A stretch of 64,000 nucleotides of DNA from Polytrichum commune (taxonomy: Eukaryota > Streptophyta > Polytrichopsida > Polytrichales > Polytrichaceae), in assembly GCA_950295325.1 (NCBI GenBank), contig OX485803.1, positions 51,413,554 to 51,477,553 of the forward strand, written 5' to 3'. The position numbers were made by a program, and so were the translations under genes. Under the pieces are notes generated by a model, which saw nothing but the letters and a program-made list of their open reading frames with translations, was not told where the DNA came from and did not search any database. The stretch's first letter is position 1. Every line of letters starts with the position of its first letter. Positions 1-64,000 of the stretch are shown here, in pieces.

Positions 1-518
1 AATTCCAATGCCAAAACATCTTAAAAACACCGACTGTTTTATTTTTAAAATAAATAAATAAATTGAACGAATGAGAGATACGCTCATATGCAATGATTCC
101 CGAACAACAACAACAACAACAACAACGTTCAATCACCGTTCCTTGAGTGTTAAGAGAGGGATTTGGTTTCCCATGACCTACCACAAAGGGTGCAGTAAAA
201 CCATGACCCCTACATGGTTGTTGCTTATCTATGTTAATTCAATCTCAATGGACTAATTTGGGGTCTTTGATATGAATTCACTGGAGAAAACTAACGATCC
301 TAGCTGTACATAGCAACCAACATTTTCAGTCACCCCATTGAGGTTGGGGATGTCTTTAAATATTTGTCTCCACAATTAGGTAAATAAAAAGACCTCATTA
401 ACGTAGGAGGATTGGTATGAACCGGTCCTCAACCCGGAGGGGTACTTGTTTTTACTACAACTCCAACCTCGACAAATGGCTGGATTTTCATAGTGCCATG
501 AACCCCAAGACTTCTCGG
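1..518. other. Intergenic, no gene recognised
   Basis: Low-complexity intergenic DNA. The only clear structure is a CAA trinucleotide run at about 103-126. Short open frames here have no recognisable domain and look like chance. Confidence 0.6.
103..126. repeat. (CAA)n microsatellite
   Basis: About eight uninterrupted CAA/AAC units are visible directly in the sequence. Confidence 0.95.
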
Positions 519-1056
519 TTGGGGCGAAATAACCCGTACACTAGTTCCTTGAAGCATCCAACAAAGATTAGAGACAAGGGTTTAGGGCCGGTTCACACTA
601 TGGCCAAACTTTGAGAGGAGAAGCGTTTCAACCAATGAAAATGCATAAATGTTCAAAGTCCGTCCTCTCGGCCTTCACACTAGAGGCCGAAGTCCAAAGG
701 ACGTCACCTCCAAAAGAGCCTAGGTGGCGGCACTTTTAGGAAGATATGGCGCCAAGAGTTCGGCCTCTCGAGCCAAGTTTGGGTCGAGCAAAATGCTCGA
801 CCCAAACTTCCGTCGAGAGGCTGAACATTTTTAGCCGTGGATTATTTTAATATACTTTTTCAACCCAAAGGCTTCTCCTCTCGACATAGTTTGGTCTAGA
901 AAAGTGACGCTTCTCCTCTCGACTTGGGCATAGTGTGAACCGGCCCTTAGACATTCAACAAGGATTGGAGACAAGGATTTAACCATCCAACAAAGATTGG
1001 AGGCAAGGGTGTAGACATCCAACAAGGAAGGAGCGTATGGGTTGGGTCGCCCAAAT
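519..1056. repeat. Fold-back repeat, copy 1, split by a MITE
   Basis: The left arm begins TTGGGGCGAAATAACCCGTA and the right arm ends in a near inverse (GTATGGGTTGGGTCGCCC). Between them are about four ~33-bp direct units of the type CATCCAACAAAGATTGGAG. The MITE at 585-946 sits between two of these units. The same arms occur, without the MITE, at 25171-25313, which supports a mobile or duplicated family. No protein is encoded. Confidence 0.7.
585..946. mobile_element. TTA-flanked MITE, copy A (PIF/Harbinger-like)
   Basis: The element is 362 bp with terminal inverted repeats: GGGCCGGTTCACACTATG at the left and its inverse CATAGTGTGAACCGGCCC at the right. It is flanked by TTA at 582-584 and 947-949. 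A three-base TTA/TAA duplication with G-rich ends is the usual signature of PIF/Harbinger MITEs. There is no coding capacity. Internal pieces of the end sequence recur, so the element folds on itself. Copies B (22049-22650) and C (35690-36171) share both ends and the TTA target. Confidence 0.88.
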
Positions 1057-1149
1057 CAAGGCTTCCCTAGCCCATGGATAGGAAAGTCAAGCAATGAGGT
1101 AAAATGTAGGGTACAAAGTAAGGTAAAATATATGCAGGGTAGAAAGTAA

Positions 1150-1212
1150 GGGAAAAAGAGAAGCAGGAGGGGGAGGGAGGGGCTATAAAAGGGCAGCAGC
1201 TCGCCTTCCTCA
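1150..1212 (+). promoter_or_regulatory. Candidate TATA-box promoter
   Basis: A GA-rich stretch (1155-1182) leads into CTATAAAAGG at 1182-1191. A pyrimidine-rich stretch about 25-30 bp further on would be a normal plant start region. GC content rises sharply downstream. No known protein follows, so this may drive a non-coding RNA or be the relic of a retrotransposon LTR. No matching second LTR was seen. Confidence 0.5.
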
Positions 1213-1960
1213 GCCTCCTCCGTTGCAGTGGACCACTGCAGCTCCGTCACCATCGCCACCGCCACCTTCCATCTTCGCCACTTTCAACACCTGCAACCTC
1301 CTCCTTGCTGGCCCCTCTCACACTGCCTCCGGCCCTTCTCATTCCCTTCTGCTTTCTGGGATGCCCAACTGATTTCTCTCTACAAGGCTCAGTGTTACTA
1401 GTTCCCGGTTTCCTGTTGCCGTTACAGTTGTTGTTGGAGGTCGAGGTGTGGCTTGGGCATGACGGCACTTAGTTGGCTTGATCGACCGGTTTGCTCGTGT
1501 GTGTTTGTGTGTGGTGTGTGATGGTCTTTGGCTGTGGTCATTGGCTGTGGTTATGTGTCGTCGGTAAGGTGGTTGTGGGGATGTCAGAGTTCCTAGTTTT
1601 GTCTCCCCTTTGTGCTTTGAGAGGGTTTGGTAGAGCTTCAAGAGAGCTTTGGTATTGAGGATTCAGCATGTGTAGGGTTTGGTCGGTGGGAGAAGTTGTG
1701 GAGGTTCAAGGTAGATTGGAGTGAGTTGGTTCTTATCAAGAAGTTATTATCTGTTCTGTTCTTTTCTTTCTTACCAAAGGGTAAGTAACGTGAGTGGCTT
1801 GCACTCGTGTGACCGGCCTTTCCATTCCAATTTGAATGGAAAGTGGTGGAGGCTCATCAGGACTCATTCCAGAGGTTTTGCGAAGTTGCCTAGTGTATGT
1901 TGCTTATGTGTTCTGCTAAGTGGTACCATGATTGCAGGTGCTGTGAGATGAGTGCAGAGT
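1212..1960 (+). other. Possible spliced non-coding transcript
   Basis: Downstream of the TATA box is a CT-rich leader with short codon-like runs but no recognisable protein. A strong plant donor, GTAAGT at 1781, pairs with a good acceptor, ATTGCAG ending at 1937, giving a plausible 157-bp intron. Reading frames on both sides are short. Splice sites and promoter are seen; transcription is inferred. Alternatives are a decayed gene 5' end or an LTR fragment. Confidence 0.35.
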
Positions 1961-2040
1961 AGGTCAAGGCCCGTGGGATGTGTGTAAGCCATATTTGTCC
2001 GAGTGTCTTGTGCAGTGACCAGGGAATTTTTTGGCAAAAT

Positions 2041-2231
2041 TAGTCAAGATCCTAGTGTTTCCAAGTCCAACCAGTTGCAGGTTGTGATCTTGCGGCGTTT
2101 CTTTATTAACTTGAGGTATATTTTATAGATTCTTCCAAAAATGATCGGTAATTTTCCTGAAGTCGTAAACTTCAACCAGCCAATTTGACTAGTTAACCTG
2201 TCAACTAGCGGTCGGTTCTTCCCGTTCATTG
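2041..2231 (+). repeat. Dispersed ~200-bp repeat, copy 1
   Basis: This copy runs from AAGATCCTAGTGTTTCCAAG to CCCGTTCATTGG. Diverged copies lie at about 11051-11253 (+), 17519-17712 (+) and 24576-24770 (-). Shared landmarks are GGTAATTTT, CTTCAAC, AACTAGC and the closing GTTCATTG. Family identity is unknown; it could be a fragment of a larger retroelement. Confidence 0.65.
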
Positions 2232-2539
2232 GACATGTGTCAGCATGATAATTTTAAGTGAAGTCGCAGTACGATCCGGTTCGGTAAAGAGATGATTTCC
2301 ATGCATCGTCATCTTGCTAGGAGGAGGTTCACTTCTGTGCGAACCAGGAAGCTTGAGTGACATACCTTCGATGTTAGCAATTGTCACGACCGTTTTGTAA
2401 GGTGCAGGTTGTGGAGGCACTGTCGTCCTATCACCGGCTCGATGATTCTCATTAACATTTCTCGACATTTACCGACAACAAAATATTCCTACGAAGATCA
2501 GGAATCCGAGTGAGTGATTGTGTCTATCTTCCTGCAGAT

Positions 2540-4260
2540 GACCTTGAAGTAGTTAAGGAGAGACTATGGTCCCTTCCTGCCTCTCACTAGCTACATCCCA
2601 CTTTGCCTTGGGAGGCGGTGTGGGAAGCAGCTACTGACGGTCAGGAATGGCTTGTCCTCTCTACCTTGACTACCTCTTGGGATCTGTCCACGCAGTTGTG
2701 TTGGTCCATCTGGCCGCAGGGATCATGTACGAAAGTGGCTGTAATGCAAATTAATTGAATCAATGCTGCCACTTCCTGTCACTAGATTCATCCCCTTGTG
2801 TCATGTAGGCTCCAAGGTAAGGAGCCACCGAAGGACAGAAATGGCTTGTCCTCTGCCTTGCGCATTTCTGTGCATCTATGTACAGAGTAGTGTTGGTCTA
2901 TAGGCCCAAGGAATTATCTGAAGAGGTTGTGATGCAGATTGAAGTAATGCTAGCCCTTCCTGCCTCTCACTAGCTTCATCCCTCTGTGCGATGCAGGCTC
3001 AGAGGTAAGGAGCTACTGAAGGTCAGGAATGGCTTTGCTAGCAGGTTCCTGTTGATGGATGGTTCTACCCGCAGTGAGGATGATAAGGAGCTATTGAAGG
3101 ACAGGATTGACTTAACTTCAACCTTGCCTAATGCTATGTATCTATCTACGCAGTCGTGTTGGCTCATCAAGCAGCAGGGATCATTCGCACCGAAGGCTGC
3201 AATGCAATTGAATCAGTGCTGGCCCTTCCTGCCTCTCACTAGCTTCATCCCTCTAGGTCATGGAGGCTCAGAGGTAAGGAGCTACTGAAGGACAGGAATG
3301 GCTTCCACATTCTTCCTGTGCTTGCAGGTTCTTGTTGACCTATGATCCTAGCAACAATGAAGATGATAAGGAGCTAAGAAAGGACAGAAACGGCTTGCTT
3401 CCCTATTTCTATTTATCTATCTACACAATCATACTGATCCATCAGGCGGCAGGGATCATCCTCAACAGAGGCTACGATGCAATTGGATTATTGCTAGCCT
3501 TTCCTGTGTCTCATTAGGTTCATCCCTCCGTGCCATGTATGCTCAGGGGTATGGAATGGTTTCCACATTCCTTGTTCGCTTGTAGGTTCTAGTTAATGGA
3601 TAGTTCTAGTGACAGTGAAGATGATAAGGAGATACTATAGGACAGGAATAGCTTGTCCTCTATTTTGCGTACTTTGTTTCTGTCTACGCAATTGCGTTAG
3701 TCCATCAGGGCCCGGAGAATATCATTCGCAACAGAGGCAGCAATGCAGTTTGAATCAATGCTGGCCCTTCCTGCCTCTCACTAGCTTCATCCCTCTGTGT
3801 CATGGAGACTCAGAGGTAAGGAGCTACTGAAGGACAGGAATGGCTTCCACATTCTTCCTGTGCTTGCAGGTTCTTGTTGGCGACAGTGAAGATATTCAAA
3901 GGGTATTGAATATTAATGTACTTTCCTGGCTTTATAATGACCTTCAATATAAGTACACCACCATGTGGCAGGAATGTATTCATGTTCTTTTTTTGCTAGC
4001 AGGTTCTTGTTGATGGATAGATCTAGCAACAGTGAAGATGATACATGGGATTGTTCACATCTAATATGGATGAGTATTCCTTGGTTTGTAACGACACTTT
4101 CCAGTCTATACCAATACACCACCAGGTGACAAGAATGGTTTCATATTCTTCCTTTGCTAGCAGATGCTGTTTATGGATGGTTCTAGCGGCAGTGAAAATA
4201 ATACAACGGATTCGTATTGAATAAAAATGCATTTTCCAGCTCTGTAACGAGATTTTCTAG
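2540..4260 (+). repeat. Degenerate tandem array, ~190-270 bp units
   Basis: At least six diverged units are seen. Each contains a version of CTTCCTGCCTCTCACTAGC (near 2573, 2767, 2955, 3224, 3497 and 3768). Several then carry a GCAGGTTCTTGTTGATGG block and a coding-like stretch reading SEDDKELLKDR (near 3075, 3357 and 3616). Units are interrupted in all frames, so the array is not a gene as it stands. The recurring stretch after a GCAG acceptor-like motif suggests amplification of a former exon with its flanking intron, but that is inference. Confidence 0.7.
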
Positions 4261-4287
4261 ACGAAATTAATACACCACCATTTGACC

Positions 4288-4485
4288 ACTATTAGGTGTC
4301 ATGTACTATTTGGAATTGTGCAAGGCTATAACTTCTCGCCATAGATTTCATTTGTTACCAACGAAGGTTAAATAGGCTCTATGCACAATATACAACATAA
4401 AAAACCTTACTTGATAAAAAAATACTTTCTTAGAAAAAAGTTACAGCACTTTGTAACCCCGAATAGTAAGCGGCAGTAAATACCA
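4288..4485. repeat. MITE-like dispersed repeat M2, copy 1 (diverged)
   Basis: Related to the two clearer copies at 21536-21732 and 21800-22003. Landmarks are TACTATTTGGAATT near the left, CTTGATAAAAAAA near the middle and AATAGTAAG near the right. The ends are weakly inverse. It has no coding capacity. Confidence 0.5.
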
Positions 4486-7400
4486 TAAACGGTGTACCGC
4501 TTTTAACAATAACAGTGACACTCTTTGCTCTCTTTACAAAGAGAAGTGCCATCGAAGAAAGCTACCGCTAACCGTTGTAATGCCGTCCATGAGGTTTTCA
4601 CTGCCACCTGCTTCTGACATGCAAATCCTCTGCTATATAATAACGCAAACATGGTACATAGCAAATTTGTTTCAACAGGATTAGAAGATCAATAGTAGCC
4701 TAATGCATAAACTTCACCTGATATTACTTAACCTGATAGATTATGTTCGAAATGTTTGGAAGATAACTCTAGTGCATATCAACACCTGGTCCAAGAAGGC
4801 GTTGTCTAATTAATCTTCATGATTACGCTTCTAGTGCAGGCATTTGCACATCATCAAGGACCGTAGAATTTCGACATAGGCAGGGGCTTGTCGACTACCT
4901 GAACACTACATATTCGACTTTCAATATCTCGATTTGATATCTAGACCCTTTAGTAGAACACCGTAGATATATTGAATTTTAAATACCCCTCTTTGATTAC
5001 TATAGTCGCTTTAGGAACACTCCACTCCCAGCTATACATCATAGAAGTACACTGTGTGAGTCATTTCTACCCATCAATTCTGCACAAAGAGATCAGAAGA
5101 TGTTATGAACTAAGAAGTGTCCTTGATTGATTCATATATATAGACACACATGCTTTGTGTGGGTATGCGATCTGTGAAATCTGAAATCAACGAGTACATG
5201 TCCTATGATAAAAATGTATTTCCAAACATACTTGAATCCTCAACAGTTGCCAGCTGCGCCTTCATACCCCCAACAAAGAACACAATCTTGTCAACGTAGT
5301 AAGATCTCCTCCTGAATCTCCCTTCCTAGTGTTTGCACTTTAGCCTGGAGAGGTGAACATTGGACAATGGAACTAACCCGGTGACCACACCACTCCTTGT
5401 GGGTCATCTCCGATTGTTACTTAAATGACAGAAGTGTGCACAGGGTTGTGATGAAATCATCACATGTGTTGAAGACTCGTCATTTCAGGCTCCCGCAGAC
5501 AGCTGACGAGCTTCCTGGGAATTTGGGAACTGTCCAATGGGGAGGTAATTGTGCATGGCAATGTCGGTTCTGATAGGCTGTGCAATGCATGGTCTACATT
5601 CCTGAAACAATGAGAGCGCCCAAATCAGTGCCAATATCCCTGACCAGCTAATTTAGGGAAATTAATGCTCCTAAATAGCGATTAATAAGTGGGGGAGTCA
5701 ATCATGCCTGCCATCTCTGCGACAAAGGTAGGTTATACAGTTCTGCTAGACAGGAGCCATCATGATATGAGAACAGTCTGCTGGAGAGGCCAGAAGATTG
5801 AAGGTGATGCAGCAGCAGGGGTGATTTGGACCTCTAAGGTAGGCGCACCTTAAACCGAGAAGTCAAGGTATTTGGCATACATGTGAGAGCGGTATGAACC
5901 AAAAAGAGAAAATTTCCAAGTAGAAAAAAAGAGACTAGGTGTATTGCGATTTTTATTTTGCCCCCTTCCCCCCCCCAATATTGAAATAAATATCAATTTT
6001 GGAAGTGAAAATTGTGTTCACATCCAAAACCGTTAGGGGACCTTCATGTTTACATAATGAACATTCTCAAATCAACATGTACTTATCATTCAAGATTTCG
6101 AAGGTGTTACTTTTGGGTGTTTTCTGGGTTTAAGGTGCTCCTACCTTATAGTCCAGCCACAGCGGACGGACCAGCAGCCAGTCCGCCCGGTGTGGCTGAG
6201 GTATGAGTGTGTCATATTTTTGTGTCTGGTGATCGATCCATTCATGGATGCAGCAATCTTGGACGGTGGAGTTTGGACCCATATAGGTTATTGCAGTTCC
6301 AGTGATGGGCTCAGGTGTGACTGGCCTTTGTGACAGATATTTGGGAGCAGGAGCGCGCCAATTGGCTCATCAGGGGCCACTGCATGCCTATCTGCCTACT
6401 GTGCGCCGTTCCCATCAGTATTCTTTATCATCATCATGGCCCGGACCAGGCTGGGCTAGGTAGCCAGCTGATAAGTAAAGTAAATCTGAAAGCTCGGGAA
6501 CTAAAGGAAGGAAGGAACAGGTCCACGCCTGTCATTGGCCCTGTCTCCAACTTGTAACCCGCGTAATTAACCGATACCACCTTTCAGGTGATAAGAGAAA
6601 GATCTCAGTGTCAGAGATGTGGACGACACAAGCCATTGGCTCTTCGACATTCCATAACTTTCTACACGGAAAGGTGGATGACAACAGGCCAAAAATGATT
6701 TCAAGGCATGGTAATATTGTACACTGTGAACAGATGCTTTCATCAGCATTATTTGACACAAATATATATATATATATAGATAGATATATGTAGTACTGGA
6801 ACAAAGTTCACATTAAATTAACATATTAGCCAATTGAACCGAGGAACATGGACGTTGTGAGAGCAGGCCCAATCGTTCTTGGATCTTTATTTGCATTTAG
6901 GAACGAAAAGGGGCCTCTATCCAAGATGCAAATGCAGATCTAGGAAAAACTACCATCCATCCTGCATTGCCCATAGAGAAACTTACTTCAACCAATTTAG
7001 GAGGAGGAGGTTAGTAGGTGGACCCGGATATGGGAAGAAGGGAGTAGCTAGTTGGCACATACGAACCCTACCCCACCAGATCTCCTCAATATTTGGGGTG
7101 GGTTTGTCCTTACTCACATTAGAATTTGATGGGCAAGCGGCGTGAGGTAGAAATATCATAACCTGTGAAATTAAGGTGATTCGCATTAAAGATCCGGTCA
7201 AACAATCATGAGATAATTTTCCAAGATAGATGAGAAGGATTCATGAAGAATGCAACTTGTTTCATATGTTTCTGCCCTATACAAAAAGTGGAAATTTGTC
7301 CAAACCCCTACTGGTTCATTAGATTCTCCCTACACCGAACACGGTAATCCGCATTTCCATACAGAACATCGCCTAAATTGGTTACCTCATAAGTACATTA

Positions 7401-7700
7401 ACACTTGACTCCCATTGGCTACACTAAGTGTACACGCATTGAAGTTGCCGCCGAGCCATGATCAATTTCAGAAATGGCACTTCACCATTATGACGGCGGT
7501 CTAGTGCACGGCGAGAGGGTGGTTAACATGTTATAATATTTCTACTTTACATGAAACTTCACCCTTACCTTAATACGGATGTCAATTGGTTATTTTCATA
7601 AACTCAACCGGTTCATCTATAACCAACTGATCGGTTCTAGTTGTCATGAGTAATTAAGTAGTTTGTCTTATTCATTATATGGGCCCTTGCATTTCAAGCC
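4486..7700. other. Intergenic, no gene recognised
   Basis: About 3.2 kb without a supported gene. A short GC-rich inverted repeat lies at about 6153-6198 (CAGCCACAG against CTGTGGCTG-like arms). A TATA run is at about 6763-6778. Open frames in both strands are short and have no recognisable domain. Confidence 0.5.
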
Positions 7701-7984
7701 CATATGCATGCGGGTCAACCACCTTTCCATTGCTTTTCATCCATATATGTGATATGCAAGCATGGGCAAGGCACTTCCTTGCATCTGCATTTGCGTTGTG
7801 GGCGTAGATGCATGGTGAGTGGCCTTGCTCTCATGCTTCCAAATTTTGGAGTCAAGATGAATTCCTTTGGATTTTGAAGTCTTTCCTTGGAGATTTTCGT
7901 AAATGGTGTGTTTGTGTGTGTGTTTTCCTTTTCTTTTGAATATGTACATTTCATATGAAGACGTACCTATGCGTTAGAAATTGT

Positions 7985-8160
7985 GTAACACTACAGTACA
8001 CATGTAATTTAGTGTGGCCCACACTATTCAACATCAACCCACATCAATTGTCTTGCAATCGATAGAGCAACTAGAGAGAATATCACATGACACTCACGCT
8101 ACATGACAAGTCACAAAGGTCACTCTAATTAAGATGGTACACCATTTAAAATGCCAAAAC
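7985..8160. repeat. Dispersed repeat M3, copy 1
   Basis: Begins near ACACTACAGTACACATGTAATTT and includes TTTAGTGTGGCCCACAC and GTCACTCTAATTA. A diverged copy starts near 22943 with the same landmarks. Ends are not resolved. Confidence 0.45.
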
Positions 8161-8659
8161 AAATCAGATGTTTAGTGTACATACATATACTATGTGCATT
8201 ACAGTAGTAGCTGTAAGGAGAGGTTTGCAGCTTTACTGTCCAGTGTATATGTGCAAGTCTCCAAGTATTTGACATACAGGTATATGTATGGTATTCTCAT
8301 GACTCAATGAATGCCAATGGTCAATGCACATATGGGAAGGGCATCAGCCTGATCCTTGCCAGACTGGGTGCAAATGCCAGGGGAGTGTCGGAGTTTCTTA
8401 ATAATCAATTCATTACATCCTAGTTATAATTTGGAAGGCCTATGATGCTATACTAGCATAGGGCCGGCCTATTGCATGGGTACCTGAAAGTAGACAGGGT
8501 ATCAGACATTCTGGCAAATAGTGCGCCACAGTGAATACCATGAAGCTTGTGGTATTTAATGTGAGCCCAATATTTGAAACACAAGAGTCTCCTACCTAGT
8601 TGAACATCTAATCATTATGGGTGTCATTGCGTAATTATCCACCACTCTGTAATAGAGTC

Positions 8660-9155
8660 CAGATCCAGTACACTAAATAGGATATGTAATGTTTGATCAT
8701 ACTTAGTGTTGCCACCTTACCCTGCACTAATTTTCAATTCTTTGACAATTAGTGTTAGACGTAAATGTGCTCTGATCATACTTAGTGTTGTCACCTTACC
8801 TTGCACTAATTTTCAATTCTTTGACAATTAGTGTTAGACGTAAATGTGCTCTGATCATACTTAGTGTTGCCACCTTACCTTGCACTAATTTTCAATTCTT
8901 TGACAATTAGTGTTAGACGTAAATGTGCTCTTACCTTTCCTACTGCCACCTCCCTTATTATATCCTCGTTTTTTTTCATATCCTTACTAACATTAAATTC
9001 AAACATGTAACTTCCACATATTACCAGAGTTGATATTTAGTGTTTGAGTTTACATTTAATGGTACTTACTTTCAAAGGGTTATTGATATTTAGTGTATGC
9101 TTTTGTATTTAGTGTATCAAACACTAAATATCCTATTTAGTGTAGTGGACTGGGG
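8660..9155. mobile_element. MITE-like element with TTTAGTGTA ends, copy 1
   Basis: The left end (CCAGTACACTAAATAGGATAT) and right end (ATATCCTATTTAGTGTAGTGG) are near-perfect inverses. The interior is non-coding and contains the triplicated 79-bp unit. A shorter relative with one copy of that unit is at 36682-36992. The CACTA-like termini suggest a CACTA-derived non-autonomous element, but no convincing three-base target duplication was found, so the superfamily is open. Confidence 0.65.
8694..8930 (+). repeat. Three tandem copies of a 79-bp unit
   Basis: Units start with TGATCATACTTAGTGTTG at 8694, 8773 and 8852, an exact 79-bp period with very few differences. Each contains an internal inverse (CACTAATTTTC against GACAATTAGTG). 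The near identity implies recent local expansion inside the surrounding MITE. Confidence 0.95.
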
Positions 9156-11050
9156 AAATAACTGCAATGGAGGCCTGGCTATTGAAATACCTACATGTAC
9201 AGTGGGGGAGGACATAGTAAGGACTACAAGATTATGAAGAATTCTTTGATGGTTATTCCCTTAAACTGTTAAAAATCTAGCACTACCTATCAAAAATGGA
9301 ATTTGAGATCATTATAGAAATTGAGAGTTAAAAGTATACTGCATGAGCTGGGGTTGTTACACATCTACGAGCATATATACCAGCGACCACACAGTTAGGC
9401 CATTTTCCGCCTTTAATCACCCAGCAGACAAAGTGGTGTTACTACAGTGGTTATGGTGACCAAGGGTCAGACAACGAGGCCAAATGAAGGCCGGGCCCTT
9501 CAAGAGCCAGAGAAGGACCATGGAAGCTGGCCATTAAAGTGATTAATTCCATAACAGTCACAAGCCGTGTCATTGAATCCTCTGCAACTGAATGAGCTGC
9601 TTCAAGGACCGGGCCAATGCACATGCAGTAACTAATTCTTTATGAGTAACAATAACATTTCTGCCACAAGGAAACCCAATTATGCCAGTAATTCATGATT
9701 TAATTTTTTTCTCCAAAGCTCAAATCATGATTGGATGTTTGCTAGGCGACGAAGAAATTTCCTCAAAAACATCATAGCTAGACATGTGTAAGGAAGGCCC
9801 ACATTCTTAAAAGGGTGCGTTCACCCTGCGGGTCAGCGCTCACACGCTCACAGATGAGATTCATATTAACCTTTTCTGATTCCTGGTGCAACAGTGAGAA
9901 CCCATCTCTGTCTAGAGTCCTCACCTCAAAGTTATAAATTGGCTCTCATATATCCATAGCCAACTGGGATCTTTTCTCTCGAGGAGCTGGCCAAATCACT
10001 GATTCTCACGTACGTTTAAGTCATACGACATACGCTGAAATGTCCTTCATGACTATTCTCAACCAAGCTATTGCTAGAGCAGGAGCTCGAGCCCCAAAAA
10101 TACGGGCAGAGACACAAGCAGGGGGACAGAAAACAACCATCTGCACATCAACAGCTAGGTTACAAACAATGTGAAAAGTTGTGTCCTTTTCTTGAGCTTT
10201 CCTCCCAGTTTGCAGGACCCCAGCTAGTTCCATTGGCAGAATTAAGACTGAATAATAAGTTTGAATCGGTGGCATCTATCAGCCTAAACGCGAGGTGCAT
10301 ATGATCCTCCTAGGCTGCTGCTGCTGCCACAGGAGGTCTTAAAGTATGATAATTATTAAGGGATTAACTTGTAGTGGCCCATCGAAACCCCACCCAGGCT
10401 TTAATTATTCGGCTCCTTAACTTAAATCTGCCCTGAAACGGCAGGCAATTCATCAAGCAATGAGGTGACTACTGCCAGTTGTTTTATTTTACATTTTGAG
10501 ACAACTCCCGTACAGCAAGAGCTCTAAAAAGCTGCACCCCCAACTCTCACAAGGAGCGTGCAGGATTTTATTAGAACTGTCATGTAGCCGCAACTCAGTT
10601 TTGATTTGGAAAAAGAATGGATCCTTTATATCACTCCATCCGGACCACTCCAAATGGCTCATGAGCGTCATGCCGCCCCTGCCACATGAATTAAGTAAGT
10701 AGTAGTTTCTGATCCTTTCCGTGGCCCCGCAACCAAGGTCCCAGACACATTGTAATTTAGTATTGACGGGAAGGGATATGATCTAGGTTACAAGATCCAA
10801 CTCCAAATTACTTTGTTTGTTTGCTTGTTTTTTTTTACACACTGCCGCACACAAACAGCGTAGCATGCATGCATGGAGGTCTGAGACCGCCCCACGATTG
10901 AATGCCATGACAAAAGATTCCAGGGTTTTTTAAGGCTATTGAACCCCTACATGCCTAGCTGTTCAGAAACTTTTTTCCTTTTGTGATCTTTTAGAAAGTG
11001 AAGGTTAGGTGGTACAGTGTTTGGGGAGATCCGTGGGCATACAGTAATAA
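9156..11050. other. Intergenic, no gene recognised
   Basis: No supported gene, RNA or repeat family. Short open frames on both strands around 10.0-10.7 kb overlap each other and lack recognisable domains. Confidence 0.5.
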
Positions 11051-11253
11051 TTGGATAAAATCCGTGTGTTTCAAAGTCCAACCCGTTATTACATGTTGTG
11101 ATCGTTCTGTTTCTCTTTACTAATTTGATGTAGATTCCATTGATTCCTCTAAAGTGATGGGTAATTTTTCCAAAGTCCTTAACTTCAACTGGTTATTTCT
11201 CAAACTCAACCAGTTCATCTGTAACTAGCGGTCATGTTCTCCCCGTTCATTGG
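11051..11253 (+). repeat. Dispersed ~200-bp repeat, copy 2
   Basis: Matches copy 1 (2041-2231) through GTTTCTCTTTACTAATTTGA, GGGTAATTTTTCC, CAACTGGTT and the closing CCCCGTTCATTGG. Confidence 0.6.
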
Positions 11254-11774
11254 TTAGGTATCTGGGTTCAGGAACGCCAATTATTAGTAGTGCAGCTTGG
11301 TTAAGGTTGCTAAACGGAAATAAATGAGCGGGTTGTAGTCAGGTGGACGAACTCTCAACAAATAATTCCAACTTTCTCGCTAAACAGTTAGTCCAATGAT
11401 TGTGAGGGTTTTCCCTACCTGAATTTGACTCCATTTGGAATTTTGGTGTGTTAGAGAAGTGAATGCTCGTAGAGGCAACTAAAGTGTCATTTGGTGGTCG
11501 TCAGGTCCTACTATGGGTATTGTCACCTAAATCTCCATTTGGGACCTTGTCATTAGGAGTTCCCCATTTGTGATTGTATTTGATTGTCTTACTAAATGAC
11601 TTGTTCAACTTGTAGAAGAAGGGAGAAAAAAGATTAAAAAAATCAAAAAAAATAAAAATTGGCCCAATTTTAAGAGTTCATTTGATGCAAATCTCTGCAT
11701 TGTTTTGTAGAGGCATGTTTATAATACAAAGAGTTCATTATCACATCCTGGCTTCCAAACCACCTTCATTACTT

Positions 11775-11798
11775 GGGGGGGGGGGGGGTGGGGAGGGG
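11775..11798 (+). repeat. G-rich homopolymer run
   Basis: A guanine tract interrupted by single T and A bases, flanked by otherwise ordinary intergenic DNA from 11254 to 12095. Confidence 0.85.
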
Positions 11799-12094
11799 TT
11801 CAACGCAAATGGAGCTCTCAACTATTTAAATGAATGTAATGCGTTGATATCACAAGTGCATAGATTTACGTTCTTCTCAACATCGAATTTTGGACTCTAG
11901 TGGTTGTTCCACCCATTCCAACTTCTAATCAACAAGTACTTTTGGAATGTAGTGCTTCCTAATTTGATAATTTATTTGGTTGGGTCTCAAAGATCTTGTT
12001 AGGTTGTTTACCCCCAAGCGAATAGGTGTATACATGTTTGTGTATTTATGATCACTTTGTAATCTATGTATGTGATAGACATTACTTTCAGAGT

Positions 12095-12665
12095 CTCGAA
12101 CTTTTGTGTAAGTTACTCGTGTATAAATTCACAATCTACCCAATAATCATCATGGAGTAAACTCTCTTTTGCATGTGACCCAAAAAAAAACTCTATGTTA
12201 CCCCCAACTTTTGTGTAGGTTACTTATGGATGAGCCTACAATTTATCACATAACCCTCAAGGAGTGAATATTTCTTTGCATGTAACAGGAGATAGATTAT
12301 GTTTCCTCCAATTTTTGTGTAAGTAGCTCATGGATGAATTTACAATTTATTCCATAACTCTCATAAAGTAATGGTCTTTGTATGTGATAAACAGAGTTTT
12401 CGTTACTTCCAACTTTGAGGAAGTTACTCATGTATAAATTTATGATTCATTCCATAAGCCTAATAGAGTGATTTCTTTTAGTTGTGAAAAATAACCCCTC
12501 TATGTTACCTCCAACATTTGTGTAAGTTACTGCGTGAAATAATAGTTTATCTCATAACCCTCATAAAGTAAAGATTTTTCAAATGTGACAAAAAAATAGC
12601 CCTTTGTGTTACCTCCAAAATTTGTGTGAGTTACTCATGTATAAATAACAATCCATCTTTTAAAC
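12095..12665 (+). repeat. Degenerate ~104-bp tandem array
   Basis: The landmark AAGTTACTCATGTATAAAT or a variant recurs at about 12110, 12217, 12321, 12421, 12534 and 12629 (spacing 95-113 bp). Each unit also carries CATAACCCTCATAAAGTAA-like and TGTTACCTCCAAC-like blocks. Divergence is high, so this is an old array. Confidence 0.8.
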
Positions 12666-13375
12666 TCCTTATTGAATTAAATTGTAAGAAAACTATTCTT
12701 CATAGTTTGTGCATGTTATTATCATGCACTAATCTCAATTCATCATCACCTCCATAGACTAATGTATTTGAATCCTCATATATGTGTAGTTAATTCATCT
12801 CAATAAATCACCCTAGTGTACATTGGGCCTTTGAAACTAATTGCTATGTCAAATTCCTCGGGGGTATAGTCTTCATGCCAGTTACGAACTAACTTGATTG
12901 TAGAAAAGGGTGTTGTTTGAGGCATGAGTGTACTAGTATACATAAGGAGGTATTGTTTTTCTCTGGTTTGTACATTCAAAAAGGCTATTAATAATTTAAA
13001 AGTAAAGGTAGATGTACAAAAGGGGACTCTAAGATTTGGAGATAAATTGATAGTAGATGTCCTAGTTTCATCCAATTTACACTTTTTCATTCAAATGATG
13101 TGTGTTTCTAAGGTCCAAGTATTATTCTACTCATGAAAAAGTGCATGATAACTTTTTCATTGAAAAGTGATAGTTGATTTCATATGCAATAAAAGGCCTA
13201 TTTATTTCATGATTTGTATTTTGCACAGTAACAGAGACATCTATCACATTAAACTAAAGAGCTTAGTATGAATACTTCAATCCATTTTCTAGCCATTAAT
13301 ACATACACGTTTCTTTTTCTTTATAAACATCTTGTATCTAGAGAGTTTTATGTCATAATCGCCTAGGCCTGTCAT

Positions 13376-14478
13376 CAGTGCTCAAAATTGAAGTCCTCAT
13401 ATGAATTTCATTTTGAAGGGCTCTGAAATTTCAGCATTGCAATTGAAGGGCATATCTAAATCTAGGACGTCAATGGAAAATTTTCAAAGAAATATAAAAC
13501 TTATATTAAAATTATGCATGATTTGCATGGTACATGCTTCTAGTACAATGAAATAATGGAGAATCAACTATCTAACTCCACCTCTTGAAGTGACAATGCC
13601 CTACGCTTGTTGGTTACTGTAGCGGTTTTCCAAGTGTCAAAAATGCCATTCCAATCCATGAATTCAACTCCCAAACTGTTTAGGCTAACCCTCATCAATG
13701 CATCAAGTGTGTCAAGGTTTAGGCATGTTCTCCTTTCGCTCTTAACTCAATTCTGCTTTGAAAAACCACGCTCACAAACAGCAGTGCTAGTAGGGATCAC
13801 AAGTATGGCTTGCCATAGCGACATTAGGGTTGGCCAATTGATCTTAAACTCTCGGTCACGGCCACAAAAAACCCAATCTTCATGCATACTTCGGTGTTGA
13901 CAATAGTTGAAGATAACATCTCCACAAATTCGAGCAACTCTGCATTGGCTTGATCAACAAGAACAGAGCTCCACTTGAAATGTGTCACCAACCGGTTCAA
14001 CCATTGCTCAGTTAAAGTGCCTCGATCCAATGCATCCATGGGATAGTGTTTTGGGCTGAAAAGCCTGGCCGCATTAAAAATGGGCAAGTCGGGGAAGCGA
14101 TCATTTAGTGAGTCACATTTGGACGTATAGTCTACCAAGGGTGATGCAATCCTCCAACGAGCCCCCTACATCACACCCCGGCATAGAGTCATGGTGCAAA
14201 GTATGCACTTTCTCACAACCAAACCTATCAACATACAATTCCCATCTGGACTAATTCCCATCTGGATCTGAGATTTGGAGCCCAAAGTTAGACAGCCGGA
14301 GTTAAACAACTACTTGAGATGATGAACAATACTTGAAGGGTACTATTTATCCAGCACTTCAAGTGAAGGGAGCACTTAGACATGAGGATTATGTTTTGAA
14401 GGGCTGTTTTCCTTGAGGTATTTTTTGAAGTCCCAAAACCCATTTGAAGGGCACTGAAGACTTCAATTTTGAGCACTG
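13376..14478 (-). mobile_element. hAT DNA transposon, internally decayed
   Basis: Terminal inverted repeats of about 20 bp (CAGTGCTCAAAATTGAAGTC at the left, its inverse at the right) are flanked by perfect 8-bp target duplications CCTGTCAT at 13368-13375 and 14479-14486. CAGTG termini with an 8-bp duplication are diagnostic of hAT. At 1103 bp it is too short for a full transposase. It still carries the C-terminal part of one (13564-14138). Subterminal TTGAAGGG motifs recur at both ends, as is usual for transposase binding in this superfamily. Confidence 0.93.
13564..14138 (-). pseudogene. hAT transposase C-terminal remnant
   Basis: The upstream portion (14138 to 13824) reads RFPDLPIFNAARLFSPKHYP and on to an HF..W stretch, like the region before the dimerisation domain in ZNF862/hAT-type transposases. 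In a second frame, reading toward 13564, comes the hAT dimerisation domain: WPTLMSLWQAILVIPTSTA, CERGFSKQN, then ERRTCLNLDTLDALMRVS. One frameshift near 13.83 kb and one TGA inside the dimerisation domain break it. The N-terminal BED finger and most of the catalytic core are absent. The CERGFS and LDALM motifs make family assignment firm; function is lost. Confidence 0.85.
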
Positions 14479-14489
14479 CCTGTCATTTA

Positions 14490-15630
14490 AGTTTCCAAGA
14501 AGAGTCCACCTTCCAGGTGTCGAATCAACTAGAATAAGAAGTTTCCATAGATACTATAAATCATTCTGAAACAAATTGGATGAATGAAAGATACAAGTCT
14601 TAATAAAATACAATACTTCATTACCTTTGGATGCACATACTGAGTTGAATGTTGCACATAATTAGAACCCCATTACAACAAACCTTGAAGATGCTTCACT
14701 TAGCATTGAGCCCAATCCACTTATTTGATCATTCCATGTCGACACAAATGACCATTTAACCCCCCATATTTGGGGCTTGAATTGGGTCAACATCCCCAAA
14801 GGATTGGTTTGATTTAAAAATGCAATGTGTTGGTTAGTTTGTTGTGAAGTATGGTAAAGTGAACACAAATTGTATCTTTTCAGTTTAGAGGGGCAAGTAG
14901 CCATATTTCCTAGTTATATACTTCAAAACAATAATAAGGGATAAAATTGAGGATACTAGTAAGATCACATGCCATGATGTTTTCATTAGTACATTTGCAA
15001 ACTACATGATTTACATCCATAAATGTAGATTCTAAAGTTTGATATAGAATTTGCTTCCATAATTGTTGGATATCAAAAAATAAGAGTGAAGTAGACCTTA
15101 GGAATATGTATTTTACTCGAAAATTGTGGCACACTAACACACAATATGATCTTGTCAAAAACTTTGGTTGCACACATATGTCATAAGAAATTTTTAAGGT
15201 GAAGTAGGCTTTAGCTTAAATCAACCACCCAATTTAAAATTTAATTCATACATATCTCCATAACACTAATGAGGCAAAACCCATTATACTATTGTTTCTT
15301 TGAACCATTGGAGGGCTCCATGCTCTTCGAATGATACTTTATATAGATATAAGCCTATTTCTCTTATTATGTATGAAAAAGCTATTGTAGTTGAAAGGCC
15401 AACCGCTCTTCATGTTCACTTGTCCCAACATATGGCAATATGTCACTAAACTAGGGTAACGATAACATCTTGATTACCATCATATGATTAGTTACTCATA
15501 AGGTATTGTCAATAATTTCTTTAAATTTTAGGATCCCTTTTGTACATCTACCTCTAGTTTGAAATTCTCAATAACCCTCCTTTTTCTGAACACTAGAGAA
15601 AAACAATACTTCCCCATTATGTATATTATA
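14490..15630. other. Intergenic, no gene recognised
   Basis: AT-rich sequence without a supported gene, RNA or repeat. Confidence 0.5.
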
Positions 15631-15633
15631 TAT

Positions 15634-15731
15634 ACTAATACCTCAAATAATACCCATTTTGCATTTGTATGTGGTATGAAGAGTGCATACCACATACAAA
15701 TGCAAAAAAGGTATCATTTGAGGGATTAGAT
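15634..15731. repeat. Long hairpin, ~45-bp arms
   Basis: The left arm contains CATTTGTATGTGGTATG and the right arm its perfect inverse CATACCACATACAAATG, around a loop of about 7 bases. Flanking bases (CTAATACCTCAAAT and ATTTGAGGGATTAG) extend the pairing with mismatches. It could be a small MITE or a young small-RNA precursor. Confidence 0.85.
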
Positions 15732-15739
15732 TGAGACCC

Positions 15740-16460
15740 CTATATCTGCAAAAATTCACTATATTTGACATCATCGCTCACATGTTACCGCTCACTACTC
15801 AAATGTTATTGGTCACCAGTCACTAGTCACTGCTCATTGCTCATGCCTTAGCTTACTTCCCTAGGGGGTTGGCCATCACTCTAGTGTCCCCCTTAACCTT
15901 AGATGGCTCATAGAATTAAGTGCCCAAGGGGCAATTTACGGTCTTGTTGCCACCCCAAGGGGTCTACCCAAGGACCAAGGAACCCAAGTCATAATGAGAA
16001 GATTTATGGGTTGATGTCCAAGCCCTCATACCTTGGAAATAATGCTAAACAATAAAACGAGGGCCCACAAAAACAAGAGGCCACCAAAAAAATGAGAATT
16101 ATGAATTTTGTTGTCTTGGCACTTGTGAAATCTCATTATATTCAACATCATCACTCACATGCTACTGCTCACTTGTCACCACTCATCACTCATGTCATAG
16201 CTTCCCTTCCCCCCTCCCCCCCTTGTAGGCAAGTTTTGCTCCCTCCAATTGTGAGTATAAGGATACAAGTAAGGGGCTATGGGTTAATGATAAGGGCTTC
16301 AAGAGAAACTTTGCAAAAATAGTAAAATGAGGCCCATAGAATCTAGAAGATGCCACCAAACATTTTTGAAGAAAAGGAGTGAGAATTTCAAAATTTGTCT
16401 CGGCACTGAGATGATTGTTTTTTTAATTCTTAAAAAACCATTTTTAATTTTTGTACATAT
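15740..16460 (+). repeat. Imperfect direct duplication, ~376 bp
   Basis: The block around 15765 (ACATCATCGCTCACATGTTACCGCTCACT) recurs near 16146, followed in both by CATAGCTT-like and AAGAGGCCACCAAA-like stretches. No coding sequence. Confidence 0.6.
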
Positions 16461-17518
16461 CCTTGTTTCTATGAGCCCTCATTCTATTGTTTGGAAATTT
16501 CCAAGGTATGAGGGGATGATCATGAGCCCATAGCTCTTCTCATCAAGATTTGAGTGCATGGTCATCCAAAAGGTTCTATTTGTCCAATCTGAAGCATAAT
16601 CTAGTGCTAAACTAATTTCCTCTTTTCAACTATTTTATCTCAATCATAGTACAATTATACGCACACATTTCATATTTCTTGAGCCCTTTCTTAGAATGGA
16701 GGTATTATAATTCTAGCTCCAAGAAATAAAAAAAATCCTACCTCTTTTTCTAACATGGTATCTAGTAAGATCATTGGGGTCACCCACCTAAAACCTTGTT
16801 TCAAGGTTTCATCATATAGATACTACATTTATTTAGGTAACAATGTAATCCCATTTTACGTATTGTTTTTACCCACGGAGAAAAAGAGTAGCCACTTTGA
16901 GGCAATTTCATATGGACGTTCTGACATGTGTACAAAACCAATACCCACACCATGCCCTTTGATTTGGCAATTTCAGTGCGGGAATGTCATTACCACATGG
17001 ATTCCTACAAGTTCATCAAAGTATGACTAATAAAATATTAAAATACCTCCAAGTGGGTGTGTCTACTTAGTGCTTAATACATTCATGGCATTGACTTATT
17101 GACCTTCTATTTAAACAAATAATCAATAAAAACATGAAAATTATTTATCAATAAATTCTAAAAAATGCTACTCGTTGCTGCACACAATTTATGATCATAT
17201 TACCTTGATATTGAACAAATATTTTCTAGTTAAATAGTATATGTAGATGTTACATGTAAAAATTGTCTCTTGAGAATCACTCTGAAGATGGAAACACCTA
17301 GGTTTTATCTCCTACACTATGCTCTCATGGTATCAACTCAAGTAGACCGTGGGTTGCTCATTGTGAAATTTAGGTATCACTCATGAACATACCAACCCCC
17401 AAACAAGACTTGAACACAAAACTAAAATGGCCAACGGATTTGGTGACACAAAATGGATCTCAAATGGCTTTGGGCCAACCATCCCAATGTCCGGGGAGAT
17501 TTTTGGGCACATAATTGG
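16461..17518. other. Intergenic, no gene recognised
   Basis: About 1 kb of AT-rich sequence with no supported feature. Confidence 0.5.
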
Positions 17519-17712
17519 TCGAGGTCCTAGTGTTCCCAAGATCAACCGGTTACATGTTGACATCTTTCGGGTTACCTTGATAAAATTGAGGATTCTTTTA
17601 AAGATTTCTCTAGATTGATCGGTAATTTTCCTCAAGTCTTGAATTCGAGCCCGTTATTCTTCAAACTCAACTAGTTCATCTGCAACTAGCCAACGACTCT
17701 CTCTGTTCATTG
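17519..17712 (+). repeat. Dispersed ~200-bp repeat, copy 3
   Basis: Matches copies at 2041 and 11051 through CCTAGTGTTCCCAAG, GATCGGTAATTTTCCT, CAACTAGTTCATCTGCAACT and CTGTTCATTG. The upstream GGGGAGATTTTTGGGCACATAATTGGTC is mirrored beside the inverted copy at 24576-24770, so the full unit is probably longer. Confidence 0.65.
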
Positions 17713-17768
17713 AACCATCCCATCCCACTTGCACACGTACATTAGAGAATCCACCAATGCCATAACAA

Positions 17769-17915
17769 CATAACATTGTTCAGATCCATAACAATATTTT
17801 GTGGGACTGACAGTTTTTCACAGAATATTCCCCACATTCGGACAGAATGTGGAGAATATTCTGTGCAATATTGTCAGTCCCACAGAACATTGTTATGAAT
17901 CTGAATAATGTTATG
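17769..17915. repeat. 147-bp near-perfect palindrome
   Basis: The arms run from CATAACATTGTTCAGAT to its inverse at ATCTGAATAATGTTATG and meet near 17840. They include CACAGAATATTCCCCACATTC against GAATGTGGAGAATATTCTGTG. Pairing is interrupted by only a few mismatches. It has no coding capacity. It is either a fold-back MITE or a small-RNA hairpin. Confidence 0.9.
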
Positions 17916-20900
17916 GAGGCCTCGAGATTTCAAGAATTCTATACATGTTGCCCCACTTGCGTGCCCTACCTTCCATTGGCAATATTATGCCATGTCATGC
18001 TTTTCCTACCCCTTTTTTTGGTGCGACCTCCATTATTGCTTCCATGACTGGAAACTATCTTGGTGTGCTTCCTCTATAGCGAAACACCCATGGTTACTAT
18101 CTTGGCAAGATAATAACCATGTAACATGGTTGACGCCAAAATTAACAGTGGACATCTCCAATCATGAAGATTAATGGGAGACTAATAAGACGTAAAGTTT
18201 ATTCTTATGTTCTTTGAGCAAACTTCTATTGGCCTTTTATTTTCGTAGTGTCCCCAAACCATCAAATTCTAGAACGACCAATATATGGGCAACTCCTAAA
18301 AACACATCTTCTAGCAACTAGCAAGTCCTTTAATTTTTTCTTTATTTTGCATTTTATGCAGTTCTAGACATCAAAAGTGGAAATTTGGCCCCAAGTCCTT
18401 GTCTCGTACACACACCCCATCCCTGAAAGAATCCACATGGATTTTACACAACAAAGCCTTAACCCCTAAAGGACGAAACAAACCCTTCCGACATTGCCTA
18501 AAATAATTCATTCCATTTCCTAAGCTTATAAAAGAAAAACGTTCTATGAAATGCTATTCACCTTTCACCTCACGAGATAGGAATGTCCCACTAGCCAACC
18601 CCACAACCATGGGCGACAACATTCACTAATTCATCAAGGGCCTCTCGGGGTTTCCAACTTGGCCTTCAAACAAACCACACGATGTTGTCCTTGCCAACTG
18701 ATCCATAGACCCTTGGGGCACCTATGAACTTAGCAAATGCTTGACAAAGTCATCTAATTACACAAAGCTAATTGTAGTTCGTTGGTTTCATTAGTGATTT
18801 TTTTAAGATCAAACCCAACCCCAACATGGGGCAACGGCATGAGATCGAAGAGGCTCTTCATCTATGCTTGCTACATGAGCAATGAAATCATCCTACACAT
18901 TTGGTTTGACCAAAAACTATGTGTTCATCTAAACTAAACTAGTTTTTTTTCTCTTCGGTGATCATGATATTGAGTTTTAATAGCAAGTTTCAACCCTTTT
19001 AAAGTAGGATTGCACTATGGGTTGTGACATTGTGGGACAACGGTTTGTGAAGGGTCACGATGGTTTGTGAAAAGTCGCAACGGTTCAAGTGGACTACACC
19101 TACAATGATTCAAATGGCTTGGAAATCACATAAAATACTTCCAAATATAATGCATCACTAAAATTTCCCCAAAACTAAATGACATTTGTACTACAGCCTG
19201 ACCTCGTTAATACGACACTCGTTCATATGACACCCTCGCTATATACCACTACTATATACCAATGCTTATTACACTAGACTAGACCGATATACCAATACAA
19301 CATTGGTTTAAACCCTTTAGACATATACGGGGGATAGATACACCACGAACTTTGACACGAAATAACTCCATGGGAAAATACAACAAGATGTATAGGAAGG
19401 GCCCGTTGCCATCAAGGCCCCTCAAAGGTCAAGGTTGGTCACCCCCTTATGTCCCCTAACATGCCCATTTATTAAAGAAGTCAAGCTTCTATGAAGAGTA
19501 CCTTATAAATGAATAGTCTTCGTCCTTCCTTGGGAATGAGGTGATTTCAAGGTTATTGGCTTTAATGCTCTAAAAAGAACACCCTTGCAATATTCATTTC
19601 AATACCTAGGAATGTGGAGGGAGTACTAACACTCAAACTTCCATGAAAATTTACATTTATGTTATATATGTATGTGATAATCCACTTTGCAGTTTTCCAG
19701 ATAATCACATGCAAGCAAATCATAATACTTTGAGAAGGTCATATGAATCACTTTGAGAAATATTACAATGAAGATGTTTCTTTCATGATTATAAAGGGGC
19801 CCTCTCAAACCAGTTAGTGTTAAGCATGTCCCAAATTGTTGAAGTTGCTCCATTTAGACCAATAAGATGAGTTTAACTTTTCATGCAGAGCTTTTGGATC
19901 AATGCTTTAATAAATGTTTGAGATACACATGTCATAGAAGGGTCCAGAGTAAAGAAACTCCAAAATTTGAGTGATCCTATTGGTCAAGAACATGATTTAG
20001 GACACAAGGAGTTTACGGTAGGTTTGGTTCCAAGAAAGCGGTGCTAGTGTGGCATTCCTTCCCGCCATATCTCAACAGTCACAACTCAAAAAAAAAGACT
20101 CGTCTTACTTTGAGAAACCAATCTTCAATCCCAAAGTAAGGTCCATTAAGAGGATTTTCAAACCCCAAGTTCATTGGACCTGAACTATAGTGTGAACCCT
20201 TATACATAACAAAGTTCAACCAAGTGACTTCTAGGTCTTAGTTCACAAAGTTCACTTATCATCAAATTTGAGTGACTAGGTATGTGAACGTAAGGTATAA
20301 TGGGCTAAAATGGATACTAGTCTAAGAATGAACACCTAGATTTGAGTTTATTTTTAAATGGACAAATACTAAGTCTAAAAGGAAAATCAATATTATAACT
20401 TTAAAAACTTATCGATCATTCACTCGTGGTCCATGTGAGCCAATGTTATTAAGGGAAACTTGAAAATGTGTTTCACTAAGATTACAATGTACCTCACTAT
20501 GGGAATTGTAGTTCTTTACATTGGTTCTCTTTCACTATACATGTTTGAAATCTATGAATATATCTATTATTGTAGCTGATCATAAAACCATCTAGTGAAA
20601 GAGAACTAGTGGTAAGAATTTACTATTCTCATAGTTGTGGAGATGTTATTCAATTGCTTTTCTCAATTGAACACCTATGTTTGATTGGTGCGTGGTTAGG
20701 TGAAGATCAAAGAACACACACCATAAACACATGACATTTTAAAGAGATCAGACTACATCTTCAATTTTTTGTTAATTACTTCATACTCAACATGAACATA
20801 GTTTGGAAGATCTATGTATTTAGTGAAGGTATCAACAAACATGCACTTCAAATAACCATAATTAAATCAGGGGTGATCCGATTTTTAGTTTGATCTTTGT

Positions 20901-21535
20901 TGATTCTTCATCATAGGTTTGCTAAGAACAAGAAAAACTAACCAAACAGTGCATGCATACCTTATGTATGTAGCATCAACCCCATTCATGTCTCCATGGG
21001 AGAGAGGAAGTTATCGTATACAAGCTACCTCTCATCCATCCAACATAAAAACTTGATTCCCATATAGTTTTGTTGCCAATTTATCTTAATTAATCTTGAG
21101 TACACTAATTTGGGGTCTTTAAAGCTAATTCCGGTGTCAAATTAACTAAAAAAGCAACCTATGGATTGCATACTATTTCAAGGCTTTTATGATGGATGAA
21201 TGAGAGGTATGCTCATATACGATAATCCCCTCCATTTCCATGAACCTAAAGTGGATGCGGATTTGTGGCATCTATGTAAACTCATTCATCAAGGATGAAG
21301 GGGCTATAGTAGTAAAAAAAACACAAATCCCCCACAATATTGAGGCGAGTTCATACCAATTCAACACCACTAGAATAATTCAGGGTCTCTAGCTCTATTT
21401 ATGAGTTCTAAAAATAGAAAAGTATAGGTTACAATATAACTCAATGTGTTACAACTTATAGGTGAGTTTCCACCATTTCTACAATAAATGAATTTATATA
21501 GACACTCCAAATCCCTAGCCGCCCCAAATATGATA
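17916..21535. other. Intergenic, no gene recognised
   Basis: About 3.6 kb with no supported gene, RNA or terminal-repeat element. Short frames on both strands are chance-like. Confidence 0.5.
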
Positions 21536-21732
21536 TTTAGCGTGACTTACTATTTGGAATTATGCAATGCTATAATTGTCTACTATGCATCTCATTTTAT
21601 ACCAACCATAGATGAATTGGTTGTTTGGACACTATAGAACATTAACATCTTTACTTTGTAAAAAATTACAGTATTAATAAAAAGATATAGGAACATGTGA
21701 CTCCGAACAGTAAGTCACACTAAATATCATAT
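21536..21732. repeat. MITE-like dispersed repeat M2, copy 2
   Basis: Inverted ends are seen: GTGACTTACTATTTGGA at the left and TCCGAACAGTAAGTCAC at the right. Beyond the right end is CACTAAATATCATATTTAGTGTAGTG, the terminus shared with the elements at 8660 and 36682. Confidence 0.7.
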
Positions 21733-21799
21733 TTAGTGTAGTGTCATTCTAGTCACTTTGTGTTAGATTATTGTGTCATGAAACTACCAAATTTCCATT

Positions 21800-22003
21800 A
21801 CACTAAATATGACATACAATGTCACTTATTATTTGGATTTGCATAATGCTATACCCATTAACTGTATATCTCATATTTTACCAACAAATGTCAAATTGGT
21901 TGTTTGGACATTATAGAACATCAACAACTTTACTTGATAAAAAAAAAGCTACATCAATAATAGAAATATGTAGCACCACGTAACTCCAAATAGTTAGTGT
22001 ACG
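21800..22003. repeat. MITE-like dispersed repeat M2, copy 3
   Basis: A near copy of 21536-21732 in direct orientation about 265 bp downstream. It begins CACTAAATATGACATACAATGTCACTTA and ends with a CTCCAAATAGTTAGTGT block. Confidence 0.65.
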
Positions 22004-22303
22004 CCGCAAACTTGGGCCTACAACTCTTAGTCACCCATGGGTATCTTAGGGCCACTTCACACATGAGCCAAGAGCCGTGACCTTGTAATGGTGAGGACCC
22101 TTGACTCTCATCCAAAGGCCGTACCATGGGTGTTGAAAAAGCCATTTTATGTAGTCTTTGGCCCTCAAGCATAGTGTGAAGTGAGAATGAACCATGTTGC
22201 GGGACCATTGCATATTTTGTTGGCGGAAAAAGAGGGGAGGATTTGGTTTAATATAATATGTCTCCAAGTTTATCAATTTAAGATAACTACTTGGTGGTGT
22301 TTG

Positions 22304-22373
22304 TCTGTCCTGGAATCTGTCTTGGAATCTGTCCTGGAATCTGCCATGCAGTCTGTCCTAAAATCTGTCCTGC
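22304..22373 (+). repeat. 12-bp minisatellite (TCTGTCCTGGAA)n
   Basis: About six variants of TCTGTCCTGGAA in tandem inside MITE copy B. Confidence 0.85.
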
Positions 22374-22394
22374 TGGAAAAAATATTAAAAAAGT

Positions 22395-22465
22395 CATGGT
22401 CTCCCGGAATTTGCGTCAAGCCCACCTTTTGGAGGTGGGTCTAACGCAAATTCTGGTAGACCATG
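22395..22465. repeat. Internal hairpin of MITE copy B
   Basis: CATGGTCTCCCGGAATTTGC pairs with GCAAATTCTGGTAGACCATG, and GCCCACC pairs with GGTGGGT around a short loop. Confidence 0.85.
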
Positions 22466-22797
22466 CACCCTTATCCACAACTAGCCATGTAGGACTCCAT
22501 GTAGACTTTTCATCCACGAACTTTTCTTTGGGCCTTTAGGCCTTCACCTCCTAGTGTGAAGTGAACTTGGACGGTCTCCGCCTTTTCGACCAATGAGAGC
22601 TCTTACATTGCCATGGTCAAGGGCCTTCAGCCTTGTGTGTGAAGTGGCCCTTATATTACCGAGAGAGCCTCTTCCTCACATGAAATCCAACACGGGTTTC
22701 TATGCAACTTAATTAAGTATCCTCCCCAAGTAAGATCAAAGAACGGGGTGCGTGGGGTATTAGCCTTGCGGACAATAAGCTTGCATCTATAGGTAAG

Positions 22798-22827
22798 GCT
22801 TGGGGAGGGAGGGAGGGAGGGAGGGAG
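22798..22827 (+). repeat. (GGGA)n run
   Basis: Tandem GGGA/GGAG units; a similar run is at about 23273-23295. Confidence 0.9.
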
Positions 22828-22942
22828 CCACATAGAGAAGGCAAGGACTCTCTCCAAGCCTTGGAGAATGTTGGTGGCCGATTGGATATGAATTGAGCTT
22901 TAAATGATTGGGAATAAGTTAGAACACCCGACTCCACTTTCA

Positions 22943-23110
22943 CTACACTAAACCATGTGATTTAGTGTGGCCCACACCCGTCGCACATTAACTTTTTGGC
23001 AAACACTTGGTGGCAACTAGAGATGGTGTTTCATGATGAGTCCTGAAGATCACTCTAATTATCTTGACACACCGATTTTGAGGTCATAATATATCATATT
23101 ATTAAAGGAG
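22943..23110. repeat. Dispersed repeat M3, copy 2
   Basis: Shares CACTACACTAAACCATGTGA, TTTAGTGTGGCCCACAC, GGCAACTAGAGA and ATCACTCTAATTA with the block at 7985-8160. Confidence 0.45.
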
Positions 23111-24575
23111 TGGAAAATTGGTTGTCAAGCAACGTGTTTTTTACAAGTATGTTGTTTGGCTAGCATTTTTCCTACTACCTAGTATTTTGCCGGGTGGAAG
23201 CAGTTGCAAATTGCATGCAAAAGTATGTCGTCGTGTAATCATGTCAGCATTCATATCATCCATCTAAGGTACGGAGGGAGGGAGGGAGGGGGGGGCTTTA
23301 TTGTGGGCACTTCTATCTCCATAGACATATTTTTGCCATTGGTTTGGATTAGGACATGTCTTGTTTGGGTAGCCTTTTCAAATCACAAAACTTTTCATTA
23401 TACTTCTCAAAATCGGAGTTGAAATGCAAAAGTTATATAAAATCAAAGTGGACTCGATTTATTTATTTTTTGTTAAGGGAGCACGTAGGTCCTGCTGATC
23501 TTATTAACTATCGTATCTTGAATGGTTAATATATTTTAAGCATGTAGTCCAATGTCATCGTAACATGTATGATATTGGTGTTTGTTTATAACTACATTTT
23601 TTCTCATATACCTCTTAAATATAAGTGTCCAATCAAGAAGAGTGACTACATATGGCCCACACACCCTTAATATTTGATTAGCAATGTGGCATTGGGCAAG
23701 AGAAAGTGACTTAAGCCATCAATGTATTGGGATTTAAACCTGAATCAATCTTCTATTATGAAATAAACAATAGAGATTTTATCTGGATTTGACAAATAAG
23801 AGAGAGGCTTGTATATAATGAACCATTTATACATTCATATAGTTGGAGTGAGGATCGTTGTCCTTGATATGCACCAAATCACATTGAAAACACTTTCCTC
23901 CACAAAATACCTAAAATCAAGGGATGAATTTAAATCATGAGATCTTTGATTCGATTGACTTAAAGTATGAGTTTCATAACTTGGTGAGAAAATCAAAAAT
24001 ATTCATTTCAATAACTTTCACTGGTAATTTAAGATTTTTTTGTGATTGCCTTTATACGAGTGGTACAGGGCACAACTTGTTGTTAAGACAGGTGTTTAAA
24101 AGACGCGTGTTACAATAAGATTGAACTATATTGTCCAAAATATAGACATCGTTCTAGGTTCAATCGTTAGCATAGTTGGAAACGTCTATGTATATGTTTA
24201 AAGAGAAATTGGATCTTCAATTTGACTTCTTATAACTTTTGCATCCCAACTTTGAGATTAAATTTTAAAATATAGATTTTGTGATTCGCAAATGCTAACT
24301 GGAAAACAAGAGGAGGCATTTCCCAAGACAATCCAATAGTTCAAATTGTATGTGATGTTGGAAGTGCGTAGAATAGGCATAACATTACTAAGCCTCATGT
24401 TCCCTCATCCATTTTATTAAAGGGGTGCCTTGTTCCATGAAGGTCTTGCCGTGACACTAGGTCGTTATTCATCTATATAAGAGGGCTTTGTGGTTGATGC
24501 GATCAAAATAATTAGGATGTCCACATTCAACATATACTTGGGGCTTGAAGCCGTTGGCTTTTTGGAATCACAACG
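23111..24575. other. Intergenic, no gene recognised
   Basis: AT-rich sequence with no supported gene. Only a short GGGA/G run is notable. Confidence 0.5.
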
Positions 24576-24770
24576 CAATGAATGGGACGAACGAACTACT
24601 AGTTGCAGCTTAGGGTGTTGAGTTTAAGAAATAACTGGTTGAAGTTCAAGATTATTAATCATTTCAAAAGAATCTACAGAATACACCTTAAATCAATTAA
24701 AGAAAACCGAAAGATGTTAACATGTAACCAATTGGAAACACTAGGAACTTGACCGATTATACCCAAATAC
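24576..24770 (-). repeat. Dispersed ~200-bp repeat, copy 4 (inverted)
   Basis: Inverse orientation: begins CAATGAATGGGACGAACGAA and ends TTGACCGATTATACCC. It then continues into CTCCCCGGACAGT, the inverse of the sequence upstream of copy 3. Confidence 0.6.
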
Positions 24771-25170
24771 CTCCCCGGACAGTCACAACATGTTTCCTCC
24801 CGGCCCTTGCCCGAATTATTCTCTTGCCAAGGGTAAGTGGTAAATTAGGTGGAGCTTAGCAACATTACGAGGACCACAAACCTTTTGATAATTGTTGTCA
24901 TGTAATGACATGAGCCATCATCCATATTGCCGCCATCTAGTAACTATCTCCAAACTAAAATCATACCGTGGTAGACTGCCTGATGGACTGATGAGAAGAG
25001 CATGTTTGACTCTCCATAATTTGAGCAAAAACTTAGCAAAAACACACATGCTTGATGTAGGATAACTTAGAGGCCAACTCTTATAGTTACAAAATAGCCC
25101 ACCAATGAACACGAAGAAGGCTGAGGTGAATCAACCCGTACATTGGTTCCTTAGAGACAAGGGTTTAGGA

Positions 25171-25313
25171 ATTTGGGCGAACCAACCCATACACTTGTTC
25201 CTTGTTGGATGCCTAAACCCTTGCCTCCAAGGAACCAGTGTACGGGTTGTTTCGCCCCAACCAGGGTTTAGGCATCCAAGAAGGAATGAGTGTATGGGTT
25301 GGTTCGCCCAAAT
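25171..25313. repeat. Fold-back repeat, copy 2
   Basis: The left arm ATTTGGGCGAACCAACCCAT pairs with the right arm ATGGGTTGGTTCGCCCAAAT. GGATGCCTAAACCCT pairs with AGGGTTTAGGCATCC. The central part repeats a diverged arm. It is the same family as 519-1056. Confidence 0.85.
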
Positions 25314-25329
25314 CCAGGGAGAACCTACC

Positions 25330-27750
25330 ACTAGTTACAGATGAACCGGTCCAGCTGAAAAAAGAACAATTGTGAGGTGTTATTGATCAATTGTGGGAGC
25401 AAGAGTGTGAAGAGATTGTGGGGCATGGACTTGGAAGGGCAAGCAACGGGGACTCCAGGAGGGGGCAACTAATGCTTGTGGATTACAAGTTTGGGCTTGG
25501 TGAGAGTTTAAAGGTTAACTGGCCATGTTGGATATTTTCGACATCCATAAAACAGTAAGGGTAAAGTCTTTGGTCTACACGACCAAGATTATATGCACAA
25601 TCCATGTGGCCCAGTCAATTCATATGTAATAAACAAAGTGGGTATCTTGCAAATAATGTGGCCCATGCTAATAATTATAATTATAAGTGTTGTAATGTAG
25701 ATAATGCTAATGTACATAAGTACTGAGCGTACATGCTTTAATCTAAAGAGTTTTTGAATGTCTTGTTTGAATGTCATATGCAAAAGTTCAAAGTTTTGTT
25801 CTTTGATGACCTAAAACTAACACATGAGGTCGATGTTAAGGTGGTGGGCATTCTAAAATTCAATATGTATTTATTGGGCAAGATTAGGGTGTTGGATTTA
25901 GCAACATCTACCTTGTAACATTTGCCACTTCCTTCTTATCTTAGGTAAGTAATAGATTTAGAGCATGTTCACATGTTATCAACACAAGGCCCCGCAATGG
26001 GACAATGCCAGGTTAAGCCAGGGAGCTAGACCCACACATCAAGACGAACCACAATTATAGAGCTGACAAGGTCCGGAAAGCTCTCTCATGGCCCGAGCGC
26101 ACCAAAATTTCCATCCAGGGATTATGTTCAAAAATAGATGTTGGCCCATCACTTTTCACACTATTACAACCGAAGATGCCGACATATGGTATCAGATCTG
26201 GCCGGTGTGATCAACCCCTCAAGTTGGAATAGCTTGGATCTATCACAACCCAGCTTTCAACTCCTCTAAGAGAATCAACTAACTTATCAAAGTCTTTGAC
26301 CAAGTGAAATATAATCTTAGCTTCAACTATTTATATGTAAAGCTTTGTGAGTTGTAAGATATTAGTTTGGATCACAGGACCCACAGTTTATGAAGTTTCA
26401 TGTGAAATCTTCACAGTGAACTTGTGGGACACAATAACTTATTACTACTCCCTCTAAAATAATGTCACCCTTTTTAGCACCCTTTTTAGCACCCTTTGTG
26501 TTTGCATTTGGTGTACAACGTGTGAACAAGCCCTTACAACTGTCAAACTTCTGGTTGGTACTCATCAACCTCATCACGGCGCATGTTACTCGAGAACAAA
26601 ACCTTCGGTGAGCTGGGAAATACATCAAGTGCCCAGAGCATTTCTTGGTTAAAGCAGCTCATCTTGACTTTGCCATTGTGGTTGTGCAGATGTCAGCTTC
26701 GTTTGACCCATTGATTAAAGTGGTAGGCACTTCTGCAAACTTGGAAGCAAGCAGGCAGCCCAGCTGCCCAGGAGTAAGTTATGGATCTACCACCTCTTCT
26801 ATACTTGGTCGGTAAGGGTGTCAATAAAAATATCCACGTCTAATATGTCCCATTAAGAAACTCTTATTACGTACTGCGGGCTTGCACAATCAAGAATCCA
26901 TCAGCATATCCACTGGAAATCCTATTCTAAGTGGCTCTTTCAATTGCTCGGATAGGTCATGTGCAGATTGCTAGATAAAGAGATTGGTTGCCCAACAGTA
27001 ACCAATTTGAATGCATCAAATTTGACTTGAACTTCAATGCAAAATTAAAGCTTGGTGCAATTTTGTTCCACCATGAAGACTACATCCAGCTTCTACATCG
27101 AAACTTCTGATCCAGCTTCAACACAATGAAACCTCATTGCACCCTCATTGCACCCTCATCAACATTCAATGTCCACAAAAATACACAAAGACTTGGTTCA
27201 AGTAAACTGATGAAATGAATTTTGAAGTGCTGCATAAAAAATAATCATCTGTTTGTGTCAACATGCGATTTGTGACCTCTTCATAAGACGTAGTTCACAC
27301 TGATTCCGCCAAAAACATGTTGTCTCATCCAAACTCTATTCCAACTCTCAGTTGTTTTGTAAAGGGTACTGACTGCACCCAACTCTGCAGACATATCTAA
27401 TCTATCAATTTGAACCTGACTGGTGTCCACACCAACACTTATCAGGGGCTAGTGGTTCGAATTGCTACATGTAAGGTTCCCGTCTGTGTTCTACCTCTGA
27501 TTTGTTCACCCAGATATCTGGTTAAATCCTGATTGTGCCGTACATCTTTGATGACCTAATCAACAATCTTATCTTGTGACCTTCCAAGAGTGAAAAGTTT
27601 CTTTTACCATCTTCTCTTCAAAATGTCAGTGCAGAATCCTACTTGACCCTGCTTAGCTGCAAAAACAGCTCAAGATTTTGTACCTATCTATAAGCCCGGG
27701 TAACTTTCTAAGGACAGCAAAATACCTGTCTCACATTTCAATCCTGTGTG
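25330..27750. other. Intergenic, downstream of mtHSP70
   Basis: No gene is recognised. A direct doubling of TTTTTAGCACCC lies at about 26469-26494. The end near the HSP70 stop should contain its 3' UTR, but no clear polyadenylation signal could be chosen. Confidence 0.45.
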
Positions 27751-27763
27751 CATGTCATCGTTT

Positions 27764-30700
27764 TTACTTCTTTCCTGCGCTCACGTCCTCATAGTCAGCT
27801 TCAGTTGCTTGCTGCCCTCCTGCAGCACCACCTCCAGGTGTGCCTGTTGGCCCCGAAGACTGACTCTTCATCAAAGTCTCTCCAATTTTCATGGAAGCCG
27901 TCTGGGCAGCAGATATCTTCTGTTTAATATCCTCAACATTCTCAGACTCCACGGCCTTCTTCAAGTCTGCAAGTGTTGAAGAGATTCCATCAACTACATC
28001 TTGCGGCAACTTATCCTTGTGCTCATTCAAACTCTTTTCAACCGAGTATATTGTTGTGTCTGCATCATTCTTTGTGTCAATGAGCTGCTTCCTTTCTTGA
28101 TCTTTTTGTGCGTACAACTCTGCATCCTTGACCATGGTTTGGATGTCAGCTTCAGAGAGTCCTCCCGAGGATTGAATGGTAATTGTCTGCTCCTTACCTG
28201 TGGCTTTATCACGAGCAGAGACGTTTACAATACCGTTGGCATCAATATCAAAGGTCACCTCAATTTGTGGTACACCACGTGGAGATGGAGGAATACCCAC
28301 AAGGTCAAACTGGCCTAGGATTTTGTTGTCGGCCGCCATCTCGCGCTCCCCTTGCAACACCTTCACACCGACTTGAGTTTGTCCATCCGCAGCTGTTGAG
28401 AAAACCTGACTTTTCTTTGTTGGAATGGTGGTGTTGCGAGTGATCAACCGAGTGAACACGCCCCCCAAAGTCTCAATACCCAAAGAAAGAGGCGTCACGT
28501 CCAGGAGAAGGATATCTTTGACATCACCTCGTAACACTCCTCCTTGAATTGCGGCACCCATTGCAACACATTCATCAGGGTTAACACCCTTGCTTGGTTC
28601 CTTGCTGAATATGTTACTCACAATTTCCTGAACCTTTGGCATGCGTGTCATTCCACCGACCAACAGTACTTCATCAATCTCCTTAGCAGTCACACCTGCA
28701 TCTTTAAGACAATCCTTGCATGGCTGCTTCGTGCGCTCAATCAAGTTGTTTACCAACTGCTCATACTTGGAGCGGGTCAGGGTTATGTTCAGATGTTTTG
28801 CCCCAGAGGCATCAGCAGTGATGAAGGGCAAGTTGATATCTGTTTGAGGGGTGGAGGAAAGCTCCACTTTCGCCTTCTCAGCTGCCTCCCGAAGTCTTTG
28901 AAGTGCCATGCGGTCCGAAGAAAGATCAATAGCCTGCTCTTTCTTAAAATCGTCAACCAAGTGTTGCAAAAGAGCATTGTCAAAATCCTCTCCTCCAAGG
29001 AATGTATCTCCATTCGTGGCCTTTACCTGGAAGGCAAGGTCCATTCCCAAACCATTAGAATACAACCAAATATTGTAGGGAAGACTATTACTGATAATCT
29101 AATTCTGCTGGAACACAAGAGAAAGGACATCATTGCTGTTTGAGGAACATTGCTAGCTGCACATTGTATTATCGAACGATACTCACATCATCACATGAAA
29201 TGTAGAGAATTCATAACAGCAATACCCAACGTTATCTGGTTCAGAAACCTGAGAATAAGATATACCACAGGCAGTGCAGAAATGTGAAATAAATCATCAA
29301 CCGGCAAGAGAGTACCTCAAATACACCACCAGAGATCTCCAGAATTGAGATATCAAAAGTTCCGCCTCCCAGATCAAAGACAGCGACCAAGCCTTCCTTT
29401 CGGTCCATACCATAAGACAGCGATGCAGCTGTTGGTTCGTTGATGATTCTTAGGACATCAAGTCCTGCAATTCGGCCCGCATCTTTTGTTGCTTGTCTTT
29501 GAGCATCATTGAAGTAAGCAGGTACAGTAACAACAGCCTTTGACACGGGTCGACCTAAGTAAGACTCTGCAGTCTCCTTCATCTTGCCAAGAACGAAGGC
29601 CCCCACTTGACTAGGTGAATGCTTTTGTCCCCCAGCCTCAACCCACGCATCCCCATTTGGTGCTCTAACAATTTTGTATGGCACCATCTTGGCCTCTTTC
29701 TGAGTTTGAGGATCATCGAATGAACGACCAATCAAACGTTTTGTTCCGAAAAGAGTGTTTGTAGGGTTGGTAACAGCTTGTCTCTTAGCTGGTGTGCCCA
29801 CAAGACGCTCACCCTTGGGGGTGAAAGCAACAACAGATGGTGTTGTCCGTGCACCTTCTGCATTCTCAATCACCCTTGGCATCTGTAGGACAGTTTACAA
29901 TAAAATCCATCAGTGCACTGAAACAGGCTGACCATACCATATATCAACTTCAGGACATAATCACAAAAACATCCCAAAATATAAGAAAACCACATACTAC
30001 ATCAACCAGCATTACCACTCACATCATTGGCTACACACAACAACGGTAACTCTCCACAAGAGAGTTGACAGATTTGGTTAAGACAATCTTGCTCACCTTC
30101 CCTTCCATAACAGCTACACATGAGTTGGTAGTTCCCAAGTCAATACCAATAACATCACTGCCTGCTCCCTTTGAACTGCGCAAACAGAATCAACAGCTGA
30201 GTTCAACCCTTAACAACCTCAAGGAAGGCACTGCATGGCATGAATTCTCATCGATCACACTAAATGCCTAAAAGGTCCAAAAGTGGTTAATATAGGATTA
30301 TATGCACTCTTTTCATCCTAATGGAAGATTCTTGGAAGGTTACAACCAAGCTCATTGGACTTCTTGAAAAAATTACTGACATGGAGGTGGCCTCATCTTG
30401 ATGTGGCCATACATGTGATCATAAGAAATTACAAAACTACAAGAGTGTAACATATTGGCTATAACTCTTACATGTGAGATTACTTGCTTTGTATCTTTAT
30501 ATAGCATGAAAGAACAAAGGACTTGTAAAATGTTTTACCCATTATCATACCATTTGTTCAACATATGAATCCTTGAAATAACTAAAATTGAGCTAATTAT
30601 CAAATTTGCATATTGCAACAATATTGATGCGAGTCTAAAATGTATCTCCAACAATTTTGTAGAAGCACACAAAGCCTTTTGAAACCATAAACCAGCATTC

Positions 30701-32149
30701 TATAGTAGATCTTATGAAAGTGCGAAACCCTTTACGCATTTAGGGGTTAAGAGAATCCAGCTTCCAGAGTTCCAGGACCTCAGTACCTGTAAGCTCTCAT
30801 TGGGGTCATCATTCTGTGCAACATTGATGATGCCAGAGCGGATGCTGGCGTCTTCTGTACAGCCTGGATCACATACAAATGCCTCAGTTCAACCATCATC
30901 GCCTAAAGATTGAAGAAAATTGCAATGAGGATCAACTCCAGTCACCTCCCAACTATCAACTCAAACCCCAACACCCAGAACTCCCCTTGTTGTTGAAGTA
31001 ACAAGGATGGCCCAGAAAACAGTTCCAAAAATAAAGTGAAATCCATTAGAGTCGCCCATTTCAATATCCACCACATAGAACTAGCAGCTCCAGATATTCA
31101 ACAACCAGTGACAACAAAATTTCGCAGCATTAATATATTTGCCTTGTATGCACACCATCACCAAATCCATGTTCCAAATGCCACCCACATGTGTATAAAC
31201 CCGATTCCAGTATGTCAACGTTATTAATACCCCATCGAAACTGTCACCGGTGGAGGCGGTACATGGTTGAATACACCAATTAGTTTGCAAGTGCTACGCC
31301 AAAATGCCGATGAATGCATCTAGCGATTACTCTATTTGTAGGGTTCAACTGAGGAATCATACCGCACAAGACCAAGCGAATGCAACGAACATTTTCTTTC
31401 CACTATACAATCAACTCAAAAATGACTAGCAGCTCCAGATATTTGACTACCAGTAACAATAAGAATTTAGAAGCATTGCAGAGATATATATTGGGTATTT
31501 TCTATGCGCATCATCACAAGATTACAAACCAAATGCCACTCACCTGTGTGAACATCGAAATCCAAACACGTAAATATCATCGAGACGCAATCAAAACCGT
31601 CACCTTTGGAGCCATTTCGTTGTTAGAAACCCTAGAAGTTTGTGATTGCTACAATAGAATGTGGATGAATGCCTCTAGCGATCACCCTCATATGTAGGGT
31701 CCAAATAGGAATCGTATCACACATGACAAATCCGATACAACACATAATTCCCCCCAAAATAAAATTAAAAGAAAAATAAAAAATTACCACCACGACTTCA
31801 AAAGACGGATCAAGAAAACCAACTGCATCTTTCAGAATAGTCCAAACGGAAAAGGATTCAAAAATTCAACCCAATGCCATATCCCAGGCGCCAATCTACA
31901 GCATTTGGAACCAACAATCCGATCGCATCACATTGAATCCTCCACAAACCCCCGATCGTGAACACATTACATACATCAAAAACACACAAACCCTAAAACT
32001 GCAAACCTGCTGTATAGTGAATCAATCCAAAGACAGCAGGGACGAGGAATGGAAGGGAATGGCGAACGCACATGGGCGACCACACGGGCGCTGTGCGAGG
32101 TGGTCTGGGACTTGAGCAACCGAGCCGCCAACATGCCTGCCACCGCCAT
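27764..32149 (-). CDS. mtHSC70: Mitochondrial heat shock protein 70 (mtHSP70, DnaK-type)
   Basis: Five coding exons on the minus strand: 32149-32072, 30863-30787, 30175-30097, 29882-29316 and 29026-27764 (687 codons plus stop). All introns are GT-AG. Joined, they give a basic transit peptide (start [14 protein letters not shown]) ending in RAYS, a typical R-x-Y|S processing site. The ATPase domain follows: [30 protein letters not shown] and [14 protein letters not shown]. Next are the linker [20 protein letters not shown] and the substrate-binding domain. The C-terminal tail is Gly-rich and ends YEDVSAGKK. Length matches plant mtHSP70 (about 680 aa). Its family imports and folds matrix proteins with J-proteins and GrpE. 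The first donor (HIS codon then GTGCGT at 32071) and the exon 2 acceptor (30864-30865, or alternatively 30855-30856) are less certain. The ATG at 32149 is the first in frame. No disabling mutation was seen. Confidence 0.95.
31075..31705 (+). repeat. ~345-bp direct duplication inside mtHSP70 intron 1
   Basis: ACTAGCAGCTCCAGATATT occurs at about 31080 and again at about 31425. Similar order follows in both halves: AACCAGTGACAACAA-like, CATCACCAA-like, AATGCCACCCACATGTGT-like, and an ACTGTCACC-like block. Confidence 0.75.
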
Positions 32150-32400
32150 CGCTGCAACGTAGCGCACCACAGCAGCGCAGCAGTTGGGAGCGTCGTTGAT
32201 ACAATTCGGGACGGTCTGTTTGGGTGGAGAGCTGGGAGAGAAGGGAATTTGAGGAGCGTTGGCTTGCGGCCCAAGCAGAGAGAGAGAGGGGGGTGGGCGT
32301 AATGCGTGGTGGCCGCTGAGCCGGAAAGGGCAGCGAGGAGGAAGGGGCAGCGGAAAGTGCTGGGGGCCAGGAGTTAGGAGGAGGTCAGGGTTTAGCCAGG
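32150..32400 (-). promoter_or_regulatory. mtHSP70 5' UTR and proximal promoter
   Basis: GC-rich sequence, unlike the AT-rich surroundings. It contains a CT-dinucleotide run (32277-32296 on the transcribed strand), common near plant transcription starts. No TATA box or heat-shock element could be assigned confidently. Confidence 0.5.
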
Positions 32401-33140
32401 GCTTTCCAACTTGACCTAAACCCTTGGAACTCTCCAGATGGCACGCCCTAGACTCGCCTCGTCCCTAAAGAGCACAATAGCAAGGGAGGCCACCCCAAGT
32501 GACCTCCACCTCAAGTTCCAAGTGGTTTATGTTCTCGGTTCCTTTGGCCCGTTCACACGGCGTCCCACGTCACTTGAGGTCGATCCGTACAATCTCAACC
32601 GTTGAGGGCATGGAAGTTGGGACTTACCACTTCACACGGGCTCTCAAGTCCTAAGGTCCAAGTATGACGTGGATGCCTACACGGCGACATTTTTTTAAGG
32701 TGTTGAGGCTGCGGAGTTGTGTTGAGGATTGGGTCGAGCAAAAAGCTAGGCCCAACTCTCAACACGAGTGCGCATATCTTTGCGTAAAACAATCTAGACT
32801 CGAGTTTAGTGATACTTTACCACATTCTGGTGGTGTCTAAAGGTTCGAAAGTTGGGACTCTGCTTAACATGGGTGGGAATTGGGACCCATCTTGCATTAA
32901 TCATGTGTTTCATGTCCTAGGAGAAAGTGGGCTATGCCATCACCAACACTATCTACCATTATAGCATCCTCATGGTGACCAAACTCCAAACTCCAAAATT
33001 CAAAGAAAAGTTTGTATTTTCTCATCAACTTAACATTTAAATAAAAGGAAGAAAAAGAAAAAATCCATGTGGCAACCCTCATTATGCATTGTGCAGCCCA
33101 CGTGAAGATACTCATGTGACCACCAAAAATAAAATCATCT
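32401..33140. other. Intergenic, no gene recognised
   Basis: Contains CCGTTCACACGG and CTTCACACGGGC motifs (32550-32640) that recall TTA-MITE ends. No pair of inverse termini with matching flanks could be found. Confidence 0.4.
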
Positions 33141-33144
33141 ACCT

Positions 33145-33880
33145 CAACCCCGACCCTTATACCTCAATATTGGATGACAATGTAGGTTGGGGGAAGGACC
33201 ACATGCCTATCCCAACCTCGATTGCAATAAGCAGGTGTTTGTTATTTGAACATTTCTTGTTATGCACCCACTTCTTTTAGGAAATGACATACACAATTAA
33301 CACATGATGGTTAGCAAAATCAACTCGTGCCCGTAGTCATTTGCCTCATAAATTTTGGAGCTCATATGGATATCTTATTCATCATCAAGTGAAGATTATT
33401 TATCTCGTCAAATGATCATAGAGGTCCCCTTAACTATGTTCATAATTTAGCCTATGATGATTTACTTATTTTGTGTGTGTGCAGTAGTCCTTTTGAACAT
33501 GTGTCTTTTGGTGTCTACGCCTAATCACACACCACTAGAACAAGGTACGCTCAACTTGAGTACCCAATACGAGGTTTGCTTCCTTACCTCGATTATTGGA
33601 CACTACAAGTTGAGGAAGGGCCACATGCCCATCCAAACCTCAATATATTGGATGACACAGTGGGTTGAGGAAGACCACATGACGCCCATCCCAACCTTTA
33701 CCCCAACGCAACTACAATACCTCAATCATTGGATGACAATATAGATTTAGGAAAGGCCACATGCCCACTTCAACTTCGATCCCAACTTCAATACATAAAC
33801 TTTGGGATGACAATATAGGTTGAGGTTGCACACATGTCCATCCCTATCTCAAAACCTCGATAAGATTGAGATTGGGCTTT
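33145..33880 (+). repeat. Degenerate ~65-75-bp minisatellite
   Basis: About five units of the form CCTCAATATTGGATGACAATxTAGGTTGAGGAAGGxCCACATGCCCATCCCAACCTCGAT, seen near 33160, 33590, 33645, 33715 and 33790. Spacing is irregular and units are diverged. Confidence 0.75.
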
Positions 33881-34082
33881 AATACCCTCTTTGAAGCATG
33901 CTTGGACCTCATTTGAAGCCATCCATGTACCAAAGAATTTTGAAGGGAGTTCATTTCTATTTTAGGTTGGAATGACAAATGTGGCCCCTCCATAAATCAA
34001 TAAATCCCATATATCAATTGTATTCTTCCAATCAAAGCATCGGCAATACAAAATAATCGACCCAAATTTCAATGCATAAAAA

Positions 34083-34099
34083 TCTCTCTCTCTCTCTCT
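34083..34099 (+). repeat. (TC)n microsatellite
   Basis: A short uninterrupted CT run. Confidence 0.85.
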
Positions 34100-34349
34100 T
34101 AGATTTTGTGGCTCCCTTCTTATTTTAATTCAATTTGAAACCCATTTGAAGTTGTATACATTGAAGTCTCTTCTTGGTGTCTTTAACACAATATATTTTG
34201 GATTATATATATTTGATCTAGTAAGACAACCATGCCCGTATACAATTATAAAGATCATCAAGAACTCCCATATGTACATAGAACTAAGTAAAGTCTCACT
34301 ATTGTGGCTAAATAATTGTCTATGGATTTATAGTTCTATATAAGGAATG

Positions 34350-34462
34350 GCTTAAACCCGTGGCCTCAACCTAAATCTCATGGGAACTCTGAGGTTAAGC
34401 CGCCTAAGGCCGGAATAATACTCAGATGGGTGACCTTCCTAACACTTGACTTTCGGTTCACC
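34350..34462 (+). ncRNA. 5S rRNA-like segment (pseudogene, 5S-derived SINE or Cassandra-type TRIM)
   Basis: The order of elements follows plant 5S RNA. ATCTCATGGGAACTCTGAGG and TTAAGCCGCCTAAGG match the internal A-box region. AATAATACTCAGATGGGTGACC matches the intermediate element and C box. The 3' arm AACACTTGACTTTCGG is weaker. A TATATAAGG lies just upstream (34338). The 5' third is poorly conserved, so it is not a functional ribosomal gene. Cassandra TRIM elements of vascular plants carry such 5S sequence in their LTRs. No second copy or LTR boundary was found here, so a 5S pseudogene or 5S-derived SINE is equally possible. Confidence 0.65.
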
Positions 34463-34469
34463 CTACCAC

Positions 34470-35686
34470 CTATGATCCACCCAATCATAAACGAAGGGGT
34501 TTGGGTGAAGTAGGTATTCCAGCAAATCATGTGGGAGCCTAGGGGCTTGCCCTGGGGAGGGGTAGGGGGTTATAGACGCCAAATGGCATGTCCCCACATG
34601 TTTAATGTGTTCACCTTTGAAGCATGCATTAGTCATCAATGGCCTTCTAATTCTTGTAATGCATGTTTCGGGATAACATATGGATTTAGACCAACTAAAA
34701 AATGAAAGCAACACCATATATCACACTAGTGACAACTTTGGAGTCACTTTTCTTTAGTTCTACATAAAACTTTGTGCAACCTTTGTGAAATCATCAAGAG
34801 GGCATAGGAAAGGGAGGGGGGGAAAAAACAGCTTTCTAGATAGTAGATTATAATTTTGAAGATGTACATTATATTCCTCAAACTATGTTCAAATTTCATA
34901 ATAATATTAAAAGTCTTACAATATATACTATCTGTTTGCATGATTTGGTTTGAGACTAGTATAAATGGTATAGTTTGTTGTTTTGAGTTATTTGGTGCTA
35001 AAACTTCTAAATTTTGTTTCATGCCAAGTAAACCTCTTAGATGTTCTTCAATGCATCACATTGTATGTTTGCGCTACAATGGCTTAAAATTGAAAATGTT
35101 ATCAGTGAAATCTAATAAGATAGCATTGCATCACTCCAAATAATAATCCACATTAATTAGATGATTTAGTACACCAAATGCAATATCCTTATTCCACCAC
35201 TTTTGTCAAATTCCATGTGTCTCAGGTAATGCATATGATTATCATAAATTCCTAAAAGAAAAGTATTTGAAGTCTATTTGTATGATTTGCCCATGAGTTG
35301 AAGGTGCTCGGGGGGTTCACTGGCGAAAATCGTAGAACAATGTGCGATAAAAAATAGGGTCCAATATATTCATTGTAGATAAATTTTATAAAAAATGTAC
35401 ATGTAAAATAGGGGAATTTAAAATAGTGAAACATGTTTACATGTAAAATACCATCACATATAATATTTTCAGGCTTTTTACATGTAAAATACCATCACCT
35501 TATAATATTTTCTGCAAGGTAAATACCCCCCCCCCCAATAAATAGGTCCCAAACGCACGTGTATGCAAAATATAAGAGGGAGTGAACCCCCCGAGTGAAG
35601 GTGTATATATATTTTGATTATTGTAAGGATGTCACATGGACCCATAAGTTACATCTTTGTTTCACAAAATTGTATAAGGCACTTTC
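34470..35686. other. Intergenic, no gene recognised
   Basis: AT-rich sequence. Homopolymer C run at about 35527-35537. A TTTACATGTAAAATACCATCAC block is doubled at about 35425-35500. Confidence 0.5.
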
Positions 35687-35689
35687 TTA

Positions 35690-36171
35690 GGGCCATTTCA
35701 CACTATGGCCGTTGAATTCGAGAGGCCGTGGGATTGAGTGGCCAAACTTTGTTGAGAGTTCAAATAAATGGGCTGGAAATAGCCAATAAAATATAATAAT
35801 TGGAGCCTTCGGGCGTGCATAGTATGAAGCCTCCAATTGGCCCAAAGTTCAAACCCAAAGGAGCATCCCACTTTATTCCTTGTCCAAAATACCCCCCCCC
35901 CCAATCTAATGGCCAAGATCTTGTCAGTGATTGATTTTTTTATGCAAAAAAATGACGGCCTCTCAACCATAGTGTGGGGTTACATTCCCGTCCGACCCAA
36001 ACGTCCTTTGAGAGTCCATCGCCTTCTTCAAAAGTAAGCATTTTAAATTGCAAAGGCCTTTGGACTTTGGCCTTAGTGTGAAGGGTCGAGAGGTCAAACT
36101 CTTGGTTTCTTGCAATATGATTGGAGGAAATCAACGGCCTCTCGACATTCGGCCATAGTGTGAAGCACCCC
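35690..36171. mobile_element. TTA-flanked MITE, copy C
   Basis: Left end GGGCCATTTCACACTATGGC; right end GCCATAGTGTGAAGCACCCC. TTA flanks at 35687-35689 and 36172-36174. It is 482 bp and non-coding, with internal GGCCTTAGTGTGAAGGGTCG repeating the end sequence, as in copy A. Confidence 0.85.
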
Positions 36172-36322
36172 TTAACTACACCAATGGTTTAGCGGGGAAG
36201 GGGTGGTACTTTTGAAAGCCCTATCGGATGTAGAGGTAGGTGTGGCGTGTTGCCAACCCATCTATAATGAGAAGATGTCTAAAGGGTCAAATACTGTAGA
36301 GGGCTCTCTAATTCAACATAAA

Positions 36323-36324
<2 letters not shown>

Positions 36325-36353
<29 letters not shown>
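36325..36353 (+). repeat. (GT)n(AT)n microsatellite
   Basis: A short GT run continuing into AT repeats. Confidence 0.9.
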
Positions 36354-36681
36354 AAACCTTTGTCAAACTTTGCCACATGTCATGCTCACATTGGCTTGGA
36401 TTTGCATGCTTAAGTGTTGGGTAATGTAGGAGTAGGTAATAATTAGGTCAATTAAGATCGAGCAAGGTGTAATTGTCTAGGTAGATATCTTAGCCATGGG
36501 AATCTTGTGGATTGTGACATGTAGATATTTTGAATTAAGCTAAAAACTTTTGTTCTTTGCGCTGAAACAATGGTAACATGTATCATGTAAGTTGCTTATC
36601 TCCTACGTATTTGACAAGGGCATAACAACGTGACCTCCATCGACACCAATCCAAAAATTGAGAGGCACCTTAACTACTTGA

Positions 36682-36992
36682 CACTACACTAAATATGGTA
36701 CACTAAATATTAGTGTTTGATTATATTTAGTGTTGTTATCACTTACCCTGCTCAACACTAATTTTTAATTTTTTGACAATTAGTGTTAAAACATATGTTG
36801 GAATTCTCTTTTTATCATTTTTTTATCCTTACTAACACTAAATTCCAACATGTAACTTCCATATATTACCATAGTTGATATTTAGTGTTTGAGTTTACAT
36901 TTAATGTCATTTATTTTCATAGGGTTATTGACATTTAGTGTATGTGTTCGTATTTAGTGTATCAAACACTAAATATCATATTTAGTGTAGTG
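36682..36992. mobile_element. MITE-like element with CACTA-type ends, copy 2
   Basis: Starts CACTACACTAAATATGGTA and ends ATCATATTTAGTGTAGTG, nearly inverse. The interior carries one diverged copy of the 79-bp unit that is triplicated at 8694-8930, plus the shared stretch CATGTAACTTCCATATATTACC. No clear target duplication. Confidence 0.7.
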
Positions 36993-38117
36993 GAGAGAAG
37001 ACCACGACACTCAAAGTGCTCATTATCAATGCTAAAATTGGGTCTCATCCTACTAATATATTGAGACTTTGTATCGCTATCTATATACACTGGACAACTT
37101 GGTGGTGGTCATGATGGTGAGGCCATTATGGGGTTGTTCCACATTATTGCCAAAGTAGTGCACAAATTTTCCCTTTGGAATGGGCATGTGGTGGAAGTAG
37201 GCGGGAGAGGGGGGGGGGCAGTTTGGCATGGCAATGTGCTTGGTGGCAACTGCTACAAATGTTTTATAGTTTTTTTATTCAATAAAAATAAAATAAAAGG
37301 TGAAATACTTGCTCATTTTTCAATTTGAATTGGACTAATATGATTTATTCATAAATGAACCATACACATTCAAGATTGTTGTGGTTCTTCAAGAATGTTT
37401 TCATATTGTTATCAACATACATTTCTGCAAACCTTTTTTTTTTGTAAAATGGGAGCTCGTTTTAAGAGTACAAATTCCATCAAACCAACTAAAAGAAACA
37501 TTTGTTTGTACTTGAACTTTAAATTCGGTTATGATTGTGATAGAATTGCTTATCCTACTTAATACTTGAACATCCTCAATACATTTGGTTTGTCATTAGT
37601 CACCTTGGATTTCCAAATCGGGTGTCCTATCATCCTTCTTAGAAACTTGACCTTGAGACATGGTTTGTATAACAATTCATCATGATTTAAACAAGATCTT
37701 CCAACCAGGTGTTGGAGGCCCACACGCTTTTGGGTCTACATGTCGAAGAACACATGTTCATTCCTTGCATTTCATTATCCTCTTCGTCATCCAATTGCAA
37801 TTTTAATTCATGCAACACTAAATTGCAATGCAATTAGCATTTGCTATGACTGTGAACATATCACAGAGGCAATCCCTACAATGAGTAGTTTTTGGGTATA
37901 TTGGTGTTTGTTTTCAATCATGGTCAACCATACGTTCCGGTTTTCCATGACATGGCTTCAAATGAATTGTGGTTCATCTTCCCAATGATATTATGGATTC
38001 CAATATAAACAACATTGTAAATCTAAAGGTTTTATTGGAATAAAGTTGGTTGGTGTGTCAACAAATCAAACTACCTCCCTCTGTCTCACCCCACAAATGA
38101 GCATGTGGCACATTTAC

Positions 38118-38120
<3 letters not shown>

Positions 38121-38150
<30 letters not shown>
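38121..38150 (+). repeat. (TA)n microsatellite
   Basis: Fifteen uninterrupted AT dinucleotides. Confidence 0.95.
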
Positions 38151-38156
<6 letters not shown>

Positions 38157-38782
38157 TTTTCATCATGCATAGGACGTCATAAGTCCAACTAGTGTCATAA
38201 CATACAAAGCACGCATAAAGTATTCTTTTTCCTTAATTGGGTGGTCTACATGTTATGTGTTGTTGGCAAATTGAATTAACAATATGGGACCTACTAAGTT
38301 GGTCAAGTAGCTTCATGCTAGGCGCATCCAACATACTAAATTGGTAAAGTAAGTGGGTTATGGATCAAATATGAATATTAGTCAGTTACGATAGCCATCA
38401 TCATCAACAATTGGCAATGCATGCTCTCCCTACTTCACTCAATTTAAGATGTAATGAAACACCGATTCAAATCACCCAAGAAACAAAAATTCGATGGTAA
38501 ATAATGTTATATGATGTTCCACTTGTAGAAGATGATGCCTTTGCTCATCCGTCTATTGTAGTAAAATTAAAGTCCAACATGTATTGATACAAAAACTTTA
38601 ATGATACACCAAATATTGGCGTCACATTCTATTTTATGATTTGGGCTCTCCCTCCAAAGTTGGTTAAATCTAATCACCTATAATATTGTTCCAAGCCTCT
38701 AAATGTTTACATACTAGCATTGATTTCACATTGATTCAATGCCATCATGGATGTTGTGGGTGAAGCAATATTGGGATTGGTT

Positions 38783-38803
38783 GGGGGGGGGGGGGGGGGG
38801 GGG
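38783..38803 (+). repeat. Poly-G tract
   Basis: About 21 consecutive guanines, unusually long for plant DNA; length may also reflect assembly or polishing limits. Confidence 0.9.
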
Positions 38804-39699
38804 AACTTTACATGCATTGTTGGTTTGGGTGTTGCCAAGTGCCAACGGCTTGCAATTCCCATATTTCAAAGGTGGCGAGCGAAACTGCCAAACTAAGGAT
38901 TATTGTAGTTAGTTTTTTGCTAGGGCTGAACAAACAAAACCCAGGGTACATACTCTCAAGGAAGGCTTTACTAGTGTCTATTACAGGCATTTGCCACATT
39001 ATAGTTCATTAATCAAACAATAGGGATGCTATCTTCACTCTAAAACATCACTTATCCATCTTCTTCTTTCCTTTCTCACAAAGTTTCCTCTCACTGTGTT
39101 TCATTCAGTGGGGTATGTGTGTCTGTCACAGCAGTAACCATCTCGTAATGAGATTGTATAACAATAGTCTTTCGAGAACAATAGTCTTTGAGTATCACAA
39201 TTGTTTTTGGTAACCATTGGCCAATGCATCTTCAATTCAAAACAACTTCTTCATTATTTGGTCAATGTTAATTCCAATACAAGACAACTGCACGGGGGGA
39301 TCACACCCCCTTACATTTCATAACCACGTGCGATAAAAGTTTGCTACCCTATATTACATGCCATAGATAGTTTTTAAAATTATGATATTTTTTCTACATA
39401 CACATAACCATTGATAATATCTTTTGTATATTTTTTTGAAATTTTTAGTCATCTTCATTTTTTGTAGTAATTTGTTTAGTTCAATGTTGCGTCATTCTAG
39501 TTAGAAACGGTATGTTTTATAAAAAAAAACAAATCATCAAATTTGGTTACCAATTTTTACTATGTAATAGATACTATGTATATCTACTCATGAAAAAAAA
39601 ATCATACAATTTTGAACCATTTTGGTGATGCTTTATGTAAAAAGTAGATTTTGTTTTATCGCACGTGGTGTTCAACTTGAATGAAGTGCACCCCCCGTG

Positions 39700-41560
39700 G
39701 ACAACTGTTTATTTATTAATTCCAGATTTAATCATTACTCACAACTTATGCAACTAACAAGGTCAAGAGTCAGCTATAGTCTCGGTCGCCCTGCACAACC
39801 TGCAACAACAACAACCATGGTAACACACAAGACAATAGTTGATCGGGTTAGCTTGTCCTTTTATACTCAAAGATCGGGTCTCTAGACTAAATTCCAATTC
39901 ACCACTTAATTAAGATTAGAATAACTTATGCCTAGGTATTATTTATAATCCAAAGTCATTCTATCTTATGTTCGTTTAATCCCTCTCACAATCCTCACTT
40001 CTTACTCTAATCAACTGATCAGAAGTGATTTCTCATCACTTCAGTTGATTGAGATCCTCTCTTAAATTCCATTATACCCAATTACAAACCTATCAACCTA
40101 AATTCAAGATTCAACTATGAACTTGGTTGGCTGAACTACTAGCTTCTCTATGCTCTGCCTCTCACAGGCTTCAACAATAATCATGCCACTTAATGGTCTG
40201 GCCTCAGGCCTCACACATTCCCTTAGTTCCTATCTTAGGCCTCAACCATCGTCGATAGTTTAACTCTCGGCCTGACACTTGGCCTTCTGCCTTACTCGCT
40301 CAGCCTATATATAGCAGGTAGCACTATAGCCCATGGTTTCACTCTCACCTAACTCTCGGCCTTACGGATTCCTCCCTCTCTCAGGGTTGGCCTCTCACAT
40401 GACTCGTCCTCTATCTATCTCTCTGGGCTACTTAGACTATCATTCATCCATACCCCTTGTTTAGCAATTATCTCACTCGGCGATAGTTCTACTTCTTCAC
40501 CCTCTGCTTTGGGTTATCATCATGTGCTCATGGTTTGACTTAATTCCTCGCCTCTCATGTTCTGCACACTTGATTTCCCTCATACATGAGGTATTTCCTA
40601 ACTCAGACAATAGTTTGCTCGTATGACAATCTAAGCACTCCGGATTCACCGATCTAGCAGGCTCAACTATGTTCAAGAATCCACACTTAGACGATAGTTA
40701 CACAATGCTCAGCTTTGTCCGCTCATAGTCTTCACTCTTGTTTTCCCTCTCTGATTCCTTATTCCTCTCAGATTTCTCAATCATCACCCGTTTCCTCCTT
40801 ATTTACTCATCTTTCTCCTTCGCATCCTCTTTCAATCAGAGGTTGATTATTTCTCCCTTAGTCTCTCAATTCTTCTCACCATTTGAAGTCATTCAATTCC
40901 TCTCTCAATCTCGCATTGCTCTCGGCAATTAGCACTCAATCAATTCCATTCTTAATTTCAGTCTCAATCACTGGCAATCCTGTCAACAGACAATAGTTCT
41001 CAATTTCACTTTCACTCATCCGTTTCCGATTCCTACTCTGACGTACTCAACTACACTCACAACTCTCGCTCAATTAATGGCGACTTTAACAATAGACAAT
41101 AGTCCATAATCCGCACCACTTCTTCGAAACCAGCAAATAGTTCGACTCAGTTCGGTCATTCAATAACTCAAAATCCAATTAAAAATATCTCTAGTAGCAA
41201 CCCGTGTCCCGCAATCACTGCGGTGATCACCAAAGTTACTCAGCAAATAGTTTAACAATTAGCCTCGTCCGCTTACGGTGCTGAGGGAGACAAGTCTATG
41301 GTTCGACAATGCGCTCAACAATTATTAGGAAATGTCTGGCTTCCTCCTCCTCGCCAACCCTCTTAGCTCGGCGGGGAAGAAGATGATAGTTACAATCACG
41401 GTTACAATAACTACCTAAGGGCACCTAAGCCCGTGCCTATGGTTATAACTACTTCCTAGCCTATAGTTCAACTATTTTCATCTGACTGGATGAACTCCAT
41501 CCAACTACCAACTATTTGCTTATAGTTAAACTAAATGACCAAAAATTTGGCTCACAATTA
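39700..41560 (+). repeat. Pyrimidine-biased tract with recurring ACAATAGTT
   Basis: The plus strand is rich in C and T. The decamer GACAATAGTT or close variants (GCAAATAGTT, GCGATAGTT, GACGATAGTT) recurs a dozen or so times at irregular spacing (for example 39829, 40245, 40481, 40607, 40692, 40990, 41093, 41143 and 41245). Frames are short and no protein domain is recognised. It may be a very old satellite or LTR-derived region. Confidence 0.5.
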
Positions 41561-41599
41561 CCATTATCTCAAAAAGGGATTGATTGATTGCCTCTTCGC

Positions 41600-43200
41600 C
41601 TACCATTGCCTCATAAAAATTTGGTAGAGACTAAGGCGTTGAAATCTAAGAAAGATAGGTAATGATCATTGAGATTGTTGGAGAGCTGACCAATCTTGTC
41701 TAGATTATTCTCTAGTCAGAATAAGATATGTTATCCCTCTGGTAGAGTTATGTCAAGTAGAATTTAAAGACAACATACATCCCTGTCCGAATGGGGTCTC
41801 GATAATCACGTGGTCCTTTCTTATACATCTCTCATTGTATCCATCTTGTGCTGATAATCTATCATTCTGTGTTTATTAAGCACACCTCACTGGCTTAATA
41901 GAGTTTTCACATGTCGAATGCAGTACTAGCTTCATGTGTATCAATAATTTCGGTTTATAATTCACCTTAAAAAAACTTAAGGGTGCTAAGTAGCAACTGG
42001 TCCCCAGTGGTCTTCCTTCTTAAACATAGTATGGGTAACATCACCTGCTACCATTAATTTGGTGTGTTGTCCATTTGTGTAATTGTAGTATGCATCAGAT
42101 AGTTACTGTATTTATTGAATCTAAACTCTATCATCTCTGTTTCGACTAACTCAACAGGTCTTTAGAAACATGTAACAAGTACGAGAGTAGTCATAATTAT
42201 TCACCCTTTCTCTTGTACATGATCATACTCACAAAAAAACATCCAGTGCATGGACCTATACGGTTTCCTTTTCTGCACCAATCCGAAGAACCAAACTCTT
42301 ACAGAGTTACTTCCAATGCTCACAGGCTGGTTCCGCGTATTATTATTTATACAGGGCTTTAGTTCGTCGACTTAGCAAACCGATAATAAGTATGAGTATC
42401 TTCATACTTTATGCTGCAGTCACATATTACTGAAGCAAACCTCTCAAATGGGTACAAGAAAAGGCTTAAGGGCTGTTCCATAAGCACTTTTTCCATTTCT
42501 AGCAACCCCATCTGGTCACTACGATTACATACTTAATAATTTCTGTATTCAAATAGATTATACAGCATTATTATGTTGTAATTCCCCGGTATTAAAATTG
42601 TAACATCCCTCACAGATTCAGCGTTCATACTGAATCTGTATATCTTATCATCTTGGTTCGCTTAACTCCACAGGTTAACGAATTATGGAATCAGGATGAG
42701 TATAGTCATAATTTTTCAGCATATCTCTCATACTAATTATATTCACAGATGTTACAGATATATGGATCAATGGGGTTTCCTGCTTTTCTTTAGTAAATCA
42801 AGCTTTCATCAGGATACTCTTATTGACCATAGCATATCCTTGAATCGTTTTGTTTTGAAGGGTCTTTATTTCATCTAAACAGCTATCCAGTGAGTAAGTT
42901 CACAAAAACGCTGCAGTACCATCTTTAAAAGCAACTTCTCTCATATAGTTCTTATGGACAGACTGTGGTAGTGTTCCAGATAGATAGATAGATATGAACA
43001 CCTGCCCTTTCAAGGGGCCAGCGTGAATTGAGTGTCTGTTCGTCTCGACAATGGGCCAGAGCCCACAGGACAAAGGACCATTGTTGCAAGACTACTCTTC
43101 CCTTTCGGAAATAGACACTTTAGTAACTGAAGATAAATCCTAGTACCTCGAAAGGTGTAGGTAGGTCATATGGGTATATATTTGTGTGGGCTTTATTTTA
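41600..43200 (+). repeat. Degenerate ~490-bp tandem repeat, left of the LINE
   Basis: The block around 42110-42300 (TTCGACTAACTCAACAGGT, GAGTAGTCATAATTATTCA, CTATACGGTTTCC) recurs diverged around 42600-42790 (GGTTCGCTTAACTCCACAGGT, GAGTATAGTCATAATTTTTCA, CAATGGGGTTTCC). Related blocks appear on the other side of the LINE at about 57.95-58.2 kb. No protein-coding sequence. Confidence 0.5.
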
Positions 43201-43204
43201 GGAT

Positions 43205-43400
43205 GCCAAGACATGGTTCCAAGGTTGGTTGGAGCGTTTGTGCTACCATTTGGGCGGTCCGGGTTCGATTCCTGTTGTGTCCGTTTGAGCGTTATAATGG
43301 TATACATGACTTGGTGTTGCTGGTGATTTTATCATAGGCAGGAAAGTTTGTTTTAGAACCAACCGGCCCTATCCCTACTTCCTGAGACAAGTGTTTGTAT
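43205..43400 (+). mobile_element. tRNA-derived SINE-like sequence
   Basis: A polymerase III A-box-like stretch (TGGTTCCAAGGTTGGTTGGAGCG at 43215) is followed at 43262 by GGGTTCGATTCC, an excellent B box, at tRNA-like spacing. The T-arm pairing is partial and there is no acceptor stem, so it is not a tRNA gene. The tail runs into an AT-rich boundary, meeting the 3' end of the LINE on the opposite strand. Confidence 0.5.
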
Positions 43401-43551
43401 TGAACTAGACATGTATTATAAATATAATTATTTTGTTTATTTGTTTATTATTGTATTATTATTATTATTATTGTTTTTGTTTTTGTTTATTATTTGTTTT
43501 TTCTTGCTTTCTTCTTTATTTGTTTTTTCTTGCTTTCTTCTTTATTTGTTT

Positions 43552-46500
43552 TTATTGGTCTAGGGGGAGGGGTTGGTTATTTTCTATTTTTCGTTTGTGT
43601 AGAATAATTGATCCGGCGTGCTGAATGGCGATGGTATTGATTTCTTTGAATGTGTGTTTGATGGTAGTTTTTGATAGTTTAAGTTCTGTTTCAAGGAGTT
43701 CCATTGAGGGGGTGTGCGTTGTTCCTCTAACACCTGCTGTGATGACTATAAGTGGGTCAACTTTCCAACCTAGGTCTATGATGTCATTTATCAAGGGTTG
43801 GTACTTTTGTATTTTGTTTACAATTGTTTCTTGTGGAAATCTATCGTTACAGTAGGTAAATTCAATGAATTGTATAGTGAGGTTGTCTGATGGGTGTGAT
43901 GGTGGGTCGCTATTGTATGGGTGACCTTTTATGCATAGGATATCTGGTTTGAATCTAGCGTTGCATTGGCATCTTTGTTGTTCGCATGAACATGTTACTA
44001 GCCATGGGGGTACTGTGTTTTCTTGGGGGTTGTTGTTGAATGTTCCTGCGTTCATGAGGGTATAGCATCTTGATTCTTGTGATGATAAGATTAATTTTCT
44101 CAATTCCCATACTGCTTTGTTATGTCTTTTAACTCTTATGGCATGGATATGGTGGTGGTTGCATTTCAGTAGTACGTGAAGCCAAGTGTCCGCATCTTCG
44201 GAGTTGCATATAGAACATGTTATTGAGGGAAATCTCTCCCTACCAAAAAATAGTTGTTTCCTTGCATTACCCATGTATTGGCCGGTGCGGAATTTTAGTA
44301 TGTTAGTTTTTTGGGCGTCTATAATCATAGGGTTATGCCAAAAGTTATTGGATAGTTCATTATCAATGTCTGGGTTAGTGGTCCATTTGCTGATGTTAGG
44401 GAATTGGTTTGCCATGATTGCAATATTTTTTTCTTGGTCATGTTTGATGAGGTATGTTTGTAGGCATCTTACAGGACCTTTGTCTGGTCGTTTCATAGGA
44501 CCTGGCCATATGTCTTTTTGAAAGTAGAAAGGTGTGGTGTGTGCATGCTCGTATGGTTTTGAAGCGAAGGAATACCTTTTTCTGGCTCCTATTTTTGCAA
44601 GTTTGTCTGCTTGTTCATTTCCTTCAATGTTAATATGTGCTTTGACTTTGTAGAATGTGGTGGGTTGGGTTCGTGTTTTTAATATATCTACCATGTTTGT
44701 TAATATTGCTTTATCAGCGTGATTGTTATGTATGGTAGGATGTTTGATGTGTGTGTTCAAATTGTATACGCAGTTGAGGCAGTCTGTAAATATGTGTGCG
44801 GGTTCGTTGGGGTATTTTTTAGTTATTAGCTTGAGTGTTTTATGAATGGCCATTAATTATGCTCGGAAGCATGTTTGTAATCCTGGTAGTCTTTTTGATA
44901 TTTGCATATCTATCTTGGTTGAGTTGTATACTCCATATCCAGCTTTCTCTTTTTTCCAATGTCCATTATCTTTTTTTAAGGGGGGTATGAAGGAGCCATC
45001 GGTATAGTAGCTGTGTTGTGGTTTAAATTTGGGTGTGGTATTTGTTGTAAAGTTTGGAAGTGTTGGTGTGTTAATTGTGGTCTGGTAGATTATAGGTGGG
45101 TATATGAGTTTGTTCCATTTTTTGCATCTATTGACTGGCGTGTTGTGCGGGGTAGGTAAGGCATAGTGGATGTAGTATTGTGGGATTTGTAGGTTTTCGA
45201 GTGTTATTTTGAATGTGTTCATTTGGTGTTCAGTGCCAATATTGTGATTTTGATGGTGTATGCATAAAATTCTTATTGCAAGTGGTTCTGTTTTAGTTAT
45301 TTGTCTTTCTTGGGGGATTATTGGTTCTTCGTAAGTGATTGTGTCTGCAGCAAATTGGGTGATGATGTGTGTGTCTGCGAATGGTCCGGTATAAGGGGAG
45401 GGGTCTTGATACTAGTTTATGTTTGGTAGTACTACTATGGTGATGGTATTTGGATCATTTTTGGCTGCTAGTCTCGCCCAATGGATTGCTTGTTGGGTTG
45501 TTTCTTCGTTGTGTGGATGAGCGTAGCCTATGCCCTCCCATTTGTATTCGAAGGCGGTTCCTAGTGCTCCAAAGACTTTGTCTCTCGCATAAAGGGAGTA
45601 GAATTTTGAGATTTTCGTAGAGCACGATACTGGTGAGGAAAAATATGAGTGTGAGATATCAAAGGTGGTAATGAGAGAATCAATTATGCTTGTGGGTAGG
45701 GTGTGTAGTGTTGTTTTTGTTGAGGTGTTTTTGGGTATTTTACTTTTGTATCTTTGGTAGAGCCATACTATTTCTTTTTCGAATGTTTGTGTCTGTGGTA
45801 CTATTCCATGTGTGTTGTGTCTTGCTTTGTTGTATTGTTTCCATAGCCATTTTAGTCTGGTTGTTGATATGGAGGTAAGGTGTTTCCCGTTATCTTCATA
45901 TATGTGAGTTATCTCATTGTTTATTTGTATAGTATCTTTGTCGGTGAGAATATCTTTTTCTGGGTTACATTCTGTTATGAATATTTGCGTGAGTGGGATA
46001 TTTGTGGATGGAGGGATGAATCTTGTGTCTCTGTTTTGTTCAGGAGTGAAGTGTGTGTTAAGAATTTCCTTATAATGTTTGTGTTGTAGTATCGTGTAGT
46101 ATTCTGTTAGTAGTGTAGTGTTATGTGTGATGACTGTTGGGTGGTTAAGCGGGAATAAATTTCTTTGTGGCATCCATTTGTTGTATATAATATTGTTTTG
46201 GAGAGTCCATTGGCATAGGTATGTGTTGAATTTCTTTGTTATTTTGTATTTATCTTTTATGGTTTTTGTTTTGTGGTTTAGTGTTTTGTTAATGGTAAAT
46301 CTTATGGGATTGTTTACGATATTGTGAGGTGGGTTTGGGTGAAGATGTTGTTGTGTATTTAAGGGTTGGGGTAGGTTATCTGGTACTCTCGGGATTAGGT
46401 TTTGATTGTTTGAGATGTATCTTGGTTTTAGTGTGCGGGCGGGTAGGTGTCTTATATAAGGGTTTGGACAGTTTGGTGTGCAGCTTGGGTAACAAAACAG

Positions 46501-49500
46501 TTGTTCAGCTACTTGTAGTGTGTTTTTTTCTAGTTTGGATGGTGCTTTGTGATAAATTTTGAAGTCGTCTGGCGTCATAAGGTTTGTTCCGTTAGGGAGG
46601 GTAATGTGTTGTATTTTGTAGATATTATGAATTAATAATTTATGTAGGAGTTTGAGTGATAAATCAAGGTTGAGGTGTGGGAGTTCATTTGTAGCTTGTG
46701 TACGCCATTCTTGTTCTAGTTCTGTCATGTGTAATTGGAAATTTTCACTTGTGCTTTTGAGGTGAATGCCTCCTTCTGTTTTTAGGAGGAATAGTGTGCG
46801 TATGGTTGGTGATCTAATACAGTCATGTTGTGTTATTATTGGGATTTTTTCTGCACCGCCATATTTGGCTAATATGTGGTGTATGAGTCCTTTATATATT
46901 ATACCTAGTCTTCCTTGGTCGTTAAGTGCATTTCTTAGTTGTTCGCCAATGCATCTTAGATATGCATTTTTTTAATGAAAAGGCTTCGAGGCCAAAGAGT
47001 TCGTGGGGTAGTTGGGTTATTATATTTGCTGTACATTTTGGTAGTCCGCATATTGTTTTTTGGATTCCTATAATTTTTTTGTCTAGTTTTTTATGGTTGG
47101 GAGTGAGTATGGGACTGCGTGGAAGCTGTATGCTATGCCTGCTCTAATGAATGTGTCAACCATACTTATTTTTTGTTTGATTGTGGCAGGGCATTTGGCT
47201 AGCTGTTTACATTGGTGGTTTATTTTATTTGTGGTGATATGTGTTTGGAGTTTCCATTTTAGTGAGGGTACTAGTTGAATTCCGAGGTATGTATATGGTT
47301 CATTTTGGTGTAGAACGGGGATTGGTTGGTTTCTGTAGGATATGTTGTGGTTTTGTATTTGGGTTTTGAAATTTTCAGGGTTTATTTTGAGTTTGTTGGG
47401 ACAGCCTGTGATAGCACACTTTTGTACACCTAAGTCCATTCCGGCCCATTCGCAGAATTTATCTAGTTTGTTTAATTGTGTTTGTATTGATTGGAGGTTA
47501 TTTGTTATTGCGGCTAGGTCGTCAACATATGCTGCAGAGCTAATGGTTAGTTTTGATGTACCAAATGTGTACCCGTTTTTGCCCCTCTGTAGCCATCTGA
47601 GTAATGGTTCTAAGAATATTAGAAATAGGTATGGGCTTAAGGTGTCACCTTGGATGGTACCTCTTTGGATGGGTATTGGTTTTGTTTTGCCGAAGTGTTC
47701 TCCGGTGAATATGGTGATAGAGTCTGCGTAGATATTTCCAATTAGTGTTACTGCATCTGTTGGGTATCCAAGGTCTTTCATTATAGCTAAGAGTCTTGCA
47801 TGGTTAAGGGAGCCGAATGCATTTTTAAAGTCTATGTATAGGAGATATATATTTTGGTTTGTGAATCTAGCATCTTCTAAGGCTGCTATAAGTAGTTGTA
47901 ATTGTCTAGATGTGTTTCTTTCTGCTCTGAATCCTTCTTGACTGTCGTGTAATATTTGATGTTTTTCGCCATATGCTGATAGTATTAGTGTTAGTGTGCT
48001 AGTAAATAGTTTGTAGATTGTGTTTGCGAGTGCTATGGGCCTGTGGTTTGTTAGTAGTGATGGGTCCCTTTTTTTGTACAAAAGTATGGTTAGACTTGTT
48101 TTCCATGATGCTGGGATTTTTTTTTGTTTGTAGCAGTGTGTAAAAAAAAAATAACATTTTATGAAAGCTGTCATGCATATTTTTTAGTATCGAGTTTGGA
48201 ATTTTGTCTGGGCCTGGTGTTTTGTTATTGGATAAGTGTTTTAGACATAAGTCGTATGTTTCTTGGTCGAAATGTTTATGTAGTGGTGTTTGTGGGTCTC
48301 CTCTTGTATCTATTATAAATCCATCAAGGTCGTGCCATGGGTATTGTTTAACTCCACATGTACAATTATTTGTGTGTTCTGGTTGGTAGTAGCATGTTGG
48401 TACAGTAGGTTTGTTACTTATTGATTGTTGTATATGAATTTCGTTTGCTATGTCTTCTGGGCTAGTTAGGATGTTGTTGTTTCTGTCTTTAATGCAGTCT
48501 AACGGTGGCGTGTCTTGGTTCTTAAAAACTTTGTTATTTATTTTTTTAGGGTTTTTTTCATATAGTTGTCTGTATTTTGAGATGGCCTTTTTAACGCATT
48601 CTTGGGTGTATTTGGTTGTAATTTTTCGTGTTTGTTTGTTTGCTGTTTTGGCTATTTCTGCTATTGTTTTGATCCATTCTTGTGGATTTGTGTCTGGGTG
48701 AGGTGGTGGGGGGATGGTGATGTGGTTATGGTTTCTTAGTTCTTCTATTATTGGGTGGTTTTGCCAAAGTGGTATAGTTTTTGTAATGTAGATTGTTTTT
48801 CTTATTAGGTGGTATGTGGATAGATATTTTTTCCAATGTTTTTGTAGCTTTCTTGGTAGGAAGCCTCCCTGTTGGGTTGTGCGGTGTGTTAGTGTGGGTA
48901 GTGGGAGGCCGCTGCAAGTTTCTTGGGTTTTTTATGATATTTGTTGTATTAAATAGTCTAGTTTGGTGCAAGATGTTTGTCATTGGTCGATTGTTAATTG
49001 TTCATTCAACAATATTGTGGTGAGTTCGTTTATTTGGAGGGAATTTTCTTCGAAAAATAATATTTTGAGTTTTTCAATGTTATCTTGTGGGATGGGGTTT
49101 AGAATCCTTGGTGGTTTTTGTGTTTTTGGTTGTGTGGGGCGGGCTATGAGTGTGTTGGGTGGTATTTGTAGTATTACTGGTGAGTGGTTTGAGTTCAGGT
49201 TGTAATCATGGTTTGTGGTTGAAGTATATAGGGTGTTATTGGGTGTCTGGATATAGTATCCATCGATTAAGCTTGTTTGGGTATAGTTTTGTCCACCTTG
49301 TCTGGTAAATGTACTATTTGTTGGTATGTAGGCTAGACTTAGTGTGTCTGTGAATGTGCGCCAGTCCATGTCTTCTATTTGTGGGGGTGTTATGTCGGAT
49401 TCATTTTGTCTTCCTATAAGGGCTATGTCTCTGTTAAAGTCTCCGCATAGTATGTAGGAGTGGTTAGGGTGTGCTATGATTTGCTGAGTTATTTGTTGTT

Positions 49501-50986
49501 GGATTTTTGGGATGTATTGGATGTCATTTAAGTGGGATGGCATATACATATGTAGGATTAGCCATGGTCGTAGGGGTGCGTTTTTTATATGTATAATTTG
49601 TAAATATGGTGAGATCTCAGCTGGGGTAGGTATTTTGGTAATATTCCTGGGTATGCATATTTGTTATTTATTAGAGTGAGGAGTCCTCCTCTTGCCGGTG
49701 TATATGGCATTCTCTGTTGTATACATCGTGTTAGGGCGTGTGTGTTGTTAAAAATTAGCTTGTATTCGGGAAATAAATTTTGTATATGTTTTGTTGATTT
49801 TGTTGCGGTCAGTTTGGTTTCTTGTATGGTGATGATTGCCGGGCTTGTTGTGGTGTCTGCGATTATGTTGTGTATGTTTGGTAGGGCTGTGTTTAGGGAT
49901 GCTGCATTCCATGTGATGATGTAGGTGTTATGGTTAGTTGTTTGTATCTCTTGATTTTGTGGAAGTGGTATGTTGGGTAGTGGGGGTGGATGTGAGTATT
50001 CCAATAAGGGTTCGTAGCATTTGAGAGATTCTTTTAGTAACTTTTCAGGTAGAAATGGGAATTCGTTTTTTAGTAGTTGGAGGTTTGGTGAGTTGTTGTT
50101 TAGCTTTATAAAATCATATAGGTGTTTGTGAATGGTATTGGATGGGTTAATTAGGCTTTGGTTGGTGGTTATGAATTCTGTGTATGGATGTGTTTTTAGG
50201 ATGTGTCTTTCTGGGGGGTTTTGGAGAAGTGCTATTTTTTCAAGGAGTGTTGTTGTCCAGTCTGGGTTTGGTATGTATGTTAGTTGGTGGTCACATGTTT
50301 CTAGTAGTGGGCTTATTGTGGTAATGAGTGCATATAATATACATTGGGGTGGGTGGTGTTGGTTTTCTTGTGTGTATTTTGCGAGGTGTGGGTATTCTAT
50401 AGATGTGACCATATGGTTTGGGTGTGTTGTTTTTAAACATGTAGCAAACTGTTTTGCTAGATGTTGGTATTCTGGGTGTAGTTTTATTGTACAGGGTATA
50501 AAATATATTTTACTCCTATTTCTATGTGATGGTGGATGCGTCTTGAGTATGTTTGGCATTGGTCCCGGGTTGGTTTTGATGTCTCCACCTAGGAGTATTA
50601 GGAGTTTTATGGAGCGGTTGTTTGGGTAGTTTGATATGTTGGTGGTGTTATTTTTGTTAGTAAGGTGTTTTTGTCTTTTGATTTTTTTAATGGATATAGT
50701 GGATTTGTGATTAGTGTTATTTTGGTGTAGTGGGTTATTATGTTTTTGAGTGTTATGGGTTTTAAATGATGTTTTGAGGTACTCTATGTGTGTAGGTTGT
50801 TTTGTATTGTTTTTCTTATGTTTTTGTTGTGTGTAGGTATTATATCTTCTTCTTTTTATTAGTGAATTGTATGGTTTGTGTAATGTTTTGAGTGGTTGAT
50901 ATATTTGTGTCTTGTTTTTCTTTATTTTTCTTTTTTTCTGGCGAGGCCGGTAGGCCGAGGCTGTTTTAGTTGGTTTACTTTGTATT
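43552..50986 (-). pseudogene. LINE ORF2 polyprotein (2A-APE-RT-MT?-RNH-CCHC-RLE)
   Basis: Order of domains: 2A-like motif (50607-50560); APE endonuclease (about 49935-49170: ITWNAASL, IQETKL, LCGDFNRD, NSNHSPVIL); reverse transcriptase (about 48060-47280: RPIALANTIYKLF, LLYIDFKNAFGSL, IQGDTLSPYLF, AAYVDDLAAI, YLGIQ); a Dam-like segment (about 45740-45300); RNase H (about 45013-44590: YTDGSF, IFTDC, VKAHINIEGNEQADKLAK); a knuckle CSICNSEDADTWLHVLLKC (44217-44161); and a restriction-like endonuclease (about 43960-43740: KPDILCI, IEFTYCND, KIQKYQPL). Breaks: a one-base deletion near 49645, frameshifts near 48.98 and 48.8 kb, TGG-to-TAG at 45412-45414, and TAA at the RNase H glutamate codon (44854-44856). 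Upstream of 50559 the frame is open to a stop at 50987-50989 but has no ATG, so the true start is unknown. Confidence 0.85.
50560..50607 (-). other. 2A-like ribosome-skipping motif at the ORF2 N terminus
   Basis: The open frame reads LLILLGGDIKTNPGP directly before MPNIL. The family consensus is D(V/I)ExNPG|P after a leucine-rich helix. Here the E is K, and every other key residue is present. In known 2A peptides the ribosome releases the chain between G and P without a stop. Comparable motifs precede the APE domain in some trypanosome and invertebrate LINEs. Activity with K at this position is not established. Confidence 0.75.
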
Positions 50987-52707
50987 TATTTGGGGGTTGT
51001 GTTTTGTAGTGTTGTTTGACACTTTTTATTTGAATGGGTGGATTTGTTGGTTTTGTTGGTGTTATTATTTTTATTTTTTTTGGGGGGTTTTTTGAATATT
51101 TTAGAGTATCTATAGATACTAGTAGGTAGGTTTTATTTGTTACCGTAGCATTGGTTATCCATGCTAGTTTGTTGTGTCCATATTTCCTTCTATGGCCGAG
51201 GAACTAGCCATTTCCAATGCTTGCATGGTTGTGGCTAGTTGCCTCTTGAGTAGGGTCATTTGGGTGAATAGGGTAGATGTAGATTTTTCTACAACTTTTT
51301 CCGTGATTTGTAGTTGTTCGCTCCGTAGCTCTTCTTTCATTGTGGTGATTTCCTCCCGTATACCTACTATTTCTTTCATAATGTCCTTGTGTAGATTAAC
51401 CTTCGCGGGTATATTCTCGAGTGTCTCAATAGTGCTTGCAAGGGCAGTGTTCACATCACTGAACCCTAGCCTAGTGAGTTCGCTAGCACTAGGTGCGTTA
51501 GCCCCGTCTAGGCTCCGAGGGTGGGGGGTAAATTCTACGTATTTACCGAGTAGTTTTACCGTCTTTTTTCCAAATTTTTTGTAGACCATAGCATTAAGAC
51601 ATTGGATATTGCACGAGCCTAGGTGCTTACCATTTTTTTCGTCTCGCTTGAAGAAGAAGTTGACCACGTTTTTTGGCCCCATATGCTCTTCGATGCTTGT
51701 CTCTATTTCTTCAATGCTTTTGGCTTTGTTGAGGTTCTTGGCGATTAGAATAAGCGCGTTCTTCCGTGCAATGTCGTCCTTGGATGCAATTGTTCGATCG
51801 GCGAGCTTCCCGTCTAAAATCTCGTGGTTGTAGGTTAGTTGATTCTCTTTCATCCTATGCGCTTGTTCCGGGGAAGATGCTACGACCCATGCGAAAAGGT
51901 TTTCCTTTTTTTTTTGGACATTGGTGATTTCATACTCCGTGCCTCTTTGAAAGCTCTCTTCTATGATTTTCTCAAACATTTCGTACCACTCTTTGGATGC
52001 TAACCCCTCGCTCGTGATTTTAACCGACAAGAGGTTATTCAAGGCGAGGGAATCATATGTTTTGCATATTTTTCCCCGCTTGAATTTACCCTCGTCAAGT
52101 TTGAGAATGAAGGGGCGGAGTCCTTGAAGGAGCCCCACCCCGTCAATCTCGGGCGTTTTTAGGTGGAGTTTAATTACCCCGCTCCATTTCGTGGACTTGT
52201 GGTAGCACATTAAGGCAATAGGCTCCCCTATTATATTCCCTAGTTCTATGTCCATCTCCTTGAGCCTGGATTCTATCAAAGGCATAACCACATCCTTTTC
52301 CCACTCACTTTTACCCATCTCAAAAAATATTGCTATTTGATAGTCAAACGAGAAGCCAAACCTGTCAACCTCCACATCCGACGGGATTTGTGTAAGGTTG
52401 AAGTGTTGGCCACTCTTACCATCCTCTCTTGAGTTGGGCCATTCCTCTTGAATGACAAAAGGAAAAGAGGGGGTGGTAGATTGGCACTCTCTAGCCTCCT
52501 TTTCCCTCATCCCATTTTTTACTAGTGTAGCGATTGGAACATGGTTATCCTTTGGAAGGCCTTTGCCTCTATTCGTCCAATTCATGGCTTGGAATCCTAG
52601 CCAAAAGGGGGGGCGGGTGGAACCGGCATTCGGTTTACCTTTAGCCTTTTTTTGGGTTAGGGTAGCTTGAGAGGATGAGGTGCGTTTTTGTGTAACAAAC
52701 ATATCTA

Positions 52708-54290
52708 CAGTCTAACCTTGATAATGTCACACCATCCGTTTAACCAAAAAGAGTGATATAAACAAGGTGTGACATATTTGATAATGTCACATTTTGAAGA
52801 TTTGTGCATAATGTGATATTATTAAAAAAATAGGTAGAAAATCAAAATAAAATTACAATGTAAAAAAGAAAATAACAAATACGAGACTTCAATGTTTTTG
52901 AATGTAAAATCTAATTCAAAATTGTGAATAACAACAAGAGCACATCATAATGTGTCATTGAGATCAAGTAAAGACCTCTCACTAGAGACATAGAAGCTTC
53001 TAATGTCACATTGTTTTGTTGACGTTAAATGTGCAACACGAATTCTAATGAGTTTGTCATGGATTTTTTTCCATTCCTAACAACTCCAGAGTGTTGAAAA
53101 TCTGAGAACCTTGGCTAGCCATCAAATTCATAACATCTTTAGCATATTTTTGTGCATCGCTTAGCTTCACTACTTTAGACTCATCATTAATGCTATCAAC
53201 AATCAATGGGTCTACTTCCATGGAATCAAGAACATGTTCGCCATCTTGTACTAATTGCACAAGCTCCTCAGTAGAATATTCCACCTCAAAATCATCTTCA
53301 CCTTCCATGTTTATGTACTCCAAAGGACAAAGCTTTTCTACAAGCTTGCCTTCGACATCCAAACCCAAATTCAATGTGGCGATGAGATTGCCCAATTCCA
53401 AAGCTGCTTCCTCCATTTTGGACTTCATACGTTCATCAAAATTGTTGATATCTGCATTCCACTCTGTAGGCAATATGGCGGACTTTCTCCAACAATTTCT
53501 AATGGTTTGATCATCTAATTCATGCCATGCCGCCACACACCATAGCATAGCTTGAAATAGATCAACATTCAGTTTCCCCAAATCTTCATTTGAGTTGTTA
53601 TCAATTTGTTGCAAAGTCTAGGCAACAAGCTTGCGCTTATAGCACATTTTGAATGCTGCAATCACTCCTTGATCCAAAGGCTGAACAACTGAAGTCACAT
53701 TTGGTGGAAGGAACAAGATAGTGATATGGGAGAGTACAAAAACATTAAACCCATCTACAACTTTCTTGACCTCACCATGAATATCATGGCTTCCTGCATT
53801 ATCCATAATAATGCGAATCTTTTTGTCTTTCAATGCCATTCTTCGGTTCTCACTCTTCACCCAATGTGTAAAAACATCACCATTCATCAAGGTTGAATTG
53901 TTAGAATAATAGTGTACTGTACTATTTGGATCAAAATTCCGAGGAAAGCATTTGGGACGCGCTAATTTGTGAATGAAAACAAGCTTTAATCGCTTCTTCC
54001 CTGAGATATTAGTGCACAATCAAGTTCCAAGAATAGCACTGCATTTATCACAAGGGCGGCACATGACCCTTTCGGCTACTACAATCTATCCATCCAACCA
54101 TCACATACAATCCATCCATACTTGGTATTATCACATTTACACTACGGATTTTGGAAAAAAATAGTGACATTACCAAGGGTGATAGGGATAATAGCGAGGG
54201 AGTTTTACACTATGAAAATCGGTTTCAAACTTTTAGGTGACAATATCAAGGTGTTCTATTAACAAGGGTGACATTATCAAGGTTAGACTG
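52708..54290 (-). mobile_element. pogo/Tigger-type Tc1-mariner transposon
   Basis: Perfect 23-bp terminal inverted repeats begin CAGTCTAACCTTGATAATGT at the left, with the inverse at the right. TA target duplications lie at 52706-52707 and 54291-54292. Several subterminal copies of GATAATGTCAC-like sequence are present. At 1583 bp it is shorter than a full Tigger and has an internal deletion. It is inserted in the N-terminal part of LINE ORF1, so it is younger than the LINE. Confidence 0.95.
53057..54019 (-). pseudogene. pogo/Tigger DDE transposase, truncated
   Basis: The first part (54019-53618) has the second catalytic aspartate in IIMDNAGSH and the third in LPPNVTSVVQPLDQGVIAAFK, as in DDE_1 transposases. 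One stop codon at 53618-53620 separates it from a same-frame continuation (53614-53057: WHELDDQTIRNCWRKSAIL). That continuation is the usual Tigger C-terminal helix region, with an acidic tail. The CENP-B-like helix-turn-helix DNA-binding domain and the first catalytic Asp are missing because of an internal deletion, so it cannot make active transposase. Confidence 0.92.
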
Positions 54291-54399
54291 TATATCAGGG
54301 TCATTCTCTAGGGCTAGTAATTTTTCCTTGTATCTTTGTGAGGAGCTTGAATTCGTGACGCGTTGAGACATTCTGAGCATGACAACAATTTGTGTTAAA

Positions 54400-55450
54400 C
54401 TTCTAGTGTTTCTTTTTACATTTACATAATTTCTATCCCTCCTTGACTTATCTTGTGGGGTTGGGTGGAAGGTAAGAAATGAGGTGTGTATTTTATGACT
54501 AGGGATGCCTATGGTATATGTAGGAGAAAAATTGTGTTGATACCCGTACTTTTGAGATTTTAAGTATTTATTGGGATGGGTGATAGTTTTGGTGTTTTTG
54601 TAGTAGGAGGTTATTTGGTTTTTAGTGTGTGTCCAATTATCTATTTGAGCGGATACACTTTGTTTGTACATACTAAGTGTTTGCATGTAAGAAGGGTCTA
54701 TATTGTGAATTGAATGGGGACCGGGTTTTTGTGTGAGGTTCTTATATGAGCTATTCCAATTGGCTCTATAATATGAGGGCATACATTTGTGCATATCTAC
54801 TTTATTTATGTGTGAGTAAATGTTGTGTATTTGTAGGTTAGACATTGATTTTTCCCATAACTTTCTTGGTGAGGCCGAGTGGAGGGTGAATTTAAGGAGG
54901 GAGGTGTGTATTATTATTATTATTATTATTATTTTAGAGGTGTATATGGCATATGTGAGAGGGGGGAGATGTTGATACCCGTATCTATGAGTTTTTAGGT
55001 GTTTATTAAGATGGGTGGTAGTTCTAGTGGTTTTGTGATAAGAGATTTTGTGGTTTTTAGAGTGTGTCCAAGCATACATGTGAGAAGATAAATTTTGTTT
55101 ATTCTTACTAAGTGGTTGTATAAGGGCTATTTTGTTGTAAATGGTTTGTGGACCGAGTCTATGTATGGAATTTTTACATAAGCTATTTCGATGGTTTCTA
55201 TTGTTTTTACAAGACCGCATGTATTTGTGGCTATCAGCTCTATTTTTTGTGAAATAATGTTGTGTATTTGTAGGTAAAGCATTCGTATTTTTTTAGAGAA
55301 AAGTATTGTGAGTTTGGGTGGTGTGTTTTTGAGTATATGATTTTCCCTTGTAATCTCTAGGTCTTCTCCTCCCCACAGTTTAATTTGTGGGGCCGGGTGG
55401 AGCATGACTTTTAAGAAGGGAAGTTTAGTGTTTAGGTGTTTTAATTTTAA
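54400..55450 (-). repeat. LINE 5' leader tandem monomers
   Basis: Two full and one partial diverged units are seen. The landmark CTTGTGGGGTTGGGTGGAAGG-type block occurs near 54455, 54865 and 55390, each followed by GGGAGGTGTGTATT or an equivalent. The blocks CGTACTTTTGAGATTTTAAG / CGTATCTATGAGTTTTTAGG and ACCGGGTTTTTGTGTGAG / ACCGAGTCTATGTATGGAA also repeat. Spacing is about 410 and 520 bp. Tandem leader monomers act as promoters in some animal LINEs; that role here is inference. Confidence 0.7.
54909..54934 (+). repeat. (TTA)n microsatellite within a LINE monomer
   Basis: Eight or nine TTA units in the middle monomer only. Confidence 0.9.
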
Positions 55451-57620
55451 GATGTCATGCATTGTTACTAAGGTGCAAATTATTTCGTTATGTAGAGAGG
55501 TGTTGGAGTGAACTATTAATGCATAGCAATATTTATGTGTCATCTTATCATCATACAATGAGTTTTTAGTATTCATGTTGTAGTTAATAATGTTGTTAAT
55601 TTTGCTAATATATGTGTGTCTAGTACATAAACTGAATTTGGCTATTGAGTTGTCTAAGGGAACAATGTAATCTATGACGCATACAATATCTGGGCCTAGG
55701 CCCTCAAACAGTTGTGGGGTATTACATTGCACATTGCTTACATAATAAGCTTTAGTGCGTAGAGTAAGATAGCTGGTGCTAGTAATAGTTATGGTGAAAC
55801 CTGGCTGTGGGGTGGTTGTGACTGTGGCTAAGAGCCGTTGGGAGGAACCGTTGCTGGTGCTCCTGCTCGCATGTGCTGCCGCTCCCTGGCTTCGTTTGCC
55901 ACTGCTGCCGCTTCTGGTTCGCTTGTAGGGTGGTCTGCCGCGGTTGCCTCCGCTGCTACACGGCCGCGTCCCGTTGCTCGCCTTCCCTTTGCAGCTTTGC
56001 TTGCCTCCCAACTGCTCTCCTTCTCGCTGCTTGCCTTCCCGCTGTGCTCTGTTGCTCCTACGATTGTTGTTCTCTTCGGCGGCACACTATGTCTGCTCTT
56101 GTTTCTACCTTCTACTTCTAGTTTTCCTAGTACTACGCTATATCTCGTTCTATCTATCCTCGTATCTATGCTAATTTGTTGCCAGGGTGGGAGGGCTAAT
56201 TGCTGGAATTGGGGGGGACTAATCTGTTGCGGAGGCCAATGAGCTGGTTGTTTGTGTTGGGGGGAACTAGTCTGTAATTCTGTTCTAGTGCTTTCAAACA
56301 CTGATGTGCTCACGATCTGAGGGTGGGGGTGAGGGGGGAGTGCCGGGTGATAGCAGAGTTTGTGGGGGGGTAGCTGGGTGAGAGTTTGTTGTGGATGAGT
56401 GTGTTGGTTGGGTTTGCAGGAGTAGGCTTCTTTATACTTGGAGCAAAGTTTGGCTTGGTGGCCGTTTTTGTCATTCGGGGGTGTGTTTGTTGTCTTGTCA
56501 GTGCGCGTGTGTGTGTGTTTCTTCTGGAATTGGCGGTTGCCAGGCCATGCTTTCCATAGTTGGTCCTTGACTCTTGAAGCTTTGTGGGTGTGGGTCAGTG
56601 TTGCCGCGGTGTAATTTGTCATTGGGGTGCTGGTTTGGCTATTCCTCGGTATCCAGGGTATTTTTTTGGAGAACACAGGTGGTTCTGGTGGCTGAGTCCA
56701 CCTTTGGAGTAGCCTTAGGCTACTGTTTTGGCCATTTTTGTGTTTGGTGATGCGGCACCTATGATGTGGATCTCTGTTGGGTGGGCTGAGGGTGGCTGCA
56801 GTTCCTCCGGCCTCTTTGGTTGTGTTGGGTTGGCGGTGGCTCCATGAATCGGTGCCGAATGTGTTAGTTTTATTTTTGCTGGGGGTCTTGCGCTCGTGTT
56901 TGTTGGGTCCTTCGCAGCTGTCTTGTTGGGCAGCATGTGGCCTGTGCGGGGCATGTTCGGTGGTGTTTGTTAGGAGGTCGGTTTGGTGTAGCGCTGCTCT
57001 CCGGAGTTTCTGTGTGTGTAGGCAGGGCCTACTGTTGGCTTGATGGGGTTTCTTGGCTCGGTCGTCTCTGTCTGTGGTGTCGGTCTTCCCCTGATGTTGT
57101 GTAGGTAGGCGATGATGCTTCGTGGCCGTTTGTTTATTCTGCAATCCTGTAGGTATGGGTTTAGAGGTACCTGGATTTTCTGCAGGGTTGTTTGGTGTGT
57201 GTTTGGGCTGGTGGCCGTCTGTTGAGAGTTGTCGGTCCTTTTTGTGTAGTTGATGTTGTAGTTGTCGCGGGGGTTATTGGTGTAGTCGTGTGGTGGCTGA
57301 GGGTCTTGATCTGGTGGGTTAGTGTTTTGTACAATCATTCTAATTTGTATAGATCTAGCAACTTGAAGAGATATATGCAAAGAAGGAATTGAGATGGATT
57401 TTGGGGAGGATGTGGACTTATGTAGGTGCTGATGTTGTGTCATTTGCCTCGTTGATGCGGTGATGGGGGTTTGTCCGAGGTTGGTGGAGACGGTCTTGTG
57501 TGTGCTGATCTTGGTGTGTGTGGGCATGCCTCTCGAATGTGTGATTCTTTCAGTATGCACTTGTCCCTCAGCAGCCCAGCCTGCTCTTGTAACTTGAGTA
57601 ATGGGGTATTGTGCCAACAC
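55127..57620 (-). other. LINE leader region with long skewed open frames, function unknown
   Basis: Three long minus-strand frames overlap: 57620-56970, 57144-55828 and 56011-55127. All lie in different phases. The minus strand here is poor in T and G, so stops are rare and long frames are expected by composition. The 56011-55127 frame has a basic N terminus (KRTRSGSSGKRS) and then a less repetitive body (FEGLGPDIVCVIDYIVPLDN). It might be real protein, but no domain is recognised. The 57144 frame is rich in H, T, P and Q. The shared skew and lack of any element boundary suggest this belongs to the LINE transcript. Confidence 0.4.
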
Positions 57621-57699
57621 ACAATCCGATCTTGTTTTTTGAGATCTGAGCCAACTTCATCAGATCTGGGGAAGAGTTATGTTGGCGACAATATAGCCC

Positions 57700-58990
57700 A
57701 GCCTACATAGTGTCACGTGCAATCCATCATAATTCTCATGTAATGCAAGTCATATAAGCAAAGAACCACACATTTGCACCAATCATGCCTAAGATTACAT
57801 ACTCATACACTTAATCCCCGATCTGCACACAAAAAATCGTCCCCTCCATAGCTACATTGCATGCTGCGATGTGCTCCTGGCCAACCCTTGACTCTCCCTT
57901 CACCGCATACGCGGAGCTCCGCCTTACTCCATTTCCCGCTCTGAACACCGGTAGTGTTCCATAAGAACTCCAGTTCATCTCTCTCTACCCCTGTTACTAC
58001 GATTACACCCAGGAACTTCCTGGCAGTCCTATAGCTTTACAGCGTGCTTATTTTCAAGTTCCACAGTACTGGTGAGATTTTATTGGTAGCAGATAGCAAG
58101 CATGGAAACAAATCACAGTATAGCTGGCTTGTTCTACTGGTCAGAACAAGATCTTATTATCCGTCTCTCATAACAGGTAGAATGTGTAGAGAGTATATAT
58201 TGTTTTTCATCAAGAAAGCTAAACTCATGGTCAGTTTTTCAAATTTCAATGAGAAATTTCTTGGGAAATAGCCATGAATGGACAAGTCTTCGGAAGGTGC
58301 TCAACACTTGTAGAAGAGGTCCTCACCTGTGCCCATGCTCCCCACAATTACAAGAAAAGTTAGTAGAGCGTACAACAGGTGTAAACGGACCTTCTTACTT
58401 GTTATCGATGTCAACAAGTCTATACATCTTCCTTGGAACTTATAACATATTCAATATCATCTACATATATATGCATATATTGAAACTGTTCTTGAAACAA
58501 GAATTGGATGAAATCAGAATTGGGTAAAAACAGATAGTGGCTGGATTTCCCCTGTAATCGAATTCATTCTCAAGTGTTATCTGTGTAATAGCAACTCTTA
58601 GAATAACACCTTGAAGTCACTGTCAGGTGAGCCCTTCTTGCTCATTTTGATGCAACTTGCTCGTATTGGAACTAGAATGAATCCTGTCTCCCGAGCGAGT
58701 TAGATTACTCCGCAGCAGTAAGTCAGTTTACACGACTACTACAGTAAGTATGTCTCTCTTTGTTCACTGCTCGACTGCTTTCAAAGCCTTCAGGGCTTTC
58801 ATGCTCAACCCGCCTTCTATCAAGCTACTTACAGCGGCTTATTGCAGAGGAACTTTCTTGAACAACTGTTTTCATAGCCTGACTTAACATACCGAGAGTA
58901 ACTCCATATGGATAGGCTTCACCCTTCTGTATTGGTTTATATAATACTGTAGCTGGTCTTATTTTCGGGCTGCCCGCAAGAAAACTTTAC
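57700..58990 (+). repeat. Degenerate repeat, right of the LINE
   Basis: GTAGTGTTCCATAAGAACTCC...ACTACGATTACACC (near 57950) resembles GGGCTGTTCCATAAGCACTTT...ACTACGATTACATA (near 42473). GGTCAGAACAAGATCTTATTATCC (near 58140) resembles AGTCAGAATAAGATATGTTATCC (near 41715). This suggests the LINE lies inside an older repeat cluster. No gene is recognised. Confidence 0.4.
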
Positions 58991-59016
58991 GAAGCCCGTA
59001 CTTGCAGGGTTTCAAG

Positions 59017-59020
<4 letters not shown>

Positions 59021-59062
<42 letters not shown>
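59021..59062 (+). repeat. (AG)n microsatellite
   Basis: About 21 uninterrupted AG units. Confidence 0.97.
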
Positions 59063-59064
<2 letters not shown>

Positions 59065-59078
59065 CCACCAACCTACCC

Positions 59079-59143
59079 TTGGTGGTCCATAGCTCCCTAT
59101 ATCTGAGTGGGGTGCACTCACCATATAGGGAGTGCACCACCAA
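59079..59143. repeat. Hairpin beside the Penelope-like element
   Basis: TTGGTGGTCCATAGCTCCCT pairs with AGGGAGTGCACCACCAA, with a small inner inverse (GTGCACTCACC). It lies just downstream of the reverse transcriptase 3' end and may be part of that element's terminus. Confidence 0.75.
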
Positions 59144-59260
59144 ACTCCTTGTCTACTATCCAAAAAATGTTATCATGTAGACCTGTTTCTCATCTCTTTT
59201 AAACAACAGATTACTCATAGGTAATCTGGTAGTGAGATAAACTCCAGGGCGGAGCTTGAT

Positions 59261-61621
59261 TCAGTAATGTTGCTCCATATGGTTTTGTTGACCGGACTTG
59301 CGATATATTAAACCCAATTTTCCAGTACGTAGATTTACTAAGAGGACCTGTGCTCTTGTAATTTTACTGTATCCCTGTTCTTTCTTATACAATCTAAGGT
59401 AGAAATTCCTAGATTGATAGGTTAAGACAAACACTTGGGTACTGTTGGATGTTTTGCTTGGCCTAAGTCCAAGAACAAAGTGTTTTGGAGGAAGAGTTAA
59501 GACTGACCTCTCCATGTGGTCAATGACCTGCATGAGATCGAATTTAATAGCCGGAAACGACCCTAGTCGAAGGAATTTTATCAGTCGACTTTTTAATTTG
59601 TGTCGTCGAAAACCGTTTGCAGTGAGGACTTGTAGCAAAAATTCCAGTTCGTTCAAGACATCGTGAACGTTGTTTGTCAGGTACATGATTGGAAATGCCT
59701 GAGATTGGATGATGTTATAGGATTGAGACACGCTTCGATTGGACCTAAATTGTAGGAACTGGGAGCATTGGAATGGGAGGTTCCTGCGTTTATCGAATTT
59801 GTGAGTTCGAAACAGGACATCTACTTCATTTATGATGGATATTTGTAAATTCATGAAATGAGCGCTGGTTCCACGTTGTGGGAAAAAGGCGGAAAACCTG
59901 TCAATTTCCGCTTTAATTTCAACAATTCCCAACGGATATATCCAATAGGGGTTGGACGGAATTCTCTCTGCGTTCGGATCCAAGAACTGTGAAATATCTC
60001 CGTTATTCAAGATACATAAGTCGTCTATATATCGGAAGGAATGCCTGAATCTCTTCATGAGATCAGTTCGTCCGAGTTTTGCAAGCCTAGATATAAAACT
60101 TGATTCGTAGTGTAAGAAGTATAAATTACACCATAGTGGGCTACAGGAGAAGCCCATGGGGATACCGGAGATCTGTTTCCAGACGCGGTCACCAAGCGTC
60201 ACAAAACAGTGCGTACTCAACCATTGGTTGAGAAGTACCAGTCTTTCCTCATCGATTTTGACCCATAAGCTAGAGTTTGGGGGCTGCGATGCCCATTTCG
60301 CAGAAGAGGCTATCATCTTGTCCTCATCAAAACGTACCCAAAGTTTCTGTTCGGATTTAGGGTGGTCAATTCTCTTTTTCCGGTAAGCAAATGAAATGAG
60401 TTGCGAAATGGCCCCCATCAGATTGTCGCTTCCTTCTAGTGGTATGGCTTCATAGCAATGTGCTATATCGGCAACAAAAATATCATGAACTTTATCTGGC
60501 ATATTGAGTGTCAGATCCAAGACTGAATCAATAATCCATAAATTTGACGTTTTACTACCCATTAACGTACTATACGTCTGACTCCGTTTTGCAAACCACT
60601 GTTTAAGTGTAGGAAGGATCCCCTTCAAAGCCACAGTGATGAATTGCGCAATGGTAGAAAAAATAGAGTTATGGGCATTCGTGAGCCATTAATAAGCATT
60701 TTTATGTTGTTTGAATGTACCCATTAAATATGGGAGTCGTGCTATATGTATAGGGATTTCAGGAAGCAGTGAACAGATATCTTCGAATAACTCCTCCGCT
60801 TTCAACAGAGGGTCAATCCATGAATCATTTAGTCGACACGGGGCAAAGTCTTTACCCTGTAATCGCAATAAGGCTTGGGCTCGTATGTGATTGATGCAGA
60901 TTAAGCTTGCATTAGAAGCACCTTTATCTAACCCAGCTACGAACAGGAATTGGTGTATCCATTGAAGCTCATCTGTGGCTGACTGGATTTTTCTCCAAGA
61001 TGGTTGTGAGTATTTGAACCCTCCTTCATTCCTGGATGCTTTTTCTTTTAGAATTGCCCATGTACTATTTCTGATCCATAGAACTTGATCAGAGGGGTCA
61101 ATGTGTAGGATGAGACAAACATGTTGCCAGACATCAAGAACTGTTTCAACGACTTCATGTAATAGGGTTTGTCTCAAGGGAATGTGGTTGAGCCCGCTGT
61201 TGAAATTACTTCTTAAAGTACTATCACGGATGATGTCATTATCCATTGTGCGAACATGACTCTCCATTATCGATGGGATTCGACGATCATGGCTTGTCCC
61301 GGCAGTCTTTGGGTCCAAATATTTAGAGAATATTTTTTGTAAGTTACAGGGCCATGGTGAAATAAACGTACCCTCATTAAAAGAAAAATCCCGAAAGACC
61401 TTTGCTGGTTTGTAGACCATAGACCGAAACTGGTCGTGGTATTTCCAGCCAAATGTTATACATTCGAGATATGGTATGAGATCCTCATATCCTTGTCTCT
61501 TTAAAGCCTCCTCACACGTAAATCGGATGTTAATCCACTCCATCGCTCTATTAGGGTATAGAGAATGAACAAACCCTATTCGTTTCAAGTTAGATTCCTT
61601 ACTCAGCGTGTTTCTTCCCAA
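59261..61621 (-). pseudogene. Penelope/rvt-type reverse transcriptase, copy 1
   Basis: One continuous frame of about 787 codons broken by a single TAA at 60689-60691. Fingers: LPYLMGTFKQHKNAY, stop, WLTNAHNSIFS (motif 1, KxHK type). Palm: IFVADIAHCYEAIPL (motif A), GIPMGFSCSPLWCNLYFLHYE shortened to its core GIPMGFSCSPLW (motif B), FRYIDDLCIL (motif C), then AHFMNLQIS (motif D). The C terminus has VFVLTYQSR and LIYRKSG, like the thumb-to-linker part of Penelope-like proteins. The N-terminal extension has GLNHIPLRQT. No GIY-YIG endonuclease is seen on either side, so it is an endonuclease-minus or truncated Penelope relative, or a cellular rvt gene. The single TAA at a probable Arg codon implies recent loss. 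No ATG is seen at the 5' end. Confidence 0.8.
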
Positions 61622-61701
61622 AACATCATGGATAATCCTTCGTGAAATGGCAGAGGTAGGAATAAGATCTGTTACATACCAGAGTCAATGTGTCAGATTT
61701 T

Positions 61702-62301
61702 TCAATCCCAGTTAATCGTTCTGCCAAAAACTGGAGAAGAGATAGTGGACGTATTAGATCCGCTTCTTGAGCCCTCCGTCCTATTCTGGATCTCATTATT
61801 GTGAGAATGAAACTCCCTGGGATGATCATGAACATATGTTGAATTTCGTGCTCCTGTATTAGCATGTTGCTGAAGAATGGATGAACCACCCGCTCCAAAG
61901 CGTCGGTGATTATTGTTGTTGTATGCCCCGCGACCTCTTCCTGTCCCTTGGTTAGCCGGTCTGTGGTATGATGAGAAGCCACGTCCACGGCCAGGGTTAT
62001 AAGTGCGCTTGTATGGTGTGCTCCCTGAGTCCTTGTTAAGATCAGGCAACGCCCTTTTGAAGGACAAATTAGTGGATTGTCCAATGCCTGCATTTGAGCT
62101 CGGACGAATCATTTGTTCGATTTTGCGGATACCTGCCCCTTCCCCATATTTTGATAGCAATTTGCTATTGGAATTAGTAGCATACTCCAGAGCCCCTTCT
62201 ACCATCATGTTTCGGATGTATGCGAATGTAACGGATGCTTTGACAGCGTCTCTCGCCGCAGTCTCCAGCCATCCGACAACAGCAACGTATTTGGAACACA
62301 A
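61702..62301 (-). pseudogene. RG-rich companion frame of the RT element, 5'-truncated
   Basis: An open frame of 200 codons without an ATG, beginning just after the junction at about 62306. The first ~80 residues look globular (GWLETAARDAVKASVTFAY). The rest is rich in R, G, N, S and Y (YNPGRGRGFSSYHRPA, GTGRGRGAYNNNN), typical of RNA-binding RGG proteins. It ends 80 bp before the RT frame, in a different phase. A gag-like RNA-binding ORF1 for the same element is plausible. The missing N terminus suggests a 5'-truncated insertion. Confidence 0.5.
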
Positions 62302-62309
62302 CTCCTAAT

Positions 62310-63300
62310 GAGGAAATAAATTTCATTGCCTTATAGAGTGTGTTTTGTCCTAATACATGTATAGATTCAAAACATCTAGTAATATCTATTACATAGATAT
62401 TATTGATCATTGGTGGTATATTTAGGGTAAAGTCAGTTATTGAATCAATGATCCAATACAATGACGTATCTATATTTAAGAATCTTTTATAGCCTTCAAC
62501 ATTTGTGTGGGCCCATTCCTTAACTTCTTCTAGAATTGACATAGTAGAATTTATTAAAAGAATGTTGATATTGACATAAATGGATCCAAAAGTATTAGAT
62601 ATCCATATATATGATTTTTTATGGAACTTATAGTTTGTTATTGTGTAAGGTAATTTTTCCTTATATAAGAATAGTTCAAGTATAATTGAAAATAGATATT
62701 ATATTATTTTACTACTAATTTCTTCAATGGATCCTCAAATGTTATTAGTGCAACATGGTTAGAAATCGGATCCATTTAATCTAGCAAGGATTTAGAATCC
62801 TATATGTGAGATACATATAAAACATGAATTATTGGTTGTTTTATCAAGGCTATAAACAAATACATGTTTGAATATCCACGATAATTCATCATCCATAAAT
62901 TTGTTAGAGAATAAGTAGGATTTAAAATATTGAACCCATACAAATTAATTTTCAAGACTGATACAAGGATTTCCTTACATCTTGTGCACACCATCTTGGT
63001 GTCACTATTGATCTTCAAACATCCTCATATCTGTAAACCTTATACACTTGAAAAATCTATCAACTACCATTTGAATAGTTTCTTGTACATTAGTATTTTT
63101 AAAGGAATATAATTTAGTTCTAATGTAATAATTTTCCTAAGTCCAAGATGATGAATAATATTGGTATCTATGGTACTTACATGTGTCATTGGATTATCCA
63201 AATTATTATGTATAATTTTATGATCAATAAATTTATGAAATCTCTTGGCCTTATTACATATACATTCATAAGACCCATTGATAAACAATCATATATTATT
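62310..63300 (-). pseudogene. Penelope/rvt-type reverse transcriptase, copy 2, AT-rich and truncated
   Basis: Decayed relative of copy 1 on the same strand. Matching pieces in order: THVSTIDTNII...LNYIPLK (about 63200-63110) against SHVRTMDNDII...LNHIPLR; MDDELSWIFKHVFVYSLDK (about 62890-62830) against TDELQWIHQFLFVAGLDK; KLPYTITNYKFHKKSYIWIS (about 62670-62610) against RLPYLMGTFKQHKNAY-WLT; and LYWIIDSITDFTLNIPP, NIYVIDITRCFESI (62460-62370) against motif A of copy 1. It stops abruptly at about 62310, before motif B. It has several stops and shifts, and is far more AT-rich than copy 1. Confidence 0.75.
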
Positions 63301-64000
63301 ATTTTTTAAAACTACAACATGATTATAACAATACTTAAATATAATTGAAAATAAGCTCCAAGAAAATATCAATTTAAATAAGATCAGTATGATTTGAGAT
63401 ATGGATAAGTGTGTGAATACTTCAAAAAATAACATTTTTATGTAAATGCATTTTAGCGCTTGGCTACAATACTTGACATATATTATGCTAGATCTATTTG
63501 ATTTTTTGATAAGTGAAACAAAATTTCTTCCAAATGTATTAGGAAATGAAATTTTTTCGTCCTCTATAATCACAAAAATCATTAATCAACCAATAGATAC
63601 TTAACTTATAAAGTTCTTTAATTCAACCAATTTCTTCCAGCACATAAAATTATTAGAGATGATTAGAACTTAGATACTACAAATAGCATTAAGTAGCAAT
63701 GCTACTATGATATCTTTTGGATCCAGAATATTTGTTGGACTTGAATTATTAATATTATTAATTTTAGTACTATTAGTTAGAATTATTTTGATTTTAATCT
63801 AATCTAGGTTAATATAAATTTTTTTAACATTGGTTTTTATCTTTAAAACTTTTATAATAAATGCTAAATAGTAAAAATAACTACCTAAATCGATAAAAAA
63901 AAACTAAATAAATTTTAAATGTAGCACTACCTTAGTATTTTGAAATTATTAATTTGTAGACACAAAATAATATTATGCACATTATTATTCCAAGATAAAA
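63301..64000. other. AT-rich tail of the window, no gene recognised
   Basis: Strongly AT-rich. Could contain the decayed 5' part of RT copy 2, but no alignable motif was seen. Confidence 0.5.

Follow-up and report, generated by a model that had tools for sequence, protein, structure and literature searches.

A conserved 2A-like sequence ahead of ORF2 in a non-LTR retrotransposon family of the moss Polytrichum commune, a candidate ribosome-skipping element in a plant

Introduction

A sequence resembling the 2A/StopGo ribosome-skipping peptides lies ahead of ORF2 in a non-LTR retrotransposon of the moss Polytrichum commune, and this locus raises the question of whether a plant element of this kind severs its second protein from an upstream translation product by skipping. 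Non-LTR retrotransposons bearing a 2A have reportedly been described from trypanosomes (L1Tc) and from sea urchin and other animals, the accounts being those of Heras in 2006 and Odon in 2013. Here, we examined the motif in the window, i.e., the whole stretch of 64,000 nucleotides that was analyzed, and in related copies from the assembly containing it (407.8 Mb, 64 contigs).

Results

On the minus strand of the window, LLILLGGDIKTNPGP was found at 50604-50560, with the core DIKTNPGP at 50583-50560, and the stop-to-stop frame holding the motif spans 49585-50985(-). The degenerate DNA pattern GAYRTNNNNNNNAAYCCNGGNCC matched the window only here, and 100 dinucleotide shuffles produced no match. 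Thus, the 2A-like motif proposed in the initial annotation was indeed present, and the E-to-K change named there was its sole departure from D(V/I)ExNPGP; the family carries this core octapeptide of 2A/StopGo elements, from which the window copy deviates by the K. The same annotation had placed the motif right before the APE domain, which proved too close: in L013, a relative with an open frame of 2,919 aa, the APE match covers residues 801-965, with NPGP at residue 582, so that ~215 residues separate the two. It had also stated that the frame upstream contains no ATG. This held for the window copy, in which the first M directly follows NPGP, and the short ATG-less region is in part a product of decay, since in relatives the frame is sometimes open back into ORF1. 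Counted from the first base of the ORF1 stop codon, the 2A frame of the window copy meets stops at 31 and 178 nt. This copy is dead, with its ORF1 cut by a DNA transposon, its spacer frame broken, and its ORF2 split over several frames (Table 1).

The nested DNA transposon (52703-54295, in the 5' part of ORF1) has terminal inverted repeats of 28 nt and encodes part of a DDE_1 transposase (2.5e-22). Upstream of ORF1, a G-poor stretch at 54246-57656 (minus strand) contains long overlapping open frames and, by eye, a repeat of ~100 residues, and it is possibly the 5' leader of the element. At 59261-62698 (minus strand), open frames apart from these match RVT_1 weakly (0.00086) and are perhaps another retroelement.

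Table 1. Features of the retrotransposon copy in the window
Feature	Position	Strand	Remarks
ORF1, 3' part	51164..52711	-	515 aa; no Pfam match; 5' end cut off by the nested DNA transposon
Small hairpin AGTATC-TATA-GATACT	51105..51120	-	~46 nt past the ORF1 stop; conserved among relatives
Spacer, ORF1 stop to 2A	50620..51163	-	Broken in the window copy; in relatives open, fast-evolving and probably a translated leader
Conserved DNA island (CTCGGCCTACCGGCCTCGCC type) in the spacer	50940..50961	-	Reading frame differs by lineage
2A-like sequence NRSIKLLILLGGDIKTNPGP	50560..50619	-	Skip predicted between final G and P; family conservation, core pN/pS
ORF2, N-terminal part	49585..50559	-	Begins P, then MPNIL; ends in first APE-like stretch (by eye, no Pfam match), then frameshift
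Remainder of APE endonuclease	48980..49663	-	PF14529, 26.9 bits, just below the cut-off of 27.4
Reverse transcriptase	47083..48183	-	PF00078, 7e-30
ORF2 part with PCIF1-like domain	45412..46971	-	PF12237, 1.8e-11
RNase H, then C-terminal domain	43552..44856	-	PF00075, 3e-06; predicted fold of the L013 counterpart resembles the R2 restriction-like endonuclease

Related copies were searched for with a 271-residue query reaching from the 2A into the APE domain, which yielded 142 scored copies from 927 candidates, and the 2A region was read in 116 copies (L001-L015, L017, and L018-L117; L016, a longer cut of L004, was omitted). Since the start of 139 of the 142 matches falls within query residues 1-9, possibly because of the query itself, a second sample was drawn by the reverse transcriptase (141 scored copies from 1,790 candidates), and 20 of its copies outside the 2A list were taken, with 500 bases each at the expected distance. 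The ORF2 start was kept in 12 of the 20, and NPGP stood directly before it in 12 of 12; in L152 and L155, NPGP is out of the ORF2 frame through an indel. L153 matched ORF2 only from residue 85 onward, and seven of the 20 gave no match to the first 110 ORF2 residues in the 500 bases examined, one of which, L145, has the ORF1 tail and the spacer. The assembly also contains one AUX/IAA locus (two neighboring matches) and 58 chlorophyll a/b-binding matches, 14 of them clustered at G000:C5:1751760-1846160 with the same E-value and on both strands. These two gene families agree with a plant host, and more narrowly with a land plant.

The initial annotation had suggested aligning other family members to see if GD(I/V)xxNPGP is conserved and had named a lack of NPGP in other copies as a refutation. 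Conservation was found instead: among the 116 copies, N at p16, P at p17, G at p18, and P at p19 occur in 114, 110, 112, and 115, respectively, preceded by G at p11 (114), D at p12 (115), and I at p13 (115). The p14 position is E in 99 copies, K in 13, H in 3, and a stop in 1, p15 is T (49), P (30), S (22), or L (15), and M directly follows the NPGP position in 116/116. The exact core D(V/I)ExNPGP is present in 86 of the 116, and 14 more are otherwise intact with K (11) or H (3) at p14; other departures, such as NLGP, NPRP, and similar, look like single-copy decay. Ahead of the core there is a leucine-rich hydrophobic run with hexapeptides of the LLLLSG type. K at p14 was found in the window copy, its 98% relative L002, L004, L018, L034, L090, and L109, and also in the L014 lineage (L014, L015, L069, L070, L074, and L095). 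The identity between L014 and L015 is 99.63% over 9.9 kb, and L014 has an open frame of 2,924 aa, which together indicate that a K-bearing lineage moved recently.

Constraint was estimated as pN/pS from within-subfamily pairs, using Nei-Gojobori counts on MAFFT alignments of pairs that are 2-35% apart downstream. Four subfamilies of 49, 33, 13, and 6 copies provided 1126, 524, 76, and 14 pairs, respectively, which are non-independent; ten smaller groups fell outside the test. Following the same order, pN/pS was 0.13, 0.08, 0.15, and 0.00 for the core and 0.16, 0.18, 0.13, and 0.19 for downstream ORF2, and it was 0.24, 0.57, 0.48, and 0.11 for the 11 residues ahead of the GDI core and 0.45, 0.70, 0.58, and 1.06 for the 100 nt before those 11 residues. 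Beyond 100 nt upstream, the values were 0.71-0.97 (0.71-0.92 in the three large subfamilies), with the other two frames of a similar order, and the far-upstream spacer was therefore regarded as close to neutral. These data indicated that the core is strongly constrained at the protein level, that the constrained block ends roughly where a functional 2A would, and that the motif has a conserved upstream context of the extent seen in 2A/StopGo elements (~15-30 residues).

The spacer between ORF1 and the 2A proved to be open in one frame. Its last 100 codons are stop-free in the 2A frame in 86 of 116 copies versus 2 and 2 in the other frames, and 300 codons are stop-free in 32 copies versus 0 and 0; within the last 100 nt upstream, stops per 100 codons amount to 0.44 in the 2A frame versus 7.84 and 6.72. 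For 30 representatives that are <75% alike, 23 were open over 100 codons in the 2A frame versus 0 and 0, and a shuffle keeping codon-position composition predicted 12.8 stops per 300 codons versus 6.2 observed, decayed copies included. Over 300 codons, 2A-frame depletion was not seen in subfamily 3 (6 copies; 19.0 stops versus 18.7 and 16.5) or in subfamily 7 (2 copies; 13.0 versus 8.5 and 13.5). Since the 2A frame is kept free of stops and the other frames are not, the spacer is very probably translated, which argues, though indirectly, against the possibility, raised by the initial annotation as a refutation, that the region upstream is never translated. Judged by this depletion, which is absent in subfamilies 3 and 7, the motif would lie within a translated frame between two products, as expected of a 2A/StopGo element.

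Gap lengths between related spacers showed no enrichment for multiples of three (102/301), and a frame constraint visible in gap lengths was thus unsupported. We took this result to reflect compensated frameshifts, since a conserved island in the spacer is read as SAYRPR or as RPTGLA depending on the lineage. This CTCGGCCTACCGGCCTCGCC island was detected by a degenerate pattern in 69 of 117 copies versus 0 in one mononucleotide shuffle per copy, and in uninterrupted 2A frames it was read 39 times in the SAYRPR frame, 17 times as RPTGLA, and twice as GLPASP. Frame switches may be tolerated provided that the spacer frame stays open. The island is GC-rich within the G-poor spacer and sometimes occurs twice in one spacer.

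The end of ORF1 was sought by tblastn in 36 copies, being found in 19 and not found in 17, and the common ORF1 tail was identified by pattern in 19 rows that represent 18 distinct copies, the window copy being counted twice (as L001 and as the window). The 2A frame runs uninterrupted to the common tail in L010, L011, L062, L065, L112, and L114, the last two of which are close relatives; in 6/6 it is the -1 frame, opening 22 nt before the ORF1 stop. The other 13 of the 19 rows are interrupted, with 5 in -1, 7 in +1 (window copy included), and 1 in frame. L013, which has a different ORF1 tail, likewise has its spacer in -1, opening 88 nt ahead of the ORF1 stop. When all tails were considered, frames uninterrupted to the ORF1 end were -1 in seven copies, a stop-start overlap in one, and in frame in one. 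In L014, an AUG in the 2A frame lies 5 nt before the ORF1 stop, in a stop-start overlap, and L015 has the same AUG, its frame being broken further on. In L097, ORF1 continues in frame through two 2As into ORF2, stop-free over the stretch read, with a TAA further on.

Past the ORF1 stop, the first in-frame AUG lies at 488 nt in L010, 509 nt in L011, 521 nt in L062, 314 nt in L065, 125 nt in L112, and 107 nt in L013. Given these distances, reinitiation at a nearby AUG was rejected as the general way past the ORF1 stop and was retained for the L014 lineage, in which the AUG is at -5. No canonical -1 slippery heptamer was seen by eye in the 22-nt overlap. In the common tails and in L013, the codon before the ORF1 stop is AAC, preceded by A, a context that would allow a slip to AAA. 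When conserved RNA structure past the ORF1 stop was sought with RNAalifold in 13 of the 16 junctions, excluding three whose ORF1 tails differ, a single 5-bp hairpin (-2.8 kcal/mol) emerged, and there was no Rfam match at gathering thresholds in 43000-53500. The arms of the AGTATC-TATA-GATACT hairpin are altered yet still pairing in some relatives.

Tandem 2As were present within 300 codons upstream in 3 of 116 copies. L017 has GDIQLNPGP, GDIELNPGP, and GDIHPNPGP, all in one frame, while L097 and L117 each have two, GDIQTNPGP followed by GDIHPNPGP. The residue next to the interior 2As is L or Q and never M, indicating that the motif is more than a start-codon context.

Downstream of the 2A, a single frame in both L013 and L014 encodes the reverse transcriptase, the PCIF1-like domain, and RNase H, the last with PF00075 matches of 1.5e-14 and 3.6e-12, respectively. 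An APE lies N-terminal to the reverse transcriptase in L013 (PF03372, 25.5 bits with a cut-off of 24.5, before RVT_1), and L014 gave no APE match at E 0.01. Since sequence searches for a restriction-like endonuclease (RLE) found nothing relevant, i.e., no R2 or endonuclease match in PDB or Pfam, the C-terminal 230 residues of L013 were examined through a fold predicted from six family sequences (mean pLDDT 68.7). Compared with PDB, this model had R2 proteins as its top seven matches (best E 1.2e-5; TM-score 0.45-0.51 by query; rmsd 5.8-8.4), and the predicted fold points to an RLE C-terminal to the reverse transcriptase. Going by these domain matches and the model, the element encodes both an APE and a putative R2-like endonuclease.

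The PCIF1-like domain lies between the reverse transcriptase and RNase H and was matched by PF12237 at 45412-46071 (minus strand) in the window, at L013:6979-7671 (2.9e-12), and at L014:6998-7690 (1.3e-10); its best PDB profile match was PCIF1 (6irv, E 0.079). PCIF1 is a cap-adenosine methyltransferase. The moss domain has HPHN or HPPN at what we take to be the place of the NPPF catalytic motif, and thus it is probably not an active methyltransferase.

Discussion

We consider it likely, with a probability of roughly 0.78, that the motif family represents working 2A/StopGo elements in a land-plant non-LTR retrotransposon organized as ORF1, recoding, disposable spacer, 2A, and ORF2. In the mechanism that we propose from sequence comparison, ribosomes finishing ORF1 would move into the frame of the spacer close to the ORF1 stop codon; most lineages would use a -1 frameshift for this, and one a stop-restart at an overlapping AUG. 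The ribosomes would next read through the long spacer, in which the encoded residues are of little consequence. At the leucine-rich GDIExNPGP, the upstream chain would be released at the glycine, and from the proline on a free ORF2 protein would be made, comprising APE, RT, PCIF1-like domain, RNase H, and RLE. A more specific version, in which recoding is double, with a -1 frameshift leading into a readable but unconstrained spacer and one to three 2As, including those with K at p14 in the recently active lineage, discarding the spacer and releasing ORF2, is put forward tentatively, at slightly less than even odds.

The motif could be explained without skipping. ORF2 might start at the ATG after NPGP, the 2A-like stretch being an untranslated leader kept as start context or by descent, and both the invariant M and the missing upstream ATG of the window copy would suit such a start. 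It is very improbable in view of the codon-level constraint on the core and the stop depletion in the 2A frame only, and also because interior 2As continue with L or Q and M is changed to I in L146; a pure start-codon context was rejected on the constraint and the interior 2As. We regard as improbable, too, that the motif is a conserved N-terminal segment of ORF2 with another role, e.g., a signal-like hydrophobic segment. The leucine-rich run would be compatible with this role, and certain sea-urchin 2As double as signal sequences according to passages of PMC4981915, whereas the constraint fades within about 30-40 residues upstream and is strongest at the residues required by StopGo (D, I, N, P, G, and P).

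A different kind of alternative accepts a working 2A and concerns the way into the spacer, which ribosomes might reach through an internal ribosome entry site or at non-AUG codons rather than by recoding at the ORF1 stop. The distance of the first in-frame AUG in the six -1-type copies (107-521 nt), the lack of a canonical slippery heptamer, and the conserved hairpin and DNA island in the spacer would all agree with entry of this kind. It does not readily account for a frame whose opening lies 22 nt ahead of the ORF1 stop and which is -1 in all six uninterrupted common-tail copies, or for the AUG overlapping the ORF1 stop in the L014 lineage; we thus judge it unlikely, though a serious contender. 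If the 2A does skip, the family would supply ~100 natural 2A variants, some with K or H at p14 and some in tandem. It would also be an unusual instance in which selection preserves a long open frame but lets the encoded amino acids drift, and it would bear on how two-ORF LINEs make their second protein.

In the open-licence literature, 2As in LINEs were found only from trypanosomes and animals, with Odon 2013 and Rao 2025, the sources likeliest to list a plant case, outside that search; provisionally, the moss motif would be the first 2A/StopGo element known to occur naturally in a plant. According to parts of PMC12846837, a survey of RNA viruses with the pattern (D/G/C/N)(V/I)ExNPGP, p14 is almost exclusively E, H is rare but active, and Q is partly active (26-56%); K is not among the functional variants in its sections on p14, and six cases in viruses labelled plant viruses are attributed to host misclassification. 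The moss motif is like the L-rich class of that survey (motifs 2/6) in its core D(V/I)ExNPGP, G at p11, D at p12, and leucine-rich hexapeptide, and is unlike viral StopGo/2A in belonging to a retrotransposon in a plant nucleus and in having K at p14 in some copies. So far as the titles of those accounts and passages of later papers show, the 2A LINEs of trypanosomes (L1Tc) and animals also have a 2A-like sequence in frame with an APE/RT polyprotein; the moss element differs in its plant host, APE plus R2-like RLE, occasional 2As in tandem, a young lineage with K at p14, and a long, apparently translated, unconstrained spacer after a separate ORF1.

APE and RLE in one element are the mark of Dualen/RandI, which has RNase H too (passages of PMC4640811), and RandI families were placed under green algae in a 2013 table (PMC3747384). 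The moss element has APE, RNase H, and a predicted RLE and is likened to Dualen/RandI by domains rather than by an RT tree; its PCIF1-like domain and 2A are unmentioned in the excerpts describing those elements, and a listing-level search of the bryophyte literature found no RandI. Finally, as in SART1 and LINE-1, described in portions of PMC5972666, translation of ORF2 in the moss element appears to be coupled to termination of ORF1. In contrast to SART1 and LINE-1, which restart at ORF2 itself, the moss element would apparently have its long spacer translated before ORF2 and severed from it by the 2A.
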